A stretch of DNA of 64,000 nt from Acidisarcina polymorpha (GTDB taxonomy: Bacteria; Acidobacteriota; Terriglobia; Terriglobales; Acidobacteriaceae), in assembly GCF_003330725.1 (NCBI RefSeq), contig NZ_CP030840.1, positions 2,790,001 to 2,854,000 on the forward strand, in the 5' to 3' direction. Within the stretch, counting starts at the first letter, position 1, and each line of letters starts with the position of its first letter. The notes below the pieces were generated by a model that saw only the letters and a program-made list of their open reading frames with translations, ran no database searches and was not told where the DNA came from. Position numbers and translations under genes: made by a program. Shown one piece after another: positions 1 through 64,000 of the stretch.

Positions 1-1522
1 GGTCTCGAACTTGTTAGTGGACCACGACGGTACGATCTGGGCGGCGACCGACCATGGCCTCCTCCGATGGAAGGAAGGGAATGTGGACACCTTAAACTCC
101 CGGAATGGCTTGCCTTGCGATCCCATCTACGCGCTGGTCAGGGACAATCTGGGTTCTCTGTGGCTCTCCACCCGGTGTGGGTTCGTAGCGATCTCCGACT
201 CTGAGCTGGGGAGGTGGCAGAAACAACCAGACAGCGCCGTGAAGGTGAAAACATACGACGCCCTCGATGGGGCCCAACCGGGTCATGCGTCCTTCCAGCC
301 GGGAGTTTCCAAGTCGGCAGACGGACGCTTGTGGTTTGCAAATGACATTTTCGTACAGATGATCGATCCCGGTCATCTGGAGGTCAACGCCCTTGCGCCC
401 CCGGTTCACATCGAAAAGATCGTAGCGGACAGAAGGAACTACTCGCCGGAGGATAAACTTCGGCTACCCGCGCTGACGCGTGATCTGGAAATCGACTACA
501 CAGCGCTGAGCTTTGTAGTCCCGCAGCAGGTCCGCTTCCGTTACAAACTGGAAGGTCGAGACAGCGACTGGCAGGATCCGATGACAAGGCGGCAGGCCTT
601 TTACAATGATTTACGCCCCGGCAACTACCAGTTTCGCGTGATCGCCTGCAACAACGACGGCGTATGGAATGAAGAGGGCGCAACGCTCAGTTTCAGCATT
701 GCACCAGCGTGGTATCAGACGACGTGGTTTCGGGTCTTTTTCTTCGCCGCCATCCTCGCTATGGCGTGGATCCTGTACCGTGTCCGAGTGCATCAAGTCG
801 CAAAGGCCATTAGCGCTCGCTTTGATGATCGGTTGTCGGAACGAACGCGGATGGCAAGAGAGTTGCACGATACCTTCCTGCAAACGATACAAGGCAGCAA
901 ATTCGTGGTCGACGATGGACTCGAAGACCCATTGGACGCGGTGAAGATGCACCGCGCATTGGGGCAGGTCTCGGCTTGGCTGGAGCAGGCAATCGAGGAA
1001 GGCCGCGCAGCACTAAACTCGCTGCGATCCTCAACGATATTGAGGAACGACCTTGGACCCGCACTCAAGCGGGCCGCCGAAAGCGGGGTGGTCCCTGACG
1101 GCATGACCATCTCGGTTTCGGTGATTGGCGATGCACGCGAGTTGCATCCGATCGTTCGCGACGAGCTGTATCGAATCGGACACGAAGCGATTCAGAATGC
1201 AAAAGCCCACTCCCATGGAAGTTCTTTGGAAATTGACCTGGCGTACGACCATGATCTGGTGCTGCATATCCGAGACAACGGGGTGGGTATCGATCCAGGC
1301 TACGCGATGAACGGAAGAGAAGGCCACTTCGGCTTGCGGGGCATGCGCGAACGCGCCGCCCGCATTGGCGCAAGACTCACCATCCTGAGCTCCGCTGAAT
1401 CAGGGACCGATATTTTAGTGGTCGTCGCGGGAAACGTGAGCTTTACACATCCCGAAACCGGCATATTCTCGAGGCTGCGGAATCTCTATCGCCGTGCCGC
1501 TCGACATCGGGACCCGTTGTAA
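1..1522 (+). CDS. Propeller/Y_Y_Y-type sensor histidine kinase, 5'-truncated by window edge
   Basis: The frame is open to base 2, so the N-terminus lies outside the window and the first methionine or TTG inside it should not be taken as the start. The visible part (about 506 residues) has the last two-component-regulator propeller blades (DHDGTIWAATDHGLLRW, DNLGSLWLSTRCGF), a Y_Y_Y beta-sandwich (roughly residues 130-235 counted from base 11), one membrane helix near 237-257, a HisKA_3 dimerisation helix with phospho-acceptor His in RELHDTFLQ (about residue 286), and a HATPase_c domain with the N-box (EAIQNAKAHS), DNGVGID and GLRGMRER motifs. It should be an inner-membrane kinase with a large periplasmic sensor, of the NarX/DesK output class that pairs with LuxR-type regulators; none is adjacent. 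The transmitter half is almost the same as that of the kinase at 7242. Confidence 0.9.
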   Translation, partial: VSNLLVDHDGTIWAATDHGLLRWKEGNVDTLNSRNGLPCDPIYALVRDNLGSLWLSTRCGFVAISDSELGRWQKQPDSAVKVKTYDALDGAQPGHASFQPGVSKSADGRLWFANDIFVQMIDPGHLEVNALAPPVHIEKIVADRRNYSPEDKLRLPALTRDLEIDYTALSFVVPQQVRFRYKLEGRDSDWQDPMTRRQAFYNDLRPGNYQFRVIACNNDGVWNEEGATLSFSIAPAWYQTTWFRVFFFAAILAMAWILYRVRVHQVAKAISARFDDRLSERTRMARELHDTFLQTIQGSKFVVDDGLEDPLDAVKMHRALGQVSAWLEQAIEEGRAALNSLRSSTILRNDLGPALKRAAESGVVPDGMTISVSVIGDARELHPIVRDELYRIGHEAIQNAKAHSHGSSLEIDLAYDHDLVLHIRDNGVGIDPGYAMNGREGHFGLRGMRERAARIGARLTILSSAESGTDILVVVAGNVSFTHPETGIFSRLRNLYRRAARHRDPL

Positions 1523-1629
1523 GTTCCCTCGAATCGTCGATCGAACAATGAAAACGTACCTGTAGAGAATGCTAGGGCGATTTCCGTAGTTCTGAGGGTG
1601 TCGCGCACTCTGAGCTATCTCTATCCTGT

Positions 1630-1673
1630 CATTAGAAAGTCATAGATCAAACATCAGAAAGTCATAGATCGAA
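1630..1673. repeat. Two tandem 22-bp direct repeats
   Basis: Two adjacent 22-bp units (1630-1651 and 1652-1673) match at 20 of 22 positions and share the 15-bp core AGAAAGTCATAGATC. They lie between the propeller kinase and the next genes, about 80 bp before the likely start at 1753. Two same-strand sites spaced by two helical turns fit an operator for a dimeric activator, but binding is inferred. Confidence 0.6.
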
Positions 1674-1752
1674 AGCCAGGCCAGATAAAGCACAGTAACT
1701 GGTGAGTTTGCGGCACATCATATCTCCTCATGGGAGAAAGTTGAGGCCCCTT

Positions 1753-2022
1753 ATGCATGATCGGGAATCGAACTGGACTGGGCGGCAACTGGAAGGCACC
1801 GTTCTTCCTGACGACAATCTGATCATCCTGGCGGAGCGCGAACTGGCAGCCTTCGCTAGAGCGGTGAGAGAGCTGTTTGGACCGGAACAGGCAAGCCTGT
1901 CCGCTGCGGAGTGGATCGATGGATTGAAGTCAATGCATCTGCCGGCGAGACCAGAAGTTTCGGATCTTCGTCAGATTACGATTGCCGTATCTTCCAAGCT
2001 TGCTAGTCGAAAACTATTCTGA
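1753..2022 (+). CDS. Small hypothetical protein
   Basis: The ATG at 1753 is preferred because GAGG lies about 8 bases upstream; a GTG at 1702 would add 17 residues. The 89-residue product is mostly predicted helical and charged, with a central segment of the type ILAERELAAFARAVRELFG, and has no signal peptide or membrane segment. I do not recognise the family. It ends within the long open region that precedes the histidine kinase at 2189, so the two may be co-transcribed. A partner or input protein of that kinase is possible, but only position supports this. Confidence 0.5.
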   Translation: MHDRESNWTGRQLEGTVLPDDNLIILAERELAAFARAVRELFGPEQASLSAAEWIDGLKSMHLPARPEVSDLRQITIAVSSKLASRKLF

Positions 2023-2188
2023 ACTTCGCAAGAAGGCCCAAGCGGGAGAAGCCCTCGCTAGCGGAACGATCAATTGTGATGCCCTAAGAAGATCTCGCCG
2101 GAAGCGGATCGCAACTCAACGTCCGCCGGCGGGAGGCCTGATGTTGCCCGGCCGAGACTCACCCTCAAACCAATCACCCGGAGGCGCA

Positions 2189-2956
2189 ATGGTTTCGATC
2201 AGCACTTTCGCAGAGAATCTCAAGACGGATATACCCCCGGTCATTGCGTCGGAGCCGGTCTTTGCGATAGGCAGGATGGTTGCCTTTATCTCCCACGATC
2301 TTCGTCAGCCTTTGACGGCCATCCTCGCAAACGCGGAGTTTCTCACCCGGCCTGATGCCAGTGAGAAGCAGAGGGTAGACTTTTTCCGAGAGATCCGTTG
2401 GGACATCGACCGGATCGATGCGCTACTTTCTTCGCTACTGGAATGTTCCAAGGGCCGCGACGCCCTGATGCCTGCAGCCAGGGATATCGTTCAAACGGTC
2501 GAGTGCGCAATCCGGATGACGAGCGTGAGGCACGAGTTCCGCCGCATCACTATCAAGCACTATCACAAAGGCAGGACCGTAGGGTGGTTCGATGCCAGCC
2601 GTATGCAACGCGTGATCGCCAATCTGACCTTGAACGCTTGTGAAGCGGTCGATTCCGGGTCGGGTAAAGTCGTCATCACTTCGGTTGGAAATCGAGACAG
2701 CTTGCAAATCAGGGTGTGGGACAACGGTCCTGGAATCTCGCCGGCGATCCGGGCTTCCATTCTTCAATGTTCTGTGAGCTACGGAAAGCCTGCGGGCAGC
2801 GGACTGGGCTTGATGATTGCTAAGAAGCTTGTCGAAGATCATGGCGGGACGATTCACCTCGACGAGAGATGCGCGACTGGAACTGCCTTCAAGGTCAAGA
2901 TACCTTTTGCGATCCCCAGAAAACGATTACCTGCCCCGCACCCAAGCTCTCGTTGA
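2189..2956 (+). CDS. Soluble sensor histidine kinase (HisKA + HATPase_c)
   Basis: The chosen ATG follows GGAGG by five bases; the frame is open about 200 bp further upstream but that part looks non-coding. The 255-residue product has a HisKA helix with the H-box around FISHDLRQPLTAI (about residues 33-45), the N-box NLTLNACEAV, the G1 box DNGPGI and the G2 box GSGLGLMIAKK. This is the full set for autophosphorylation on His and ATP binding. No transmembrane or PAS domain precedes the catalytic core, so it is a short cytoplasmic kinase whose sensing must come from another protein. No response regulator is adjacent. Confidence 0.85.
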   Translation: MVSISTFAENLKTDIPPVIASEPVFAIGRMVAFISHDLRQPLTAILANAEFLTRPDASEKQRVDFFREIRWDIDRIDALLSSLLECSKGRDALMPAARDIVQTVECAIRMTSVRHEFRRITIKHYHKGRTVGWFDASRMQRVIANLTLNACEAVDSGSGKVVITSVGNRDSLQIRVWDNGPGISPAIRASILQCSVSYGKPAGSGLGLMIAKKLVEDHGGTIHLDERCATGTAFKVKIPFAIPRKRLPAPHPSSR

Positions 2957-3106
2957 ACAGAAGAAGAGCCAGGGGCGGACGCTAACCTTGCCGAGAACGA
3001 CGGGTAGACGCGGACGCGAAACCCGCCGAGCTTTTGCGCCGCGATCCGCGTCCGAAGCAGCTCGTTGCTGCCTGCGCGGCGAGAAGATGCAGTCAAGCTG
3101 TAGCAG

Positions 3107-4006
3107 CTATTCGTCTCGGGCAAGCAGCTCCGAAGCCGAGTGTGCGATGCGAGAGCCCTCCGGATCGGAAGCGGCATTCAGGGGAAGGAGAATTGCGGTT
3201 TGTTCCCGGCGGCAAAGAATGTTGCTTGCTATCAGGCGGCGCATGGTGGTGATTGCTGACGGGACACTACCGCAGTCCAGGCCGATCCAATTTGGATAGG
3301 TGTGGGTTGTAGTCCGAAGGGAGGTCGCCTCTTCGAGCGTCCGCTGAACGCGTTCCCGAACTTTCGTATTCTCCGTGACAGTTTCCCATCCAGGTTGAAG
3401 GAGTGGAGCTTCGCTGTCGAGCCGGTTGAAGAGGTTCGCTATGCCGAGCTGTTGAAGCCGTATCAAGTGGCCACTCCAATAGTGGGTGGTCTTCGCGATC
3501 ACGGTGACTACATTCTTGATCTCCTTTTCCACTCGAAAGGCAGGGCCGGCGGGAAGTAAGATAACACCCTGTTCCAGGCGCACAGAGACATTCTCCATAG
3601 TGATCGCGCGCAGCAGCCACTCTGCCATGGTGGGATTGCGGCATTGGACGCGCACCCAGCCCGGTGACGACGGCGCTGCCTGCAGGCGAGCGGCAAGTCC
3701 AATGCCACGCACGATTTCGTCACAAATCTCAGCGTAACGGACGGGCTCTTGAAGGATTGACTCTGCCGTGCCGGGTTCCAGCAGCTTGCCTTTGTGCGGC
3801 GGGCCACCGGCCATCGCGAGGTCACAGAACCCGCCCCACATGCGGTCCCAGGCGACATTGCCCTCCGCGTCAAAAGCTAGTGGGGCCGAGCCCATCGAAA
3901 TGGGCTGCACCTTGTCGGTACGGTCACGGTAAATGCCGGGCAGCAGTATAAGCAGCCGCTCTTCCGCCTCTTGGATCGCAGCGGTTTGCGTGCTGGTTTG
4001 AGTCAT
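3107..4006 (-). CDS. Conserved hypothetical protein
   Basis: A 299-residue reading frame with an ATG preceded by GGAG. There is no signal peptide or clear membrane helix, so it is probably cytoplasmic. Its most family-like segment is residues 45-80 (WDRMWGGFCDLAMAGGPPH, then KGKLLEPG), followed by an alpha/beta region in which WVRVQCRNPTMAEWLLRAI and the motif TTHYWSGHL suggest a folded enzyme or binding domain. I cannot name the family. The last ~60 residues are compositionally different (Ser/Arg/Leu-rich), so the native stop may have been lost. It is convergent with the kinase at 2189 and about 70 bp downstream of the oxidoreductase. Confidence 0.7.
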   Translation of the reverse strand: MTQTSTQTAAIQEAEERLLILLPGIYRDRTDKVQPISMGSAPLAFDAEGNVAWDRMWGGFCDLAMAGGPPHKGKLLEPGTAESILQEPVRYAEICDEIVRGIGLAARLQAAPSSPGWVRVQCRNPTMAEWLLRAITMENVSVRLEQGVILLPAGPAFRVEKEIKNVVTVIAKTTHYWSGHLIRLQQLGIANLFNRLDSEAPLLQPGWETVTENTKVRERVQRTLEEATSLRTTTHTYPNWIGLDCGSVPSAITTMRRLIASNILCRREQTAILLPLNAASDPEGSRIAHSASELLARDE

Positions 4007-4073
4007 CGTGATATTGCTCCACGTACTCCGGAGAGGGTGTGATGCCGCAAGGGATCACTGCTTAGTAATGCGT

Positions 4074-5063
4074 TCACGCTTCAATCTCGACCACGACTTT
4101 TCCTGTTGTGCCAGCTTCCACGGCCGCGAAGGCTTCGTGAATCTGCGCCGAAGAAAAATGCCTTTCGTTAAGTAATGGAGTAAGATGGCCGGCATCGACA
4201 AGCGCTGCCGCATCCTTCAGGATCTCGCCATGATGAGGTCGCCCTTCACCGCTCAGCATTGGAAACAGCGTGAAGACACCTGAGTAGGTTGCCCCACGAA
4301 ACGAAAGGGGCGCCAGCGAATGAGACCCCCACCCTAACGCGCTCAACACATGGCCGGTGTAGCGTTTCGCTACCTGAAAAGATGCATCCAGCGTTGCGCC
4401 ACCCACGGTGTCATAAATGATGTCAAAGCCTGCTCCCCGGGTATACTTCTCCATGTATTCAGCGGGAGTCGCGAGCTGGTAATTGATGGGTGTCGCTCCC
4501 AGGTTGCGTACGATCGCGACTTTGTTTGCGGAGACAGTTGCAAAGACTTCCGCCCCCCTGGCTCGGGCGATCTGGATTGCGATATGCCCAATGCCTCCCG
4601 CCCCTGCGTGAATCAGCACGGTTTGGCCAGCCTGAACGTTTGCTCGATCTACCAACCCTTCCCAGGCGGTGATTGTCACCAGGGGCATGGCCGCAGCCTG
4701 GCGCATGGAGAGAGTTGCCGGCTTCAGTGCGAGCAGATCGGAATCCGCCACGATGAACTTCGCGAGGGTTCCTTGCAATCCGCCGACACCCCCTACCATG
4801 CCGTACACTTCATCTCCGGCTTTGAATTCTGTCACCTCGGCCCCGACGTCTTCCACTGTGCCGGCCATGTCCAGCCCCAGCACTGCCGGAAGGGATTGTT
4901 GGGCGTGGGCTGCTTTCACTCCACGAATCTTCGTATCGAGGGGATTGATCCCGCTGGCAGCGATTCTAACCAGCACCTGCCTGCCCTCTAACGAAGGCAG
5001 CGCACGCTCCTCCTCTATGAAGGCTCCGCCCGCTTCCGCCACCAGCCAAACCGTGTTCTTCAT
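4074..5063 (-). CDS. NADP-dependent quinone oxidoreductase-like MDR enzyme
   Basis: The start at 5063 (MKNTVWLVAEAGG) has GGGAG about five bases upstream; an earlier ATG at 5123 lies inside tandem repeats and is less likely. The 329-residue product has the GroES-like N-domain (about 1-120, with GINPLDTKIRGV) and a Rossmann domain with the nucleotide motif GAGGIGHIAIQIARARGA near 150. The Cys residues that bind zinc in alcohol dehydrogenases are absent, which points to the zeta-crystallin/quinone-oxidoreductase branch (NADPH-dependent reduction of quinones or enones). It is cytoplasmic. The upstream repeats at 5105-5152 are the best candidates for its operator; there is no regulator next to it. 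Confidence 0.88.
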   Translation of the reverse strand: MKNTVWLVAEAGGAFIEEERALPSLEGRQVLVRIAASGINPLDTKIRGVKAAHAQQSLPAVLGLDMAGTVEDVGAEVTEFKAGDEVYGMVGGVGGLQGTLAKFIVADSDLLALKPATLSMRQAAAMPLVTITAWEGLVDRANVQAGQTVLIHAGAGGIGHIAIQIARARGAEVFATVSANKVAIVRNLGATPINYQLATPAEYMEKYTRGAGFDIIYDTVGGATLDASFQVAKRYTGHVLSALGWGSHSLAPLSFRGATYSGVFTLFPMLSGEGRPHHGEILKDAAALVDAGHLTPLLNERHFSSAQIHEAFAAVEAGTTGKVVVEIEA

Positions 5064-5104
5064 CCCATCTCCCTTTGATCTCCCTTTGATCAACCTTTGA
5101 TCAA

Positions 5105-5152
5105 TATGACATGCAGTGAGCACATTGCTATGACGTGCGGTGAGTTCATGGC
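5105..5152. repeat. Two perfectly abutting 24-bp imperfect direct repeats upstream of the MDR gene
   Basis: Units 5105-5128 and 5129-5152 agree at 19 of 24 positions (shared parts TATGAC, TGC and GTGAG). Next to them, at 5070-5106, the word CTTTGATC occurs three times. They sit 40-90 bp before the start codon of the minus-strand oxidoreductase, where a repressor or activator would be expected to bind. Function is inferred. Confidence 0.55.
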
Positions 5153-5303
5153 TGAATGGTTAGTGGATCAAACCCCTTCTACTTGACTCGGTGCACCGTT
5201 GGGGAGAGGGACGAAATCATGGTCGGCGGCCGAAGCGAGTGTTACGACCGTCGACTGGATCTCAACCGCAACCCAGTCGACCGGTCCTTGACACTGCTAC
5301 TTC

Positions 5304-6521
5304 TTACACGGCAACAGGGATATAGGGAAACGTCTTTCGTGGCTTCGACGTGACCGACTCCTTGCCGATTCCAAGCTTAATGGGAGTGTTCGCCGCGGTA
5401 GAGAACATCACGTTGGGTGCATTGTCCGTGAGAGATCGACCATTCCACTCGACGAAACCAAGCGATGCCTGTGTTCCGACAGTGTACGGGAGCATATTGG
5501 GGAGCAAGCGATGGGCGATCTTCTCCGCATAGGCGTGGGAATCTTCAGCCGTACCATAGGCGGCAACCACGGCGCTGATGGACTCGGTAACGTGAGATCC
5601 GTAGGTTGCGAAATCCTCGGAAGGATGTCCGGCGTTGAGGCGATTGCCAAAATCTTCGTCAAACTGGGCGAACAGGGGCGGCATCATCGGAAGTCCGACA
5701 CGGTTGATCGAGCGCCATCCGCCTGCATCCGTTGCGAGTGTAGCGACTGCCCATACACCGATCTTCCGGTTGTCGCCTGCACCGGTGAGTAGTTCAGCAT
5801 CAGGCACTTCCAACACGATGGCATGGACCGTATGACCAGCAAACAAGTTGTGCGCCTTGCTTGGGTCCCAGCCGGTAAGATCCACAGTGGTTCCATCCTC
5901 GAAGGCGTGTCCAACCGCATGGAGCACGTCCGGCTCAATCCAGAACGGGTCACCAGCATGACCGGCCCAGGCGCGCAAGCCCGACGGCGTGGTGACAGTC
6001 TCATCCGTCGTCCCTTGTGCCACGACCGTACCTGCCGCGTGCGGGTCGATTGCTTCTTTACCGTTAATGCGGCGAATGGTGTACTTCTGCTTGCCCTGGG
6101 CGTCGCGTTCCTCGAATGTAAGCCGGTAGGTGACCTCCTCAACAGCATCGCCGTTCAGATCGATCTTGAATTCGTACATGCCCTCGGGATGGTAACCGGG
6201 AATTGGAGGTTTTGCGATCGAGTGACAAACGTTGATCACAAACGCAGTGCCGGTCTCGCCGCGAAAGACGTACAGATCGGTGATGTCAAGACGAACGTCC
6301 TGGCGGGCGATTGGTGAGTCGAGGTGATGAGACATGTTTTCTCCCTTTGTGTTTGCTGAAAGCGATCGGCGGTCGCTTGGAATCGCCAGGGCCGAGGCGG
6401 TCCGCGGTAGGCTCATTCCCGCCACCACGACTGCGCCGCTAAATAAAACTTGCCGGCGAGATAGGTTGGTTATCTTGCTTCTCCTTGCCTCAGGGTTATC
6501 CGCTCTGTCGATTGATCGCAT
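5304..6521 (-). CDS. DUF4331 family protein with Tat-type signal
   Basis: From 6521 the product is 405 residues. It begins with a twin-arginine-like signal (SRRQVLFSGAVVVAGMSL, then ASALA), followed by a DUF4331 domain from SHHLDSPIARQDVRLDITDLYVF to the end, including GWRSINRVGLPMM and RLNAGHPSEDF. DUF4331 proteins are secreted and of unknown function. An internal ATG at 6335 has a much stronger ribosome site (GGGAG, five bases away) and lies exactly at the domain start, which would give a 343-residue cytoplasmic form. A still earlier ATG exists at 6563. It is a single gene, separated from the kinase at 7242 by a long divergent spacer. Confidence 0.85.
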   Translation of the reverse strand: MRSIDRADNPEARRSKITNLSRRQVLFSGAVVVAGMSLPRTASALAIPSDRRSLSANTKGENMSHHLDSPIARQDVRLDITDLYVFRGETGTAFVINVCHSIAKPPIPGYHPEGMYEFKIDLNGDAVEEVTYRLTFEERDAQGKQKYTIRRINGKEAIDPHAAGTVVAQGTTDETVTTPSGLRAWAGHAGDPFWIEPDVLHAVGHAFEDGTTVDLTGWDPSKAHNLFAGHTVHAIVLEVPDAELLTGAGDNRKIGVWAVATLATDAGGWRSINRVGLPMMPPLFAQFDEDFGNRLNAGHPSEDFATYGSHVTESISAVVAAYGTAEDSHAYAEKIAHRLLPNMLPYTVGTQASLGFVEWNGRSLTDNAPNVMFSTAANTPIKLGIGKESVTSKPRKTFPYIPVAV

Positions 6522-6563
6522 ATAGGTATGGAGACCTCTTCGTTTCATCTGAACTATGTTCAC

Positions 6564-7241
6564 ACGTTGTTGCTAGACGACTCTGCTGCGTTGATCGCTT
6601 ATGCGAATTGAAAGGTCCGGGGGATGTAGTTATTGAGCTCAGCCGTTATGGCAGCGGATGCTTGGTGCCTATCGTATGCCACATCACAAATGGCCCAGGA
6701 TCATGGTAGCTTTGTTTCGTGTAGGAGGACACGTAAGGAACTACAGAAATTGACCTGCGATTTTCTACAGTTTGACTAAGAGCCAAAGCTAAGATTCACA
6801 TTGGTTCGGTCGTGGCCGTGAAGGACTTACCCGCCATCTCTGCCGGTTTATATCTGCTGCTCACTGGCACTTACTGCAATGATCATAAGAGTGGCCAGCA
6901 ATCTCGGCGAGGATCTAGAATAACTGGGATTTCGATTCCGGAGCAACGTTCTGGTTTGCTTGGATCTATTTCGCGATATTGGTAACAGTCAGTTTCGTTC
7001 TCAATTGACTTCCTATGAGACCTGACGGAGAGGCTACCTGTAGAAAATGTCAGGATTGCGACTATTGATCGTGATCTATCCCACACACGAATAAACACGA
7101 TAGGCTATTCCCTGCGATTCCGGTCTTGAGCGGTGTAGTCTTTCCGGAGCGCCAACACTCGAAGCATTCCATTCGTATCTGGTCCCGCAGGAATATTGGA
7201 GCCAGTCCGCTCCGGAGAAAACTTGCAGTCGCAGCACCGAG
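6564..7241. other. Divergent intergenic region with repeated CTACAG/CTGTAG words
   Basis: No gene is supported here. The spacer is AT-richer than its surroundings. It holds two direct CTACAG words followed by TTGAC/TTTGAC at 6741 and 6765, and an oppositely oriented ACCTGTAGAAAATG at 7036. A near copy, ACCTGTAGAGAATG, occurs at 1558 just after the paralogous kinase. These may be binding sites of the kinase's unseen response regulator. Confidence 0.4.
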
Positions 7242-10200
7242 GTGAATAACTTGCGGATTCCGCTCCTCATTCCCGCAATGTGCTTTTGGTTCTGCTGCTT
7301 CGTAAGCTCGGTCTGGGCGGTCGATCCGGGCCGGCACATCTCTCAGTACGGGCACACCGCGTGGAGAGTGCAGGACGGGTTTTTGAATGCGGGAGTATAT
7401 ACAATCACACAAACCGTCGATGGCTATATGTGGATTGGAACGCAGAATGGCCTGGTTCGCTTCGACGGAGTTCGCTTTGTTCCCTGGGTTCTACCGGCCG
7501 GCCAGCATCTGCCTTCCTCCATTATTACTTCTTTGCTCGGAGCGAGGGACGGAAGCTTATGGATCGGCACAACGTCCGGGCTCAGCCATTGGGTGAACCA
7601 TAACTTGATGAATGTGGACTTGCCCGGAGTTGTTACCCAGATCCTCGAAGATAGGAACGGAACCATTTGGTTCAACTCCCGCGGAGATGGCGCTCTTCAC
7701 GGGCCTCTTTGCCAGATCGTCGCAACCGGGTTCCGCTGTTATGGGAAGGCCGAAGGAATTCCGGCTTATGCCTCCGTGCTGGCCGAGGACTCCCAAGGAA
7801 ATCTTTGGATCGGCGGGGCATCGGAGGTGGTTCGTTGGACCGCCGAGTCCCATAGCGTCTACACCACGAGGGGGCTGCGATCAAGCGAGGGGCAGTCCGG
7901 TGTGACGAGTCTCGTTGCCAGTCCCGACGGCTCGATATGGGCGGGAATGTCATTTGCCGGCCCTGACCCTAAATTGCAGCAACTCGTCCGAGGCGCCTGG
8001 AAAGCTTTTCAAGCGCCCCGGTTTGAAGGCGCTACGCTCCCGATCTCTGCACTTTTCTTAGACCGTCAAGGCTCGCTGTGGATCGGGGTCTATTCGCAGG
8101 GAATCTATCGTGTTCACGGCGAAAACGTGGACCATTTCCGGAGTGCTGATGGTTTGTCGGATGACTTCGTACAACATTTCTACGAGGATCGCGAAGGTAA
8201 CTTGTGGGTTGGTAGCGACAAAGGAATTGACCTCTTCCACGACGTCCCCGTCGCCACCTTCGCTCCGCACCAGGCACTGGACGTTAGCGAAGTGGATTCC
8301 GTTCTTACCTCGCGGGATGGCACAGTCTGGGTAGGAAGCGACAGCGCATTGGAGGGGCTTCACGGCGACCAAGTCTCTTTGATACGAACCGGGAAAGGCC
8401 TGCCCGGCAATCAAGTCACATCTCTCTTCGAGGATCATGCCGGCCGATTGTGGGTTGGCATCGATGAAACGCTTTCTATCTGCACAAACGGAAAATTCTT
8501 CCAAATCAGGAGGGACGGTGGTGGTCCAGTCGGGTGGGTCTACGCTATCGCTGAAGATGCCGACAGAAACATCTGGGCCGAGACCTTAAACAAAGGCACC
8601 AAGAGTCTGCTGCGCATACGCAACTTCAGAGTTGTCGAGGAACTTCCCGCGCCGCAAACGCCTGCTGCCCGCAGTATTGCACCTGATCCGCAAGGTGGTA
8701 TTTGGTTGGGCCTTCTGAATGGCGACCTAGCCAGGGTAAGGCGAGGGAGAACGGAGACGTTTCACTTCGAGCACAAACAAGACTCGCGCGTAGAACAAGT
8801 GACAGCGAATCCCGATGGTTCTGTATTGGGGGCAACGGAGTTCGGGCTCATCGGGTGGAAGGAGGGGAAGCGACAGAATCTTGCCACCAACAATGGCCTT
8901 CCCTGCGACTGGGTGCATGCGTTTGTTCCCGACGACCATGGCGCTCTCTGGCTGTATATGCAGTGCGGCCTGGTTGAGATTTCTGGCGCCGAGATGGAAA
9001 AGTGGTGGAAGCAACCCGACGGTCCGGTTCAGGTGAGGGTCTTTGACGTGTTCGATGGCGTCCGGCCGGGACGCAGCTCTCCCTTCGCCGCGGCGGGAAG
9101 AAGCGCGGATGGACGGATGTGGTTCGGGCATGGAGCCGTATTGCAGGTGATTGACCCAGCCCACTTAGCCTCCAATCCCTTCCCTCCGCCGGTTCACGTG
9201 GAAGAACTTGTTGCAGATCGGAAAGCTTACTCCCCCATCGACGGACTGCAGATACCGGCCCTTACTCGTGAACTGGAAATCGACTACACGGCGCTGAGCT
9301 TTGTCGTTCCGCAGAAGGTCCGATTCCGCTACAAACTGGAGGGGCATGATGCGGAGTGGCAAGAGCCGGGCACGCGGCGCCAGGCCTTTTATAACGATCT
9401 CGCTCCGGGGCGGTACCGGTTCAGGGTGATCGCGTGCAACAACGACGGTATCTGGAATGAAGACGGTGCAACCTTGAACCTCAGCGTCGCTCCCGCATGG
9501 TTTCAGACGAACTGGGTTCGAGCGCTTTGCGTTGCTTTCGTTCTCTGCACCACTTGGGTCTTCTACCGGCTCAGGACCCGGCAGATTGCAAGCGCCATTA
9601 GCGCTCGGTTTGACGAGCGGTTGTCAGAACGGACACGCATGGCAAGAGAGTTGCACGATACCTTCCTGCAAACGATACAAGGCAGCAAATTCGTGGTGGA
9701 CGATGGACTGGAGGACCCATTGGACGCGGTGAAGATGCACCACGCATTAGGACAGGTTTCGGCTTGGCTGGAGCAGGCAATCGAGGAAGGCCGCGCAGCA
9801 CTGAACTCGCTGCGGTCCTCAACGATACTGAAGAACGACCTTGGACCGGCGCTCAAGCGGGCCGCCGAAAGCGGGGTGGTCCCTGACGGCATGACCATCT
9901 CGGTTTCGGTGATTGGGGATGCGCGAGAGTTACATCCGATCGTTCGCGACGAATTGTATCGAATCGGACGCGAAGCGATTCAGAATGCAAAAGCCCACTC
10001 GCATGGGAGTTCTCTGGAAATTGACCTGACGTATGGCCAGGACCTGGCGCTTCATATCCGGGACAATGGGGTTGGTATCGATCCAGACTACGCGATGAAC
10101 GGAAGAGAAGGCCACTTCGGCCTGCGGGGCATGCGCGAACGCGCCGCCCGCATCGGCGCAAGACTCACCATCCTGAACTCCGCTGAATCAGGGACCGATA

Positions 10201-10310
10201 TTTTAGTGGTCGTCGCGGGAAACGTGAGCTTTACACATCCCGACACCGGCATGTTCTCGAGACTGCGGAGTCTCTATCGCCGCGCCGCTCGACATCGGGA
10301 TCCGTCATAA
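7242..10310 (+). CDS. Full-length propeller/Y_Y_Y sensor histidine kinase
   Basis: The protein is 1022 residues from the GTG at 7242; an ATG at 7278 is an alternative. After a signal sequence (about 1-25) come two seven-bladed propellers of two-component-regulator repeats (about 30-620; motifs such as DGYMWIGTQNGLVRFDG and EGNLWVGSDKGIDLF), a Y_Y_Y domain (about 650-755), one membrane helix (about 757-777), HisKA_3 with His near 805 (RELHDTFLQTIQ) and HATPase_c (DNGVGID, GLRGMRERA). It should sense a periplasmic ligand, often a carbohydrate in hybrid relatives of Bacteroidetes, and phosphorylate a NarL/LuxR-type regulator. No regulator is adjacent, so the partner is elsewhere. Its last ~237 codons are nearly identical to those ending at 1522. 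Confidence 0.92.
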   Translation: MNNLRIPLLIPAMCFWFCCFVSSVWAVDPGRHISQYGHTAWRVQDGFLNAGVYTITQTVDGYMWIGTQNGLVRFDGVRFVPWVLPAGQHLPSSIITSLLGARDGSLWIGTTSGLSHWVNHNLMNVDLPGVVTQILEDRNGTIWFNSRGDGALHGPLCQIVATGFRCYGKAEGIPAYASVLAEDSQGNLWIGGASEVVRWTAESHSVYTTRGLRSSEGQSGVTSLVASPDGSIWAGMSFAGPDPKLQQLVRGAWKAFQAPRFEGATLPISALFLDRQGSLWIGVYSQGIYRVHGENVDHFRSADGLSDDFVQHFYEDREGNLWVGSDKGIDLFHDVPVATFAPHQALDVSEVDSVLTSRDGTVWVGSDSALEGLHGDQVSLIRTGKGLPGNQVTSLFEDHAGRLWVGIDETLSICTNGKFFQIRRDGGGPVGWVYAIAEDADRNIWAETLNKGTKSLLRIRNFRVVEELPAPQTPAARSIAPDPQGGIWLGLLNGDLARVRRGRTETFHFEHKQDSRVEQVTANPDGSVLGATEFGLIGWKEGKRQNLATNNGLPCDWVHAFVPDDHGALWLYMQCGLVEISGAEMEKWWKQPDGPVQVRVFDVFDGVRPGRSSPFAAAGRSADGRMWFGHGAVLQVIDPAHLASNPFPPPVHVEELVADRKAYSPIDGLQIPALTRELEIDYTALSFVVPQKVRFRYKLEGHDAEWQEPGTRRQAFYNDLAPGRYRFRVIACNNDGIWNEDGATLNLSVAPAWFQTNWVRALCVAFVLCTTWVFYRLRTRQIASAISARFDERLSERTRMARELHDTFLQTIQGSKFVVDDGLEDPLDAVKMHHALGQVSAWLEQAIEEGRAALNSLRSSTILKNDLGPALKRAAESGVVPDGMTISVSVIGDARELHPIVRDELYRIGREAIQNAKAHSHGSSLEIDLTYGQDLALHIRDNGVGIDPDYAMNGREGHFGLRGMRERAARIGARLTILNSAESGTDILVVVAGNVSFTHPDTGMFSRLRSLYRRAARHRDPS

Positions 10311-10472
10311 AGTCCCCCTAGAGTTGTCGGTCGAAATGAACCCGAGAGATATCCATTCTGTAACGGCGAGGCGCTAGCAGGTTATACACTCTTAGGTCCT
10401 GATTTGACGCGGCTTCTGCGGCGTTCCTATACTTCTCTACAATCCAACTGCCGGTCCGGGGGGAGAAATTTG

Positions 10473-11608
10473 ATGCTAAAGCGCTCGTTTCTACTCATTC
10501 TTTCGATGGTCACCGCCTCTACTTCCGGATATGCGCAAGAAGCATGGAAGGGTCATCAACCTACCCTGATCGCACAGCACAGCGGCACCACCCAGCTGCT
10601 GATTGCCGTCAGTCCGGTAAACTCCAAAGTCGTCTGGGCAGCCGGAGCTGGCGGAACGTACGTGGTTACGACCGATGGAGGTGCGACCTGGAAGTCCGGG
10701 GTCGTACCGGGGGCCGAAGGCCTGGAATTCCGCGACGTGCAAGGCGTGAGCGACCGGATCGCTTACCTGATGTCCATCGGGAACAATACTGGAGATTTTC
10801 GCATCTACAAGACGGAAGACGCTGGCTTGCATTGGACTATCCAGTTCAAGAATAAGAGGTCAATGCTTTCTATGACTGCTTTGCGTTCTGGACTCCGGAG
10901 CGTGGCATCACGCATAGCGATTCGGTGAACGGCGTCTTTCCCGACATTCGCACTACAAATGGCTCAACCTGGCACTCGATAGCCGGCAATATGCCACCCG
11001 CCTTAGCCGGCGAAGCTTCGTTCTCCTCGAGCGGAACCTGCATTGCTACACAGGGATGGCAAGACGCGTGGATTGCAACTGGGGGCTCAAGCATAGCCCG
11101 GATCCTGGCCACCCGGGATGGTGGCGACACCTGGAATGCGTATGACACTCCGCTCGTAAGCAATCCTAATGCGGGCGGTTTCTCGGTGGCGTTTCGAGAT
11201 CCCTGGCATGGAATCGTGGGCGGAGGCGATTTGACCGGCAACAGTGCCGCCCAGGCCGCGACTTCGGAGAACGGCGGGCAAACCTGGACGCTTACCACCA
11301 AGCCTCCTATTCCCGGCGCCATCTTCGGTCTTGCGTATGTGAGTGGCCTTGAACATGAGAATGATTGGGGCCATCGCGACAACTGGGATAATCATGGCCA
11401 CTCCGGCCATGAACACGACAGGAGCGTCGTGATTACGACCGAGACTCAGCCGAACTTCACCTCCGGCGAAGCCGCTTGGAGTCCCGATGAAGGACAAACC
11501 TGGTTCAAGCTGCCGGAGGTCAGCGGTTACTGGGCGGTCGCTTTTGCGAGTCCGAAAGCTGGATGGTTCGTCGGCAACAACGGCAAAATCCTTAAGATCA
11601 GCTTCTAA
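10473..11608 (+). CDS. Secreted BNR/WD40-YVTN-like beta-propeller protein, frameshifted
   Basis: ATG at 10473 follows GGGGAG. The first part (to about 10853) encodes a Sec signal peptide (MLKRSFLLILSMVTASTSGYAQ) and BNR-like blades with Asp-box-type motifs (TTDGGATWKSG, TEDAGLHWTIQF). The second part, from about 10856, continues in the +2-shifted frame as VNAFYDCFAFWTPERG and then blades TRDGGDTWN, SENGGQTWTL and SPDEGQTWFKL, ending GNNGKILKISF. Restoring one A in AATAAGAGG (10851-10859) joins them into one protein of about 378 residues, similar to the photosystem-assembly/BNR-repeat glycosidase-like proteins common in Acidobacteriota. A His-rich loop (HENDWGHRDNWDNHGHSGHEH) near residue 300 could bind metal. 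It is either a sequencing error or a recent null mutation. Confidence 0.75.
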
Positions 11609-11884
11609 GCATCACCACGCGGGACCTCAAGCTATGGAGATTTTTGTAGTGCTTTCGGCGACGGGAAAGCGGACGATCGAAAGCCAACCTCGGGGAACTC
11701 GACCTAAAAGCCCCCTCATCGGAGACCCTTACTTCATAGGTAATCCTTGTGGAGCGCGAGTCAGGACGGGAACCGGCTCCTCTCAGCTCTTAGCGAGACG
11801 CAAGGCAGCGAGGTTGTTTACGACTGACGCGCCTCGTCAAGAACACGCTGGAAGCCGGAGCCGAAAGAAAGAAGCGGCAGAAGG
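11609..11884. other. Convergent spacer, nothing recognised
   Basis: The 3' ends of the BNR gene and of the response regulator face each other here. Short open frames exist on both strands but none resembles a protein family, and I see no strong T-tailed hairpin. Confidence 0.4.
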
Positions 11885-13290
11885 CTAGATCACCTTGAGC
11901 TGTGCGAGCTTCTCGTAGAGCAACCGTCGATGGATGCCTAGCCGCCGGGCGGCATCGGACTTGTTGCCTCGGGATGCGTTCAACGCTTGCTCGACCAGAT
12001 GGCGCTCCCAACTTGCAACCGCTTCGTGGAACGGCTTTGCTTCTGCTGCCTGAACGTCGAATGCGCCGGGTGCGGCACTCATCTCTCTCGTTAACTCGTC
12101 CTGGATCAGCTCGGCTGTGATGGCCCTACCGCCAGCCTTAACGGCAGCCCGCTCGATCAGATGTTCCAATTCGCGGACATTACTGGAAAGGAGTAGCTTT
12201 GCAAGGCCACTATGGCATCGGCAGCAAGTCCAGCAGATGCGATTTGATTCCGCTGCCCGTAGCGGATGAGGAAGTATTCCGCTAACGGGAGTATGTCGGG
12301 TTGACGTTCGCGAAGCGGTGGGAGCCGGACACTGAAGGCGTTCAGGCGATAGAAGAGATCGGCTCGGAAGGTCTTTTGCTCTACGTCCTCTTCTAACGGA
12401 CGATTTGTTGCAGCAATAACTCTAACATCGGTACGGATGGAAGCAGTTCCGCCGACCCGCTCAAAGGCGTGTTCCTGCAAGACACGCAGGAGCTTGGGCT
12501 GAAGCGAGAGCGGCAGTTCTCCGATCTCATCCAAAAAGATCGTGCCTCCGTCTGCGGCTTCAAACTTCCCGCGTTTCTGCGAGACGGCTCCGGTGAAGGC
12601 GCCACGTTCGTGTCCGAAGAGTTCGGACTCCAGCAGTTCGGGAGGCAACGCTGCGCAGTTGAGGATGATGAAGGAGCGACGACTTCTCGCGCTATTTTGG
12701 TGGATCGCGCGGGCAACGACCTCTTTTCCGGTTCCCGATTCCCCCAGCAGCAAAACTCCGACGTCGGTAGCGGCAACCCTTCCGATGTTCTTGAAGACCT
12801 CAATCCATGCCGGCGAGTTGCCGATTAGCTGGGGTTTCAACGCTTCTTCGGAGGTGCTGACGTCTTCAAGAAGGCGATCTGTGAACCTCTGTTTTCTGAG
12901 TAGTTCGACCTCGCGCTGTAGCTCCATGTGCCGGATAGCGCGTGCTACCGTAGCAAGCGCCAGATCGATATCGAGGGGTTTTGTGATGAAGTCGTAAGCG
13001 CCCAGCTGCATGGCTTGCATCGCATTCGGCCCGGTGCCGTGAGCGGTGAGAATGATGACGGGCATAACGGTCAATAGCCCTTCTGACTGGAGGCTCTTGA
13101 GAAACTGTTCTCCTCCTCCGCCAGGCATCTTCCAATCGCAGAGCGTAAGTTCAGGAGTCGTGGTCTGAAGCAAGGTGATGGCTTCTTCTGCATTCGTTGC
13201 AGTAAGGGTCTGGTATCCCGCGTCCGAAAGCAGTTCCCGCAGGGTCTCCCGAAAGTTATGATCGTCGTCCACGATGAGCACTTCAGACAT
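11885..13290 (-). CDS. NtrC-family sigma-54-dependent response regulator, frameshifted
   Basis: Start MSEVLIVDDD at 13290 overlaps the kinase stop at 13283. Receiver domain: acidic pocket DDD at 8-10, phospho-Asp 52 (LCDWKMPG), Thr81, Lys103. AAA+ domain: Walker A GESGTGK at 182-188, the sigma-54-contacting GAFTGA loop, Walker B FLDEIGEL and arginine-rich sensor motifs. The frame breaks at about 12183 in the conserved YSFPGNVREL motif (read here as YSFPVMS); adding one G restores GNVRELEHLIERA and leads into a C-terminal Fis-type helix-turn-helix (NKSDAARRLGIHRRLLYEKL) ending at 11885. Restored length is about 469 residues. It should activate sigma-54 promoters on phosphorylation by the kinase encoded just upstream; the promoter at 15199 is the obvious target. 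Confidence 0.9.
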
Positions 13291-14941
13291 TTTGTCCTGC
13301 CTCTTCATCCGCCGGTCTTAGCGTATCGCGATCCACTCTATCTAATGGCAGCTTGAGGGAAGCGACGGCTCCTCCACCCTCCCGGTTTGCAAGAAGCAAC
13401 TCGCCCTCATGAGCCTGCATAATCTCAAACGAGATGGAAAGACCCAGTCCGGTTCCGGTTTCCTTGGTGGTGTAGAACGGGTCCAGCGCGTGACGCAGGG
13501 CTGCAGGCGTAAACCCACGCCCGTTGTCCGTGATGTCAATGCGAGCGAAGTCTGCATCAAATGTCGCGGTGATCGTTACGCTTCCACCTTGCGCGGCGAA
13601 ATGCGACGCTGAATAAACGGCATTCTCCATCAGGTTGTCGAGCACCTGGACCAGTCTGCCCCGGTCTGCGGGGACGACGCTGTGCGACGCCGCCTCGCAG
13701 ATAATCTCAACTCCTTTGGCGGTTTCTTTATCGGCCCATGTAGAGGCCGTGACTGCGCATAGATCATCCACCGCTACGGGCTGAAGTTGAAGCTCAATCG
13801 GTCTGGCGAAGTAGAGGAGACGGCTGATGATCGTATCGAGGCGATCGATTTCTTCGAGGATCACCGCGCTGCTCCGCCTGGCAGCCTCGGAATCGGCAGA
13901 GCGCTGCCACATCTGAGTTCTCATCCTGATCGTGCCTAGAGGATTTCGTAGCTCGTGGGCTATACCCGCAGCAAATTGGCCCAGCGCAGAGAGCCGTTCG
14001 TTGTGGCGGACCTGTGATTCCAATGTTCGCTCGTTTTCGATCTTTTCCTGCAAGGCGAGCGCCAGCGAGTCGATACCGTGGAGAACACGGTCGAATTCCT
14101 CGAGCGGTGGGCGGCCTTGCGTCGGCTGACTCGCGGCAGGCAAACCGCCTTCCATCGAACCCAAGCGTTGGAGAACGATATTGACTCCGCTGCGAATCTC
14201 CGTCGTAACGAACACCGCGAGCAACGCGGTCATCAGTGCCGCGATGCCGAACCCGACACTGCCAAACAAGAGTTCGCGATTCTGTCCGCCTTCAATTCCG
14301 GGGAGACGCTCCATCAGCCAGGCAGCTCCGGTGACTTCGTCTGTAGTCCCGGCTAGATGAATCCCACTGGACGATTCATGAATTGGCACCGCTACGAAGA
14401 GGATGGCGTCATGCGGTCCCTCAAAGCGAAATGTCTTAATAGCATTCGCCGCAACCGCTTCACGCGCAAGGTTCTCGATCGTGGGACGCTCTCGCTCGGG
14501 CATGCCTTTCTCAGCCCCTGGTCCCTCGTGGGTTGGGAAGGCGTAGCCGATCAACGCATCAGCTCTGGCAGCGTAGAAGGCACCCTCGACACCGTCCTCG
14601 TGCTGCAAGGTTTCCGTCGTGAGATCTTTGAGCGGATCAGGTTTCGGGGGCGGTGGCGCGTTTTGGTCAGGGCTTCGTGGCACAGCAGGAGGCGGAGGCG
14701 GCTGTGGTGGACGCGGCTTGATCGCCCGCAGAGAACTATCTGCCGTCCTATGATCTGCGTAGTTCCGCGCGAGACTGACAGCGACGCTGACAAGATGATG
14801 CTCGGTCAGTGCGAGCGTTTCCGCATGGCGATTGCGAAGAAACGTAAACAGGCTGATGGCAGCGGCTGCGAGGAACAGGAGCGTCAAAATCACGAGTAAC
14901 AGAATGCGGGAGCGAAGGCTTCTCCAAAAGATCTTCGCCAT
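13283..14941 (-). CDS. Membrane sensor histidine kinase (ZraS/NtrB-like) of the sigma-54 system
   Basis: Start at 14941 (MAKIFWRSLR) has GGAG eight bases upstream; the frame is open further but without signals. Of 552 residues, helix 1 is about 14-36 and helix 2 about 215-240. Between them lies a periplasmic domain that contains a striking proline tract (PRPPQPPPPPAVPRSP and PPPPKPDP, about 80-110). A linker leads to HisKA with the H-box GIAHELRNPLGTI (His near 329) and HATPase_c with NLMENAVYSA, DNGRGF and GTGLGLSI. The H-box type and the NtrC partner are those of NtrB/ZraS/AtoS kinases. Gene order kinase then regulator, with an 8-bp overlap, indicates translational coupling. Confidence 0.92.
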   Translation of the reverse strand: MAKIFWRSLRSRILLLVILTLLFLAAAAISLFTFLRNRHAETLALTEHHLVSVAVSLARNYADHRTADSSLRAIKPRPPQPPPPPAVPRSPDQNAPPPPKPDPLKDLTTETLQHEDGVEGAFYAARADALIGYAFPTHEGPGAEKGMPERERPTIENLAREAVAANAIKTFRFEGPHDAILFVAVPIHESSSGIHLAGTTDEVTGAAWLMERLPGIEGGQNRELLFGSVGFGIAALMTALLAVFVTTEIRSGVNIVLQRLGSMEGGLPAASQPTQGRPPLEEFDRVLHGIDSLALALQEKIENERTLESQVRHNERLSALGQFAAGIAHELRNPLGTIRMRTQMWQRSADSEAARRSSAVILEEIDRLDTIISRLLYFARPIELQLQPVAVDDLCAVTASTWADKETAKGVEIICEAASHSVVPADRGRLVQVLDNLMENAVYSASHFAAQGGSVTITATFDADFARIDITDNGRGFTPAALRHALDPFYTTKETGTGLGLSISFEIMQAHEGELLLANREGGGAVASLKLPLDRVDRDTLRPADEEAGQNV

Positions 14942-15087
14942 TCGTCTCCTTTCCAGTATTCCTCTCGCATAGCTTCTATCGAGACGTACCACTATGGTAT
15001 GCAACTTGGCTGCCATCGGTAATGGTGCTCCTATTGGCGACGCCATGAAGATCAGCTGCCAAGAGACCTTAGCTACTGAACACGACT

Positions 15088-15104
15088 TGTGCGCAATCCG
15101 CACA
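15088..15104. promoter_or_regulatory. Candidate upstream activator site for the NtrC-type regulator
   Basis: A perfect inverted repeat TGTGCG-N5-CGCACA (17 bp in total, the usual spacing of NtrC-class enhancer sites) centred about 116 bp upstream of the -12 element of the sigma-54 promoter at 15199. It lies in the divergent spacer between the kinase and the secreted protein. Assignment to this regulator is inferred from position and symmetry. Confidence 0.6.
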
Positions 15105-15198
15105 GCATGCGAGCGAATTACGGCCGGTCCGAGTGCTTCCAGAAGTCTCCGACCCACCAGACACCGGGTGATCGCAGGACTTTGAGGGTCTTGAGGAA

Positions 15199-15214
15199 TG
15201 GCACGCCGCTTGCC
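15199..15214 (+). promoter_or_regulatory. Sigma-54 (RpoN) promoter
   Basis: TGGCACGCCGCTTGCC matches the -24/-12 consensus (TGGCACG-N4-TTGCW) almost perfectly, with GG and GC exactly ten bases apart (GG 15200-15201, GC 15212-15213). The expected transcription start is near 15225, about 15 bases before the ATG at 15240 of the secreted Pro-rich protein. Confidence 0.88.
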
Positions 15215-15239
15215 CTATTGACTGGCAGAGGTGTTGCTC

Positions 15240-15845
15240 ATGTACATTCCATCTTCCCTAAGGATTGCGGTTCTTGGACTGATATTTAGCTCTGCGGCTT
15301 TTGCGCAAAGTCCGGTTGCCGCATCCCCAGCCCCTCCCACTGTTCCGCCGGCTGCTGCGCCTGCGCCTCCTCCGCAACAAGTTCCTATGGTGACCCAATC
15401 CTCTCGCGTCCGTGCTTTCAACGCAGGTCCGCGGGGAGAGGCACGCAGCTTGTACCTCCAGAACGGCAGCGTTGTTAATCTGGCGCCGGGACTGGGAGGG
15501 CAAATCGGCCCCACAGTCCGAAAGGGAGAAAAGATAACCGTGACCGGCACGAAGTCAGAGATCAATGGACAGTCTCTAGTCGAGGCGGCCAGCGTCCGGT
15601 TGAACGATCAAACCTTTTCGGCGAATGATCCCGCGCCGGGGCCCCTGGCTGAAGGCGTGGAGCCACCCCCGCCGGGAGCATCGCAGGCGCCTCCCGCACC
15701 CGCACCAGGAAGCAGAAACAGGGCCGCTGTACCGGCACCTTGTGGCGCAGCAGTCAACGCACCGTCGCCTCCGCGCAATTTCGGTGGGCCTCCTCCGCCA
15801 CCTCCTGACGGAATGGCCCCGCCCCCAGCGCCTCCCCAGAACTGA
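15240..15845 (+). CDS. Secreted proline-rich protein under sigma-54 control
   Basis: ATG at 15240 (AGAGG about eight bases upstream) is preferred over the GTG at 15231. The 201-residue product has a Sec signal (IPSSLRIAVLGLIFSSAAFAQ), then a Pro/Ala tract (about 24-48), a compact beta-rich core of about 80 residues (SRVRAFNAGPRGEARSLYL, KGEKITVTGTKSEINGQSL) that looks like a small OB-like or barrel fold, and a long Pro-rich tail (GPPPPPPDGMAPPPAPPQN). It should be periplasmic or outer-surface. The sigma-54 promoter, the divergent NtrC/kinase pair and the shared proline tracts in kinase and target argue for a dedicated envelope-stress-like circuit, comparable in layout to ZraPSR, though this protein is not ZraP. 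Confidence 0.75.
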   Translation: MYIPSSLRIAVLGLIFSSAAFAQSPVAASPAPPTVPPAAAPAPPPQQVPMVTQSSRVRAFNAGPRGEARSLYLQNGSVVNLAPGLGGQIGPTVRKGEKITVTGTKSEINGQSLVEAASVRLNDQTFSANDPAPGPLAEGVEPPPPGASQAPPAPAPGSRNRAAVPAPCGAAVNAPSPPRNFGGPPPPPPDGMAPPPAPPQN

Positions 15846-15998
15846 GAATGCGATTACGCGCAAATGTTGTTTCTTGGCGGATGTTCGTTCCGTCAGGTCG
15901 GTGGGCCGACGTGGCTTCTCGATCAATCCAGCTTGTCGGCTCAATGGGCCGACCTAGTTGCATCGAATTCTTCACCCAAGAAAGAAAGGACGACGCTT

Positions 15999-16583
15999 AT
16001 GCCACCTCCGAAGAAGGCAGCAGCAAAGAAGGCCGGCAAAAAAACTCCTGGGCATCACCACGAAAAGCATGGCCCGGCGAGCGACCTGCGACGCGCCTAT
16101 GAGCACATGGGGAGGATCGCGGTTCTCCGGCAATCCTTAAAGTCGTCTGTGACGGATGCAGTTGTCGAACTTACTACGTTGGCCCAGCGATCTATCAAAG
16201 ACGGACACAGCAAAGACGCTGCCGATCTTCTCCGGGCATTGGAGCATCTTAGCTTCGCAGTCCTCGCCGGCGGGGTCTCTGGTGCCGTCCGCGTCTCTGC
16301 CGAACTCAAAGCGTCCATCACGGAGCAGTTCGATGAACTGACGAGAAGGGCAGATGAGCACTGGAAGGAAGAAGAGGAGCACTCCAACCCACTGACCGCG
16401 ATCTATGAAAGCTCTCGCAACAGCGCCGCCAGTGCGTTCAAGGCTCGCGTCTATCACCAGGCCCTTGAGTTTGCACGCGCTGCGGAAGCTCTCGCTCATG
16501 TGAAGCAACGTGGTGCTCTCAAGCTTGGAAGAGGCCACAAGAACCTGCAACTCAAAAGCGCTGTAGTTCCTGGAAAGTTGTAA
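15999..16583 (+). CDS. Lys-rich-tailed hypothetical protein
   Basis: ATG at 15999 (MPPPKKAAAKKAGKK) follows AAAGGA. The frame is open upstream to 15864 but that part looks non-coding. The 194-residue product starts with a basic histone-H1-like tail, followed by a His cluster (GHHHEKHG) and an all-helical body of about 165 residues with no membrane segment. I do not recognise the family. It is the first gene of a tight run of five, ending 3 bp before the MFS gene, so it is probably co-transcribed with the transporters. The basic tail suggests nucleic-acid or polyphosphate binding, which is a guess. Confidence 0.6.
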   Translation: MPPPKKAAAKKAGKKTPGHHHEKHGPASDLRRAYEHMGRIAVLRQSLKSSVTDAVVELTTLAQRSIKDGHSKDAADLLRALEHLSFAVLAGGVSGAVRVSAELKASITEQFDELTRRADEHWKEEEEHSNPLTAIYESSRNSAASAFKARVYHQALEFARAAEALAHVKQRGALKLGRGHKNLQLKSAVVPGKL

Positions 16584-16586
16584 CGA

Positions 16587-17870
16587 ATGGCCAGTGTGAC
16601 GGAGATCGATCCCGGCAAGAAACGAAGTATTCACGCCCTGGAGGCGACGAACTTCTTCCTCGCCGACGTGCAAACCGGCCTCGGCCCGTTTCTCGCTGCC
16701 TATCTTGCGGGGGCCGGTTGGGAGCCGGGTAGGGTCGGAATGGCATTGACCATCGGCGGCATCATCACTGTGGTTCTGCAAGCTCCGGCTGGCGCCATTG
16801 TCGATCAACTCAGGGCAAAGAGACTGATTCTCGTCCTGGCTTCAGCCGTTCTCGCTGTAGGAGCGATCTTACTGAGTATCACGGCTGCACCATGGGCCGT
16901 GTATACGTCCCAGGTCCTCATCGGAGGTGCGGGGCCATTCCTCGGACCGACACTTGCTGCGGTCACCATGGGAATCGTCGGCGTAAAGTTCTTTGATCGT
17001 CAATTTGGGAAGAACCAGTCTTTCAACTCGGCCGGCAACGTGGCGTGTGCGCTTGTGATTGCAGGCATGAGTCATTTTTTCGGAAATCGAGCCATCTTTA
17101 TCACGGCTGCGGTGCTGACAATCCCGACCGTGATGACGATCCGAGCGATTCAGAGCAAGGACATCGACTACGATCTTGCCCGGGGCGGGGCGATCCAAGT
17201 GGACGGTAAAGAAGTCGCTGCGAGAACTCCGGTGCTGAAGACTCTCCTTGGAGACCGGACTCTCCTGGTCTTTCTCGTGTGCGCTTTCCTCTTCCACTTC
17301 GCGAACGCGGCCATGCTGCCGCAACTCGGCGAGATGCTTTCGCACGGCGCGCGAGCGAGTGCCGCTCCGTTTATGTCGGCCTGCATCATCGTGACGCAGG
17401 TGGTCATCATGTGCTTCGCCCCGGCTATTGGACGGTTCGCGAACCGGCATGGGCGTAAACCGCTGCTGATGGTAGGCTTTGGAGTTCTTCCAATGCGCGC
17501 ACTTCTTTACACCTTGACCCACAACGCGGGAAGCCTGATCGCGATCCAGGTCCTCGACGGCGTGGCGAATGCAATCTTTGTCGTTGTTTCCATCCTCGTA
17601 GTTGCAGACAGAACGCGCGGCACGGGACGGTTCAATCTTGCGCAAGGCAGCCTCGCAACTGCAGTAGGGATCGGCGCCGCACTCAGCAATACGTTCGGTG
17701 GAGAGTTGGTCCAGCATTTCAGCTATCGCATCTCCTTCTTATCCCTGGGGGCAATTGCTGCGCTGGCGTTTGTTCTCTTATGGACAGCTGTTGGCGAAAC
17801 CCTTCCGGACAGGAACGAACCAAACAAAAATGTTTCTACCCCAATTGCTCCCCAGGAGCTTCCAGCATGA
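16587..17870 (+). CDS. MFS transporter
   Basis: The 427-residue protein has about twelve hydrophobic helices and MFS loop signatures: GRVGMALTIGGII then VDQLRAKR between helices 2 and 3, and FANRHGRKPLL between helices 8 and 9. It is an inner-membrane secondary transporter of the MFS_1 type; substrate is not readable from sequence. It starts 3 bp after the preceding gene, and its stop overlaps the next start as ATGA (17867-17870), so it is translationally coupled to the phosphoesterase. That coupling suggests that the substrate and the phosphoester chemistry are related. Confidence 0.9.
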   Translation: MASVTEIDPGKKRSIHALEATNFFLADVQTGLGPFLAAYLAGAGWEPGRVGMALTIGGIITVVLQAPAGAIVDQLRAKRLILVLASAVLAVGAILLSITAAPWAVYTSQVLIGGAGPFLGPTLAAVTMGIVGVKFFDRQFGKNQSFNSAGNVACALVIAGMSHFFGNRAIFITAAVLTIPTVMTIRAIQSKDIDYDLARGGAIQVDGKEVAARTPVLKTLLGDRTLLVFLVCAFLFHFANAAMLPQLGEMLSHGARASAAPFMSACIIVTQVVIMCFAPAIGRFANRHGRKPLLMVGFGVLPMRALLYTLTHNAGSLIAIQVLDGVANAIFVVVSILVVADRTRGTGRFNLAQGSLATAVGIGAALSNTFGGELVQHFSYRISFLSLGAIAALAFVLLWTAVGETLPDRNEPNKNVSTPIAPQELPA

Positions 17871-19009
17871 GTGCTCTCGCGTTGAAACGTCCATTCCGAC
17901 CCCAATCACCCGATGCAGCTGGTGTGATTAGCTGGATTCACTTTGGCGATCTCCACATGATCAAGGCCGGAGAGCAGAACCACCTCGACCTGGCGGAAAT
18001 TGTGAATGAAGTCAATCACGCATTCGCTGATTCTGTAAGCTTCGTCTTCCTTCCGGGGGACGTAGCCGACGACGGTAGCCGCTCTGCCTATGCCGTGGTG
18101 CGCAGCGAGCTCGACCGCCTGAATGTCCCGTGGTGCGCCATCATTGGCGATCACGACGTTCATGAGAAAAGTTTTTCAAACTTTCTCGAGGCGATGTCGG
18201 AACAAACCCACTTTGCCTTCACAGTAGGAGACACGCGATTCCTCGCCATGAACGCCTTCGACGTGCCTGAGCCTCCTTCCTTCACCGTGTCCGAAGAGCA
18301 GGTGCTGTGGGCAGAGGAGGAATTGCGAGAAGCAACGAGTAGCGGCCAGAAAAAAGTTGTTTTCTTGCACTGTTATCCAAGCGACCTGAAGGTCGGCGGA
18401 GAAGAGGTAAGCCGTCTCGTCCGCGACTATGATGTTCGCCTAATCGATATGGGTCACACTCACTATAACGAGATCGCCAACGATGGCCGGACACTCTACT
18501 CCGCAACTCGATCCACAGGGCAGATTGAAGAAGGACCAGTCGGCTATTCAGTAACTAACATCGACTGCAACGTAGTGAGCTGGCGATTCATCGAACTGGG
18601 CGGGTTGCCCGTTGCCGTTATCACCTCCCCGAGCGATGAGCGGCTTCTGACAAAGTCCAACGAGATACTGAAAGAAACGTTGAAGGTTCGAGCAAAGTTC
18701 TGGGGATCGGTCGGGGCCGTGGAAGGGATCGCTCATCTGGACGGGCAAACGCTGCCGATGAAGCGAGTCAGCGACAGTCACGTTTGGGAGGCTCATGTTC
18801 TCAGTCCCGGTGAGGGCACACATTCTTTGAAGGTGTCTTTCAAAGATGCGGATGGAAATCTCGCGAGCGACGAGATTCGTGTCGCGGTTGAACAGCGCAC
18901 GGAACGGAAGTTTCAGGAACGCGATCAGGACAACGCACTGGAGGCATGGCCGGAACATGGGCTGCTCGGAACCCAACTCGGTCCGAACAAGAATGGGAAG
19001 AAATGGTGA
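17867..19009 (+). CDS. Calcineurin-like metallophosphoesterase with C-terminal beta domain
   Basis: ATG at 17867 overlaps the MFS stop. The 380-residue product carries the dinuclear metal-site motifs in order: GDLH (DxH), LPGDVADDG (GDxxD), IIGDHDVHE in the place of GNH(D/E), FLHCYPSD, and DMGHTHYNE (GHxH). These cover about residues 20-210. The Asn of GNH is Asp here, a variation seen in some class III phosphodiesterase relatives. A beta-rich C-terminal domain (about 250-365, ending EIRVAVEQ) resembles an Ig-like cap. There is no signal peptide, so it acts in the cytoplasm. It lies between two permeases, suggesting hydrolysis of an imported or exported phosphoester. Confidence 0.88.
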   Translation: MSALALKRPFRPQSPDAAGVISWIHFGDLHMIKAGEQNHLDLAEIVNEVNHAFADSVSFVFLPGDVADDGSRSAYAVVRSELDRLNVPWCAIIGDHDVHEKSFSNFLEAMSEQTHFAFTVGDTRFLAMNAFDVPEPPSFTVSEEQVLWAEEELREATSSGQKKVVFLHCYPSDLKVGGEEVSRLVRDYDVRLIDMGHTHYNEIANDGRTLYSATRSTGQIEEGPVGYSVTNIDCNVVSWRFIELGGLPVAVITSPSDERLLTKSNEILKETLKVRAKFWGSVGAVEGIAHLDGQTLPMKRVSDSHVWEAHVLSPGEGTHSLKVSFKDADGNLASDEIRVAVEQRTERKFQERDQDNALEAWPEHGLLGTQLGPNKNGKKW

Positions 19010-20313
19010 TGATCCCGACAGAGATAGCACATGTTGTTCTGCCGTTGATTGTCGCCGTGAGCATCGCCCTGATGCTGATTCGCCCGCGCGGCATTCCCGA
19101 AGTCTGGTGGATCTCTGGCGGCGCGTTGCTTTTGGTCGCACTGCGGCTCGTGCCACTCAAGCTTGCCGGCCAGGCGGTCGCTAGGGGCAGCGACGTTTAC
19201 TTGTTCCTCATCGGCATGATGCTGCTGAGCGAGCTGGCGCGGGAGCAGGGCGTCTTCGATTGGGTGGCTTCCGTAGCGGTCCGCGGAGCCAGGGGCAGTT
19301 GCTCGCGTCTCTTCCTGTTGGTTTATGGGGTGGGGACGCTGGTGACTATCTTCATGTCAAACGATGCGACAGCTGTTGTGTTGACTCCCGCGATTCTAAC
19401 GGCGGTACGTAAAGCAAAGGTCTCGCCGCTTCCATACCTATTCGTCTGCGCGTTCATTGCAAACGCCGCGAGCTTTGTGCTCCCGATCTCAAACCCGGCG
19501 AATCTAGTCGTCTTTCACACCGATATGCCTCCCCTGGGCACATGGCTCACAGACTTCGGCATCCCATCGCTGTTTTCGATTGTCGTGACGTTTTTCGTAA
19601 TGCGTTTTCTATTTCGAGAGGACCTCGGCAAAAGCATCGACTGCGAGGTTGAAGATACCAGGCTAAGCGGCAACGGAAAGCTGGTCCTCGGAGGTCTTGC
19701 GCTGATGATTGCGGTGCTGCTGACTGCCTCCGCACTGAAGAAGGACCTCGGCCTGCCGACGTGCCTTGCGGCGCTTGTGATTACGGCGATTGTCTCTATT
19801 AAGGCAAGGAGCAATCCCACCAAACTTGCAGGCGAGATTAGTTGGGCGACGTTGCTGCTCGTCGCGGGCCTGTTTGTTATGGTCGATGCGGTCGAGAGTC
19901 AAGGAGCTTTGAACCTGACACAACAGTGGCTCGCCTGGGCCTCGCATTTGGGCCAGAGTGCCGGTGCGCTGGTTGTTGGGTTCGTCGTGGGTGTAGCGAA
20001 CAACATCGTGAACAACCTTCCTCTGGGATTGATCGCGGGCGGCACGCTCCAAGCCGCTCACAGTAAGGGACTGATTGCCAATGCCGTTCTGATTGGCGTG
20101 GACCTCGGGCCCAATCTCTCGGTCACCGGCTCGCTGGCTACGATTCTATGGTTGCTTGCGCTTCGCAAGGACTCGGACGGAGACGCAGGCGGGGAGAAGC
20201 TCGATGTCAGCTTCTGGAAGTTTTTGAAAGTGGGTGCCGTCGCCATGCCTGTGGCGCTGATCGCGGCGCTGGGCGGAGCGATCCTGATGAACATATTGGC
20301 CGGACAACACTAA
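19009..20313 (+). CDS. ArsB/SLC13-like anion permease
   Basis: Start at 19009 (MIPTEIAHVV) gives GGGAAG about eight bases upstream and a TGATG overlap with the preceding stop; an ATG at 19003 is also possible. The 434-residue product has about 11-12 helices and the hallmarks of the ArsB/NhaD superfamily: IFMSNDATAVVLTPAIL and ISNPANLVVF in the first half, NNIVNNLPLGLI and VDLGPNLSVTGSLATIL in the second. The known ArsB role is arsenite export, with or without ArsA. No arsR, arsC or arsA gene is nearby, so another oxyanion or organic anion is also possible. Confidence 0.87.
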   Translation: MIPTEIAHVVLPLIVAVSIALMLIRPRGIPEVWWISGGALLLVALRLVPLKLAGQAVARGSDVYLFLIGMMLLSELAREQGVFDWVASVAVRGARGSCSRLFLLVYGVGTLVTIFMSNDATAVVLTPAILTAVRKAKVSPLPYLFVCAFIANAASFVLPISNPANLVVFHTDMPPLGTWLTDFGIPSLFSIVVTFFVMRFLFREDLGKSIDCEVEDTRLSGNGKLVLGGLALMIAVLLTASALKKDLGLPTCLAALVITAIVSIKARSNPTKLAGEISWATLLLVAGLFVMVDAVESQGALNLTQQWLAWASHLGQSAGALVVGFVVGVANNIVNNLPLGLIAGGTLQAAHSKGLIANAVLIGVDLGPNLSVTGSLATILWLLALRKDSDGDAGGEKLDVSFWKFLKVGAVAMPVALIAALGGAILMNILAGQH

Positions 20314-20330
20314 ACACTGAGGAGAGTCTT

Positions 20331-20783
20331 ATGAATGCGAACGCCGGATGGATCATCCCATTCATCATCATCGGGGGCGCGCTACAGAGTTGCGGGGCGG
20401 CCATGAATGGTCAACTCAACAAGCATGTCGTTAACCCGTGGCTCGCTTCGGCTATCTCATTTGCGTTAATTACCTTCTTTTTCGCTGGAGCTTCGTTGAT
20501 CCATCCCAGCCCGCTGCCGACTCAGAAGGACTTGGTCGAATTGCCCTGGTGGGCAGTCGTCGGCGGCCTGGTAGGAGCAGTGCAGGTGTATGCCGGCCTC
20601 ACTCTGGTCAACAAAGTGGGTGCTGGGCCGTTCGTTGGGATTACGGTGACCGCTGCGCTCATCACTTCGCTGCTGATCGACCATTTCGGCTGGTTCAGAA
20701 TGCAACCTCACCCCCTGAACGCAGGCCGCGTGATCGGCGGTGTTCTGCTGGTGGGTGGTATTAGTCTCATCGCCAAATTCTGA
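20331..20783 (+). CDS. DUF606/YdcZ-type DMT membrane protein
   Basis: ATG at 20331 follows GAGGAG by 5-8 bases. The 150-residue product has five hydrophobic segments and the family features of DUF606 members of the drug/metabolite transporter clan (ALQSCGAAMNGQLNKHV, LVNKVGAGPFVGITVTAAL, LLIDHFGWF, RVIGGVLLVGGISLI). These half-size proteins are thought to work as dimers. It is the last gene of the five-gene run and starts 17 bp after the ArsB-like gene. Confidence 0.88.
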   Translation: MNANAGWIIPFIIIGGALQSCGAAMNGQLNKHVVNPWLASAISFALITFFFAGASLIHPSPLPTQKDLVELPWWAVVGGLVGAVQVYAGLTLVNKVGAGPFVGITVTAALITSLLIDHFGWFRMQPHPLNAGRVIGGVLLVGGISLIAKF

Positions 20784-20831
20784 GAGGGAACTGCCGCGAG
20801 CAAAACTCCCTACAAGTCGAACTTTTCCCCA

Positions 20832-21060
20832 TCACAGTTTCAGAAGACGAACGGCATTGTCTTGAGAGATTTTGGCACGTGTGGAATCCGAGATCGGTGC
20901 CCGCTCGAACCACGCAGACGCTTCATTCGTGCAATTTCCGAGACTTCTCCGTAGAGATGCGAGGCACGCTTCTCTACCCTCGAAACCAAACTACCGAAGC
21001 GAAGAGGCATGTAGAGATGGTACGAAAGCTGAACACGGACTCGACAGGATACTGAAGGGA
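20832..21060 (-). pseudogene. 3' remnant of an amidohydrolase gene
   Basis: Reading the minus strand to the TGA at 20834-20832 gives a segment ending NEASAWFERAPISDSTRAKISQDNAVRLLKL. Its end is the usual C-terminus of amidohydrolase-2 (TIM-barrel) proteins (KI..DNA.RLL). Upstream the homology continues only in other frames (SYHLYMPLRFGS, RASHLYGEVS), so at least one frameshift is present and the 5' part is missing. It lies between the transporter operon and the epoxide-hydrolase-like gene and is probably not functional. Confidence 0.55.
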
Positions 21061-21100
21061 GGAACGATGTCGTGCGGGTAGAGGAACGCACGTCCCGGCT

Positions 21101-21952
21101 CTAAATCCAGCCAATTCGTCTGAAGAAACCAGTGATCTCTTCGGCTGCCCGGTCTGGATCTTCCCGATGAGGAAAGTGCCCGACGTCGGGGAATTTCGCG
21201 AGATCCAGATGAGCAAAAGTCTCTGAAAGCCGGTCTGTCCAGGCGTATGGAAGGACAGGATCATGTTCAGCCCAGCGGACGCAGGCAGGTGTTTCAATCT
21301 GCGGGAGCTTGGGTGACTCTCCCTTCATGATCGCGATGCGGCCTTCATGTGTCCCTTTGTAGTGAGCAAAGCCGCCTTCCAGATTGCCCGGCTTCAGGAA
21401 GTTGTCGACGAAGATGTCGAGGACGTCGTCAAACGCCTCTTTGCGCCAGGTCCAGTGACGAAGGAAGTAGCCGAAGTATGCCTTGCAGGTTTCGCGGCTA
21501 GCACCAACGAGCACGGGAGCCATCGGCATCTGATTGAAGGACTGGTACCAGATCTCCTTGAGAGAGTTGGGCGCGCCCATGCGCGCGCCTAAGCCCGGAT
21601 AAATAAAGTTGAAGAAAAACAGACCCGCGATGCGCTCAGGAGCAAGTCGTGCGAACGGCATCATAGCCGCGCCCCCTACGTCGTGACCAACCACTCCAAT
21701 CTTCTCAATTGCGAGCTTGTTCAACAGTGCCAGCAAATCGGCGGCATGGTCTTGGGGGGCAAAAGGGCCGGCGGGTTTGTCACTATCCCCGAATCCCCGC
21801 AGGTCGGGCGCGATCAGACGAAAGCGATCGGCCAGCCGTGTCATCACGGGCTCCCATGTAAACCAGAACTCCGGCCAGCCATGGAGTAGGAGCAATGGTT
21901 GCCCCTCGCCGATCTCCGCCACGTGAAAGCGCGCGCCATTCGCCTCAATCAT
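21101..21952 (-). CDS. Alpha/beta hydrolase, epoxide hydrolase-like
   Basis: A 283-residue protein from the ATG at 21952 (a GTG at 21994 would add 14 residues; neither has a strong ribosome site). It shows the oxyanion-hole motif LLHGWPEFWF (about 22-31), the nucleophile elbow GHDVGG with Asp at about 91, DLRGFGDSDKP, a helical cap and the catalytic His in DVGHFPHRED near the C-terminus. An Asp nucleophile with HGWPE is typical of soluble epoxide hydrolases and haloalkane/haloacetate dehalogenases; HGWPE favours epoxide hydrolase. It is cytoplasmic. It lies alone, with an amidohydrolase remnant downstream. Confidence 0.85.
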   Translation of the reverse strand: MIEANGARFHVAEIGEGQPLLLLHGWPEFWFTWEPVMTRLADRFRLIAPDLRGFGDSDKPAGPFAPQDHAADLLALLNKLAIEKIGVVGHDVGGAAMMPFARLAPERIAGLFFFNFIYPGLGARMGAPNSLKEIWYQSFNQMPMAPVLVGASRETCKAYFGYFLRHWTWRKEAFDDVLDIFVDNFLKPGNLEGGFAHYKGTHEGRIAIMKGESPKLPQIETPACVRWAEHDPVLPYAWTDRLSETFAHLDLAKFPDVGHFPHREDPDRAAEEITGFFRRIGWI

Positions 21953-21994
21953 TGAGTGCTGAATCAATTCTTTCCCCCGGTTTTGGGAAACCAC

Positions 21995-23009
21995 TTCTTG
22001 TTTCGATGCTGCTTTGTCACTTTCGGACGAGATCGCCCGCTTGAGATATCAAGTCACAGCAGGTTTCCGGGGGACTAAGGCGTAGAAAAGCTCGTCCGCG
22101 GATTCGGCAATCATGCGGAAGCATTGCTGACCAGTAGCGCGCTTGCAGCGACCGTAGACAGGTTTTTATTCGTGGGCGATGGAAACCGCTCTCTTTATGA
22201 AGACCAGTCTCCTTATTAATTAGTTCCCCGGTAGATGCAGGTAAGGAACATTAATTTTCGGGATCATCATGGTTGTGGTGAGCGCCGGCGCTCACCCTGA
22301 GAGTAGCCGGGAAACATGTACCTCCTTGAGATAGGGGCCTGATGCACCGTTCAGCGATCTCTCCCCGACGACAAGTGGTGCTCCTCACCGGAATGGACAA
22401 CGCCGGCCGAGTGCCTTGCCGCCTAGTTCCGTTTGTCAGCGCCCCAGGGCCGGATATGGGCACGAGACTCAACGATGCTGACGAGACAGCGGCCAGCAGG
22501 GTTGCGGAGCTTGCGTACAACTGCATTTGTAACTCGCCGGCATCGAAGAGGTTTACACCTTTAGATTGCCTTGATGTCTATTTCAGAAAAGCTTTAGGTT
22601 GCGGCGATTGACTCTCCACGGGCTATCGCGGAAACTGCACCTCGGAGTCAAACCTTCATTCGGTTCGTCACCAAAGAATATTAATGCCCGATCAGTCCAG
22701 GAGACTTGCACCACAAGATGCCAGGAGAATTCCTGGTCTTAATTCCTGGTCTTCAAGAAGAGAGAGGGCTGTCAATAGGCGATAGTTGCCGTTGGTCGCG
22801 GCCAAACCAAGGATATCTGGGTGAGTCCGGAGTCCGGGCGCCCTGGGAATCTATCGCGGCCTACTTGCGGGAACAAGCGCCTCTAACGCACAAAGCTACG
22901 CAAGGGTCGGAAGAAGTGGCGCGGCGCTTCACTCGGGCTCCCTTAGTTCGCTAGCTCTTGCTTCGCAGTAGTCGCGCAGCGACAAACCGCAGTAAAAGGA
23001 GAAGGCATC
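21995..23009. other. One-kilobase spacer without a supported gene
   Basis: Open frames of up to about 90 codons occur on both strands (for example + 22342-22611) but none has a clear ribosome site and recognisable protein character. The stretch 22081-22210 reads as a short protein-like frame on the plus strand (GFGNHAEALLTSSALAATVDRFLF) and may be gene debris. A purine-rich GGAG before 23010 is the ribosome site of the next gene. Confidence 0.35.
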
Positions 23010-24557
23010 GTGAGTGAAGAAGAACGCGGAGATGAGTTCAGCGTATCCCGGCGTAATTTTCTCCGGGGTTTGGGGACGGCGCTCGGTGGTGTCGCCCTTG
23101 GAGGCGGCGCTGTAGGTGCCGCCTTTGGCCAGGGGGGAATCCCGAGCGGCTACACCTTTTACCGGCTCATCACGGTAGGGAACACCTATGCGAACCAGAA
23201 CGACATAGGCGGCATCACTCCTGCGGTCATGCTCGGCAGCGTTAACTCAGTGGAGGGTGATCCTTCTGCGGGGGTCGTCTTCTTCCACGGAACGTCCAAA
23301 GCAACCTCAGAGCCGACCGTCTTTCGCCAGATCGTCTCATACAGGGGCGGAACTCCTTCACCTAACGGAATCGACGTTTTGCTGACCCACGGCAGCACAT
23401 TGACCAGCATTGAAGGGGTTCCCCCTGAGCAACTGCCTCTTCTCGTCAGCAACATCGGAACCGGATCGGGGAATGCGTCAGGCAACTATGCCACGACCAT
23501 AGCGGCGGAAGACACGGGGGAGAACAGCGAAGACGGTAGTATGTCTCTCAAGAGTCTGCCGGGAGTCTATCTCTATACCTTTGCGACTAAGTCCTGGAAG
23601 AAGGTAGTACGCTTCGGCGATCCATCGCCGGATGGCGGCAAATATGGCGGGATTTTTGGCGACGTCGTCCTCAATGACGACGACAGCGTCACGCTGGTTG
23701 CGGCCACCACTGAGCCGCCCGCCGGAACAAGCTATTCAGCTTCCGCATCCCGCACTCGCCGGGCTTTTGCTGGATCGCACGCCTTGGTGCAGGTGAAGGA
23801 TTCCTCCAGATCGGTTGTGCTTCTCAAGAGCGGTGACATGCTGCCGGGGACGCATGCCATGATCGAGAGCTTCGGGCTGATCGATGTCTCGAAGGGAAGA
23901 CACTTTATTGCCCAGGTAGGCGCGAGGCGGGCGGACATCCTCGGCGCCAAACCGGGTACAGCGGTGGTCCAGGGCCGCCTCGATTTCAGAGGAAACAATC
24001 GTGGAGAAGGGCTTAGGCTCCACGCCGCGTCTCCTCATTTATTACATGAGCGCATGCTGAAAACCGACTCGGTAATCCTGGGAGAAAGCATTATCGGTCC
24101 ACGGATAGGGGTACGCGGCTTGGCGGCGCTGGTGACCCATGATCCGGTTTTCGCGAGCGGCATCGGCGAGTTGGAAAAGCAACGGTTCACCACGATTAGC
24201 AACGCTGGCCGAGATCTGATCGTCCGGGCTGGAGACGGCCGGGGCACCCGGCACGTGGCAGCACTCAGCGCCCCAGTGGTGAGCACCGAGGTGGGGATCA
24301 GCTATGTGGCTGAACTACTCGAAGATGGTTCCACTCAACTCATCGTCACGGACGGGACCACAAAAACGGTCATCTTACGCAGCGGCGATTTGATTGAAGG
24401 AGCAAGCGTTACGGAGATTAACCATGGCTATCATCCAGCCCAGGTTGATGTCTCCGGACGGCTCGCCTTCGCAGCGGAGTTCCTGAAGGACCCCAACGGC
24501 GATCCTAACAATGAGCACAACATTGAGACTTCCCTGGTGATAGGGATACCAGCCTGA
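23010..24557 (+). CDS. Tat-exported protein of unknown function (beta-repeat type)
   Basis: GTG start at 23010 follows GGAG. The 515-residue protein starts with a clear twin-arginine signal (VSRRNFLRGLG, then a Gly/Ala-rich hydrophobic stretch to about residue 42, AAFGQ). The mature part is all-beta in character and has recurrent phrases of one kind (LLKSGDMLPGTHAMIESFG, ILRSGDLIEGASVTEINHG, VDVSGRLAFAAEF), like secreted proteins with repeated 'G-D-x-hydrophobic-P-G ... I-N-x-x-G-x-V-A-F' units (DUF7453/choice-of-anchor type). I cannot assign a biochemical role. It is the first gene of an operon-like group with the two genes that follow. Confidence 0.75.
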   Translation: MSEEERGDEFSVSRRNFLRGLGTALGGVALGGGAVGAAFGQGGIPSGYTFYRLITVGNTYANQNDIGGITPAVMLGSVNSVEGDPSAGVVFFHGTSKATSEPTVFRQIVSYRGGTPSPNGIDVLLTHGSTLTSIEGVPPEQLPLLVSNIGTGSGNASGNYATTIAAEDTGENSEDGSMSLKSLPGVYLYTFATKSWKKVVRFGDPSPDGGKYGGIFGDVVLNDDDSVTLVAATTEPPAGTSYSASASRTRRAFAGSHALVQVKDSSRSVVLLKSGDMLPGTHAMIESFGLIDVSKGRHFIAQVGARRADILGAKPGTAVVQGRLDFRGNNRGEGLRLHAASPHLLHERMLKTDSVILGESIIGPRIGVRGLAALVTHDPVFASGIGELEKQRFTTISNAGRDLIVRAGDGRGTRHVAALSAPVVSTEVGISYVAELLEDGSTQLIVTDGTTKTVILRSGDLIEGASVTEINHGYHPAQVDVSGRLAFAAEFLKDPNGDPNNEHNIETSLVIGIPA

Positions 24558-24579
24558 TCGATCCGAGAAAGGACGTCAC

Positions 24580-26514
24580 ATGCAGAACTTCACCATTTCG
24601 ATAGGAACGTCTCAGGACGCGCTCGACCTTGCAGACGGACTTCCACTGTTTCCCAAGGTCGGCACGGCACGGGCGGGTATATCCAATACAGCGCAGTCCA
24701 GCCCCCTGGTCGATGGTTCGGTCACCGTGCTCTTCCTCCGTACCACCATCAGCGCCTATTACGAGTTCCTGATGGGCGTCATCGGACCTGCGGTCTCGTT
24801 CAAGTTCCCGGGCAACGAAGTCGCCTTGAACAATCCCCCGGGAGGTGGCGGGGAGGTGACCGTTGCTCTCGGATCAGACCAGAAGATGATCGCGGGCATG
24901 GCCATCGGCTTCGTCGTAGGCGCCGGGCTCACCGTCAGCCAGGAGATCTACCTTCCATCTTCCTGGTACGCGCCGTGGAAGTTCGCCTGGCGGACCGTAT
25001 TCGAGTTGTCGCTCCATATCGAGATCGACTTCATCAAGCTGTTGCTGGAATTGATCCAGTACCTGTTAGGCGAGAGCGGAAAGGACGGATACCTCACCAA
25101 GGACACAAGCGGCAAGCTCACCAAATATCTTGGCTTTGGCTCCGAGGATGAGACTGCCGAATCATTCAAGTTCTATGCCGAATCGGACGGCAGCCTTGGT
25201 CCCGACCGAACAATCTCGGCCACGCCGAAGTACGCCATTCCTATCGATCTCATGAATAGCATTCCCGTTGCCAAGAATTTCATGAAATTACTTGCAACCA
25301 TCGTAGGCGAGGTGCAGTTTGGTCCGTGTCTCGAAATTCACATGCCGGTGACGTTGGGGCTGACGGGATTCACAGTGACGGGCGGACAAGGCGCGGGCGC
25401 GCCCCCCGCGACGTATTCCCCCATTACTTACAACGGATCGACGGCGACTGCCCACGGAGCCAGTTTCTCCTCACCCGCCACCCGATTCACTACCGATGTG
25501 GCCTATACCACTGGCTTCACCGTGGCGGTTTCTTACTTCTTCCAGATCAGCGTAATGAAGGTGTTCAACGTTCAAGTGAACACCGGTTCTCTTGATCTTC
25601 TCAACCTGCTGAACCTGCAGGTTCCTCCTTATGAGGTCCCCGGCTCGGTCAGCACAGAAATTGCGACAGGCTGCATACTCACTCCTCAGATGAGTATTGC
25701 ATTCAGCGCCGGCGCGAACGCCTCCGTACCTCCCAATACGGTCATAGCCGGATCTCAATTTAGCTGCGAAGTATTCTTGAATGAGCCATGGGCAGGGGAC
25801 GACACGCATATAACCCTCTCTATCTATCCTGAAGTTGCCGAATTTCCCATGTCCGTGCCGATTCGGCATGGCAACGCAAGCGCGATTTTCAAGCACACCA
25901 TACCAAACCAGTTAGTCATCGCCGGAGACCCGAGCGACTCCACCGCCAAAGTGCCTCCATCGTCGACCGCTCCTTACCAGTCGTATCTGGTCACCGCCAC
26001 CCTCCCGCCAAACGATTTGCAACCTTGTTTTGATTGGGAAGTTACCGCCCCGCTCAAGTTGCTGAACCGTGTCCTGAGTGTCAAGTTCTACAGCGGCACA
26101 TCGGGCGAAGGCCCGGTCTGGAACCCCCAGGCCGGAGCCGTATTGAATGCCGACCCTAACTACCCTCCACAGGGGGTCTTCAACGGAGCTGCCGCTTTTT
26201 ACAGTTTTCCATCCGTCCCAGGTCAGACGAGCACGGAGGCGCCGATTACGATCTCTCTGTACAATGACGAGCGGAAGCTTCACCCTCGCAGCGACGTATG
26301 GATCATTTTCAGTAATGGGAAAACGGCAAAGCTTGCGCCGTCCGCCACGCTAACTCTGCCCATTCCCGCTAATACGGCGGCTACGCATTTCGCTGTCGAA
26401 TGGCGTTCCATGGGAGAGCCAGTCAATTACTCCTCGCGCTTCTATCTGGTTTTCGATGGCGGCGAGGCTTACGGGCAAACCGAATTTTGGCTCACCGTGT
26501 GGAACTGGTCATGA
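24580..26514 (+). CDS. 644-residue protein of unrecognised family
   Basis: ATG at 24580 follows GAAAGGA, 22 bp after the Tat protein stop. There is no signal peptide. The N-terminal ~140 residues include a hydrophobic stretch (MIAGMAIGFVVGAGLTVSQEIYL, about 107-129). The segment 150-185 is a strongly hydrophobic amphipathic helix pair (EIDFIKLLLELIQYLLGES). The middle is beta-rich with YTTGFTVAVSYFFQISVMKVFNV, and the C-terminal ~260 residues look like two or three Ig-like or jelly-roll modules (FSCEVFLNEPWAGDDTHITL; ITISLYNDERKLHPRSDVWI). Its stop overlaps the next start as ATGA. I know no family with this architecture. Export by a non-Sec route or cytoplasmic assembly are both open. Confidence 0.75.
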   Translation: MQNFTISIGTSQDALDLADGLPLFPKVGTARAGISNTAQSSPLVDGSVTVLFLRTTISAYYEFLMGVIGPAVSFKFPGNEVALNNPPGGGGEVTVALGSDQKMIAGMAIGFVVGAGLTVSQEIYLPSSWYAPWKFAWRTVFELSLHIEIDFIKLLLELIQYLLGESGKDGYLTKDTSGKLTKYLGFGSEDETAESFKFYAESDGSLGPDRTISATPKYAIPIDLMNSIPVAKNFMKLLATIVGEVQFGPCLEIHMPVTLGLTGFTVTGGQGAGAPPATYSPITYNGSTATAHGASFSSPATRFTTDVAYTTGFTVAVSYFFQISVMKVFNVQVNTGSLDLLNLLNLQVPPYEVPGSVSTEIATGCILTPQMSIAFSAGANASVPPNTVIAGSQFSCEVFLNEPWAGDDTHITLSIYPEVAEFPMSVPIRHGNASAIFKHTIPNQLVIAGDPSDSTAKVPPSSTAPYQSYLVTATLPPNDLQPCFDWEVTAPLKLLNRVLSVKFYSGTSGEGPVWNPQAGAVLNADPNYPPQGVFNGAAAFYSFPSVPGQTSTEAPITISLYNDERKLHPRSDVWIIFSNGKTAKLAPSATLTLPIPANTAATHFAVEWRSMGEPVNYSSRFYLVFDGGEAYGQTEFWLTVWNWS

Positions 26515-27773
26515 GCAGCCAGGAAACATCATGCCGCGGTGCCGTAAACGAGAATTCCGAAACGCGGGGTTCCGAATCGGCTTGCGGGCAAGCGCCTCCC
26601 CGGCAGATCCGTAACATACAGGGCCTCGTAGGGGCCTTGACGGCGGCTGATCCGGCGACTCGATTCGACGCCTTGAGGGCCATTCAAGCGCAACCTCAAG
26701 CGGCTCTAGCCTTCGGGACCTACAAAGGCCGGGATGTTATCGACATACTCCTGGCCCAGGCTGGCTTTGCTGAGGGCACCATGGAATGGATGAGCTGGGT
26801 TGGCGCCCTGGCTTCCTTTCGCGAGCCCCGCGTTACCGATTTCTTCGTCGATACGATCGCCACCGCGGAGTCGGCGCAGTTGATTTTCTCTGCCTCTCGA
26901 TATCTAGCGGAAGACGATCCGGCAGTGTTGCGGAGCAGGCTGCTTCCGTTACTTCTTCAAAACGACAATCCGGTCAGAGCGCGAGCGGTCGCTCCGTTGA
27001 TCGGAAGATCTTCGTCATCGCCCGCAGCAGCGAGGCTGCGCGTCGCCATTCTTACCGAGGCGGAGAACTGTCCCGCTCCGACACTTGACCAAAGCAATGC
27101 TGACTTATGGTTGGCAGAGCTGGCGGGTCCATTTTGGAGAGAGGCGCAAGTTACTCTCAGAGTCCAGGGCCAGTCAGCTTGGATAACGCTCGCGCAAGGC
27201 TGGAACGGGCTCACGGAAAACAACCAGCTCTGGTTGCTGCGCTGGGGAGTCGAAGACTTTCCCGGTATGGTCGCCGGGGTGATTCCGGAAGCCCTGCGAA
27301 GCAACTCAGACACTGTACGGATTGAGGCACTCAGGGTCCTGGCGGCCCTCCAGGAAACCGGTGTTCCTGATTCAATCTCGGCTTCTGCCCTTAGCCTGCT
27401 GGATGACCCGGATCCCGAAGTCAGAGAAGCGGTGGTCTTGGCTGCTCCCCCCGGTTTGGATTGGCGGGCACTCTTGGATCGCGAGACAATCCCATCTGTT
27501 CGTCGTGCCTGTGTTTCGCAGCTGGTCCGCAGCGAAGCAACAAAGGCCATACCAGACTTAGTTGGTCTGTTGCGTTCAGACGACTGGCAGATGCGCACAG
27601 TGGCCGCGCAGGCTTTAGTCAAGCTGGGATCGCCCGGTGCAGAGGCAGTAAAGCTGCTCGTGCACGATGAGAACCCAACGGTCAGAGTTGCGGCTGTTCG
27701 CGTCTTGCTTGATTTGAAGCAGGACGCATGGCTGGAAGACGAATTCCTGACGTTCAGCCGTCCTTCCGGATGA
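26511..27773 (+). CDS. HEAT-repeat protein
   Basis: Start at 26511 overlaps the previous stop (ATGA), giving 420 residues; the open frame further upstream is antisense-like and rejected. From about residue 40 to the end the protein is built of short helical pairs. The clearest HEAT/PBS-lyase repeats are near the C-terminus (LLDDPDPEVREAVVLAAP, LLRSDDWQMRTVAAQALVKLG, LLVHDENPTVRVAAVRVLLDL). There is no signal peptide. Such alpha-solenoids act as protein-binding scaffolds or lyase chaperones. Tight coupling to the 644-residue unknown suggests they bind each other. Confidence 0.8.
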   Translation: MSSQETSCRGAVNENSETRGSESACGQAPPRQIRNIQGLVGALTAADPATRFDALRAIQAQPQAALAFGTYKGRDVIDILLAQAGFAEGTMEWMSWVGALASFREPRVTDFFVDTIATAESAQLIFSASRYLAEDDPAVLRSRLLPLLLQNDNPVRARAVAPLIGRSSSSPAAARLRVAILTEAENCPAPTLDQSNADLWLAELAGPFWREAQVTLRVQGQSAWITLAQGWNGLTENNQLWLLRWGVEDFPGMVAGVIPEALRSNSDTVRIEALRVLAALQETGVPDSISASALSLLDDPDPEVREAVVLAAPPGLDWRALLDRETIPSVRRACVSQLVRSEATKAIPDLVGLLRSDDWQMRTVAAQALVKLGSPGAEAVKLLVHDENPTVRVAAVRVLLDLKQDAWLEDEFLTFSRPSG

Positions 27774-27947
27774 AAACGAACGATCACTTCGATTTCTCAT
27801 CGAAGAATCGTTTCTTTTGCACTGGGGCACATCGCCGACCAAATTAGTGGCGCGGCTGGCGGAGTGCGCTCCTACGATGATGAAGTTGGGATGTGGCGGC
27901 TCGAGTATCCCGGAGCTATTATCAACAGGCTTTAACAAGGAGATTCA

Positions 27948-29276
27948 ATGTCAATCGCAAACAGGCTGCGCTTATGCAAATGGTGCCTTGCCCTCGCTGT
28001 CATGCTTACCGGCTACAGCAATCTCGCCTTTCCTCAGAAGAGCAGTGATGGCGGAGGGTTCAACTTCCCCCTTGTAAGTTGCGGTTGGCCGTACCTAACC
28101 ACTTCGACCGATCTCAACGTTTTCTATCCTGATTCGAATGCTAAATACTGGACAACACCTTATCTCTCGCTTCCCGGAAGCAAGTTAGTCATCAAGGGAA
28201 AATTCCTGGAGGCAAGATTCCTGTCCATCAATACGTATGATCGGCTGGGTAACTCGGTTGAAGGCATTGCCGACAAAGACTTCCCCGTGCTTACCGGTTC
28301 GAACCCGTACACTCCAGGTGGAGCAACTTCGCCGGAGGATTTCTTCGCGATCACAATCATTCCTAAGCCAACGGAGGACAATCCCCCGCCCCCGCCGCCA
28401 GGAACCATTTACGGTCCACCCATCAGCCCCTACTTTGCCGCTCAGGGTTACGTTATTCTTCGTTCGTATGTCGACGGCGAGACCGGTGGCACACAACAGG
28501 CGCAACTTCCGGATATCGATGTGAGTCTGAATGGAAAGAGCGTAGCTGTGGCTCCATGCGAGAAGTTGGCGCCTAGCCTTCGGCTATTGACCTTGACAAT
28601 CCTGGAAAGGTTGGCTGAGCAGTCGGCGAAGGGGGGCGCGATCGTTCCACCGAACGCGACTAGCACGCCGGAAGCAACTTTCTTCCCTCCGTATAACGCG
28701 ACCGAGGGAACCTTTCCCAACGACTTCAATAAGTACGTAGCGGCAGTCGTTAGCTACAAGCCGGATAGGATCGTAGTGGTTCGCGGGAAATCGCCGACGG
28801 TGCCAAAGACGTCGCCCAGCGGATTTCCAGTGACCGGACAAGGCGAGCAAATGCGCTACTGGTCGATGTGCAACAACAATCATGTTTTTCCCTATCCGGT
28901 GGTGGAATGCGTAAAAGACAACGACGTCAAGATCGATGCTAAGGGGTTCTATACTTTCGTCGTTGCCGCCGCGAAAGACATGCCGGCGAATGCCAACACC
29001 GACCCGACCGTCACGCCACTGCCGTGGGGACTCAAGCTGGTCCAGAATGCACTCATTTTGCGGAACATGCTGCCGACGGACGGTTTCAACACGACGACCC
29101 AAAGCGCGAACGCAAATTGCCAGAACCTGCCTTCACTTGAGAGCGCCGCCAAGTGTGCCCATGGACAGATGCGCGAGTATTATCCGAGAGCATATTACTG
29201 CGACAAGCACGTCTTCGAAGCAGGCGGATGGAAAGCATGCGTCGCAGCTTCGGAGGGCAAGACTGCGGACGATTAA
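27948..29276 (+). CDS. Secreted hypothetical protein
   Basis: ATG at 27948 follows AAGGAG. The 442-residue product has a Sec signal (RLCKWCLALAVMLTGYSNLAFPQ) and a mature domain with several Cys and Trp residues and a characteristic stretch KGKFLEARFLSINTYDRLGN ... FPVLTGSNPYTPGG. That stretch reminds me of uncharacterised actinobacterial and acidobacterial exported proteins in which a YMS.x.YD motif recurs; I cannot name it. RYWSMCNNNHVFPYPVVECV may form disulfides, consistent with a periplasmic location. A Pro-rich loop (DNPPPPPPGTIYGPP) lies at about 145-158. It is separated from the HEAT gene by 174 bp and may be its own unit. Confidence 0.7.
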   Translation: MSIANRLRLCKWCLALAVMLTGYSNLAFPQKSSDGGGFNFPLVSCGWPYLTTSTDLNVFYPDSNAKYWTTPYLSLPGSKLVIKGKFLEARFLSINTYDRLGNSVEGIADKDFPVLTGSNPYTPGGATSPEDFFAITIIPKPTEDNPPPPPPGTIYGPPISPYFAAQGYVILRSYVDGETGGTQQAQLPDIDVSLNGKSVAVAPCEKLAPSLRLLTLTILERLAEQSAKGGAIVPPNATSTPEATFFPPYNATEGTFPNDFNKYVAAVVSYKPDRIVVVRGKSPTVPKTSPSGFPVTGQGEQMRYWSMCNNNHVFPYPVVECVKDNDVKIDAKGFYTFVVAAAKDMPANANTDPTVTPLPWGLKLVQNALILRNMLPTDGFNTTTQSANANCQNLPSLESAAKCAHGQMREYYPRAYYCDKHVFEAGGWKACVAASEGKTADD

Positions 29277-29754
29277 CCAGGGCCTTTATGCCCAGCGCAC
29301 AAAGCAAATCCCTCTTTCCTTGCTGAGCTTTCCGGCGGCGCCTGTCGATCTCTAGCTGATTGTTCATACCTGGCTTCTGAAGAGGGCAGCTGGTTTGCCC
29401 TCTTGAATCCGTTGGGCGCGGCATGGATGGCCGATTCGAAACCTGACCAGTAGCTGATCCTGCGTGGGGAGGCAGCGCCTTCTTTGACCCCGGAACTCAG
29501 CCGCGTTGGGCGCTATGAATGCCATTGGCTTCGACTCCTCGGCTAGTTCTCTGATCACTCCGTTGCCGGTTACGCAATCGCAGCTCGTCTTCTCAACGGC
29601 CGTCGCGCCGCACCCCGGATCATTCACATTGTTCCCGTCCAATCGTAGACTGGTGAAAGGATCCAGGTCACCAGCGATGGCTTCCACATCGAAGGCCAGG
29701 AGCGGCCCACAGACAGCCGCGCGCAGTTGAGGATCTCGTGATTGGAGAAGGTAA
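29277..29754. other. Spacer before the GH5 gene, nothing recognised
   Basis: About 480 bp with short frames on both strands and no family resemblance. The last 20 bases hold the GGAG-like ribosome site (GGAGAAGGTAA) of the GH5 gene. Confidence 0.35.
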
Positions 29755-31380
29755 ATGAAGAATGATTCGATCGGACGGCAACCGCGACGTGAGTTTTTAA
29801 AGCTGGCGGCTCTTACCGGAGCGGCAGTGTTCTCTACCCACGGATCCGCCGCTGAAACGATCTCACCCAGCGATTCGCAGGTATCTCCGATCGACCACAA
29901 AGAGCAGAAAATGAGTTTCCTTCGCGTCAAGGGTCGTGACATCGTTGACAGCGAAGGAAAGAAGATTCGGCTTAGAGGAACCTGCCCTGGCGGATGGATG
30001 AACATGGAGGACTTCATCAATGGTCATCCAGGTGCGGAGCATACTCTGCGAGCACAGATGGCGGAAATGCTCGGCGCATCGAAAGCTCATTTCTTTTTCG
30101 ATCGGATGCTCGATTATTTTTTCAATGAAGATGATGTCATCTTTCTTCGTAAGGCTGGAGTCAACGTAGTCAGATTTCCTCTGAATTACCGGCACTTCGA
30201 GGATGACATGGCTCCCTTCAAGTACAAGGAGTCAGGGTTTGCACGCCTTGATAAGGTTCTAGATCTCTGTGAGAAGCACGACCTTTATGTCATTCTCGAT
30301 CTTCATTCGGCGCAAGGATGGCAGAACGTACACTGGCATTCTGATAATGCCTCGCGCATTAGTCTGCTTTGGAGGGATGCGTCGTATCAGGATCGCTACG
30401 TCGGTCTTTGGAAGGAGTTTGCCCGGCGTTACGCGAACAGGTCAGTGATTGCCGGATACGACGTGCTGAACGAACCTTGCACAAACAACGAGATGGGCGA
30501 TTACCCCTGGAATGTGCCCCCGAATTACAAGCCCAACTGGAACGTGATGAATGTGGTCTATCGGCGCCTTGTTACAGAACTCCGCAAGATAGATTCCAGG
30601 CACATCATCTTTCTCGAAGGTGATAGCTATGCATCGATGTTCTCTGGACTCGAAAAGCCCTTCGACGACAATGTCGCCTACAGTTCGCATAACTACACCG
30701 TCCCAGGATTCGGCCCTGGCCAATATCCTGGCTTAATACATCCCCGGACTGCGCTGGGTAGCGGCTCTGAGCACTGGGATTTTCAAAAGCAGGAGCAGTT
30801 CTTCCTCAATGCGGAAGGCACAAAATTTACGCAACAGAATAACGTTCCACTGTGGGTGGGCGAATTCGGATCGGTCTTCAATGGGCCAGCTGACGAGGCT
30901 GGCGATAGACTCCGTTCATTGGACGACCAGCTGAGCATCTTTGAGCGCAACGGCGCACATTGGACGACGTGGAACTATAAGGACATTGGCGTGATGGGTA
31001 TGCTGGCGCTCAATCCCGAGTCGCCTTACATGGAACGGATCAATGATCTTCTCCGTAAGAAGAGGGCTCTCGGCACCGACGATTGGATGAGATGGCTGCC
31101 AGCAACGCCGGTCAAGGATTCCACAGCCCAGCTCGCCGAGCAGATTCGGCAGGTGGTGGATGATCCGCAAATCAACCCTCTCCTGAACGCGAAGAGCATG
31201 AGCCAGACACTGCTATGCTTTTATACCGGAACGCTGATGCAGCCAATGTATGCCAGCTTATTCAAGGGGTTGTCGGAGACAGAGTTGGACAACATCCTTT
31301 CGTCTTTTTCAGCGAAGCAGTGCGTTCTTAACGAAGGTCTGGTGGGCGTGCTCAGCAAATACATGGCCAAGCCCGCTTAG
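29755..31380 (+). CDS. Tat-exported GH5 family glycoside hydrolase
   Basis: The 541-residue protein starts with a twin-arginine signal (PRREFLKLAALTGAAVFSTHGSAA). The TIM-barrel domain (about 55-430) has the GH5 signatures: entry motif KIRLRGTCPGGWMNMEDF, first-strand VNVVRFPLNYRHF, general acid Glu240 in GYDVLNEP and nucleophile Glu370 in WVGEFGS. The family hydrolyses beta-glucans, mannans or related glycans with retention; an exo-beta-1,3-glucanase/cellulase-like N-terminus is seen but substrate is not certain. The C-terminal ~100 residues are helical and not part of the usual catalytic domain. It is followed after 200 bp by a GH95-like gene on the same strand. Confidence 0.88.
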   Translation: MKNDSIGRQPRREFLKLAALTGAAVFSTHGSAAETISPSDSQVSPIDHKEQKMSFLRVKGRDIVDSEGKKIRLRGTCPGGWMNMEDFINGHPGAEHTLRAQMAEMLGASKAHFFFDRMLDYFFNEDDVIFLRKAGVNVVRFPLNYRHFEDDMAPFKYKESGFARLDKVLDLCEKHDLYVILDLHSAQGWQNVHWHSDNASRISLLWRDASYQDRYVGLWKEFARRYANRSVIAGYDVLNEPCTNNEMGDYPWNVPPNYKPNWNVMNVVYRRLVTELRKIDSRHIIFLEGDSYASMFSGLEKPFDDNVAYSSHNYTVPGFGPGQYPGLIHPRTALGSGSEHWDFQKQEQFFLNAEGTKFTQQNNVPLWVGEFGSVFNGPADEAGDRLRSLDDQLSIFERNGAHWTTWNYKDIGVMGMLALNPESPYMERINDLLRKKRALGTDDWMRWLPATPVKDSTAQLAEQIRQVVDDPQINPLLNAKSMSQTLLCFYTGTLMQPMYASLFKGLSETELDNILSSFSAKQCVLNEGLVGVLSKYMAKPA

Positions 31381-31578
31381 ATAGTAAGTGTATCTCGAAG
31401 GTTCTAAGTTCTTAAAACCGCGTGTCGGCAAGTGGTTCCGTTAGGCGGATCTCATCGGGTAGTGCGAGTGGGTATTCGCCCAACCTCTCGCGTTCCAATG
31501 CTCTCCGATTAACTGAGACACTACCGAGGTTCCTGTCCGTAGTCCCTTTCAGCGTAGCCCGTGATAGTCTCTTTTCGT

Positions 31579-34044
31579 ATGACTCCCGGCTTGGATTTCT
31601 TCCGGTGGCACCTTCTTCCAAGCGCTTCCCACTGGCATCCGAAGGGGAGCCGTTTCCGTTTCAAGTCTACATTACCCTTAACATTAACTACTCTGATCAT
31701 TCTCCTGCAGTCATTTTGCAGGCCCGGCCTTGCGGCGACTGACCTTTATCCCATTGATCGAAGAGGCGTAGTCGAGCGGTCCGACATTATCCTGGCCAGG
31801 CCCAACCTGTCGCCCGCCGAGGCGATGCCATTAGGCAATGGTCGGCTGGGAGCTGCGATCTGGGCGGAAGAAGGATTCACCGCGCAGCTCAATCGCGCCG
31901 ATACCTTGCCTCAGCGCCTGTCTCCCGGACAAATCGTTCTTCCCGGCCTTGCGAAGCTTACCAGAGCTGCCGATTACAAGGGGCGGCTCAATCTTTACAC
32001 CGCGGAGTTCGAGCAGAGCGGCGCGGGAATGACTGTGCTCACCTACGTTGACCAGGCCCTCGACGTGCTCGTGGTCGAGGTGAAAGGAGCCGATCCGAAA
32101 GAGCAGCAGACGGCGACACTGCGGCTCTGGTCCCCGCGTAAACCGCAGGTGGTTGCTCAGGGCGCCATTGGAGCTCTAGTGGAAACCTGGCTTGATGACG
32201 CCGAGGCCGGAGCGAGCCATGAACGCTTCGGATCGCTGGCGTCGGTCACCGCAGATGCGAACAATGTTCGCGCCACCTCAAGCGATCCGCGATCGGTGAC
32301 CCTCAGCTTCATGCCCCGCCCCGACGGCTCCTTCCGTTTACTGATCGGCGCTCCATCATGGCGCGGAGGCGATGCGGACGTTGCTGCCTCCAAACTGCTC
32401 GCGCAAGCGAAGTCGATTCATTTCGAGGAGCATCGCCTCTGGTGGAAGGACTTTTGGAATCACGTAGGTTTGATCAAATTATCCTCGCCCGATCATCGCG
32501 CGGAATACTTCGAGAATTTGCGCACCATCGATCTATTTGCCGCGGCCGCTGAGAGTCGCGACCGCTTTCCCGGCTCTCAGGCCGGCATTGGCGATCTCTT
32601 CTCTTCCTTTCGCGACCAGCACAGGTGGGCGCCGTCGGCATACTGGCAATGGAATTTGAGAATGCAGGTCAGCGCGAACCTGGGGGCTGGCGTCGCGGGC
32701 CTCAACGATCCATATTTCCGCCTGTACCAGGAAAACCTCGACAATATCCTGAACTGGACTCGCCAGCACATGAGGAACCGTCCCGGGGCCTGCGTTCCCG
32801 AGACGATGCGTTTTAACGGACGTGGCTATGAGAACGAGAGCTGGATATCTCTTGCACCGCTGAATTGTGCAGAGAATTCCCCCCCTTATTACAACGCGCG
32901 CACAATTTCTACCGGCGCCGAGGTGGGACTATGGGTCTGGGAACAGTATGAGTACACCGACGACCTGGACTTTCTGAAGAAGAACTATCCTCTCATGCGC
33001 GAGGCTGTCCGCTTCCTGCTGGCATACGCGACCGCAGGACAAGACGGCAGGCTGCACACGTTTCCGGCAAACGCTCACGAGATGCAATGGGATGTCCACG
33101 ATCCAACGACCGACGTAGCGGCGATGCAGGCCCTCTTCCCTCGCGCCGTACAGGCAGCAACACTGCTGAAGACAGATTCGTCTCTCGTTGTCGAATTAAA
33201 GAATGCGATTGCGAAGCTGCCGTTGCTGCCGCTCGCGACAGCTTCGGCTTCTACCGTTCTGCTCGCGCACGGCGGCGATGCCGCGGACGCGATAATCGCG
33301 ACCAGCTATGATCCTGGCGCTGAAACTCATAACGTGGAAAACGTTGGTTTGGAGGCGGTTTGGCCCTACTCAGTCATTGGCGCCGACCAGGACCTGCGCA
33401 AGATAGCAGTGCGCACCTTCCTCAATCGTCCGCATAAGGGCGACGCCGACTGGAGTCTCGATCCCATACAGGCTGCCCGGCTTGGTCTCGCCGACGAAGT
33501 CGTCGCAAGCCTTTCTACGATCACGGAACGGTACCAGATATATCCCTCTGGTTTCGCAACCCTGTTTCCTCCCACCGCTACGAACCCTCCTCCGAGCGAG
33601 TTTTATGTCGAGCAAATTGGCGTCCTCGCCGATGCGCTGCAGAAGGCGCTCGCCGACGAGTACGACGGTGTTGTCCGAATTGCGCCTGCGTGGCCAAAGG
33701 AGTGGGATGCTGATGCAACCGTGTATCTGCGCCACGGCAACCGGGTGGAAGTGCGGGTACGACATGGAGAACTCGTCTGCGCCGGTTTTGAAATCGCTTC
33801 TTCTGGCTGGTTGCACATTCGCAATCCGTGGCCGGGCCAGAAGGTCGAGATCGCCGATGCAAACAGCCCTTCAGCGATCTTGGCTGAGGGTTCGGACGAT
33901 TTCGTGTCCTTTAGTGGACGTTCCGGAAAGAATTACTTGTTGTACAGGACCGATCACCCGTCTTCACTGCGGGAACCGCTCTCCGGCACGCCCGCAGTCG
34001 CGCCGAAGTCTTTCGCAACCAGAACAATTGGATTGCTCAAGTGA
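31579..34044 (+). CDS. GH95-like (alpha/alpha)6-barrel glycoside hydrolase, secreted
   Basis: ATG at 31579 gives 821 residues; a GTG at 31561 is an alternative. A hydrophobic signal (about 30-55, LPLTLTTLIILLQSF ... GLAAT) precedes an N-terminal beta-sandwich beginning ARPNLSPAEAMPLGNGRLGAAIWAEEG, which is the entry motif of GH95 and DUF5703-type enzymes. A helical toroid follows (about 290-700: YWQWNLRMQVSANLGAGVAGL, TGAEVGLWVWEQYEYTDDLDFL, PLMREAVRFLLAY), then a small beta domain. GH95 enzymes are inverting alpha-fucosidases or galactosidases; here the activity is unproved. The long N-terminal extension before the signal may mean that the true start is further in. Confidence 0.8.
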   Translation: MTPGLDFFRWHLLPSASHWHPKGSRFRFKSTLPLTLTTLIILLQSFCRPGLAATDLYPIDRRGVVERSDIILARPNLSPAEAMPLGNGRLGAAIWAEEGFTAQLNRADTLPQRLSPGQIVLPGLAKLTRAADYKGRLNLYTAEFEQSGAGMTVLTYVDQALDVLVVEVKGADPKEQQTATLRLWSPRKPQVVAQGAIGALVETWLDDAEAGASHERFGSLASVTADANNVRATSSDPRSVTLSFMPRPDGSFRLLIGAPSWRGGDADVAASKLLAQAKSIHFEEHRLWWKDFWNHVGLIKLSSPDHRAEYFENLRTIDLFAAAAESRDRFPGSQAGIGDLFSSFRDQHRWAPSAYWQWNLRMQVSANLGAGVAGLNDPYFRLYQENLDNILNWTRQHMRNRPGACVPETMRFNGRGYENESWISLAPLNCAENSPPYYNARTISTGAEVGLWVWEQYEYTDDLDFLKKNYPLMREAVRFLLAYATAGQDGRLHTFPANAHEMQWDVHDPTTDVAAMQALFPRAVQAATLLKTDSSLVVELKNAIAKLPLLPLATASASTVLLAHGGDAADAIIATSYDPGAETHNVENVGLEAVWPYSVIGADQDLRKIAVRTFLNRPHKGDADWSLDPIQAARLGLADEVVASLSTITERYQIYPSGFATLFPPTATNPPPSEFYVEQIGVLADALQKALADEYDGVVRIAPAWPKEWDADATVYLRHGNRVEVRVRHGELVCAGFEIASSGWLHIRNPWPGQKVEIADANSPSAILAEGSDDFVSFSGRSGKNYLLYRTDHPSSLREPLSGTPAVAPKSFATRTIGLLK

Positions 34045-34145
34045 AAAGAGAAATCAGAAACTGTAAAGCTTTGGTCACCGGCGCCGTTCGGGGTTTGGCG
34101 ACAATGCAATCACATCGTAGTTAGCCAACAGCGCGAACGTCGCCA

Positions 34146-34305
34146 TCAATTCGCGCGCAGCGAAAAGCTGGGCATGGGGCGCGGTGCGGAGATCAGCAGT
34201 TTGCCTTGCGGCGCAGTGACGGTGACCTCCTCGCCAGGAGATAACTTCAGTGGAAGGGTAATTCCCTCGTAGGCGCATCACGCCCGCGGCATCAAACCAC
34301 AAAAT
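34146..34305 (-). pseudogene. C-terminal fragment of an unidentified gene
   Basis: On the minus strand, WFDAAGVMRLRG joins, after a one-base shift, to GITLPLKLSPGEEVTVTAPQ and GKLLISAPRPMPSFSLRAN, then a stop at 34148-34146. The text reads like a beta-rich protein C-terminus rather than chance sequence. The 5' part is missing, so this is a remnant lying tail to tail with the GH95-like gene. Confidence 0.4.
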
Positions 34306-34553
34306 AGTAAGCGATTACTCTAACGGAACTGGAAAGCTCACCTTAGAGCCGCAAAACCGCCGAAACAGCGGCCTCAGGGTCAATTTCTGGCAAAGAGAAG
34401 TAGTCATCTGCTCGAACTTTGGCGCCTACTGTAACGAACAGGAAGCTACTCGCAAGTCCAAAACGTCATTCAGAATCTACCTCATTCCAAGTCAGTGAGG
34501 GCTCAGAGGCGGACTGTCAATAATAACCGGAAAGACGAGTAGTTGACGTAACA

Positions 34554-34580
34554 GTAAAGGATAAAGTCATTGACCTTTAC
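34554..34580. repeat. Inverted repeat upstream of GH36 gene
   Basis: GTAAAGG (34554-34560) and CCTTTAC (34574-34580) form a perfect 7-bp inverted repeat with a 13-bp spacer, about 100 bp before the alpha-galactosidase start. It is a possible operator; the rest of 34306-34682 shows nothing else. Confidence 0.4.
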
Positions 34581-34682
34581 GAAGTCTGCATGGTACCTTC
34601 GGGTTCGAGCGTCGATTGTTCCGGCAGCGCGATCGCCTGCAGTTTCCAGACCCTCCTAAATCGCCCGGGAGTTTCGTGATCC

Positions 34683-36890
34683 ATGAACCGACGCAGCTTC
34701 ATCGTACGCGGGGGAAGCGCTGTGGTGGCTTCCGCATTGCCCCGTGCTGTAGCCCTTGCTCAAACTGCTAGCCAAGCTACTGGGCAGGGAAATCAGGCAG
34801 GCGAGCCGCTTACCTGGTCTCCGGGAGAGCTCTCCTTTTTCTTTGAGGTAGCCGGAGGTCGTCTCCGTCAAGGCCTTCTGCTGCCTGGCAACGCCGCGAC
34901 GCAGGTCATTTCAACGAACGGCCAATCGACTGGTGTTGAAGTGGCAGTTCAATTTGATAACGAGAATTCACCGGACCAGGGAATGAAGCTCGGAATGGGT
35001 CAGCCCGGGCTTCGCCTCGTATACGCAGATAAGCAAACAGAAGCTCACGATTTGGGAGAACGCCTCATCCTCCACCAAATAGACGAGGCTTCGCAACTGC
35101 ACGTCGAATCGTTTTACCAGGCCGTGAAGGGCTGCGCCGTCGCGCGCCGCTGGACGCGAGTGACCAACAAGGGCAGCCGCCCTTTGGGCATCAACTACAT
35201 TTCTTCCGCGATGCTCCACAGCCTGGCCCCTGCGCAGGCGTTTGAAGACGATCTGCGGATCCATACTGCCTTCAACAGCTGGATGTCAGAAGCCCAATGG
35301 CACTCGCTCAGGCCGTCGGAACTGGGCATGATCGAGAATGAGCGGACCAGTTGGTCCGAGGCTTGCGCCTCCAGCATCGGCAGTTGGTCCTCGGGCAAGT
35401 TTCTTCCCATGGCCATGGTGGAGAATGTGAAGGAGGGTCTGACCTGGTTCTGGCAGATCGAACACAATGGCTCGTGGTATTGGGAGGTGTCCAATACCTC
35501 GGAGCGGGGGATCCATGCCAATAACGTCTATGCCTATATTGGAGGACCCGACGATCTTCACGCGGATGCATGGAAGCAACTGAAGCCAGGACAATCCTAT
35601 GAGACCGTTCCCGTCGCGGTCGGCTGTGTGCGTGGCGGCTTCGAAGAGGCGGTCGCGCAACTCACCCAATATCGGCGACGATTACGCCAGAGCCCAGTGA
35701 GTCGCCCACCGGACCGTCTACCGGTAATCTTCAACGATTACATGAACTGCCTGTGGGCCGACCCAACCGAAGCCAAGGAGCTTCCGATGATCGAAGCTGC
35801 CGCCGCAGTGGGTTGCGACTATTACGTAATCGACGCCGGCTGGTACGCCAAGCTGCACGAGGACTGGAGTCCAACCCTTGGAACTTGGCTTCCCTCTGAG
35901 GATCGATGGCCACATGGTCTGCAATTCACATTAGATAAGATCCGGTCCGCCGGTATGGTCCCCGGCCTCTGGCTGGAGCCTGAAGTGGCCGGAGCACGTT
36001 CCCAACTCGCGGCCACACGATCCTCCGATTGGTTCCTGCAACGCCACGGGGAGCGAGTGCTGCGGAATTCACGATACATGCTGGACTTCCGCAACCCTCA
36101 AGTCACGAGCTATCTTTCCGACGTGGTGCGCAGGCTGGCCGGCGCCTACGGCATCGGCTACATCAAGATGGACTACAACGTGAATACGTTGACGGGCACC
36201 GACCTCAATGCGGACAGTCCCGGGCAAGGGCTGCTGGAACACAACCGCGCGGTCCAACGATGGCTCGACCAGATACTTCAGGAGTTCCCCAGCCTGGTGA
36301 TTGAGAATTGCGCCAGCGGAGGCAGCCGCATGGACTACGCGATGCTCGCGAGGCTACAGATCCAATCCATGTCGGACCAGGAAGACTACCGCAGACTGCC
36401 GAGTCTGCTCGTAGGGTCGACTGCTGCCGTTCTGCCGGAACAGCTTGGCATATGGGCCTACCCCTTGGCAGATGCGGACGCGGACCAGGCCAGCTTCAAC
36501 ATGGTCACGGCGATGTCCAGCAGGATTCACCAAAGCGGACGCCTCGACAAGCTCTCGCCGGCTGCGTCGGCCCAGGTGAAACGCGCCATCGAGGTTTATA
36601 AGAACGAGATTCGCCCACATCTCGCGACGTCAATTCCGTTTTATCCTCTGGGGACGCCGGCCATCAGCCGGAGGACTGATCCAGTCGCTCTTGGAATGCG
36701 CTCCCCGGGTGGAACTTTCTTATATGCATGGAGACTTGAAGGCGCTTCCGAAGTGAAGATTCCCATAAGAGCCGAGTCGGCGACGCTTCTTTACCCTTCC
36801 GACCTGGGAACTGCGGTCCAACGAGACTCCAACAGCATCACCTTACAGTTCCCGCGCCCCTATATGGGCGCCGTCCTCACGATTCATTGA
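34683..36890 (+). CDS. Tat-exported GH36 alpha-galactosidase
   Basis: ATG at 34683 follows GGGAG. The 735-residue protein has a Tat signal (NRRSFIVRGGSAVVASALP), an N-terminal beta-sandwich, the TIM barrel from about 345 (PVIFNDYMNCLWADPTEAKE, IDAGWY, PGLWLEPEVAG), nucleophile Asp497 in GYIKMDYN, ENCASGGSRMDY, and acid/base Asp565 in QSMSDQEDY, then a C-terminal beta domain. These are the full GH36 catalytic features, so it should release terminal alpha-galactose from oligosaccharides or galactomannan in the periplasm. Its length is normal for the family. The next gene on the same strand appears to have been cut away (see 36949). Confidence 0.93.
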   Translation: MNRRSFIVRGGSAVVASALPRAVALAQTASQATGQGNQAGEPLTWSPGELSFFFEVAGGRLRQGLLLPGNAATQVISTNGQSTGVEVAVQFDNENSPDQGMKLGMGQPGLRLVYADKQTEAHDLGERLILHQIDEASQLHVESFYQAVKGCAVARRWTRVTNKGSRPLGINYISSAMLHSLAPAQAFEDDLRIHTAFNSWMSEAQWHSLRPSELGMIENERTSWSEACASSIGSWSSGKFLPMAMVENVKEGLTWFWQIEHNGSWYWEVSNTSERGIHANNVYAYIGGPDDLHADAWKQLKPGQSYETVPVAVGCVRGGFEEAVAQLTQYRRRLRQSPVSRPPDRLPVIFNDYMNCLWADPTEAKELPMIEAAAAVGCDYYVIDAGWYAKLHEDWSPTLGTWLPSEDRWPHGLQFTLDKIRSAGMVPGLWLEPEVAGARSQLAATRSSDWFLQRHGERVLRNSRYMLDFRNPQVTSYLSDVVRRLAGAYGIGYIKMDYNVNTLTGTDLNADSPGQGLLEHNRAVQRWLDQILQEFPSLVIENCASGGSRMDYAMLARLQIQSMSDQEDYRRLPSLLVGSTAAVLPEQLGIWAYPLADADADQASFNMVTAMSSRIHQSGRLDKLSPAASAQVKRAIEVYKNEIRPHLATSIPFYPLGTPAISRRTDPVALGMRSPGGTFLYAWRLEGASEVKIPIRAESATLLYPSDLGTAVQRDSNSITLQFPRPYMGAVLTIH

Positions 36891-36948
36891 CACCTAAGTC
36901 GGCAAAATCCGCGGATGTTTCGAGACGGAGTGCAGGCAGTCGTCGGTG

Positions 36949-37047
36949 GTGAAAGAAATCACGTCGACGCGCCGCGAGGCGATGCTGAGCATCCTGGGAG
37001 CGGCGGTGGCTGCGTGCGGGCTTGCCTACAATGTCATGGCGTACTAG
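36949..37047 (+). pseudogene. Orphan Tat signal peptide (5' stump of a lost gene)
   Basis: GTG at 36949 opens a 32-codon frame VKEITSTRREAMLSILGAA then VAACGLA, a typical twin-arginine signal with a possible lipobox-like Cys. It is then cut by a stop at 37045. From about 37015 the DNA becomes antisense AraC-gene debris, so a deletion or recombination has removed the mature protein. Its position after the GH36 gene suggests it was the next gene of that operon. Confidence 0.5.
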
Positions 37048-37330
37048 GCGCGGATGCCCTGCAGCTGTAAGCATGCCCGTGCTCTGGTGTACTTGATCTT
37101 GCGCCATCGTTCTTTAGAGAAATGACTTATGCGGAAGGTTCTTTCACGGGAGAGAATGATCGAGGGATTAGCAAAAGCGTCGATGGGAAACGGTCGGGAG
37201 AATACCCCCTCTCTCTTGCCCGTAAGTAGAGGGATTGCCACTTAGCCGACTCGCTAGTCAGCAGTTCCTTGACGTTTCCGGCACCACACTGCCTCTTACG
37301 TCGTCAGCCAGCCGACTCACTTCCGTGTGT
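36990..37330 (-). pseudogene. Degenerate N-terminal part of an AraC-family regulator
   Basis: Read from right to left in three frames, the minus strand gives ELLTSESAKWQSLYLRARE, then FPIDAFANPSIILSRERTF and RISHFSKERWRKIKYTRAR, then GMLTAAGHPRLVRHDIVGKP. Each matches in order the N-terminal domain of the intact AraC protein encoded at 45917-46837 (LLTSDSANWKSLYLQS, IGAFTNPSIILIHERHF, GILTPAGLPRLVRHDSVGK). At least two frameshifts are present and the DNA-binding half is missing. It is a dead paralogue. Confidence 0.8.
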
Positions 37331-37347
37331 GCCTCCGTACCTCTGAT

Positions 37348-37390
37348 GATATGCTGCTATCGCAGCATATCGAGTGTGAGTTCCACTCGA
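37348..37390. repeat. Two overlapping perfect inverted repeats
   Basis: A 10-bp perfect stem GATATGCTGC / GCAGCATATC with a TATC loop (37348-37371) overlaps a second 7-bp dyad TCGAGTG / CACTCGA with a 7-bp spacer (37370-37390). They lie just upstream of the decayed AraC gene. A weaker related sequence sits at the matching place before the intact AraC gene (about 46867-46890). They look like an autoregulatory operator; a terminator is unlikely because no T-run follows. Confidence 0.55.
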
Positions 37391-38147
37391 TTGTAGACAT
37401 TAGGGTTGACCGGCACTTCGTGCCCGGCGAGCGTTGCTCTTTGAAGCGGCCACAATGATGGTCATTTTAGCTTGCGCCTGCAACGCCTCCATACCCATAC
37501 AGCGCGTCGCATGATAACTCCATGTGCCTTCGTGACTGATTATGCTGCCGCCAGCAATGGCACTACTGAGCCGGCCAATCGGTTTCGTGCTGAAACTCTC
37601 ATAGACTTCGACCTCGGCGGCCACCTTTGAGTGGGTGTAGCTTCTGCGCCCAGTGTCAACTTATAACAACATGTTTTCGAGTGCTCGCGTTGCGATCTAT
37701 CGCGGCCGAACGCTGTAAGTTGTCCATTCGATTGCTTGAGTTGCTCAAAACTGCGAAAGACTGTCCAGATCTTGCGATTCATGCGAACGGAGAGTGAGCA
37801 CTTACAACCGCCGATTTTCCGGGCACATCGTAGTGGTCGGACGCCAGGAGGGACACGCGTTGTCTCCTCTGCAAGAGAAGGAGCGATAAGTATCAAAGTG
37901 AATGTTGATGCAGACGGCTGGATAATGCGGCGACGAAAGGTTATACAAGCCCGAATCACCCTGCGCCCGGTAGCCAATTTAAGGCAATTCCGTTCACCTG
38001 AGACTGCCATACGCAATGTCTCCGCAACCGCGATTCACGTGAAGTGAGGATTCAGTCGTCAAGATGACTTAAGGAGAGAATTTCTCCTGAGGGACGACGC
38101 AAAGCTCTCCCTGCGCCGCGAGGCAGCAAAGGGCGATTTTATCTCGT
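37391..38147. other. Spacer without a supported gene
   Basis: A minus-strand frame of about 75 codons at 37400-37624 (VYESFSTKPIGRLSSAIAGG) reads somewhat protein-like but has no recognisable family or ribosome site. A minus frame of 158 codons at 37540-38016 is Arg/Ser-rich and looks fortuitous. The region is probably further gene debris. Confidence 0.3.
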
Positions 38148-39146
38148 ATGGAGGTTGTTTTGTTCCCTCAAGATGCTATTCCAGCAAGGAACGCTGGCGT
38201 TGTGTCATCCAGGCAAGCGTGCTTGGAACTCCTCGCGCGTACTCTCGAGGCCCAGGTCAGACCGGATCCTAAAGGTGTTATAAAGAAAACCGCCGTTCCT
38301 GACATTTCCATCATTCGGTCCAACCATGCAACGTCAACCAAGTCTCAAATGTCGAGACCGACAATTTGGATCACGCTTCAGGGCGCAACTACAGTTATCC
38401 GTGAAAAGCAACACCTCTCTTATAGTCCCGGTGAAGCGTTTCTCTTAATGGCTGGATCAGGCTGCAGCTGCACGGTGCACGCAAGCAGTGCCGGTAATCC
38501 CTATCTCGGGCTCTGTGTAGAGTTGGACTACGCCCACTCACGAGAGATTGCAGATAGACTTGGTCTCCTACGGAAATCGGCTATTTCCTCCGACAGGTCT
38601 GATATCTCGGCACTTGATCTAAGCTTGCCACTGCTGCAGTGTTTGTTGCGCACGATCTCTTTACTCGAGAGCCCAAAGGCAGTGCAAATTCTTCAGCAAA
38701 GTCTGCTGCGAGAGATTTGCTATTGGCTGCAATCAGGTCCGGGCGGGAGGCAGCTTGCGCAGCGCCTCTTTACAGCGGGCCAAGGGATTCGTGCCTCCGA
38801 TGCCGTAAGGCATTTGCACGCGAACTTTAGCAATCCTGTGTGTGTTGACGACCTAGCAGATCTTGTTTGCATGAGTCCGGCCACGTTACACCGCCAGTTC
38901 AAGCTTTTGACCTCTTTGTCCCCACACCAGTACCTAAAACGACTTCGGCTTCTAGAAGCCAGGCGGCTGCTCTTTGGTGGTAAGACGAATGTGAAGAGCG
39001 TCGCCTTTCAGGTGGGATACCTAAGTGCGTCTCATTTCAGCAGGGAGTACGCACGTCTGTTCGGCCAGCCTCCCGGACAGAAAGAGGTTAAGCACAGGGG
39101 CGCTCGTATCTTGCAAGATCAACAAATGGCTGAGGTGGAAGATTGA
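38148..39146 (+). CDS. AraC-family regulator with AraC_N (PF06719-type) domain
   Basis: The 332-residue protein has an N-terminal cupin-like ligand domain of the AraC_N type (about 50-200: PTIWITLQGATTVI, YSPGEAFLLMAGS) and a C-terminal double helix-turn-helix (about 215-315: DDLADLVCMSPATLHRQFK, VKSVAFQVGYLSASHFSREYARLFGQPP). The second helix-turn-helix has the classical GY.S.SHFSR.Y...FG.P signature. No strong ribosome site is seen at 38148, so a slightly later start is possible. It precedes the amidase on the same strand by about 200 bp and may regulate it or the SDR. Confidence 0.88.
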   Translation: MEVVLFPQDAIPARNAGVVSSRQACLELLARTLEAQVRPDPKGVIKKTAVPDISIIRSNHATSTKSQMSRPTIWITLQGATTVIREKQHLSYSPGEAFLLMAGSGCSCTVHASSAGNPYLGLCVELDYAHSREIADRLGLLRKSAISSDRSDISALDLSLPLLQCLLRTISLLESPKAVQILQQSLLREICYWLQSGPGGRQLAQRLFTAGQGIRASDAVRHLHANFSNPVCVDDLADLVCMSPATLHRQFKLLTSLSPHQYLKRLRLLEARRLLFGGKTNVKSVAFQVGYLSASHFSREYARLFGQPPGQKEVKHRGARILQDQQMAEVED

Positions 39147-39350
39147 AAGCTTTAGGCATAGAAGCAACGTAGCTTCAGCCGTCAGATTGTCTGGTGGGGA
39201 TCGAGATTCCTAGCTTGCCAGGCACCCCTTGTTAGGTTGCAAAGGGCGATGATTACCGACACAAAGCGGCAATCTGTCATTGCTGTATATGCGTTCGCAG
39301 GCGGCTTTGCCGGCTGGTCGAAAGACTTAATATCTCCCGAAGGAGCAAGT

Positions 39351-40841
39351 ATGGCAATCGCAACTGATATGAAAGTTTCGTTAGGACCCTTTTCGACTGT
39401 GCAGCAGCTTTCCTCCGCGCTAAACAGAAACGAGCTAAGCGCTGAGGAATTATTGATGGCGACTGTCGAGCGAATCGAAGCAGTCAACCCCACCGTCAAC
39501 GCCATCGTCGCGATGGACGTGGATCTCGCCCGGAAATCGGCGAGGGAAAGCGACAAGAGGCGCGCGGCAAATGCCGTTCGCGGGCCGCTCGACGGCATAC
39601 CGATGACCGTGAAGGATAGTATTGCAGTCGAGGGATTTCCTGCCACATCAGGCTTTCCTCCCCTGGCAAATTATCGCCCGAACTCCGACGCGCCGAGCGT
39701 GTCGCGATTGAGACGTGCCGGCGTCACGTTCGTTGGCAAATCTAATTTGTCCACGATGGCCAGCGACTTTCAGAGCGACAATTCGCTTTTCGGTACTACG
39801 CGCAACCCTTGGAACCTGGAGATGACGTCCGGAGGTTCCTCGGGAGGCGCGGCAGCGGCCCTGGCTACAGGCATGATACCGCTGGAGCTCGGTAGTGATA
39901 TTGGCGGCTCGGTTCGCCAACCGGCTCATTTCTGCGGCATATACGCCCATAAGCCGACGTTCGAAATCTATCCGCAACGAGGCCACGTTCCGCCGCCGCC
40001 GGGGGTCATGAGCATAGCCGACATGGGAGTGCTCGGACCGATGGCCAGGTCCGCCCAGGATTTAAACCTGGCGCTAGAAGCTCTCCTTCTCGACGAAGAA
40101 AGCACAGGCCGAGGCAGATGGATACCTGAAATACCACCTCCCCGCTTCGCACGTCTTTCAGCAGCCCGCATTGCACTCTGGTCGAGCGATGATGCGTTCC
40201 CGGTAGATCGCGCTACTGCCGACATGATGGAAACGGTCGCCACGCGTCTCGAAAAGGCAGGTGCTGCAGTAGATCGACACGCTCGGCCGTTTTCTGATTT
40301 GACCGAAGTCGCGGACGCCTACTTTCAGCTACTCATGCCTCTGCTGCTCGGGAGTTACACGCCGAACGAATTGGAAGCCATGTTGGAGCGTAACCCCGAT
40401 GCAAAGTTTGTGAAACTGATCCACGCCGGCGCGCGTCAGACTGCGGCGGAGATGGCGAAGTCGAAGGAAGTTCAAACGAGGGCAATCTCCTCTTGGCGTA
40501 CCTTTTTTGAGCGATTCGACGCTCTAATTTGTCCTGTTTCGCCCCACGCCGCGTTCCCTCACAATCTTTCGGTTTCATCCGTAGAGCGCGAGTTGGTGGT
40601 CCAGGAGCGCCGCTACCCTTATTGGGATCATGTGGTCTGGTGCGGGGCACTGGCGAATTTTGCTTATCTTCCGGCGACCGCCAGACCAATCACCTTCACC
40701 TCCGCCGGACTACCGATGGGAATCCAAATCGTAGGCCCATATCTGGAAGACCGAACACCGATCCACGCGGCCCTGCTAATGGACGATCTATTCGGAGGCT
40801 TCATACCGCCTCCGCAATTTGAGGAAAACAAAGATTGGTGA
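39351..40841 (+). CDS. Amidase signature family enzyme
   Basis: ATG at 39351 follows GGAG by about six bases; the frame is open back to 39237 without signals. The 496-residue product has the amidase-signature catalytic triad Lys88 (MTVKDS), cis-Ser163 (GGSSGGAAAAL) and Ser187 (GSDIGGSVRQPA). The 75 and 24 residue spacings are the same as in FAAH. It hydrolyses a carboxamide to acid and ammonia in the cytoplasm; the substrate is unknown. There is no gatB or gatC nearby, so it is not glutamyl-tRNA amidotransferase. It lies between an AraC regulator and an SDR on the same strand. Confidence 0.92.
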   Translation: MAIATDMKVSLGPFSTVQQLSSALNRNELSAEELLMATVERIEAVNPTVNAIVAMDVDLARKSARESDKRRAANAVRGPLDGIPMTVKDSIAVEGFPATSGFPPLANYRPNSDAPSVSRLRRAGVTFVGKSNLSTMASDFQSDNSLFGTTRNPWNLEMTSGGSSGGAAAALATGMIPLELGSDIGGSVRQPAHFCGIYAHKPTFEIYPQRGHVPPPPGVMSIADMGVLGPMARSAQDLNLALEALLLDEESTGRGRWIPEIPPPRFARLSAARIALWSSDDAFPVDRATADMMETVATRLEKAGAAVDRHARPFSDLTEVADAYFQLLMPLLLGSYTPNELEAMLERNPDAKFVKLIHAGARQTAAEMAKSKEVQTRAISSWRTFFERFDALICPVSPHAAFPHNLSVSSVERELVVQERRYPYWDHVVWCGALANFAYLPATARPITFTSAGLPMGIQIVGPYLEDRTPIHAALLMDDLFGGFIPPPQFEENKDW

Positions 40842-40988
40842 ACTCAACCCCCATTGAGGGGCTGTGGGTGGCGTCTCTGTTCCAACGCTCTACCGATCAA
40901 ATTGCAAAAGAGGCGGCGGGTGCCGCTCAAGTGCCCTGTGTAAGCGACGGGCTAATGCACGACAACGCAGCAGGAAGAGGACAAAGCA

Positions 40989-41720
40989 ATGGGTAAGCTC
41001 GATGGAAAGGTCGCAGTCATTACTGCGGCGACCTCCGGCATGGCATTGGCGACGGCGAGACTGTTTGCTGAAGAGGGTGCCCACGTGTTTATTACGGGGC
41101 GCAGGCAGGAGAAGCTGGATGAGGCGGTGAAGCTGATTGGACGAAATGTGACAGGTGTGCAAGGGGATGCGTCGAACCTGGCAGATCTGGATCGGCTCTA
41201 CGATACGGTGAAGCGGGAGAAGGGCAGCATCGACGTCTTGTTCGCGAGTGCTGGAAGAGGCGAGCCTGCGCCGCTTGAGCAGGTGACAGAGGAGTTTTTT
41301 GACAACATCTTCGATCTCAACGTGCGGGGTACTCTGTTCACAGTGCAGAAGGCGTTGCCCCTGTTCAACGACAAGGGCTCGATCTTCCTGAATGGATCGG
41401 GCATGAGCGTGAAGGGATTCCCCGGCTTTTCCGTCTACGCTGGGAGCAAGGCCGCGCTGCGGTCGTTTGTGCGGACTTGGCTGCTTGAACTGAAGCAGCG
41501 AGGCATCCGGGTGAATGTACTGAGCCCGGGGCCGATCGACACGCCAGCCAACGACTGGATGAGTGAGGAGATGAAGGAATACATCCGAGCGCAGGTGCCG
41601 CGAGGGGAGTGGGGACGCCCGGAGGAGATTGCCACCGTCGCGCTGTTCCTGGCGTCCAGCGATTCAAGCTTCATCAACGGTATGGAGTTGTTCGTGGATG
41701 GCGGAGCGACGCAGATCTGA
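40989..41720 (+). CDS. SDR family oxidoreductase with altered glycine motif
   Basis: A 243-residue classical short-chain dehydrogenase/reductase: cofactor region at residues 12-19 reads TAATSGMA instead of TGxxxGIG, then the acceptor-phosphate Arg pair (ITGRRQEK) suggesting NADPH, NAG-like ASAGRGEP, catalytic Ser in NGSGMS, YAGSK (Tyr-x-x-x-Lys), the SPGPIDTP loop and the usual C-terminal end FVDGGATQI. Two of the three Rossmann glycines are replaced by Ala, which is unusual and may weaken or change cofactor binding. Ribosome site GAGG is about 12 bases upstream. It is a paralogue of the SDR at 48192. Confidence 0.9.
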   Translation: MGKLDGKVAVITAATSGMALATARLFAEEGAHVFITGRRQEKLDEAVKLIGRNVTGVQGDASNLADLDRLYDTVKREKGSIDVLFASAGRGEPAPLEQVTEEFFDNIFDLNVRGTLFTVQKALPLFNDKGSIFLNGSGMSVKGFPGFSVYAGSKAALRSFVRTWLLELKQRGIRVNVLSPGPIDTPANDWMSEEMKEYIRAQVPRGEWGRPEEIATVALFLASSDSSFINGMELFVDGGATQI

Positions 41721-41790
41721 AGACCTGGGTTACCTGGCGGACAGGTGGCAGCTACTTTGATGCTGGTCGCGAATTCATCCGCCCAGGTAG

Positions 41791-42222
41791 ATGTCCTGCC
41801 TGCCATCCTATTTCGCTCATGACAATCTCAAGTTGAACAAGCGTCTCAGCGTCAATGTCGGGTTGAATCATGAGCACCGCAGGCAGCCAGTGGACACGCG
41901 AAATCACCTTGGCAGCTTTGATGTCGCGACCAACTCTGACCTTTCGTACCCAGACACTAACGTACTTGGACTCGAGAGGGCGATGGTCAAGCGCGCCGCC
42001 GATTCAACTCCAAGCCTCTTTTTTCCCGGCTGGGGCCCTCTCCTGAAGGAAGAGGGCTCATACGACATGACGTTCAGTGCAATGAGCGGCGCGGAAACGC
42101 CATATACCGGCTGGGGTACAGGTATGGTCGACCTCGACAACGATGGGTTTCCCGACATCTTTCTAGTCGCCGGGAATGTTTATCCCAAGGTCGAAAATGA
42201 AAACGACGCTATATCTTCATAA
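41791..42222 (+). pseudogene. Mosaic of TonB-receptor and FG-GAP/ASPIC gene fragments
   Basis: One open frame joins two unrelated protein pieces. LKLNKRLSVNVGLNHEHRR and PVDTRNHLGSFDVATN match the beta-barrel part of acidobacterial TonB-dependent receptors. After about 41990 the frame reads SYDMTFSAMSGAETPYTG and WGTGMVDLDNDGFPDIFLV then AGNVYPKVE, typical of FG-GAP/CRTAC1 (ASPIC/UnbV) proteins. Degraded text continues to about 42320. There is no start signal, signal peptide or complete domain, so this is debris from at least two genes. The rest of the 41721-42532 gap shows nothing. Confidence 0.6.
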
Positions 42223-42532
42223 GCGCTTCTCCCTTTCCTGGTAACCCTTCCACGTTTCCGGTTCTGCTTATTCGCAACATCTCAACGGGCAAGTACCGGC
42301 GGCTCGGTCGCAACGTCATGGAGGCATAATTGTTGCGACTAGATACGTTAAGGCGGATATCTAGATAAGCCCGGTATTCCGATTCAGGACGAAGGGTCCC
42401 GGCAATTGCAGTCCTGGCCGGACGCTAGTTCCCGAACCAAGAATCATGATCGACGACGAATAATTCAGTTGGCGACAAGGCGCTTCTAGATATGAATGCG
42501 CCATATCTCAACATGGGAAGAATTTGGCAAAT

Positions 42533-44671
42533 CTACTTCTTGTCGGCCGCCATCGCGCGCCATTTGTCGGTGAGTTGTTTGTCGGTCAAGGCTTTGATGA
42601 AGACGCCGCCGACGACGGAGCGGGCCTGGAAATGCTCCTGCTCGCCGGTCTTGGTGTCATACCAGTCGGTGAGCGGGACGCGGCTCGGGGTTAGGTTAAT
42701 CCAGAGGGCGATGGGATCCATAATAGCGTTGAAGTCGACGGGATTGGACGCCAGGGTGGCGGTCCAGATCGACCAATCGAGCTTAGTGTAATCTTCGCGG
42801 CTATCAAGCGGAAGGCCGAATTTGTTGATTTTGGTTTTGTAGAAGGCGATCTCCGAGTCGCGGAGGGATTTGGGGAAGAGGTTATAACCGAGGATCTGAT
42901 CCCAGACGAGGTTGTATTTCTGGCTCCAGGTGTTGGCGGAATCGTAGGCGAGCTTGTAGTGGTCGCCTTCCTGATCCATGGTGATCCACTTGCCGGCAAA
43001 GTCGTGGGCGGTCTTAGAGTAGTCGCGGGCAACGTCATCCTTGCCCAGGAGTCTGGCAAGATCGGCGTAGGCCTCGAGGGCGTCGATGGCCTTAAGGGCG
43101 AGATTGGCGTTGTGAGTGACGTGGCCGGCGAAGTCGTCGGTGGTGAGCTGGTTTTCGGGATCCAGGCCGTGGCCCCGAAGAAACTCGGCCCACTGGGTAA
43201 TCTTGGTCCAGTGTTCGGCGGCAAGGGCGGTGTTTGGTTTGCCATTCACCTCTGCCCGCGCGACGGCGTCGAGCATGATAAGCATGTTGCCGGATTCTTC
43301 AACGGGCATCTGATCTGCTTCGGTCGCCTCGCCGCCGCCGTAGGTCTGGCCGTTGGCGAGCGGGTAGGTGCCGAGGTCATGCGGGGCGAAGGGAAAGCGC
43401 CAGCGATTGGGCAGCGCGGTGTACTGCATGAGGGGACGGAGCTCGGCCTCAAGCAAGGCGGGATTGAAGAAGAGGAAGAGCGGAGCGGCGGGGTAAAGGA
43501 CGTCGACGGTACCTATGGAGCCGTTAGAGAAGTTCTCCTTGCCGAAGACGAGGGGCATGCCATCGAGATCAGCGACCAAGCCGTGAGCCGCCCATGCTTG
43601 GCGGTAGGCGAGGATGCAGAGGTTGGCGTAGTTAGCCCCGGCGGTGCGAGTGAGATCGGCGGTAAGGGAGGTGTCGAGGTCAGTGGCGCGACGATCAAGG
43701 GCGGGCATCTCGCGCTCGGCGGCGTCGAGCATGGCGGCGACGGATTGACCGTTGCGCTGCCACCATGGCCTGAGGTTTCGTTCGAGAAACTGTATGGCGT
43801 AGCCCTCAGTGTAGGAGACGAGGACGTGGCGGGTCATCGACTGGTCGGTCACGGTGTGGAAGAGGAGTTCCGTAGCGAGGTGGGCGTCGCCTCGGCCGAC
43901 GACGGAGGAGGCGTCCATGTCGTCGGCGATAGGAAGCATGCCGGTGGTGACGAAGACACCACCGGGTTCGACGGAGGTGTCGCGGACGATGGCCGAAACG
44001 GACTCTTCGTCTTTGGGAACGGAGAGATGGAAGTATCCCCAGTCGATGCGGAGGTCGTCGCCGGAGCGATTAAGAATCCGCTGATCGCGGGAGCCAACGG
44101 AAAGAATGGTCTGGGTCTCGGTCTGATTCCGAGAGTAGGTGACGGGTTCGCCGGGCGCGTTGACGGCGATGACGGGGTCGACGTCGGTAAGGACGGCGAC
44201 ATCGGCGTGAGATCTGCCGTCGATCGATTTGAGGGTGTAGCTGATATAGGTGACGGGGCGGGAAAGGATGTCGAGATCAGAGAGGATGGTAGGAGTGAAG
44301 AAGGTAAGATCGAGCTGGACGCCGCCACCGGTGAAGCTGTAGCGGGTGTGGGTGGGGGTGACGAGATGGGCGATCTGCTGCATGGCGGGGAGCTCGTGCG
44401 GAGAGGCACCCATAAAACGCATGGTCTTGCCGTCGACTCGAAGGAGGCCGACGATGGGCTGCGGCTTGCCGGTCCAATGGACGGTGTTCGAGGCGGTGAG
44501 GTCATCGGTGTCGGACCATATGGAGAAATAGGGGTTGTGAGTGATCAGGGGAGTAGCGGGATACCGGACGGGCTGCGGCGAGGCGATTGGGGAGGACTGG
44601 GCCGCTGTCTGGACAGCGAAAGAGCCGGCACATAGGAAGCAGAGGATGATGGCATTCGTAAGCTGCAGCAA
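42533..44671 (-). CDS. Glutaminase-A-like secreted protein (DUF4965/DUF5127/DUF1793)
   Basis: The 712-residue protein has a Sec signal (LTNAIILCFLCAGSFAVQTAAQ), an N-terminal module with PATPLITHNPYFSIWS, a DUF5127-like beta domain, and the DUF4965/DUF1793 helical toroid (about 330-700: LCILAYRQAWAAHGLV, FGKENFSNGSIGTVDVLYPAAPLFL, TYGGGEATEADQMPVEESGN, YNLVWDQILGYNLFP). This order is that of Aspergillus glutaminase A and its bacterial relatives, which are placed near the six-helix glycosidases; a true glutaminase role is not proved for the bacterial ones. Third codon positions are strongly G/C, which creates a 558-codon antisense frame that I reject. It is a single gene. Confidence 0.9.
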   Translation of the reverse strand: MLQLTNAIILCFLCAGSFAVQTAAQSSPIASPQPVRYPATPLITHNPYFSIWSDTDDLTASNTVHWTGKPQPIVGLLRVDGKTMRFMGASPHELPAMQQIAHLVTPTHTRYSFTGGGVQLDLTFFTPTILSDLDILSRPVTYISYTLKSIDGRSHADVAVLTDVDPVIAVNAPGEPVTYSRNQTETQTILSVGSRDQRILNRSGDDLRIDWGYFHLSVPKDEESVSAIVRDTSVEPGGVFVTTGMLPIADDMDASSVVGRGDAHLATELLFHTVTDQSMTRHVLVSYTEGYAIQFLERNLRPWWQRNGQSVAAMLDAAEREMPALDRRATDLDTSLTADLTRTAGANYANLCILAYRQAWAAHGLVADLDGMPLVFGKENFSNGSIGTVDVLYPAAPLFLFFNPALLEAELRPLMQYTALPNRWRFPFAPHDLGTYPLANGQTYGGGEATEADQMPVEESGNMLIMLDAVARAEVNGKPNTALAAEHWTKITQWAEFLRGHGLDPENQLTTDDFAGHVTHNANLALKAIDALEAYADLARLLGKDDVARDYSKTAHDFAGKWITMDQEGDHYKLAYDSANTWSQKYNLVWDQILGYNLFPKSLRDSEIAFYKTKINKFGLPLDSREDYTKLDWSIWTATLASNPVDFNAIMDPIALWINLTPSRVPLTDWYDTKTGEQEHFQARSVVGGVFIKALTDKQLTDKWRAMAADKK

Positions 44672-44745
44672 CGTGTTTGACCTCTAAGGAGATTGTGCGA
44701 GATTGTAGACGCTTCCAAGAATACCGGCAAAGTCTCTAAAGACGT

Positions 44746-45075
44746 CTACGAGGGCATCAGGTCTGCGACTCCAAAATGCAGATGACTCCGACGAGGACCA
44801 TCGAACTCGTGAAATATAGCGCCATTCCTAGTATTGATAAGCCGTCCAGTGGAGCTTTTCGAAATGAACCACTCGGTTATGGCTGAAATGTAGAAAAGGA
44901 GATGAGCGAGAGCAAGCCAAAACGAGTTGGCGTACTCGATCGCGCCGTCCTTCTTCAACCGTCTCTCGTGAACTAACGAGATCGCTAGAGTCGCGAGACG
45001 AAATGATAGAGCCGAAGCAAAGAAAATTAGCGGCAATATTGCCATAAGCCTGGAGCGTAAACCTAGATAATCCAT
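44746..45075 (-). pseudogene. Truncated isoprenylcysteine methyltransferase-like (ICMT) protein
   Basis: From the ATG at 45075 the frame encodes a membrane protein start whose core, RLATLAISLVHERRLKKDGA and IEYANSFWLALAHLLFYISA, matches the N-terminal two helices of bacterial ICMT-family methyltransferases (R.xEL..S.RHER.L...GA.E.G...YP..V.LH). The family is usually 170-190 residues and has a C-terminal SAM-binding NHPNY.. region, which is missing: the frame runs into unrelated sequence and stops at residue 109. It is probably a fragment. Confidence 0.5.
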
Positions 45076-45407
45076 GCCACCCACCCCTTTGCCCACGGCC
45101 AAGCACTCGCCTGAGCGGTCTATCTGCTTCTCGCAGATCCCTCCATGAAACACGCGTCGATGCACATGCGCGGATGCCTCGTTGGATTCAGCTTTTGGAT
45201 TGCGTTGCTCCTGATCGCGACATCGAATCCACTGCTGCAAGCGAGCGCGATCAGCAGACCCGCCGATTGAACAAGGTCTGGTAGTTGCAGCTTGTTTTTA
45301 GAAGGCTGCCCGATTTATGTTTAAGGCCTACCAAGAATGGTACCGAAAGCCAATGTGAGCGCTTCCTCTACCGGTAAACCGCGGCATGTTTGAATCGACA
45401 AGCGACA

Positions 45408-45425
45408 TGTCCGTCCGGACGGACA
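45408..45425. promoter_or_regulatory. Perfect 18-bp palindrome, operator-like
   Basis: TGTCCGTCC followed directly by GGACGGACA is perfectly symmetric and lies in a 500-bp spacer (45076-45573) that otherwise holds no gene. Size and symmetry fit a TetR-family operator. No intact promoter-proximal gene is adjacent on either side, so it may be left from a deleted regulator/target pair. Confidence 0.5.
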
Positions 45426-45573
45426 AGAAGGTCGCTCGCAGGAGCCCTGCCTTTCAGCGCGGTGACCACTGAGAAACCGAAGCTCGTGACAACTCGATCA
45501 TTCAAAAAACGAAATCTCTCTTAGAACTGTTTGATCCGTGCTGCCAGGCCTACATTTTTCTTGTGCAACGAAA

Positions 45574-45900
45574 TCAACCATGTCTTGGGGCAAGATCAAA
45601 TTGAGAAAGAAAAAAGTCCTCTGGCGCTCGAGGGGAGCCGTACGGGACTTTCATGTCCCAGGGATGGAGGGTGCCCGGTCCTCGGAAGTACTGCTTCATT
45701 CCACGCCATCTCCCCTTGGAAAATGAATTTACCTTGACGCTCTCATTGAGAAGCAGGCATATCACCAGATCACGAAACGCCGGTTCTTTGAACGGCTCTC
45801 CACCCAGCAGCCGTTCTCTCGAATGCGCACGTTGGCGATCGCCATCTGCCGACTCGCTAGTCAGAAGATCCGTGTATGACCCTTCAGGAAATTTGCTATT
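45574..45900 (-). pseudogene. N-terminal fragment of a second AraC paralogue
   Basis: The minus-strand frame reads YTDLLTSESADGDRQRAHSR, later EPAFRDLVICLLLNESVKVN and SFSKGRWRGMKQYFRGPGTL. It aligns in order with the N-terminal domain of the AraC protein just upstream (LLTSDSANWK..., FTNPSIILIHERHFRVSHFSEGRWR..., GTGILTP). The frame ends at 45574 with no DNA-binding domain. It starts within the 3' end of the intact AraC gene, so it has no start signal of its own. It is likely a tandem-duplication stump. Confidence 0.55.
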
Positions 45901-45916
45901 CACGTTGTCGCTTCGG

Positions 45917-46837
45917 CTATTCAATTGGGCACCTCTTCCTCTTTTTGAACTGCCCGTGAGTAGATCTATATTCCAGTGGGCTTTGTGAGAATTGCCGGCG
46001 GAAGGCAGATGCAAAATGAGACGCGTTGCCGAATCCGCATGTCAAGCCAATCTCAAGAATGGCTTTGTCGGTATCGATGAGCATCGCTTTAGCCGCTTCC
46101 ATTCGTATGTGCTGCACATGTCGGTGAGGTGTTGTTCCGACAGCTCTGCGGAAGAGCGTTGCGAAGTGAAATGGACTAATAGCCGCCACTTTGGAGAGGA
46201 CGCCGAGGTCCAGGCGTTCAGCAAAGTGCGCTTCGATGTACTCGAGCACGCGCACGAGGCGGTAATCGGAAATGCGCTCTTTGGCGAGGGACTGACGCCA
46301 TTCATCCCCCTTGGTTGCGCCAAGCAACAGATGTGCTGATATCCACTGCGCAGCGGTTTGAGCGTAAAAATCTGGAGCTCCACCGCGGAGGGCTGACATC
46401 GCGGAAAATGCAAGGTCACTGATGACCGGATCATCAAAGAAGGGACGATCGCTGATGGTGCTCGGTTTCTGCACTTCCCGGGCGACGAAATCCAGGGTCT
46501 CTTGAGGTAAAACCAGAAGCGAGCAATTAAGAACTTTCCCTACAGAGTCGTGACGTACGAGGCGGGGAAGCCCTGCAGGTGTGAGTATGCCCGTGCCTCG
46601 GGAGTAATCTATCTTGCGCCATCGTCCTTCCGAGAAATGGCTTACGCGGAAATGTCTTTCATGGATAAGGATGATTGAGGGATTAGTAAAAGCGCCGATG
46701 GGGTACGGATCGGGAGAGTACGCCCTCTCTATTGACTGCAGGTAGAGTGACTTCCAGTTAGCTGAATCGCTAGTCAGCAGCTCTTTGATGTGTCCGGCAT
46801 CACTCTTGCCTCTTACGTCTTCGGCTAGGCTAGGCAT
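45917..46837 (-). CDS. AraC-family transcriptional regulator
   Basis: Start at 46837 (MPSLAEDVRG) has GGAGGT about nine bases upstream. The 306-residue protein has a unique N-terminal domain (about 1-180) and a C-terminal AraC double helix-turn-helix (about 195-295: RLDLGVLSKVAAISPFHFATLFRRAVGTTP, ILEIGLTCGFGNASHFASAFRRQFSQSPLEYR). Ligand unknown. Two decayed copies of its N-terminal domain occur at 36990-37330 and 45574-45900, so the family has been amplified locally. No target gene is adjacent on its 5' side. Confidence 0.9.
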   Translation of the reverse strand: MPSLAEDVRGKSDAGHIKELLTSDSANWKSLYLQSIERAYSPDPYPIGAFTNPSIILIHERHFRVSHFSEGRWRKIDYSRGTGILTPAGLPRLVRHDSVGKVLNCSLLVLPQETLDFVAREVQKPSTISDRPFFDDPVISDLAFSAMSALRGGAPDFYAQTAAQWISAHLLLGATKGDEWRQSLAKERISDYRLVRVLEYIEAHFAERLDLGVLSKVAAISPFHFATLFRRAVGTTPHRHVQHIRMEAAKAMLIDTDKAILEIGLTCGFGNASHFASAFRRQFSQSPLEYRSTHGQFKKRKRCPIE

Positions 46838-47421
46838 TTCGTTTGCACCTCCTTGTCCCTCTGAAGCGATTCTGCTACTGCGCAATTCGAAACTCAGTTC
46901 AGCGCTTCGCCATCATCTTTTTAGCCTCGCCGATTCGTATCGAATCGCTTGAGCCCCCGTGGCCATTCGATTCAAAGCGGACGTAAATCACAAGATTTGG
47001 CCAGGCTCTCGCTGCTTTTCGCAACTCTTGGCGAATTTCAAGAATTTCATGACCTCGGCCCGACGGGGGGTAAATTAAGGTAAAACCTGGTTGTCAGTTC
47101 ACTTCAAGCCCAGGGGAGTTTTCCTTGCTGCTCACACATCTATGTTGAACGAATGGGAGAGAACATAACGAAGGGCTTTGGGGTGCTCAACTTGGCTATG
47201 TCTTGATTCCCGCTCTCTTCGGCCGCAGGTGTTCCTTGGCTGCGGCTATCTCTGACTGTAGCTTCCGCCGCATTTGTGATGCACATGGACAAGCAGATGA
47301 TGGTGGTTCTTGCCCCATGGTTCGAAGCGGGCTTACAGGCGCAGTAAGAGCAAGTTAGAAGTTGCTGTTGTGGCATTTTGTCCATACTGATCGGCCGATC
47401 ACATCCGTATATGGACTCGAA
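46838..47421. other. Spacer, nothing recognised
   Basis: About 580 bp, AT-richer than the genes. The first 60 bp hold the AraC leader with an imperfect dyad (46867-46890) related to the perfect one at 37348. No further gene or strong terminator is visible. Confidence 0.35.
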
Positions 47422-48039
47422 CTAACAATCACTTCGCGCTCTGATTCCCAAGTGTCTCAAAGCCAATTCAGCTGTGCGCTTGAGCTGAGCTTTAGTAGAA
47501 CCGTTCGCGGCTTGAACGGCGAGGCCACTCAGCAGCGACGAAAGATAGCGGGTATAGTCGTCGATGTTCTCTTCCTTGGAGAACTCCCCGGCCCTCCTCG
47601 CCTTGAGAAGACGGGCCTTGAGGACGGCTTCGTTCCGGAGGCGTATATCGAGCATAAGCGCCTTCGCAGGCTCAGTGTCTACGCCGCAGGACAACGAGCC
47701 AGTCAACGTGAAGCAGCTGGCCGGGTGTTCCTTGGAGCCCAAAAACTCCACAGTGTTATAGAACGCAGCCCGGAGAAATGCTTCGAATGACGGCTCTGCA
47801 AGCGCACGCACCATGTATTGCCCTGGCACTTCCATATAGCGTTTTGCTGCAAGCGCGAAGAGTGCCTGCTTATCACCGAACGCTGCATAAATGCTGGATG
47901 GATGAATGCCCATCGCATGCGAGAGATCTGCCATGGACGTACCCTCGTAACCTCGTTCCCAGAACAGACGCATCGCAACGTCAAGTGCGGCTTCTTTGTC
48001 GAAAGCAGCAGGTCTTCCCGGTTTGATTGACCCTTTCAT
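47422..48039 (-). CDS. TetR-family transcriptional repressor
   Basis: The 205-residue protein starts [20 protein letters not shown], with the TetR_N helix-turn-helix [35 protein letters not shown] (about 28-62), followed by an all-helical ligand domain (AefR/YcdC-like C-domain with [12 protein letters not shown]). It is divergent from the SDR at 48192 with a 152-bp shared spacer, so it most likely represses that gene and the reductase downstream. Confidence 0.92.
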
Positions 48040-48191
48040 GTTGTTTTAGACGCAGAATTCCTGAATCCGATGCAGAGTTCCAGACATCTGTAACGATCGT
48101 ACGACATTATTTTGTAACGGTTGATCGATAACGAACGCGACTTCTCGCCTCCCGTTACGGGTAGGGCAGTAACTAAGAGATCGGAGAGTAT
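48040..48191. promoter_or_regulatory. Divergent TetR/SDR control region
   Basis: Two TGTAACG words (48089 and 48115 region) with nearby GATCGT/GATCGATAACG half-sites lie between the two start codons. The palindrome ACGATCGT is inside the first. They are the likely TetR binding sites and overlap both promoters; exact boundaries are inferred. Confidence 0.45.
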
Positions 48192-48938
48192 ATGGGTGTA
48201 CTTGAGGGAAAAGTCGCAGTGGTGACGGGCGGAAACAGCGGAATTGGTCTAGCGACTGCGAATCGGTTCGTGGAGGAAGGGGCGTATGTCTTTATTACGG
48301 CCCGGCGTCAGAGCGAACTGGATAAAGCGGCCGCGGAGATCGGTCGGAATGTCACCGCGATCGCCGGAGATCTTGCGAAGCTCGAGGACATAGGCAACCT
48401 AGCTGAGATGGTGAAAGCCGAAAAGGGCGTTGTTGATATCATCGTCTCCAATGCCGGGTTCACGGAACGAGCTGCAATCGAAGACATCACTCCCGAACAC
48501 TTCGATAAGAGCTTGAACGTGATGGCACGCGCGCCTGTGTTCCTGGTGCAGAAACTATTGCCGCTGATGACTCGAAAAGGTTCCATCATCCTGGTCAGCT
48601 CCGCGATGCACCAGATGGGCTTTGCTGGTCACACTGCCTATGCCGCCACTAAGGCAGCGAACAGGTCGTATGCTCGTACTTGGGCTGCGGAGTTCAAGGA
48701 TCGCGGCATTCGCGCGAACACGCTCAGCCCTGGGCTGACTGATACTCCTATCCTTAATGGCCAGGCCGAGGGGCTCGATCGTCAGGAAGTCATCAATGGT
48801 TATGTCGGTGCAATTCCGCTCGGCAGGGCAGCCGATGCCGTAGAGATTGCGAATGCAGCAGTCTTCCTCGCTTCTGATCAGAGTTCGTACGTTACTGGCA
48901 CCGATCTAATGGTGGACGGCGGGATCGGGCAGGTTTAG
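48192..48938 (+). CDS. SDR family oxidoreductase
   Basis: A 248-residue classical SDR with intact cofactor motif TGGNSGIG (12-19), ITARRQSE (NADPH-type basic pair), SNAGFTE (NAG), catalytic Ser in LVSSAMHQ, YAATKAA (Tyr-x-x-x-Lys), SPGLTDTP and the terminal MVDGGIGQV. GGAG is about eight bases upstream. Divergent TetR and a downstream NAD(P)-binding reductase suggest an inducible detoxification unit of the kind often seen with electrophile or quinone stress; the substrate is not known. Confidence 0.93.
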   Translation: MGVLEGKVAVVTGGNSGIGLATANRFVEEGAYVFITARRQSELDKAAAEIGRNVTAIAGDLAKLEDIGNLAEMVKAEKGVVDIIVSNAGFTERAAIEDITPEHFDKSLNVMARAPVFLVQKLLPLMTRKGSIILVSSAMHQMGFAGHTAYAATKAANRSYARTWAAEFKDRGIRANTLSPGLTDTPILNGQAEGLDRQEVINGYVGAIPLGRAADAVEIANAAVFLASDQSSYVTGTDLMVDGGIGQV

Positions 48939-49028
48939 CCCAGCTACCCAGAATCTACGTATGCAAGCCTCATGCTCCTGCATACGGACAAGCACCAGAA
49001 ACTTTCGCTCAATGGAGGGAGCATTCCG

Positions 49029-49655
49029 ATGAAGATTGGAGTGGTTGGATCCGGCAGGATCGGTGGCCTTATTGGCACCTTATGGTCGCGAGCCGGGCAC
49101 GAGGTACTGTTTTCGTCGCGTCATCCCGAGTCGCTGGCTGCCCTGGTTGAGGCGGCGGGAAACTCTACCCGCAGCGGGACGCCAGATCAGGCGATCTCAT
49201 TCGGGGATGTAATTCTGCTCTCGATACCGTTTGGTGAGTTGCCTGAGTTTAGTCGCACCAAGCGGGAGGCGCTCTCGCAGAAGATCGTCCTGGAGACAGG
49301 GAACCCGAACCTCAAACGAGATGGGGAGATAGCCAGAAGCGTACTGGAGTCTGGACGCGGCACCGGCGTGTTTCTGCGCGAATGGTTTGCAGGAGTTCGT
49401 ATCGTTCGCGTCTTCAACACCGTCTGGCACCCGGTCCTTGCCAAGGAAGCTCACCGCGCGGGACCGCGCGTTGGGATACCTCTCGCCTCGGACGATGAAG
49501 CTGCCCTTCGCATCGCCTCCAACCTTGTCGTTGATTCGGGCTTTGATCCAGTTGTCGTTGGCGCTCTCGACCGAGCGCGCGAGTTCGATATGGGCACGGC
49601 GGTCTATGACACTGGAATGTCCGGGCCTGAGGTTCGGAGGGCCCTGAATCTTTAG
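49029..49655 (+). CDS. NAD(P)-binding reductase, F420-dependent-reductase-like
   Basis: ATG at 49029 follows GGAGGGAG; an earlier ATG at 48972 is less likely. The 208-residue product opens with the Rossmann motif KIGVVGSGRIGGLIG (2-16), then FSSRHPESL, and is of the NPD/F420-reductase coenzyme-binding superfamily (ProC/F420-reductase/IlvC-like), with VFNTVWHPVL in the middle. It lies 90 bp after the SDR on the same strand and is probably co-transcribed under TetR control. Confidence 0.85.
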   Translation: MKIGVVGSGRIGGLIGTLWSRAGHEVLFSSRHPESLAALVEAAGNSTRSGTPDQAISFGDVILLSIPFGELPEFSRTKREALSQKIVLETGNPNLKRDGEIARSVLESGRGTGVFLREWFAGVRIVRVFNTVWHPVLAKEAHRAGPRVGIPLASDDEAALRIASNLVVDSGFDPVVVGALDRAREFDMGTAVYDTGMSGPEVRRALNL

Positions 49656-49717
49656 GCTCGGAAGTCCTCTTAAGTGATTCGGCCAACGAAATCCAGAATC
49701 TTGGAGGGGATTAGACC

Positions 49718-49813
49718 GTAGAGTTTACTCGCAGGCAATTTTCGGTTGGTGCGGGCGCGGCCGGAGCACTGGCCCTCTTGAACGGAAGTGCCAGCCTAGC
49801 CGCGACGAGGTGA
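49718..49813 (+). pseudogene. Orphan Tat signal peptide remnant
   Basis: After a GGAGGGG ribosome site at about 49703, the frame reads (V)EFTRRQFSVGAGAAGALAL then LNGSASLAATR and stops at 49811. The start codon has become GTA. This is a twin-arginine signal whose mature protein has been lost. Confidence 0.5.
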
Positions 49814-49820
49814 CAAAGGC

Positions 49821-49946
49821 ATGCAAGGGCCGATCCGAGTCAACATCGTTTGTCCTGGCATGACGAAGACTGAAATGTGGGATGGGCTGCCCACTGAGAG
49901 TCGCGAATCCGGATCAATTTGGAGAAGCCGACTCAGTGCCACTTAG
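49821..49946 (+). pseudogene. Short C-terminal SDR fragment
   Basis: The 41-codon frame begins MQGPIRVNIVCPGMTKTEMW, the post-catalytic loop of SDR enzymes (GIRVN.V.PG...T.M). It then runs into unrelated text. It has no start region or active site and is debris, lying eight bases after the Tat remnant. Confidence 0.6.
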
Positions 49947-50104
49947 ACGTTGACCGCCAGAAAGGACCTTTTGGGAAGATGAATCCAAGGACGCGATACT
50001 CCGAAAATGGAGTTGCCTCGCTCTGACGGTTCAAAGTTCGTCCAACTGCTCGACTCAATTTCCGGCATGAGCAAGCAATTCCACTGATGTAGAAAGAGGA
50101 TTTT

Positions 50105-50731
50105 ATGAAGTGGATCCTATCTGTCAAGAATCTACAGGGACTGTCGCTCGCTTTAGTCGCAGTGGGCCTGGTTCTCCCAATGGAAGCATCGGCACAGCAG
50201 GAGAAGCCGACCATTGCGAGTTTGAATGAACTTGGAGCCGAAGGCTCAATCCTCGCGCAGAGAGTGGGGCTTTGGGATGTGACGGAAACCGAATGGGCCT
50301 CTCCCACCGCGCCGCCCGTGACGACCAAAGGACTTGTGGCTGAGCGCGTCCTGATGGGAACGCTTCTACAGGAAATCATTCGCGAACCAGGGGCGCCTAC
50401 TCCCAAGGCCGTGAAGCGCACGGATCTCTTGTCCTACACCCGGCTGCAGGGGCGTTGGGGATACGTCTCTTTCGATACCCGTGCGCCGGTTGGACTGATG
50501 CCAGCGTGGAGCGCGGGTAGAGGAGGCGGATCGACAATCAATCTGATATTCGAGCCGTTCGCTGTCCCCGCCTCGGGTGCAAGCGTGACTGGTCAACTCA
50601 TCCTCATGGAACAAGTCATTCGTTTCGAAGGACCGGATAGAGATGTCAAGGATCAGTACTTTACGCCGGCAGATGGAACGGGAACGAAATGGCTCCGACA
50701 CCGTTATGCCTATACTCGTCGTCCACAGTGA
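50105..50731 (+). CDS. Secreted DUF1579-like protein
   Basis: The 208-residue product has a Sec signal (about 1-31, LSLALVAVGLVLPMEASA-Q). The mature domain has the DUF1579 pattern: VGLWDVTETEW near its start, LLQEIIREPG, LLSYTRLQGRWGYVSFDT, then FEGPDRDVKDQYFTPADG and a terminal WLRHRYAYTR. This is a lipocalin-like beta-barrel of unknown role. The ribosome site AAAGAGGA is about eight bases before the ATG. It is a single gene. Confidence 0.78.
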   Translation: MKWILSVKNLQGLSLALVAVGLVLPMEASAQQEKPTIASLNELGAEGSILAQRVGLWDVTETEWASPTAPPVTTKGLVAERVLMGTLLQEIIREPGAPTPKAVKRTDLLSYTRLQGRWGYVSFDTRAPVGLMPAWSAGRGGGSTINLIFEPFAVPASGASVTGQLILMEQVIRFEGPDRDVKDQYFTPADGTGTKWLRHRYAYTRRPQ

Positions 50732-50960
50732 CACCGTTAGTTATAGAAAGGCGCTTCTTGCCATCTATAGCGTTTGAGATACCTTCCTCCATGCTGGTTT
50801 CGCGTTGATCACGCCTCGTCCCACCACGCACCACATCGAGAGCCGGCGGGTCGACGGCACATGAGCGCAGGTGCAGCCGGCTCTTCGAGCCTGATTTGCC
50901 AAAATCTGCAAGCACAGTAAAGGGAGCGCTTGGTACCGGCGCCAACTCAGCGAGTGAAAG

Positions 50961-51648
50961 CTATGAGCTTTCTCGTTCGCCGCGTTCTCTGATTTCCCTG
51001 AGTGCGATAAGTCGGATCAAGATAGTCCCCGGATAAACAAATGCCCAGTAGAGCCGAAAGTTCGAGCGTGCCGTTTTTCCTATGGCCACAGCTCGTGTCT
51101 CCGTGCTTGCAATGGAAGTGTTGGCGGCGGAGGGTTCCACTCGGAGGGTCCATGCGATTTTGACCCATCCTGGCTGGTGAAAGCTTGTGAACTGTTCCGG
51201 CGTGGGGCCGTAGAAAATGGGGTGAGTGATCCAAGGTTGCGTAATGGCTCCGAAAACGAGTTCGTGACCCGTTCGCTCAGCAAGGAGGTTCCAGCCCCAG
51301 GCCTTGGCCTGTTCGACGAGGCCAAGGTCGCGTCGGCTTTGCCGGCTGGCGCCTCCCCAGAATGATCTCGCGAGATCTAAAGATTGCCCGAATAAGGCCG
51401 GAGCTTTGAAGATTAAGACTGCAGGCGTTAGAGAAGACCAAGTCGGCAGGTGCGGCAACGTGCGTCTGAACACGCTCTATGACGTCATAGTTGGGGAGCA
51501 GACGATCAAGGTACTGCTCTCCGCTTGCGTCGCGGGAATGGTCGGATCGTCCGTACCTGCGCCAGAGAAAGCCAACACAACAGGCATAGACTCCGAGCGC
51601 CAAAGAAGTGCCATAGGCGAGCCAGCGCAGCGAACGAACAGAATTCAC
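50961..51648 (-). CDS. SRPBCC-superfamily protein with N-terminal membrane anchor, frameshifted
   Basis: GTG at 51648 follows GGAGAAATC. The first frame gives a membrane anchor (LRWLAYGTSLALGVYACCVG), then PNYDVIERVQTHVAAPADLV, the usual start of an SRPBCC (START-like) domain. At the C-run 51355-51358 the frame breaks; with one more base it continues as SRQSRRDLGLVEQAKAWGWN, LLAERTGHELVFGAITQPW and a C-terminal FRLYWAFVYPGTILIRL. Restored length is about 229 residues. It lies 85 bp after a truncated TetR gene on the same strand. The function of these lipid/aromatic-binding-fold proteins is unknown here. Confidence 0.75.
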
Positions 51649-51732
51649 GATTTCTCCTGAAAACGGATAATGTTTCGCTTAGACACCACTGCCGAGCTCG
51701 GATTGCTGCTTAAAGTGCGTAGTCCGTGTTGC

Positions 51733-51942
51733 TCACCCAGTTTGAGCCATTTGCTGCGTCCTCACCTGCGTGCCATTGGACCCACATGCTAAAAGCAACG
51801 CGGTATTCTTGGCCACAGACCTGTCATCGGAATGCGACCAAGTGAGATCACTGAGCGATGTGCCTTCGTAGCCCTTTCGCCAGAAAAGCGGGGTCGCCGT
51901 CTTGATGGCCGTGTCGATGTCGAACTTGCGTGGACGCCCCAT
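51733..51942 (-). pseudogene. Truncated TetR-family regulator
   Basis: [20 protein letters not shown] then [14 protein letters not shown] is a standard TetR N-terminus up to the turn of the helix-turn-helix. The recognition helix and ligand domain are absent, and the remaining 35 codons are unrelated. It is a dead relative of the TetR at 47422. Confidence 0.75.
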
Positions 51943-51951
51943 AGCATCTCA

Positions 51952-53145
51952 TTATTCTGTACCACACACTACATAACTTTGACACTGCCTGCATGGGTTC
52001 CTATAGTGTGCAATATAGAACCTGCTGGCGCGCAAGGTCTCCACCTCCGCCGCGCCCACCAGGGCATCTGCCGCGGAGCTCTGGGTGCTTGCATTGGCTT
52101 CGCCGAAGGGCGAAGACCAACTGAGGCCTAGGCGATAGTCGGGCTCACGCGCGCCTCTCCAGATGCTGTCCGCGTTGGAGAAGATAAACCGCTCATACTC
52201 CGGCAAGGGTGTAGTTTCATCGAGAGATCGCAGATTACGAAGGAATATCCCTTTAAACTGGGAACCGTCGCCGCCGCAGTCCGGCTCGCAGGGCTCATGA
52301 AGGACTCCGTTTGCTCCGACCAAGACTGGTGAGGAAAGCACAGCGGCAGCGATGCTTTGCGCAACCGGGAGCAGTGCGGAATTGCGGGTCGCGCGGGATA
52401 GCTCGGCCAGAGCTCCCAGGATGACACCCTGGTTGTAGGTCCATGCAGTCTTGTGATTATTGGTGCATCGCGCATCTAGACCGTCATTCACTAAATGATC
52501 CGCGCCGATCATCCCCGAGCGCGAGAACCATCGCCACTCGCGCATCGCCCACGCCCGATACTGCTGTCGCTCATGGGAGTTCTTCGCGCGCGAGGCAAGA
52601 TGCGCGGCCACGGAAAGGAACAATTCATTGGCGATCGCATTCTTGTACTTGCGGTCCTTGCTCCACCAGATGCCTCCGGAGCAGGTGTCGTCCCAGCCTT
52701 CAGCCATATCCGCGAAGATGGACTTAGCCATCGAGAGGTACTGCCCATCGTTGGTCAAGTCATAGGCGTCGATCCAGGCCAGCGCCCACCATCCTTCGTC
52801 ATCATAATAATTGTTGAGAAACCCGGGGAATTTCCTCTGGGCCGCGCTGAAGGTGTTCGAGAAAACCGGACCGAACTCCGAGGTTCCGCTTATCCGGGCG
52901 TAATCCGCCAAAGTAGTGATGGCATTTGCGGAGTTCCACCATCCAGTTGTGTTGTAAAGCCCGCTCCGCTGGTCATACAAGGTTTGAAGACTGCGGATCG
53001 CCAGCGCTGCCTTCTGCTTGTATGAAATGCTGGTGGCCGCTGCTGGAGCGGCGCACCAGCCGCGGCCGACGGAAACGGCGCACAACAACCAAGCGCCGAC
53101 AATTAGCCAGCGACAGCGACTTTTCCAATTAACGCGCAAGAACAT
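51952..53145 (-). CDS. GH76 family alpha-1,6-mannanase
   Basis: Start at 53145 (MFLRVNWKSR) gives 397 residues; an ATG at 53175 is possible. A signal peptide (about 10-32, LIVGAWLLCAVSVGRGWC) precedes the (alpha/alpha)6 GH76 domain with LYNTTGWWNSANAITTLADY, the paired catalytic aspartates Asp115-Asp116 in NNYYDDEGWWALAW, SGGIWWSKDRKYKNAIANELF and WTYNQGVILGAL. GH76 enzymes cut the alpha-1,6-mannose backbone of fungal and mycobacterial mannans. The usual family end (SALDALVAAA) is seen near residue 365, followed by about 30 unrelated residues, which may mean that the native stop was lost. It is the last gene of the mannan operon, about 46 bp after GH92. Confidence 0.9.
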   Translation of the reverse strand: MFLRVNWKSRCRWLIVGAWLLCAVSVGRGWCAAPAAATSISYKQKAALAIRSLQTLYDQRSGLYNTTGWWNSANAITTLADYARISGTSEFGPVFSNTFSAAQRKFPGFLNNYYDDEGWWALAWIDAYDLTNDGQYLSMAKSIFADMAEGWDDTCSGGIWWSKDRKYKNAIANELFLSVAAHLASRAKNSHERQQYRAWAMREWRWFSRSGMIGADHLVNDGLDARCTNNHKTAWTYNQGVILGALAELSRATRNSALLPVAQSIAAAVLSSPVLVGANGVLHEPCEPDCGGDGSQFKGIFLRNLRSLDETTPLPEYERFIFSNADSIWRGAREPDYRLGLSWSSPFGEANASTQSSAADALVGAAEVETLRASRFYIAHYRNPCRQCQSYVVCGTE

Positions 53146-53191
53146 GCTTCGCTCCCGACCGGTTAAGATCGACACCTTGTCATCGTCGGTT

Positions 53192-55510
53192 TCACCGGCT
53201 GGACACCGTCATCGACGGCGGCGCCGCGTCTATAGCGCTTCCCCATCGACGGTTCGGCTCAGGTCCCATGGTCAGTATGAGCTTTCCGCCGTCGGCGATA
53301 TCGGAGTGGCTGAACCAAGGTTTATTCCATGGCTTGCCATTCAGGGTTGCCGACTGGATATAGATGTTTCTGGCCGAGTTGCCGTGGGCCACAATGGTGA
53401 AATCCTTTCCGCTCCCCATGTGGATGACCGCCTGATCGAAGACTGGGCTGCCGAGGATGTAGTCCGGACTGGAGGGATCGACGGGATAGAATCCCAATGC
53501 GCTCATCACGTACCAGGAAGAAGTCGACCCTTGATCGTCCATGCCGGGAAAAGCGAGGCCATAGCGATCGCTGCCGTACATCGACGCGAGGATTTCTCGC
53601 GTGAGCTTCTGCGTCTTCCACGGCTGCCCGGCCCAATCATAGTAGTAGGCGGATTGCTGGTCCGGCTGGTTCCCCTGCACATATTGCCCGATGACGCCGG
53701 TGCAGTCGCGGCAGATGCCTTTGGCGGTATACGGCGTGTTGAAGAATTCATCCAATTTTGCAGCGAACTTCTCCCGGCCTCCGAGCAGATCTATCAAGCC
53801 CTGACCGTCGTGAGGCACCAGCCAGAGGGTCGACCACCCGGAAGCTTCCTTCATCATGAAGTTGTAGTACGGTTCTTTTGGGTCGAAGGGGGTGATCCAC
53901 CTTCCATCCTCGGTTTTTCCGCGCATAAATCCTATCGACGGATCGAAGACATTCCGGTAGTTGTGAGCGCGCTGGAGAAACAACCGGTAATCGTCGTCGC
54001 GGCCAAGCTTTTTCGCATAGAGCGCGAGCGCGTAGTCGTCCCAGCTGTATTCGAGCGTGGTTGCCGCTCCGGCTTTGCCTCCCGCATACGGAGGACTCGG
54101 ATTCCCGTCGGGGACGATGTCCGAGATCCAACCATTACGCATGTATTCGGCAAGATAGCCGCGTGGCCCGTGCGGATCTGTGGCATTCTTGCGTAAATAC
54201 TCATAGACACCCGCATAATCGAACTTCAGCCCGCGCTCCCAGTCGCCCAGGTACATGAAAACGGCGTTGTCGCCGTGAAAGGATGTACCCATGTAACCTC
54301 TTTCGCGAGCCATGTCGAACTGCGAGCGTAGGATGTCTAATTTGGCATTGGGCTCGAGCAGGGTAAGCAGCACAATCTGGTTTCGTCCCGTATCCCAGAA
54401 GGGGACCTCGCCGTAGTGATCATAGGCGGCCTCTTCAATCTTGCCGCCGCGGACTACAAACTCGTCGCCTTTGCGCGCTACCAGGCGCGGGCTGGCGAAG
54501 GAATGATAGAGGCAGGAATAGAACAGCATCTTCTCCTTCTCTGTGCCGCCCTTCACTTCGATCCGGTTTAACTTCTCTGCCCAGGCGTGTTCCGCTTGCC
54601 GCTTCACCCGATCGAAGTCCCATTCGGGATCTTCTGCCTGCAATCTCTGCTCGGCCATCGCGTAGCTCAGCCCGGTCGCGACCTTCACCAATATCTGCTC
54701 GCCGCCGTTGGTGGCAAAACGCAGATAGGCGCCAGCGAAATTCCCAGAGATGGTGCGCGCCCCGGGATCGACTACGTTGTCTCCGAGCAGCGAGTCTCTT
54801 CGTCCCGTCGGCGGAATTTGTTTGAAAGCGCCACAGTCTCGAAAGGGCCGGGAAAATTCGGCTACGAAATACCTGTTGCCATGCGCAGACTTTCCCCGAA
54901 GGCTATGGTCGTTTACGATTTCGATGTCTCCGCCGCCGCCACCCCAATCGAGCAGGATGTGCGCCTTCTCCGTTTGCGGGAAGGTGAAGCGGAAGATTCC
55001 CGTCCATGCGGTCGCTGTCATCTCGGCTAGCGTGCGGTAATCGTCGAGATAGACGCTGTAGAATCCGGGCGAAGAGGTCTCGCGCATCTTGTCATATACG
55101 GAGGCGCTGCGCTCGGGAGGGACGGTCCAGTCGCCGACAATCGGCATGATCGTGGGGCTGTCTTCCGCCCCGGTCGAAAAGCCAAAGATCGTGCGATTAG
55201 GATAGAAATACGGGGCACGCACGCCGGCGGGAAAATTAAGGTCGAGGTTCGCGTTGATCGGGCCCAACTCGGTCGAGCTATGAGGCAGCATCGCGGCCGG
55301 CGAAGTAAAGCCCGAGTAAAGCTGCTCGCCCGGCGGCGGAGCGTTGCCGATCAGCTTTTGGTCGTCCAGCGGCGCTGTTCCGACCAGGCCGTTTGCGTAT
55401 TCGAGCGGAGTCTTCGCGGAAGTCTTCTGCGCCAGGCCCGTTGAGTGAAGCAAGGTGGCGCAAAGCAGCGCGAGACTGGCAGCTTCGATCGATCTACCTA
55501 CAACATACAT
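53192..55510 (-). CDS. GH92 family alpha-mannosidase
   Basis: The 772-residue protein has a signal peptide (AASLALLCATLLHSTGLAQ), an N-terminal beta-sandwich beginning VGTAPLDDQKLIGN, and a C-terminal (alpha/alpha)6 domain. Family motifs are ENAx-type ATAWTGIFRFTFP, EVPFWDTGRNQIVLLTLL, KEASGWSTLWLVPHD (carrying the general-acid Glu), YYDWAGQPWKTQKL and GMDDQGSTSSWYVMSALGFYP (base Asp region). GH92 enzymes are calcium-dependent inverting exo-alpha-mannosidases acting on alpha-1,2/1,3/1,4 or 1,6 linkages. It lies 51 bp after GH38 in one operon with GH76 and the TonB receptor. Confidence 0.95.
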   Translation of the reverse strand: MYVVGRSIEAASLALLCATLLHSTGLAQKTSAKTPLEYANGLVGTAPLDDQKLIGNAPPPGEQLYSGFTSPAAMLPHSSTELGPINANLDLNFPAGVRAPYFYPNRTIFGFSTGAEDSPTIMPIVGDWTVPPERSASVYDKMRETSSPGFYSVYLDDYRTLAEMTATAWTGIFRFTFPQTEKAHILLDWGGGGGDIEIVNDHSLRGKSAHGNRYFVAEFSRPFRDCGAFKQIPPTGRRDSLLGDNVVDPGARTISGNFAGAYLRFATNGGEQILVKVATGLSYAMAEQRLQAEDPEWDFDRVKRQAEHAWAEKLNRIEVKGGTEKEKMLFYSCLYHSFASPRLVARKGDEFVVRGGKIEEAAYDHYGEVPFWDTGRNQIVLLTLLEPNAKLDILRSQFDMARERGYMGTSFHGDNAVFMYLGDWERGLKFDYAGVYEYLRKNATDPHGPRGYLAEYMRNGWISDIVPDGNPSPPYAGGKAGAATTLEYSWDDYALALYAKKLGRDDDYRLFLQRAHNYRNVFDPSIGFMRGKTEDGRWITPFDPKEPYYNFMMKEASGWSTLWLVPHDGQGLIDLLGGREKFAAKLDEFFNTPYTAKGICRDCTGVIGQYVQGNQPDQQSAYYYDWAGQPWKTQKLTREILASMYGSDRYGLAFPGMDDQGSTSSWYVMSALGFYPVDPSSPDYILGSPVFDQAVIHMGSGKDFTIVAHGNSARNIYIQSATLNGKPWNKPWFSHSDIADGGKLILTMGPEPNRRWGSAIDAAPPSMTVSSR

Positions 55511-55561
55511 CTTTGCGGCCCCTCAAATCCTCACTAGGATTACGATCGTTTCTTCTGGACT

Positions 55562-58500
55562 TCACCTGGCTGCCGGGACGAGAGTGACTGCGAACACCAG
55601 CACGTTTCGATTGCTGGGCAAAGTGAGGCTGCGCACTGTCTTTGCGGCGTCGAGAGCAAATGAATAGGCACAGAGATTGAACGGATTCCCGTCCTTCGAA
55701 CCATCTCCCGCGAGCCGGTAAGGCATCCGCGCGGCGATCGATTCGCCGGGGAGATCGCCGCCGCCGGCCCAATCGCTCAGGCTCTGCGTGAACGAGGATG
55801 AGGAGCCATCGGTGTAGTTGACGGCGAAGGATTGCATTTCCTGGCTCCCTTCCACGCCGATGCCGAGTACCTTGAGGCTGGAGAAATTTCCGGGCGGCAA
55901 CTCTATAGTCTTACCCGAGACAGCGTCGGGCGCGTTGGCTGGACCAAGCTTGAAGACGACCTCGTCTCCCACCGGATCCGCGCCGAGCGCCTCCGCCGAG
56001 AGAGAATATCCTCCTCCATCGAGGCTGGATGTGGCATCGAACTTCGAGCCGTCCTTATAGATGCCCGTCACGTTAAAAGCCGAAGAGAGATCCACCGGCA
56101 CTGTTCCAGACAGGATGGGAGTTACGGCAACCTCGATCGCGACGCGATGCGACAAGTTCCCCGAGGTTCCTGCTATGGTGACCTCAGCTGTTGCTGGAGC
56201 GGCGGCACGGCTCGCGGTGAGCGTCATAACGTTGGCCCCCGTGGCGCTGTCCCGGTTGAAGGTTGCCGTAACTCCGTCGGGAACTCCCGAGGCGGAGAAT
56301 TTCACCGTCCCGTTGAAGCTGCCTCTGGGCATGAGCAGCACGCCTGTTGTCGCGCTCCTGCCTTGGGAGACCGATATCCTTGGCGCGGCGGAGATGGTAA
56401 AGTCGGGAGCCCCGGCGTTGGGTGAGGGCAGGACGTCGTAGAGCGGCTGAGCGGGTTTCACTCCTGGGTTTTCATTGGCGACGGAGATGGCCATTAGGCG
56501 AATTTTCGGGTCGTTCGGCAGCTTTAGAGTCTTCGCTCCTGAGGGAAGATCCATCCCGTAGCCGTAAAGATAGGAGTAAGCGTAGGAGACATTCTTTCCT
56601 GAAGCATCATGGTGGTGGCTGCAATACCAAGCCAGGTCCGCGCGCTTGATGAAGCCGCGCTTGAGGCCGATCATCTCGCCGTAGTTGTCCTGCGAGGTGT
56701 CTCCTGAACTCCAGGAGCGATCGTCCCACTGCCCAATGAAGCCGCCCCAGTCTTCCACCTCGAATTGCTGCTTATTGCCGCCGGCTTCAAAGGTGGCCTT
56801 CCGGTCGCCATCGGCTGACGCGGCCAGGAAGTAAACCCGGTTGTAGTCGCCTGGCGGGAGATCGATCGTTTGTCCCTTGGCCGCGATTGCATCAGGCGTT
56901 CCTGTCTTAGCTTGGCCCAGGGCGAAGGTGACATCGTTGAAGGCGATTTTGGCGGGCAGCATCTCCGCCGGCAGGGCGTTGCCTTTGCCATCGAAGCCGG
57001 CCGTCGAGCGATCGCTGTCGTTGCTGGCGGCGGCGAGATCGTATTTCAGGGCCACAGGCGCGGAACGCACCGCTCCAGCTGCGCTTGCCGGAGAAGCCAA
57101 CTTCAGCGCGAAGGCCCGCGGTTGATAGGCGGCAAAGGAAGTCACCAGCGTTCCGGAGTCCAACTGGGCCGGACCCAGGGGCTGCTCCTGGCCATTCACC
57201 TCGCGCGCGGTGGCGATGGGGGCAGCGAAGGAGACGCGAACATCGGACTGCGGTTTGCCGTCAAGCTCCACCAGCCGAACGACCACTTCGTCGCTTTTCT
57301 CCGCCTTCTTCACCGCCATGATGCGAATCCGGGGATTGCTCACCTTCACGAGCGAAAAGCTGCGGCCCAGCGGTCCGGCATGGTTCGCTGTCTGGAACGC
57401 GATCAGAGGCGCGTTCAGGCGTAGCGCCTGCCAGTCGGTCTGTCCTTCGCGCCATCCCGCGGCGTGGCCCGCGATGCCGTAGGTGAATTCGTGGTGGCCG
57501 ATGTCCTGGGTGCTCTGGTCCGCGTATCCACCGGCAATGCCGGGGGTGCGAAGCAGAGTGAGCCGGATGGTACGATCGTTCGGCTTGTCCGATCCATTCT
57601 TGTCGTCGGTGAGGATCGTGGCGCCAAAGAGGCCGCTCATGTCAGTAAGATCGACCCACTGATGCGACGGTATCTCGAACTTCTTCGGCTGGGCGGTGGG
57701 ACGTTGGATGGTCCCGATGTCCCAGTTGTAGGTGGCCATTTCATTCGATGCCGTCAGCGGGAAGGTCGCCTTTAGATTCGATTCCCTGGTATTCCAGTCG
57801 ATGACATTGCCGAACTCGACGCGCTTGCCCGCATCGCCGGCCGACAACCGAATTGTCTGAACGAAGCGCGAGCCCGCCGTCTCGCGTGTGACTTCGAGAG
57901 CGACACGGACTGGGCCATTCTCTACGATACGAATTTTTGCCGGTCCGGAGACGTAAGCCTTGGGAGCAGCCTGCTCCTGGTCCCAGTCCATGTTCCAGGC
58001 CGGCCACAATTTGGGGTTGTCATAGGAGATGGCGAGCCGCGCGGGGGCGGAAAGAAGTTCGCGCCCCCCTTGCTTGTCGCCGATCTGCTTGGCAACGATG
58101 CTGGCGACGTCTCCCTCTTCGTTCAACTTGACAAGATAATACTCATTCTCCAGTTCGGTGTTCGTCACCCGCAGCTTGGAGGCGGCGGGAGCGTCGGTTG
58201 CTGGCGCGACATGGTAGACGGCATATCCGACGGAAGGCGCACTCGCCACGAAGACGACCTTGCCACCAGCCAATTGCGACTCGACCAGCTTGCCTTCCGC
58301 GTCCGTCACCCGAACCGCTTTGGGCAGGCCGCCGGGGAAGTCCACGTCGGCCTCGACCACATCCTGCCGCGCGATGTTCAGGGGATTGAAGACCACCACC
58401 GCCGCTCCGTCGCCTTGCGTGTCCAGGCTGGCAGCGACTCCCTGGGTCGCACTCTTGAGCACGTCGGAGAACTGGTTCATGGCGATCACGTCGTCGTTCC

Positions 58501-59968
58501 ATGCGAACTCATAGGCCCTCGGGGTCGCGGTGCCCGCGGCTAAATCGTGGAAGTGCGCGCCCATGGCGAGTGTCCAGGCAGCGTTGAGGCGCTCCATCGG
58601 ATAAGAACGGGCGCCTAGCCAGGAAGCGGCAATCGACGATTTCTCGGCGGCATCGGCGAGCAATTCTTCTTGCCTGATCCAGCGTTTCTGGTAGGCCTGG
58701 GAGGTCAACGAGCCGGCGGAGTGGTTGGTAAGCTCCATCTCTCCGGTGTAACGCGGAAGCGCGGCGGTCTCGGAGGGAGTAATGTCCCGGAACATCTGGT
58801 CTGCGGTAGCGGAGATCACATGCACCGGCCCCTCTCCTACCTGGACCGACGGCCACTCAGGGTGCTTCTCTCCGCGAATGACGAATGCATCGACGGGGGG
58901 AATAGCCACGCTGCCCCTGGTAACGATCGCTTCGAGGCGTTTGACCGACTCCTCGTCCGGAGCTCCGCCGATGTCGCCGGTGCCGTAGTAGTGGTAATCG
59001 GCGAATAATCCCGTGGCCTTGCCGTTGTTCAGGACGCGCTGGGCCCAGTCGCCCTGATAGCGTTGTTCGTTCTGACCGCGCCGCGCCGCCGCCAGCGCGG
59101 ACTGTTCGTCGCGCAGAGCGAGAAACTCCTGGAGCAGCTTGGGATCGTAGGCGTGAGTCTCGCTATCGGACTTCTCCAGCTTCTGCTGCGCTTCGCCCAG
59201 CCGTTTTTCGAGGTCGGCGGCCGCGGGGTTCGGAGGCAGCGGGGCGAGCGGCTTGCTGAGGTCGGTAGTGATGCTGCCGCTATAAGCGCCGGGATTCAGC
59301 GCGGCAAGTACGCTCTGGCCGTCGGGGCCGACCCACACGCCGACATTGAAAGGGGTTCCCTCGGGGGTCTTCTCGATCGACTGCTGGCCTCCCGCGTTCG
59401 CCGAAGATCCCCATACCAGCTTCTGGGTCGAAAAGGCTTTGACGCCGGAGTGCGCGAGGATGGTCGGCAGCGAGGCGGGAAATCCGAAGCAGTCGGGCAG
59501 CATGTACTCCTCACTGGCCTTGCCGAACTCGGCGCGAAACCAATCGTTGCCGTAGAGCACCTGGCGGATGATTGCCTCGGCGCTGGGCGCGTTCACGTCC
59601 CCCTCTTCCATCGAAGAGCCGGCGGGGAACCATCGATTTGCAGCGATATACTGCTTCATTCGCGCAAAATCTTCGGGAAAATACTCCTTCATGAGGCGAT
59701 AGCGGTTGGCCCCGCTGAAATTGAAAACATAGTGAGGATATTTGTCCAGCAGACGGAAGTTGTCTTCCATCGTCTTGCGCAGATATTCATCGATCACCTG
59801 CGGGTATTCCCAGCGCCACTCGGTGTCGAGGTGCGCGTAGCCGACGGCGTAGAGCGTAGGTTGCCGGCTCAGGTCCGGTGTTTCAGAGGACTGGGGCGCA
59901 GCGGCGGCAGTCATGGCCGCGGTCGCCAACAGCGCCGAGATCAAACGCTTGCGAAATTGTTGCGTCAC
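55562..59968 (-). CDS. Very large multidomain GH38 alpha-mannosidase
   Basis: The 1468-residue protein is secreted (signal about 1-25, LISALLATAAMTAAAA). Catalytic GH38 features: zinc-binding AVGYAHLDTEWRW (His46, Asp48), nucleophile Asp159 in LPDCFGFP, and a middle/C-terminal beta super-sandwich with NEYYLVKLNEEGDVASI (about 600-980). Beyond the usual ~1000 residues come a beta module (about 980-1165, with TIDLPPGDYNRVYFLAAS), an NEW3-like Ig domain (about 1193-1289, VLLMPRGSFNGTVKFSASG) and a second copy of the beta module (about 1293-1468, TIELPPGNFSSLKVLGIG). The extra modules probably bind glycan or the cell surface. It starts 255 bp after the TonB receptor stop. Confidence 0.93.
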   Translation of the reverse strand: MTQQFRKRLISALLATAAMTAAAAPQSSETPDLSRQPTLYAVGYAHLDTEWRWEYPQVIDEYLRKTMEDNFRLLDKYPHYVFNFSGANRYRLMKEYFPEDFARMKQYIAANRWFPAGSSMEEGDVNAPSAEAIIRQVLYGNDWFRAEFGKASEEYMLPDCFGFPASLPTILAHSGVKAFSTQKLVWGSSANAGGQQSIEKTPEGTPFNVGVWVGPDGQSVLAALNPGAYSGSITTDLSKPLAPLPPNPAAADLEKRLGEAQQKLEKSDSETHAYDPKLLQEFLALRDEQSALAAARRGQNEQRYQGDWAQRVLNNGKATGLFADYHYYGTGDIGGAPDEESVKRLEAIVTRGSVAIPPVDAFVIRGEKHPEWPSVQVGEGPVHVISATADQMFRDITPSETAALPRYTGEMELTNHSAGSLTSQAYQKRWIRQEELLADAAEKSSIAASWLGARSYPMERLNAAWTLAMGAHFHDLAAGTATPRAYEFAWNDDVIAMNQFSDVLKSATQGVAASLDTQGDGAAVVVFNPLNIARQDVVEADVDFPGGLPKAVRVTDAEGKLVESQLAGGKVVFVASAPSVGYAVYHVAPATDAPAASKLRVTNTELENEYYLVKLNEEGDVASIVAKQIGDKQGGRELLSAPARLAISYDNPKLWPAWNMDWDQEQAAPKAYVSGPAKIRIVENGPVRVALEVTRETAGSRFVQTIRLSAGDAGKRVEFGNVIDWNTRESNLKATFPLTASNEMATYNWDIGTIQRPTAQPKKFEIPSHQWVDLTDMSGLFGATILTDDKNGSDKPNDRTIRLTLLRTPGIAGGYADQSTQDIGHHEFTYGIAGHAAGWREGQTDWQALRLNAPLIAFQTANHAGPLGRSFSLVKVSNPRIRIMAVKKAEKSDEVVVRLVELDGKPQSDVRVSFAAPIATAREVNGQEQPLGPAQLDSGTLVTSFAAYQPRAFALKLASPASAAGAVRSAPVALKYDLAAASNDSDRSTAGFDGKGNALPAEMLPAKIAFNDVTFALGQAKTGTPDAIAAKGQTIDLPPGDYNRVYFLAASADGDRKATFEAGGNKQQFEVEDWGGFIGQWDDRSWSSGDTSQDNYGEMIGLKRGFIKRADLAWYCSHHHDASGKNVSYAYSYLYGYGMDLPSGAKTLKLPNDPKIRLMAISVANENPGVKPAQPLYDVLPSPNAGAPDFTISAAPRISVSQGRSATTGVLLMPRGSFNGTVKFSASGVPDGVTATFNRDSATGANVMTLTASRAAAPATAEVTIAGTSGNLSHRVAIEVAVTPILSGTVPVDLSSAFNVTGIYKDGSKFDATSSLDGGGYSLSAEALGADPVGDEVVFKLGPANAPDAVSGKTIELPPGNFSSLKVLGIGVEGSQEMQSFAVNYTDGSSSSFTQSLSDWAGGGDLPGESIAARMPYRLAGDGSKDGNPFNLCAYSFALDAAKTVRSLTLPSNRNVLVFAVTLVPAAR

Positions 59969-60040
59969 TTCAGGTGTCTCCTTCTAGTTCCCGGCTGTAA
60001 GTCGCGGGAGATACTTGTACGACCGGCTCGATGAGAGAAA

Positions 60041-60115
60041 CTATGTTTGCGCGAGGATGCACGCCAGGAGCACTGGGAGAATACGGGCGGCGGATGTGCG
60101 GCTGAACCAGTTCAT
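60041..60115 (-). other. Possible 24-residue hydrophobic peptide
   Basis: ATG at 60115 with GGAG nine bases upstream encodes MNWFSRTSAARILPVLLACI then LAQT and a stop. It reads like a free signal peptide in the spacer between the TonB and GH38 genes. It may be a leader peptide that affects downstream translation, or debris of a lost secreted protein. Confidence 0.35.
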
Positions 60116-60172
60116 GCGAGGCGTCTCCATTAGTGAAACAGGAACATAGCTGGGATCGGTGTGTGGAACTCC

Positions 60173-60197
60173 CGCGCGCCGGATCGGCCGGCGCGCG
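60173..60197. terminator. Strong GC hairpin between TonB receptor and GH38 genes
   Basis: CGCGCGCCGG and CCGGCGCGCG form a perfect 10-bp stem with a five-base loop, 26 bp after the receptor stop. No T-run follows in the direction of transcription, so it is not a classical terminator. It could be a processing or 3'-stabilising element that gives more receptor than enzyme mRNA. Confidence 0.6.
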
Positions 60198-60222
60198 AAA
60201 GACTTTGCACTATGCGATTTTG

Positions 60223-63200
60223 TTAGAACGAGATCTTGCCGCCGATCTGTAGAACTCTCGGAAAGTTCTGCTGTTGCGCGCCGACCGCTCCGAAGCCGCT
60301 CCATCCAGAGGTTGGGCTGAAAGTGGCAGGCCCGTCGCCGGGATTGGTGTCAGGGCCGCCGAAGAGCACCGAGTTCAGCGAGTTGAATGCATCTAGCCGA
60401 AGACCGAAGGTCACCCTCTCGGTGATCGGCGTGTTCTTTTCCAGGGAGAGATCGAGGGTGGGGATGGTTGGATTGCGGACTTGCGCGGTCTTCCCCTCCA
60501 GGTTAGCCAGGCCGTAAGTCGGAATGCCTGTCCAGCAACTTGTGTTGCCGGAGAACCAGCGGCCGTTGCCGACAGACGTCCCGCCCGCCGGACGATAGCT
60601 GGTGCCGGGGCAGGTGTAGTAGTAGCCGGTGTTGACGCTCACCGGCGTTCCGCTCTGCGCATTGAAGACGCCGCTGAGCGTCCAGCCGTTGATGAGGTAG
60701 CCGACCGCCCTATCGGGATTGGCGACGAACATTCGGCCTTTTCCGAATGGCAGGTCATAGACGCTGGTGGCGGACAAGACATGGGTGCGGTCAGTTCCCG
60801 CGATCCAGTGCTGTTGGAAGGGGTCCTGGTAAGGCCAGCCATTCTGGTATCCGTCGCCATTGATGGTTTTGGAGTAAGTGTACGCGACCTGCAAGCTCAA
60901 CCCGCGGCCGGCGCCGCCGGTGACCCGGCGATTCAGCTTTACTTCCAGGGCGTCATACCAGTTGCGTCCGAGCGGCGCGTTATACTGCCCAACCAGGCCT
61001 CTGCTGCCCGGGGAGCAATATTGGGATAACGGCAAGATCAACGCGACTGCCTGGACAGTGGTCGATGTGCCACACTGCCCCGGCCCGGACATGCCAGCAA
61101 CGCCGTAATAGGGGTTAGGCACCTGCTGATTGAAGACCTGGGGATTGGCGATTGCCGCCTTGATCTGAGCCAGGCTTGCAGTCCCGTTGATCCACAGAAA
61201 GGTGCGAAGCCGGCTGGTGAAATTGCCGGCGTACCGCGCGTCGAGCACGATGCCGCCGGGCAGTTCGCGCTGGAAACCCAGGGATAGAATCTGCTCCATT
61301 GGAATCTTGCGGTCGGGGAAGTCGGATTGAACGCCGCCATTGCCGAGATCGGTCTCCAGTCCGAGGGTGTTTCCCGTCGGAGCGAGCAGGCCGCTGGCAA
61401 ACGGCGAACCCGACTGGAAATTGCCCGTCGGCGTGTTTCCTCCGTCCGTCGAGGTAGTGTAATTCGTCGACTGATACGAGCCGATGTTGGAACCGCCCTC
61501 CAGGCCATAGGAGTACATGAGGCCCCATCCGCCGCGGACCACGGTCTTCGGGTCAACCACAAAGGCGAAGCCGAGTCTTGGCCCGACGTTCGACCAATCG
61601 GTGTTGTAGGCGTCGCGCGATTGGCCATCGACCCCGGTGAACAATACGCCGCCCAAAACCTGGTCGAGCGAAGCCGGACTGATGCCGGCTGCCGTCCAGG
61701 CGGACTGATTGGAGCCGTTTGCGACATTGGCCTGATAAGTCGCATTGTTGCTTATCGGGTTCACACAGGTGAGGCAAAGGCCGCGATTGAGACCGTTGAA
61801 ACGGTCCCTGAGTCCGCGCTGAACATCGTAGCGGATGCCCAGGTTCAGTGTCAGGCGAGGGTTCACGCGCCAGTTGTCCTGGAAGTAGACCGCCCATACC
61901 GGCTGGCCCTCCATGACCGTCCGGTTCCAGTCGATATTGCCAGGACCCACGTTCGTATTCTCGGGTTGAGAAGGGACGCCTAAATACAGCGAAGCGAGGG
62001 CGGAACCGTTGGGCGCGTTCGACGTGCAGGTATTATTGTTGCCCGAGGCGGCCGTGGCGGGATAGCAGTTCTTGTTCTGTGGATTGTATTGCGTGAATCC
62101 TGAACCGAAGCCGAAGGTGCCATTCGCATGTCCGACGTTGCCTGGATTGCCGTACTGAAATTCGTCGATCTCGCCCCCGAATTCGAGGGTGTGCGCTCCC
62201 GCTGTCTTGGTGAGATCCGCATCGAGCGTGAAGTTGTTGGTGATATCCAGGTTGGATACGTTTCCGAAGACGGTCCGATCGCCGACGAGGCCGGTACCCC
62301 AATTGTCGCCGACGTTGAATTCAGGCAGGAATCTCGATGTTGTCGTGGGGGGAAGCGGCAACGACAGCCCAAGGGTGCTCGGGTCGCTTTGCTGGGATAG
62401 ATCGCCATCCGGCGAAGCCTCCAGGAAGCGGTCGAACGATATTTTGAAGTCGCCCAGGAGGCTCGGCGAGAAGACATGGGTGACATCCTGCGATGCGACC
62501 CAGTTCTGATGGATCCAATTGATGTTCCCGTTGGCCGCGACTCCGCTCAGACCGTTGTTGCTGCGGAATTCCGTTCCATGCCAGTACAGGAAGTAGCTGT
62601 AGAGCTTGGTCTTCTCGGTCAAGTTATAGTCGACCCGAATCTGCGGCTGGTTGTAGTCGTAGAGATCGGGGTTGTGCCCGAGATAATTGTTGCCCTTCAC
62701 CAGATTCTGCGTCCCAGGAATATTAGGCAGCGGAATAAACTTCAGGACGGCGGCAGCCGTGGGGTTGATCTGGGCGCCGGGAATCGCATTGTTCGCGAAG
62801 GGCAGCTGCGCCACATGATTGCTGTTGCACGCGGTGACTGGCCCGCCATCCAGACAATAGGCTGTTCCAGGCTGATAGATGGGAAGTCCGGTCGGAAACT
62901 CGGCGGGGTCCATCGTTTGGACGAGGCTGAAATCGACCCCAGGATTCCCGTTGTACCCAGGACGCAGGAAGGCTGGAGGTACGTTGGTCAGAAGCGTACT
63001 CCCGATAGATTGCCGGTAGCCTTCGAAGCCGAAGAAGAAGAAGAGCTTGTTCTTAATGATCGGGCCGCCGGCGGTGATCCAGAATTGGTTCTGAACCTCT
63101 CCCTGGCGCGGCGTGCCGCTAAGGTTGTTTTGGAAGTTGTTCGCGTTCATGAAACCACCTTCGTAGGCGTACCTCGCGGTGCCATGATATTGGTCGCCGC

Positions 63201-63980
63201 CGGCCTTGCTGACGATGTTGACTGTGCCGCCGCTCGTCCTTCCAAAACGGGCGTCGTATGTCGAAGTCATCACGTTCACTTCCTCGATGCTGTCGATGTT
63301 GGGAGAGACCGTCCATTCTCCTGGGCTGTGGTTGCCATAGCCGGTCTGGCTGGTGATGTTGACTCCGTTCAGGGTGAACTGGTTGTTTCCGACGATGCCT
63401 CCGCCGATCGTGTAGGAATTCGTGACATCCCACCCGCGAGTGCCTGAATTTCCAGCCGGTCCAAACCCGGTGGTGGTGAACTGGCTCCCCGGAGTGGTGC
63501 CAATCAGCATGTAGGACTGGCCGCCGTTCAGTGGCACGCCTTCCAGTTCGCGCTGATCGAGCACGGTGCTGCCTGACGCGGTGGAAGTCTCCAACTCCGC
63601 CGGCGCGGTTGTCACCTCGACCCGCTGGCTGAGAGAACCGACCTCCAGCTTGAAGTTCTGTGTGAACGTCTGGGCGGCCAACAGGAGGACCTTGTCCTGG
63701 ACGGTGGTCTTGAAGCCGGCGGCGGTCGCGGTCACGGTGTAAGTGCCGGGAAGCACGTACGGGATGTAGTAGTCGCCTTTGCTGCTCGATTTGGCGGTGT
63801 AGGAGGTCCCCGATTCACGTTGACGGCGGCGATGGTGGCGTTCTGAATGAGCGCCCCGGAGGGGTCGGAGACTTGCCCGGTGAGGACCGCGCGGAACTCC
63901 TGCGCGTGGATCTGGAAAACAGCGAACATGAGCGCGAGCAGCAACGCCCCTTTCATTCCCGAGCTGATATGACGGTGCAT
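60223..63980 (-). CDS. Oar-like TonB-dependent receptor of the mannan locus, frameshifted near N-terminus
   Basis: ATG at 63980 follows GGAGGT by four bases. A signal peptide (MKGALLLALMFAVFQIHAQ) and a carboxypeptidase-regulatory-like domain (about 30-110: AVLTGQVSDPSGALIQNATI, YVLPGTYTVTATAAGFKTTV) are followed by a TonB plug (about 120-260: LEGVPLNGGQSYMLIG, FGRTSGGTVNIVSKAGG) and a 900-residue 22-strand barrel (YFQDNWRVNPRLTLNLGIRYD) ending GGKISF with the outer-membrane terminal Phe. One base is missing at about 63806 (after VNVNRG), which splits the frame; restored length is about 1252 residues. It should import mannan- or N-glycan-derived oligosaccharides for the enzymes encoded downstream. 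Confidence 0.92.
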
Positions 63981-64000
63981 TTGGACCTCCAAAATTGTTT

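Follow-up and report, generated by a model that had tools for sequence, protein, structure and literature searches.

The closest described counterpart of the locus considered here is zraP/zraSR of E. coli and Salmonella, which has sigma-54 promoters in both directions (PMC4987338). A second comparison is offered by AioX-AioSR, in which AioX, a periplasmic arsenite sensor, acts with a two-component system in a metalloid context (PMC7565993). The locus lies in a stretch of Acidisarcina polymorpha DNA of 64,000 nucleotides, which as a whole is called the window below. It shares with ZraP-ZraSR an NtrC-type regulator and a membrane kinase in one operon, divergent from the gene for a secreted protein, with sigma-54 control in both directions, represented here by sequence elements. 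An earlier note on this DNA had drawn this parallel, which is closer than was claimed because both transcripts have sigma-54 elements. The locus differs from ZraP-ZraSR in that its target is a proline-rich OB-fold protein and not the ZraP chaperone, in that the operon continues to transporters and a phosphoesterase, and in that the kinase and regulator fall far below the ZraS and ZraR equivalog cut-offs (kinase 166 bits against 479, regulator 288 bits against 760, the latter figure for a regulator truncated by a frameshift). With AioX-AioSR it has in common a two-component pair accompanied by a periplasmic accessory protein. That protein is, however, an OB fold, and neither an AioX-type protein nor arsenite oxidase (aio) genes were noted among the neighbours examined.

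The control region and the two-component genes

The regulatory genes and the control elements are arranged as follows.

11885-12169, minus strand: out-of-frame remainder of the regulator, with a Fis-type HTH_8 DNA-binding domain
12157-13308, minus strand: NtrC-type response regulator, receiver and AAA+ part, ended by a 1-nt deletion near 12180
13283-14941, minus strand: membrane histidine kinase, 552 aa, with a proline tract and a conserved GYAFPT-x2-GPG sensor region (domains, alignment)
15015-15000, minus strand: divergent sigma-54 element toward the kinase gene, TGGCAGCCAAGTTGCA (scan, alignment)
15088-15104, no strand: candidate operator (enhancer) site 1, perfect 17-bp dyad TGTGCGCAATCCGCACA (scan, conservation)
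15110-15126, no strand: candidate operator site 2, a weaker and reversely oriented copy that reads CGGCCGTAATTCGCTCG on the minus strand
15199-15214, plus strand: -24/-12 (sigma-54) element ahead of the effector operon, TGGCACGCCGCTTGCC (sequence, scan, conservation)

The -24/-12 element, the dyad, the regulator gene and the divergent kinase (14941-13283) had all been described in the earlier note and were all found, whereas its description of the circuit as complete and self-contained did not survive; the kinase promoter, the second operator, the operon and the break in the regulator had escaped it. TGGCACGCCGCTTGCC lies 41 bp ahead of the target ATG at 15240, which has AGAGG upstream of it, and agrees with 11/12 positions of the consensus (p=0.007 when stretches of equal length from the window serve as background). 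In all ten close loci this element is found at -40 to -44 of the ATG, its mean majority being 0.93, compared with 0.73 over the 72 bp that precede it. The dyad TGTGCGCAATCCGCACA, which lies 111 bp upstream of the -24 element, was equalled in none of 400 background draws. A sigma-54-like match at 15223 was rejected, as it is without conservation in relatives. Elsewhere in the window, an identical sigma-54-like stretch, TGGCAAGAGAGTTGCACGATAC, occurs twice (852 and 9640), possibly in paralogous genes.

The element directed toward the kinase keeps its GG-N10-GC intact in 9/9 aligned loci and in locus L128, and is also present in the remote loci L035 and L036. Operator 2 lies 22 bp from operator 1 in the window, and a spacing of 22-23 bp is found as well in L026, L031, L032, L034, L035 and L036. 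With this second sigma-54 element and second operator, the region resembles that of ZraP/ZraSR in being bidirectional and self-activating. The -24/-12 element at 15199-15214 and the dyad are the two intergenic stretches most conserved among relatives, and the element toward the kinase also ranks among the best conserved. In eight representative loci the mean majority of both sigma-54 elements and operator 1 is 0.89-0.94, operator 1 being the region's most conserved 16-bp stretch, and that of operator 2 is 0.86, compared with 0.72-0.73 for the two 72-bp spacers between the elements.

The distances are also preserved. Operators 1 and 2 lie 111 and 89 bp from the -24 element in the window, in L031 and in L032, and in the last of these the target is only ~46% identical to that of the window, yet the distances are unchanged; the ~111-bp distance of operator 1 thus extends to relatives down to this level of target identity. 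The distances are 112 and 90 in L034, counted from the TGGCGAGAAGGTTGCC element (6657) after the scan had picked a neighbouring match, and ~124/101 in L035 and L036. In single remote loci the sigma-54 scores are individually weak (p=0.17 in L032, p=0.11 and 0.37 in L033). The genome encodes rpoN (sigma-54) and about ten full-strength sigma-54 activator domains. TGGCAYG-N4-TTGC occurs in it 12 times, against 4 for the reversed control, so that the element alone is suggestive and not proof. The operator core CGCAATYCGCNCA, searched in seven genomes, gave 3-13 matches per genome, above the reversed control; these single operator-like matches elsewhere mean that the core motif by itself is not specific. 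We consider it probable that 14942-15239 is a bidirectional sigma-54 control region active as a pair of promoters, a grade that applies jointly to the whole explanation developed below.

The circuit is not complete in this assembly because a 1-nt deletion splits the regulator into two open reading frames (13308-12157 and 12169-11885). The deletion site reads TTTCC-AGTAATGTC, where 7/7 aligned relatives have one extra base, and the frame stops after FP at a point at which relatives read FPGNVRELEH, which leaves the regulator ORF without HTH_8 in its own frame. In the relatives compared (e.g. L024-L029, L033 and L036) the regulator is intact, with one frame of 465-479 aa that carries the receiver, Sigma54_activat and Fis-type HTH domains in a single protein; in the window these domains are split across frames. 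Either the switch is broken in this strain or a base call is wrong. The first alternative, that in the window's organism the circuit is a decaying relic with a regulator pseudogene and silent promoters, would account for a deletion that sets the gene apart from every relative compared and puts its DNA-binding domain out of frame. The other genes of the block are nonetheless open, and the promoters and operators are intact. Moreover, a neighbouring BNR/YCF48-like protein (10404-11608) also appears frameshifted (10404-10928 / 10925-11608), which makes a base-call error in the assembly possible, and we regard decay as plausible but somewhat the less probable account of the deletion.

The secreted protein and the proline tracts

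The divergent genes are listed here in order from the control region.

15240-15845, plus strand: target, 201 aa; its N-terminus resembles a signal peptide, and a single OB-fold domain (~residues 48-128) is flanked by proline-rich segments on its N- and C-terminal sides
15999-16583, plus strand: conserved 194-aa protein with a Lys/His-rich N-terminus (domain search, neighbour comparison)
16587-17870, plus strand: MFS transporter (PF07690, 8e-36; conserved neighbour)
17780-19009, plus strand: calcineurin-like metallophosphoesterase (PF00149, 9e-13; conserved neighbour), true start probably downstream of 17780
18946-20313, plus strand: ArsB/CitMHS-type transporter (PF03600, 2e-39; PF02040, 1.5e-30), true start probably downstream of 18946

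The target matched no Pfam or NCBIfam family, and a sequence search of the PDB with it gave nothing significant. Its core is predicted to be an OB fold (pLDDT 82-94 over the block, ~90 in the core). The matches listed in a fold search with this model were all OB-fold proteins, with DALI-scale Z values of ~10 to folds of the single-stranded-DNA-binding type, a similarity that says nothing on function. The modelled core is thus not of the ZraP/CpxP helical chaperone kind, in agreement with the earlier statement that the target is no relative of ZraP. A plasmid homologue of the target partially matches DUF5666 (PF18914) with 22.5 bits, below the gathering cut-off of 27; the window target itself gave no match. 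Of 300 sampled genomes of the family, 19 gave an OB-core match at E<=0.01; the poorest of these matches are to other OB-type proteins. The remote OB proteins of L037-L041 (E ~0.001-0.01) were set aside as such, as no kinase/regulator pair of this kind adjoins them; beside that of L041 there are two receiver-domain matches only. In L028 an early stop removes the proline-rich tail of the OB protein (L028:6713-7249), which its near-identical counterpart in L029 retains.

It had been proposed that the target, through its proline tracts, binds the proline-rich periplasmic domain of the kinase and feeds back on it. In its fullest form, this reading makes the secreted protein chiefly a negative regulator of the ZraP/CpxP kind, with the transporters secondary. 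It agrees with the position of the gene, which is first in the operon and adjoins the control region in most loci, and with the parallel system, where ZraP is described as repressing ZraSR (PMC10848872; the title of Appia-Ayme 2012, as cited in PMC7657598). The distribution of the tracts speaks otherwise. Only some of the Acidobacteriaceae loci have the long kinase tract. It is missing from the kinases of L032 and L034 and from those of plasmid loci including L139, L151, L152 and L153, whose OB proteins nevertheless have a proline-rich segment. Conversely, L128 is without the OB protein, yet it has kept a tract-bearing kinase, both promoters and the transporters, and in L033 the OB gene does not stand beside the control region. 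Nor is mutual binding of two polyproline tracts known. Pairing of tracts therefore cannot be the general mechanism, and we rejected it as the core one since tract and target dissociate among loci; feedback by the secreted protein as its chief role seems to us quite improbable. An AlphaFold model of the kinase sensor was set aside (pLDDT 38).

The operon and its relatives

From the gene order, the target is the first gene of a predicted operon that comprises the OB protein, the 194-aa protein, the MFS transporter, the metallophosphoesterase and the ArsB/CitMHS-type transporter. The description of the circuit as self-contained was therefore an understatement, since at least four further genes follow downstream in conserved order and the kinase has a sigma-54 element of its own. 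The control region, kinase, regulator and transporters recur, partly reordered, in 14 other Acidobacteriaceae loci, and in this family the sigma-54 element, the dyad and the two-component genes co-occur with target homologues, as a check suggested in the earlier note had asked. The order regulator-kinase, then divergently OB protein, 194-aa protein, MFS, metallophosphoesterase and ArsB-type transporter, is complete in L024-L029 and L031; in L028 the metallophosphoesterase start overlaps the MFS stop. In L030 the 194-aa gene alone was not found and the rest of the block is kept. More distant loci of the Acidobacteriaceae retain most of the block with the order changed: the MFS gene is on the kinase side in L032 and L034, whereas L033 has the 194-aa gene in the divergent position and the OB gene on the far side of the regulator. 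A deletion in L128 has removed the OB gene and most of the 194-aa gene, but both promoters, both operators, the two-component genes and the three downstream genes remain, a pattern that suggests that the transporters belong to the regulated output.

Several remote loci deserve mention. L033, a remote relative, contains tandem lipoprotein-like genes with proline-rich segments (L033:6683-8054), one with an OB domain and the other seemingly related, in the vicinity of genes for RND efflux and a Na/Ca exchanger. In a different family of the phylum, the gene for a two-OB-type protein lies upstream of a kinase and regulator on the same strand (L129:5278-7916), and an RND efflux (ACR_tran) gene is located at another point of that stretch. 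The kinases of L130-L137, also from another family of the phylum, have the sensor region weakly in common; in the stretches fetched around them, tblastn found no counterpart of the target, the MFS transporter, the phosphoesterase or the ArsB-type transporter.

A search with the kinase sensor region led to Burkholderiaceae plasmids, on which a kinase and sigma-54 regulator precede a proline-rich OB lipoprotein, another OB-type protein, a metallophosphoesterase, an MFS transporter, an "arsenic transporter" and a DMT transporter. A search with the OB protein led to plasmids of Burkholderia, Bradyrhizobium, Methylocystis, Acidiphilium, Methylocapsa and Spirosoma, and comparison of profiles showed the acidobacterial and plasmid OB sets to be homologous (E=6e-16). 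Plasmids of Paraburkholderia, Caballeronia, Burkholderia, Bradyrhizobium and Methylocystis carry homologous kinases and sigma-54 regulators together with OB proteins and transporters of the MFS or ArsB/anion type, and some of these sets include the metallophosphoesterase. The earlier note would have been contradicted by homologues consistently found apart from the promoter or regulator. The linkage held, with a sigma-54 element scoring 10-11 located 47-148 bp ahead of the OB gene in 7/7 of the plasmid loci examined in which the two-component genes are linked. In the three OB loci without adjoining two-component genes, there was no such element in L155 and L157 and a weak one in L156. L155, on a Spirosoma plasmid (Bacteroidota), carries an OB protein, DMT transporter, metallophosphoesterase and "arsenic transporter" (L155:3524-7537), with two-component genes and sigma-54 element absent beside them. 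On plasmids the two-component genes and the OB operon mostly stand in tandem instead of diverging, which marks the bidirectional layout as a trait of the acidobacterial form. Judging by these sequences, the gene set appears in several bacterial phyla, often on plasmids.

The last gene of the operon raises the question of the substrate. Both Pfam models and a solved arsenical pump membrane protein, its best solved relative (10tp_A, E=5.8e-24), align over most of its length. If the cassette were a metalloid efflux module of the arsenite/antimonite type, in which an ArsB-type pump, the MFS transporter and the phosphoesterase are induced by metalloid through the two-component system, its function would be closer to arsenite sensing of the AioXSR type than to a response to envelope stress, and both the solved relative and the "arsenic transporter" annotation of plasmid homologues would fit, as would the precedent of AioX noted above. 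However, the Pfam score for CitMHS exceeds that for ArsB, the Bradyrhizobium homologue is far nearer to CitMHS, and the window protein, at 156.7 bits, is far below the NCBIfam ArsB cut-off of 457, so that homology does not fix the substrate. The gene also lies in a sigma-54 two-component cassette and not in an ars operon, with no arsC, arsR or aio gene seen among its neighbours. A module specific for metalloids is in our judgement unlikely.

A proposed switch and its meaning

What the sequence shows, namely the promoter elements and operator-like sites, the order and domain content of the genes and their conservation, is consistent with the following scheme. The membrane kinase, whose input is most likely an envelope or toxicant signal, would phosphorylate the NtrC-type regulator. 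The regulator would bind at 15088-15104 and 15110-15126, the two operators spaced by 22 bp, and activate sigma-54 polymerase at two promoters. The promoter toward the kinase would drive kinase and regulator and so provide self-amplification, while the other would drive the operon of OB protein, 194-aa protein, MFS transporter, metallophosphoesterase and ArsB/CitMHS-type transporter. The transporters would export the offending compound, and the OB-fold protein may serve as an accessory envelope protein on flexible proline linkers. That a bidirectional sigma-54 switch with a self-amplifying two-component system controls the OB protein and the transporter operon is, we think, likely. The transporter set suggests export of a toxic compound, and the locus is most likely an envelope- or toxicant-responsive efflux cassette of an undescribed family, regulated like ZraPSR. 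More tentatively, it may be a horizontally spread cassette, previously undescribed, in which a two-component system with its own family of sensor domain acts through sigma-54 promoters on an envelope OB accessory that hands a toxic compound to, or gates, exporters (MFS, metallophosphoesterase, ArsB-type). A literature search, mostly outside subscription journals, found no published description of it.

The genes of this cassette are now annotated as "hypothetical" or by broad family only. A gene set of Acidobacteriota and of Beta- and Alphaproteobacterial plasmids gains a defined switch, with two promoters, two operators and one regulator, and because the operator/promoter pair is conserved, reporter screens can test directly for the trigger. 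Knowledge of the trigger would give a substrate and a stress to transporter-type genes and to an unclassified envelope protein.
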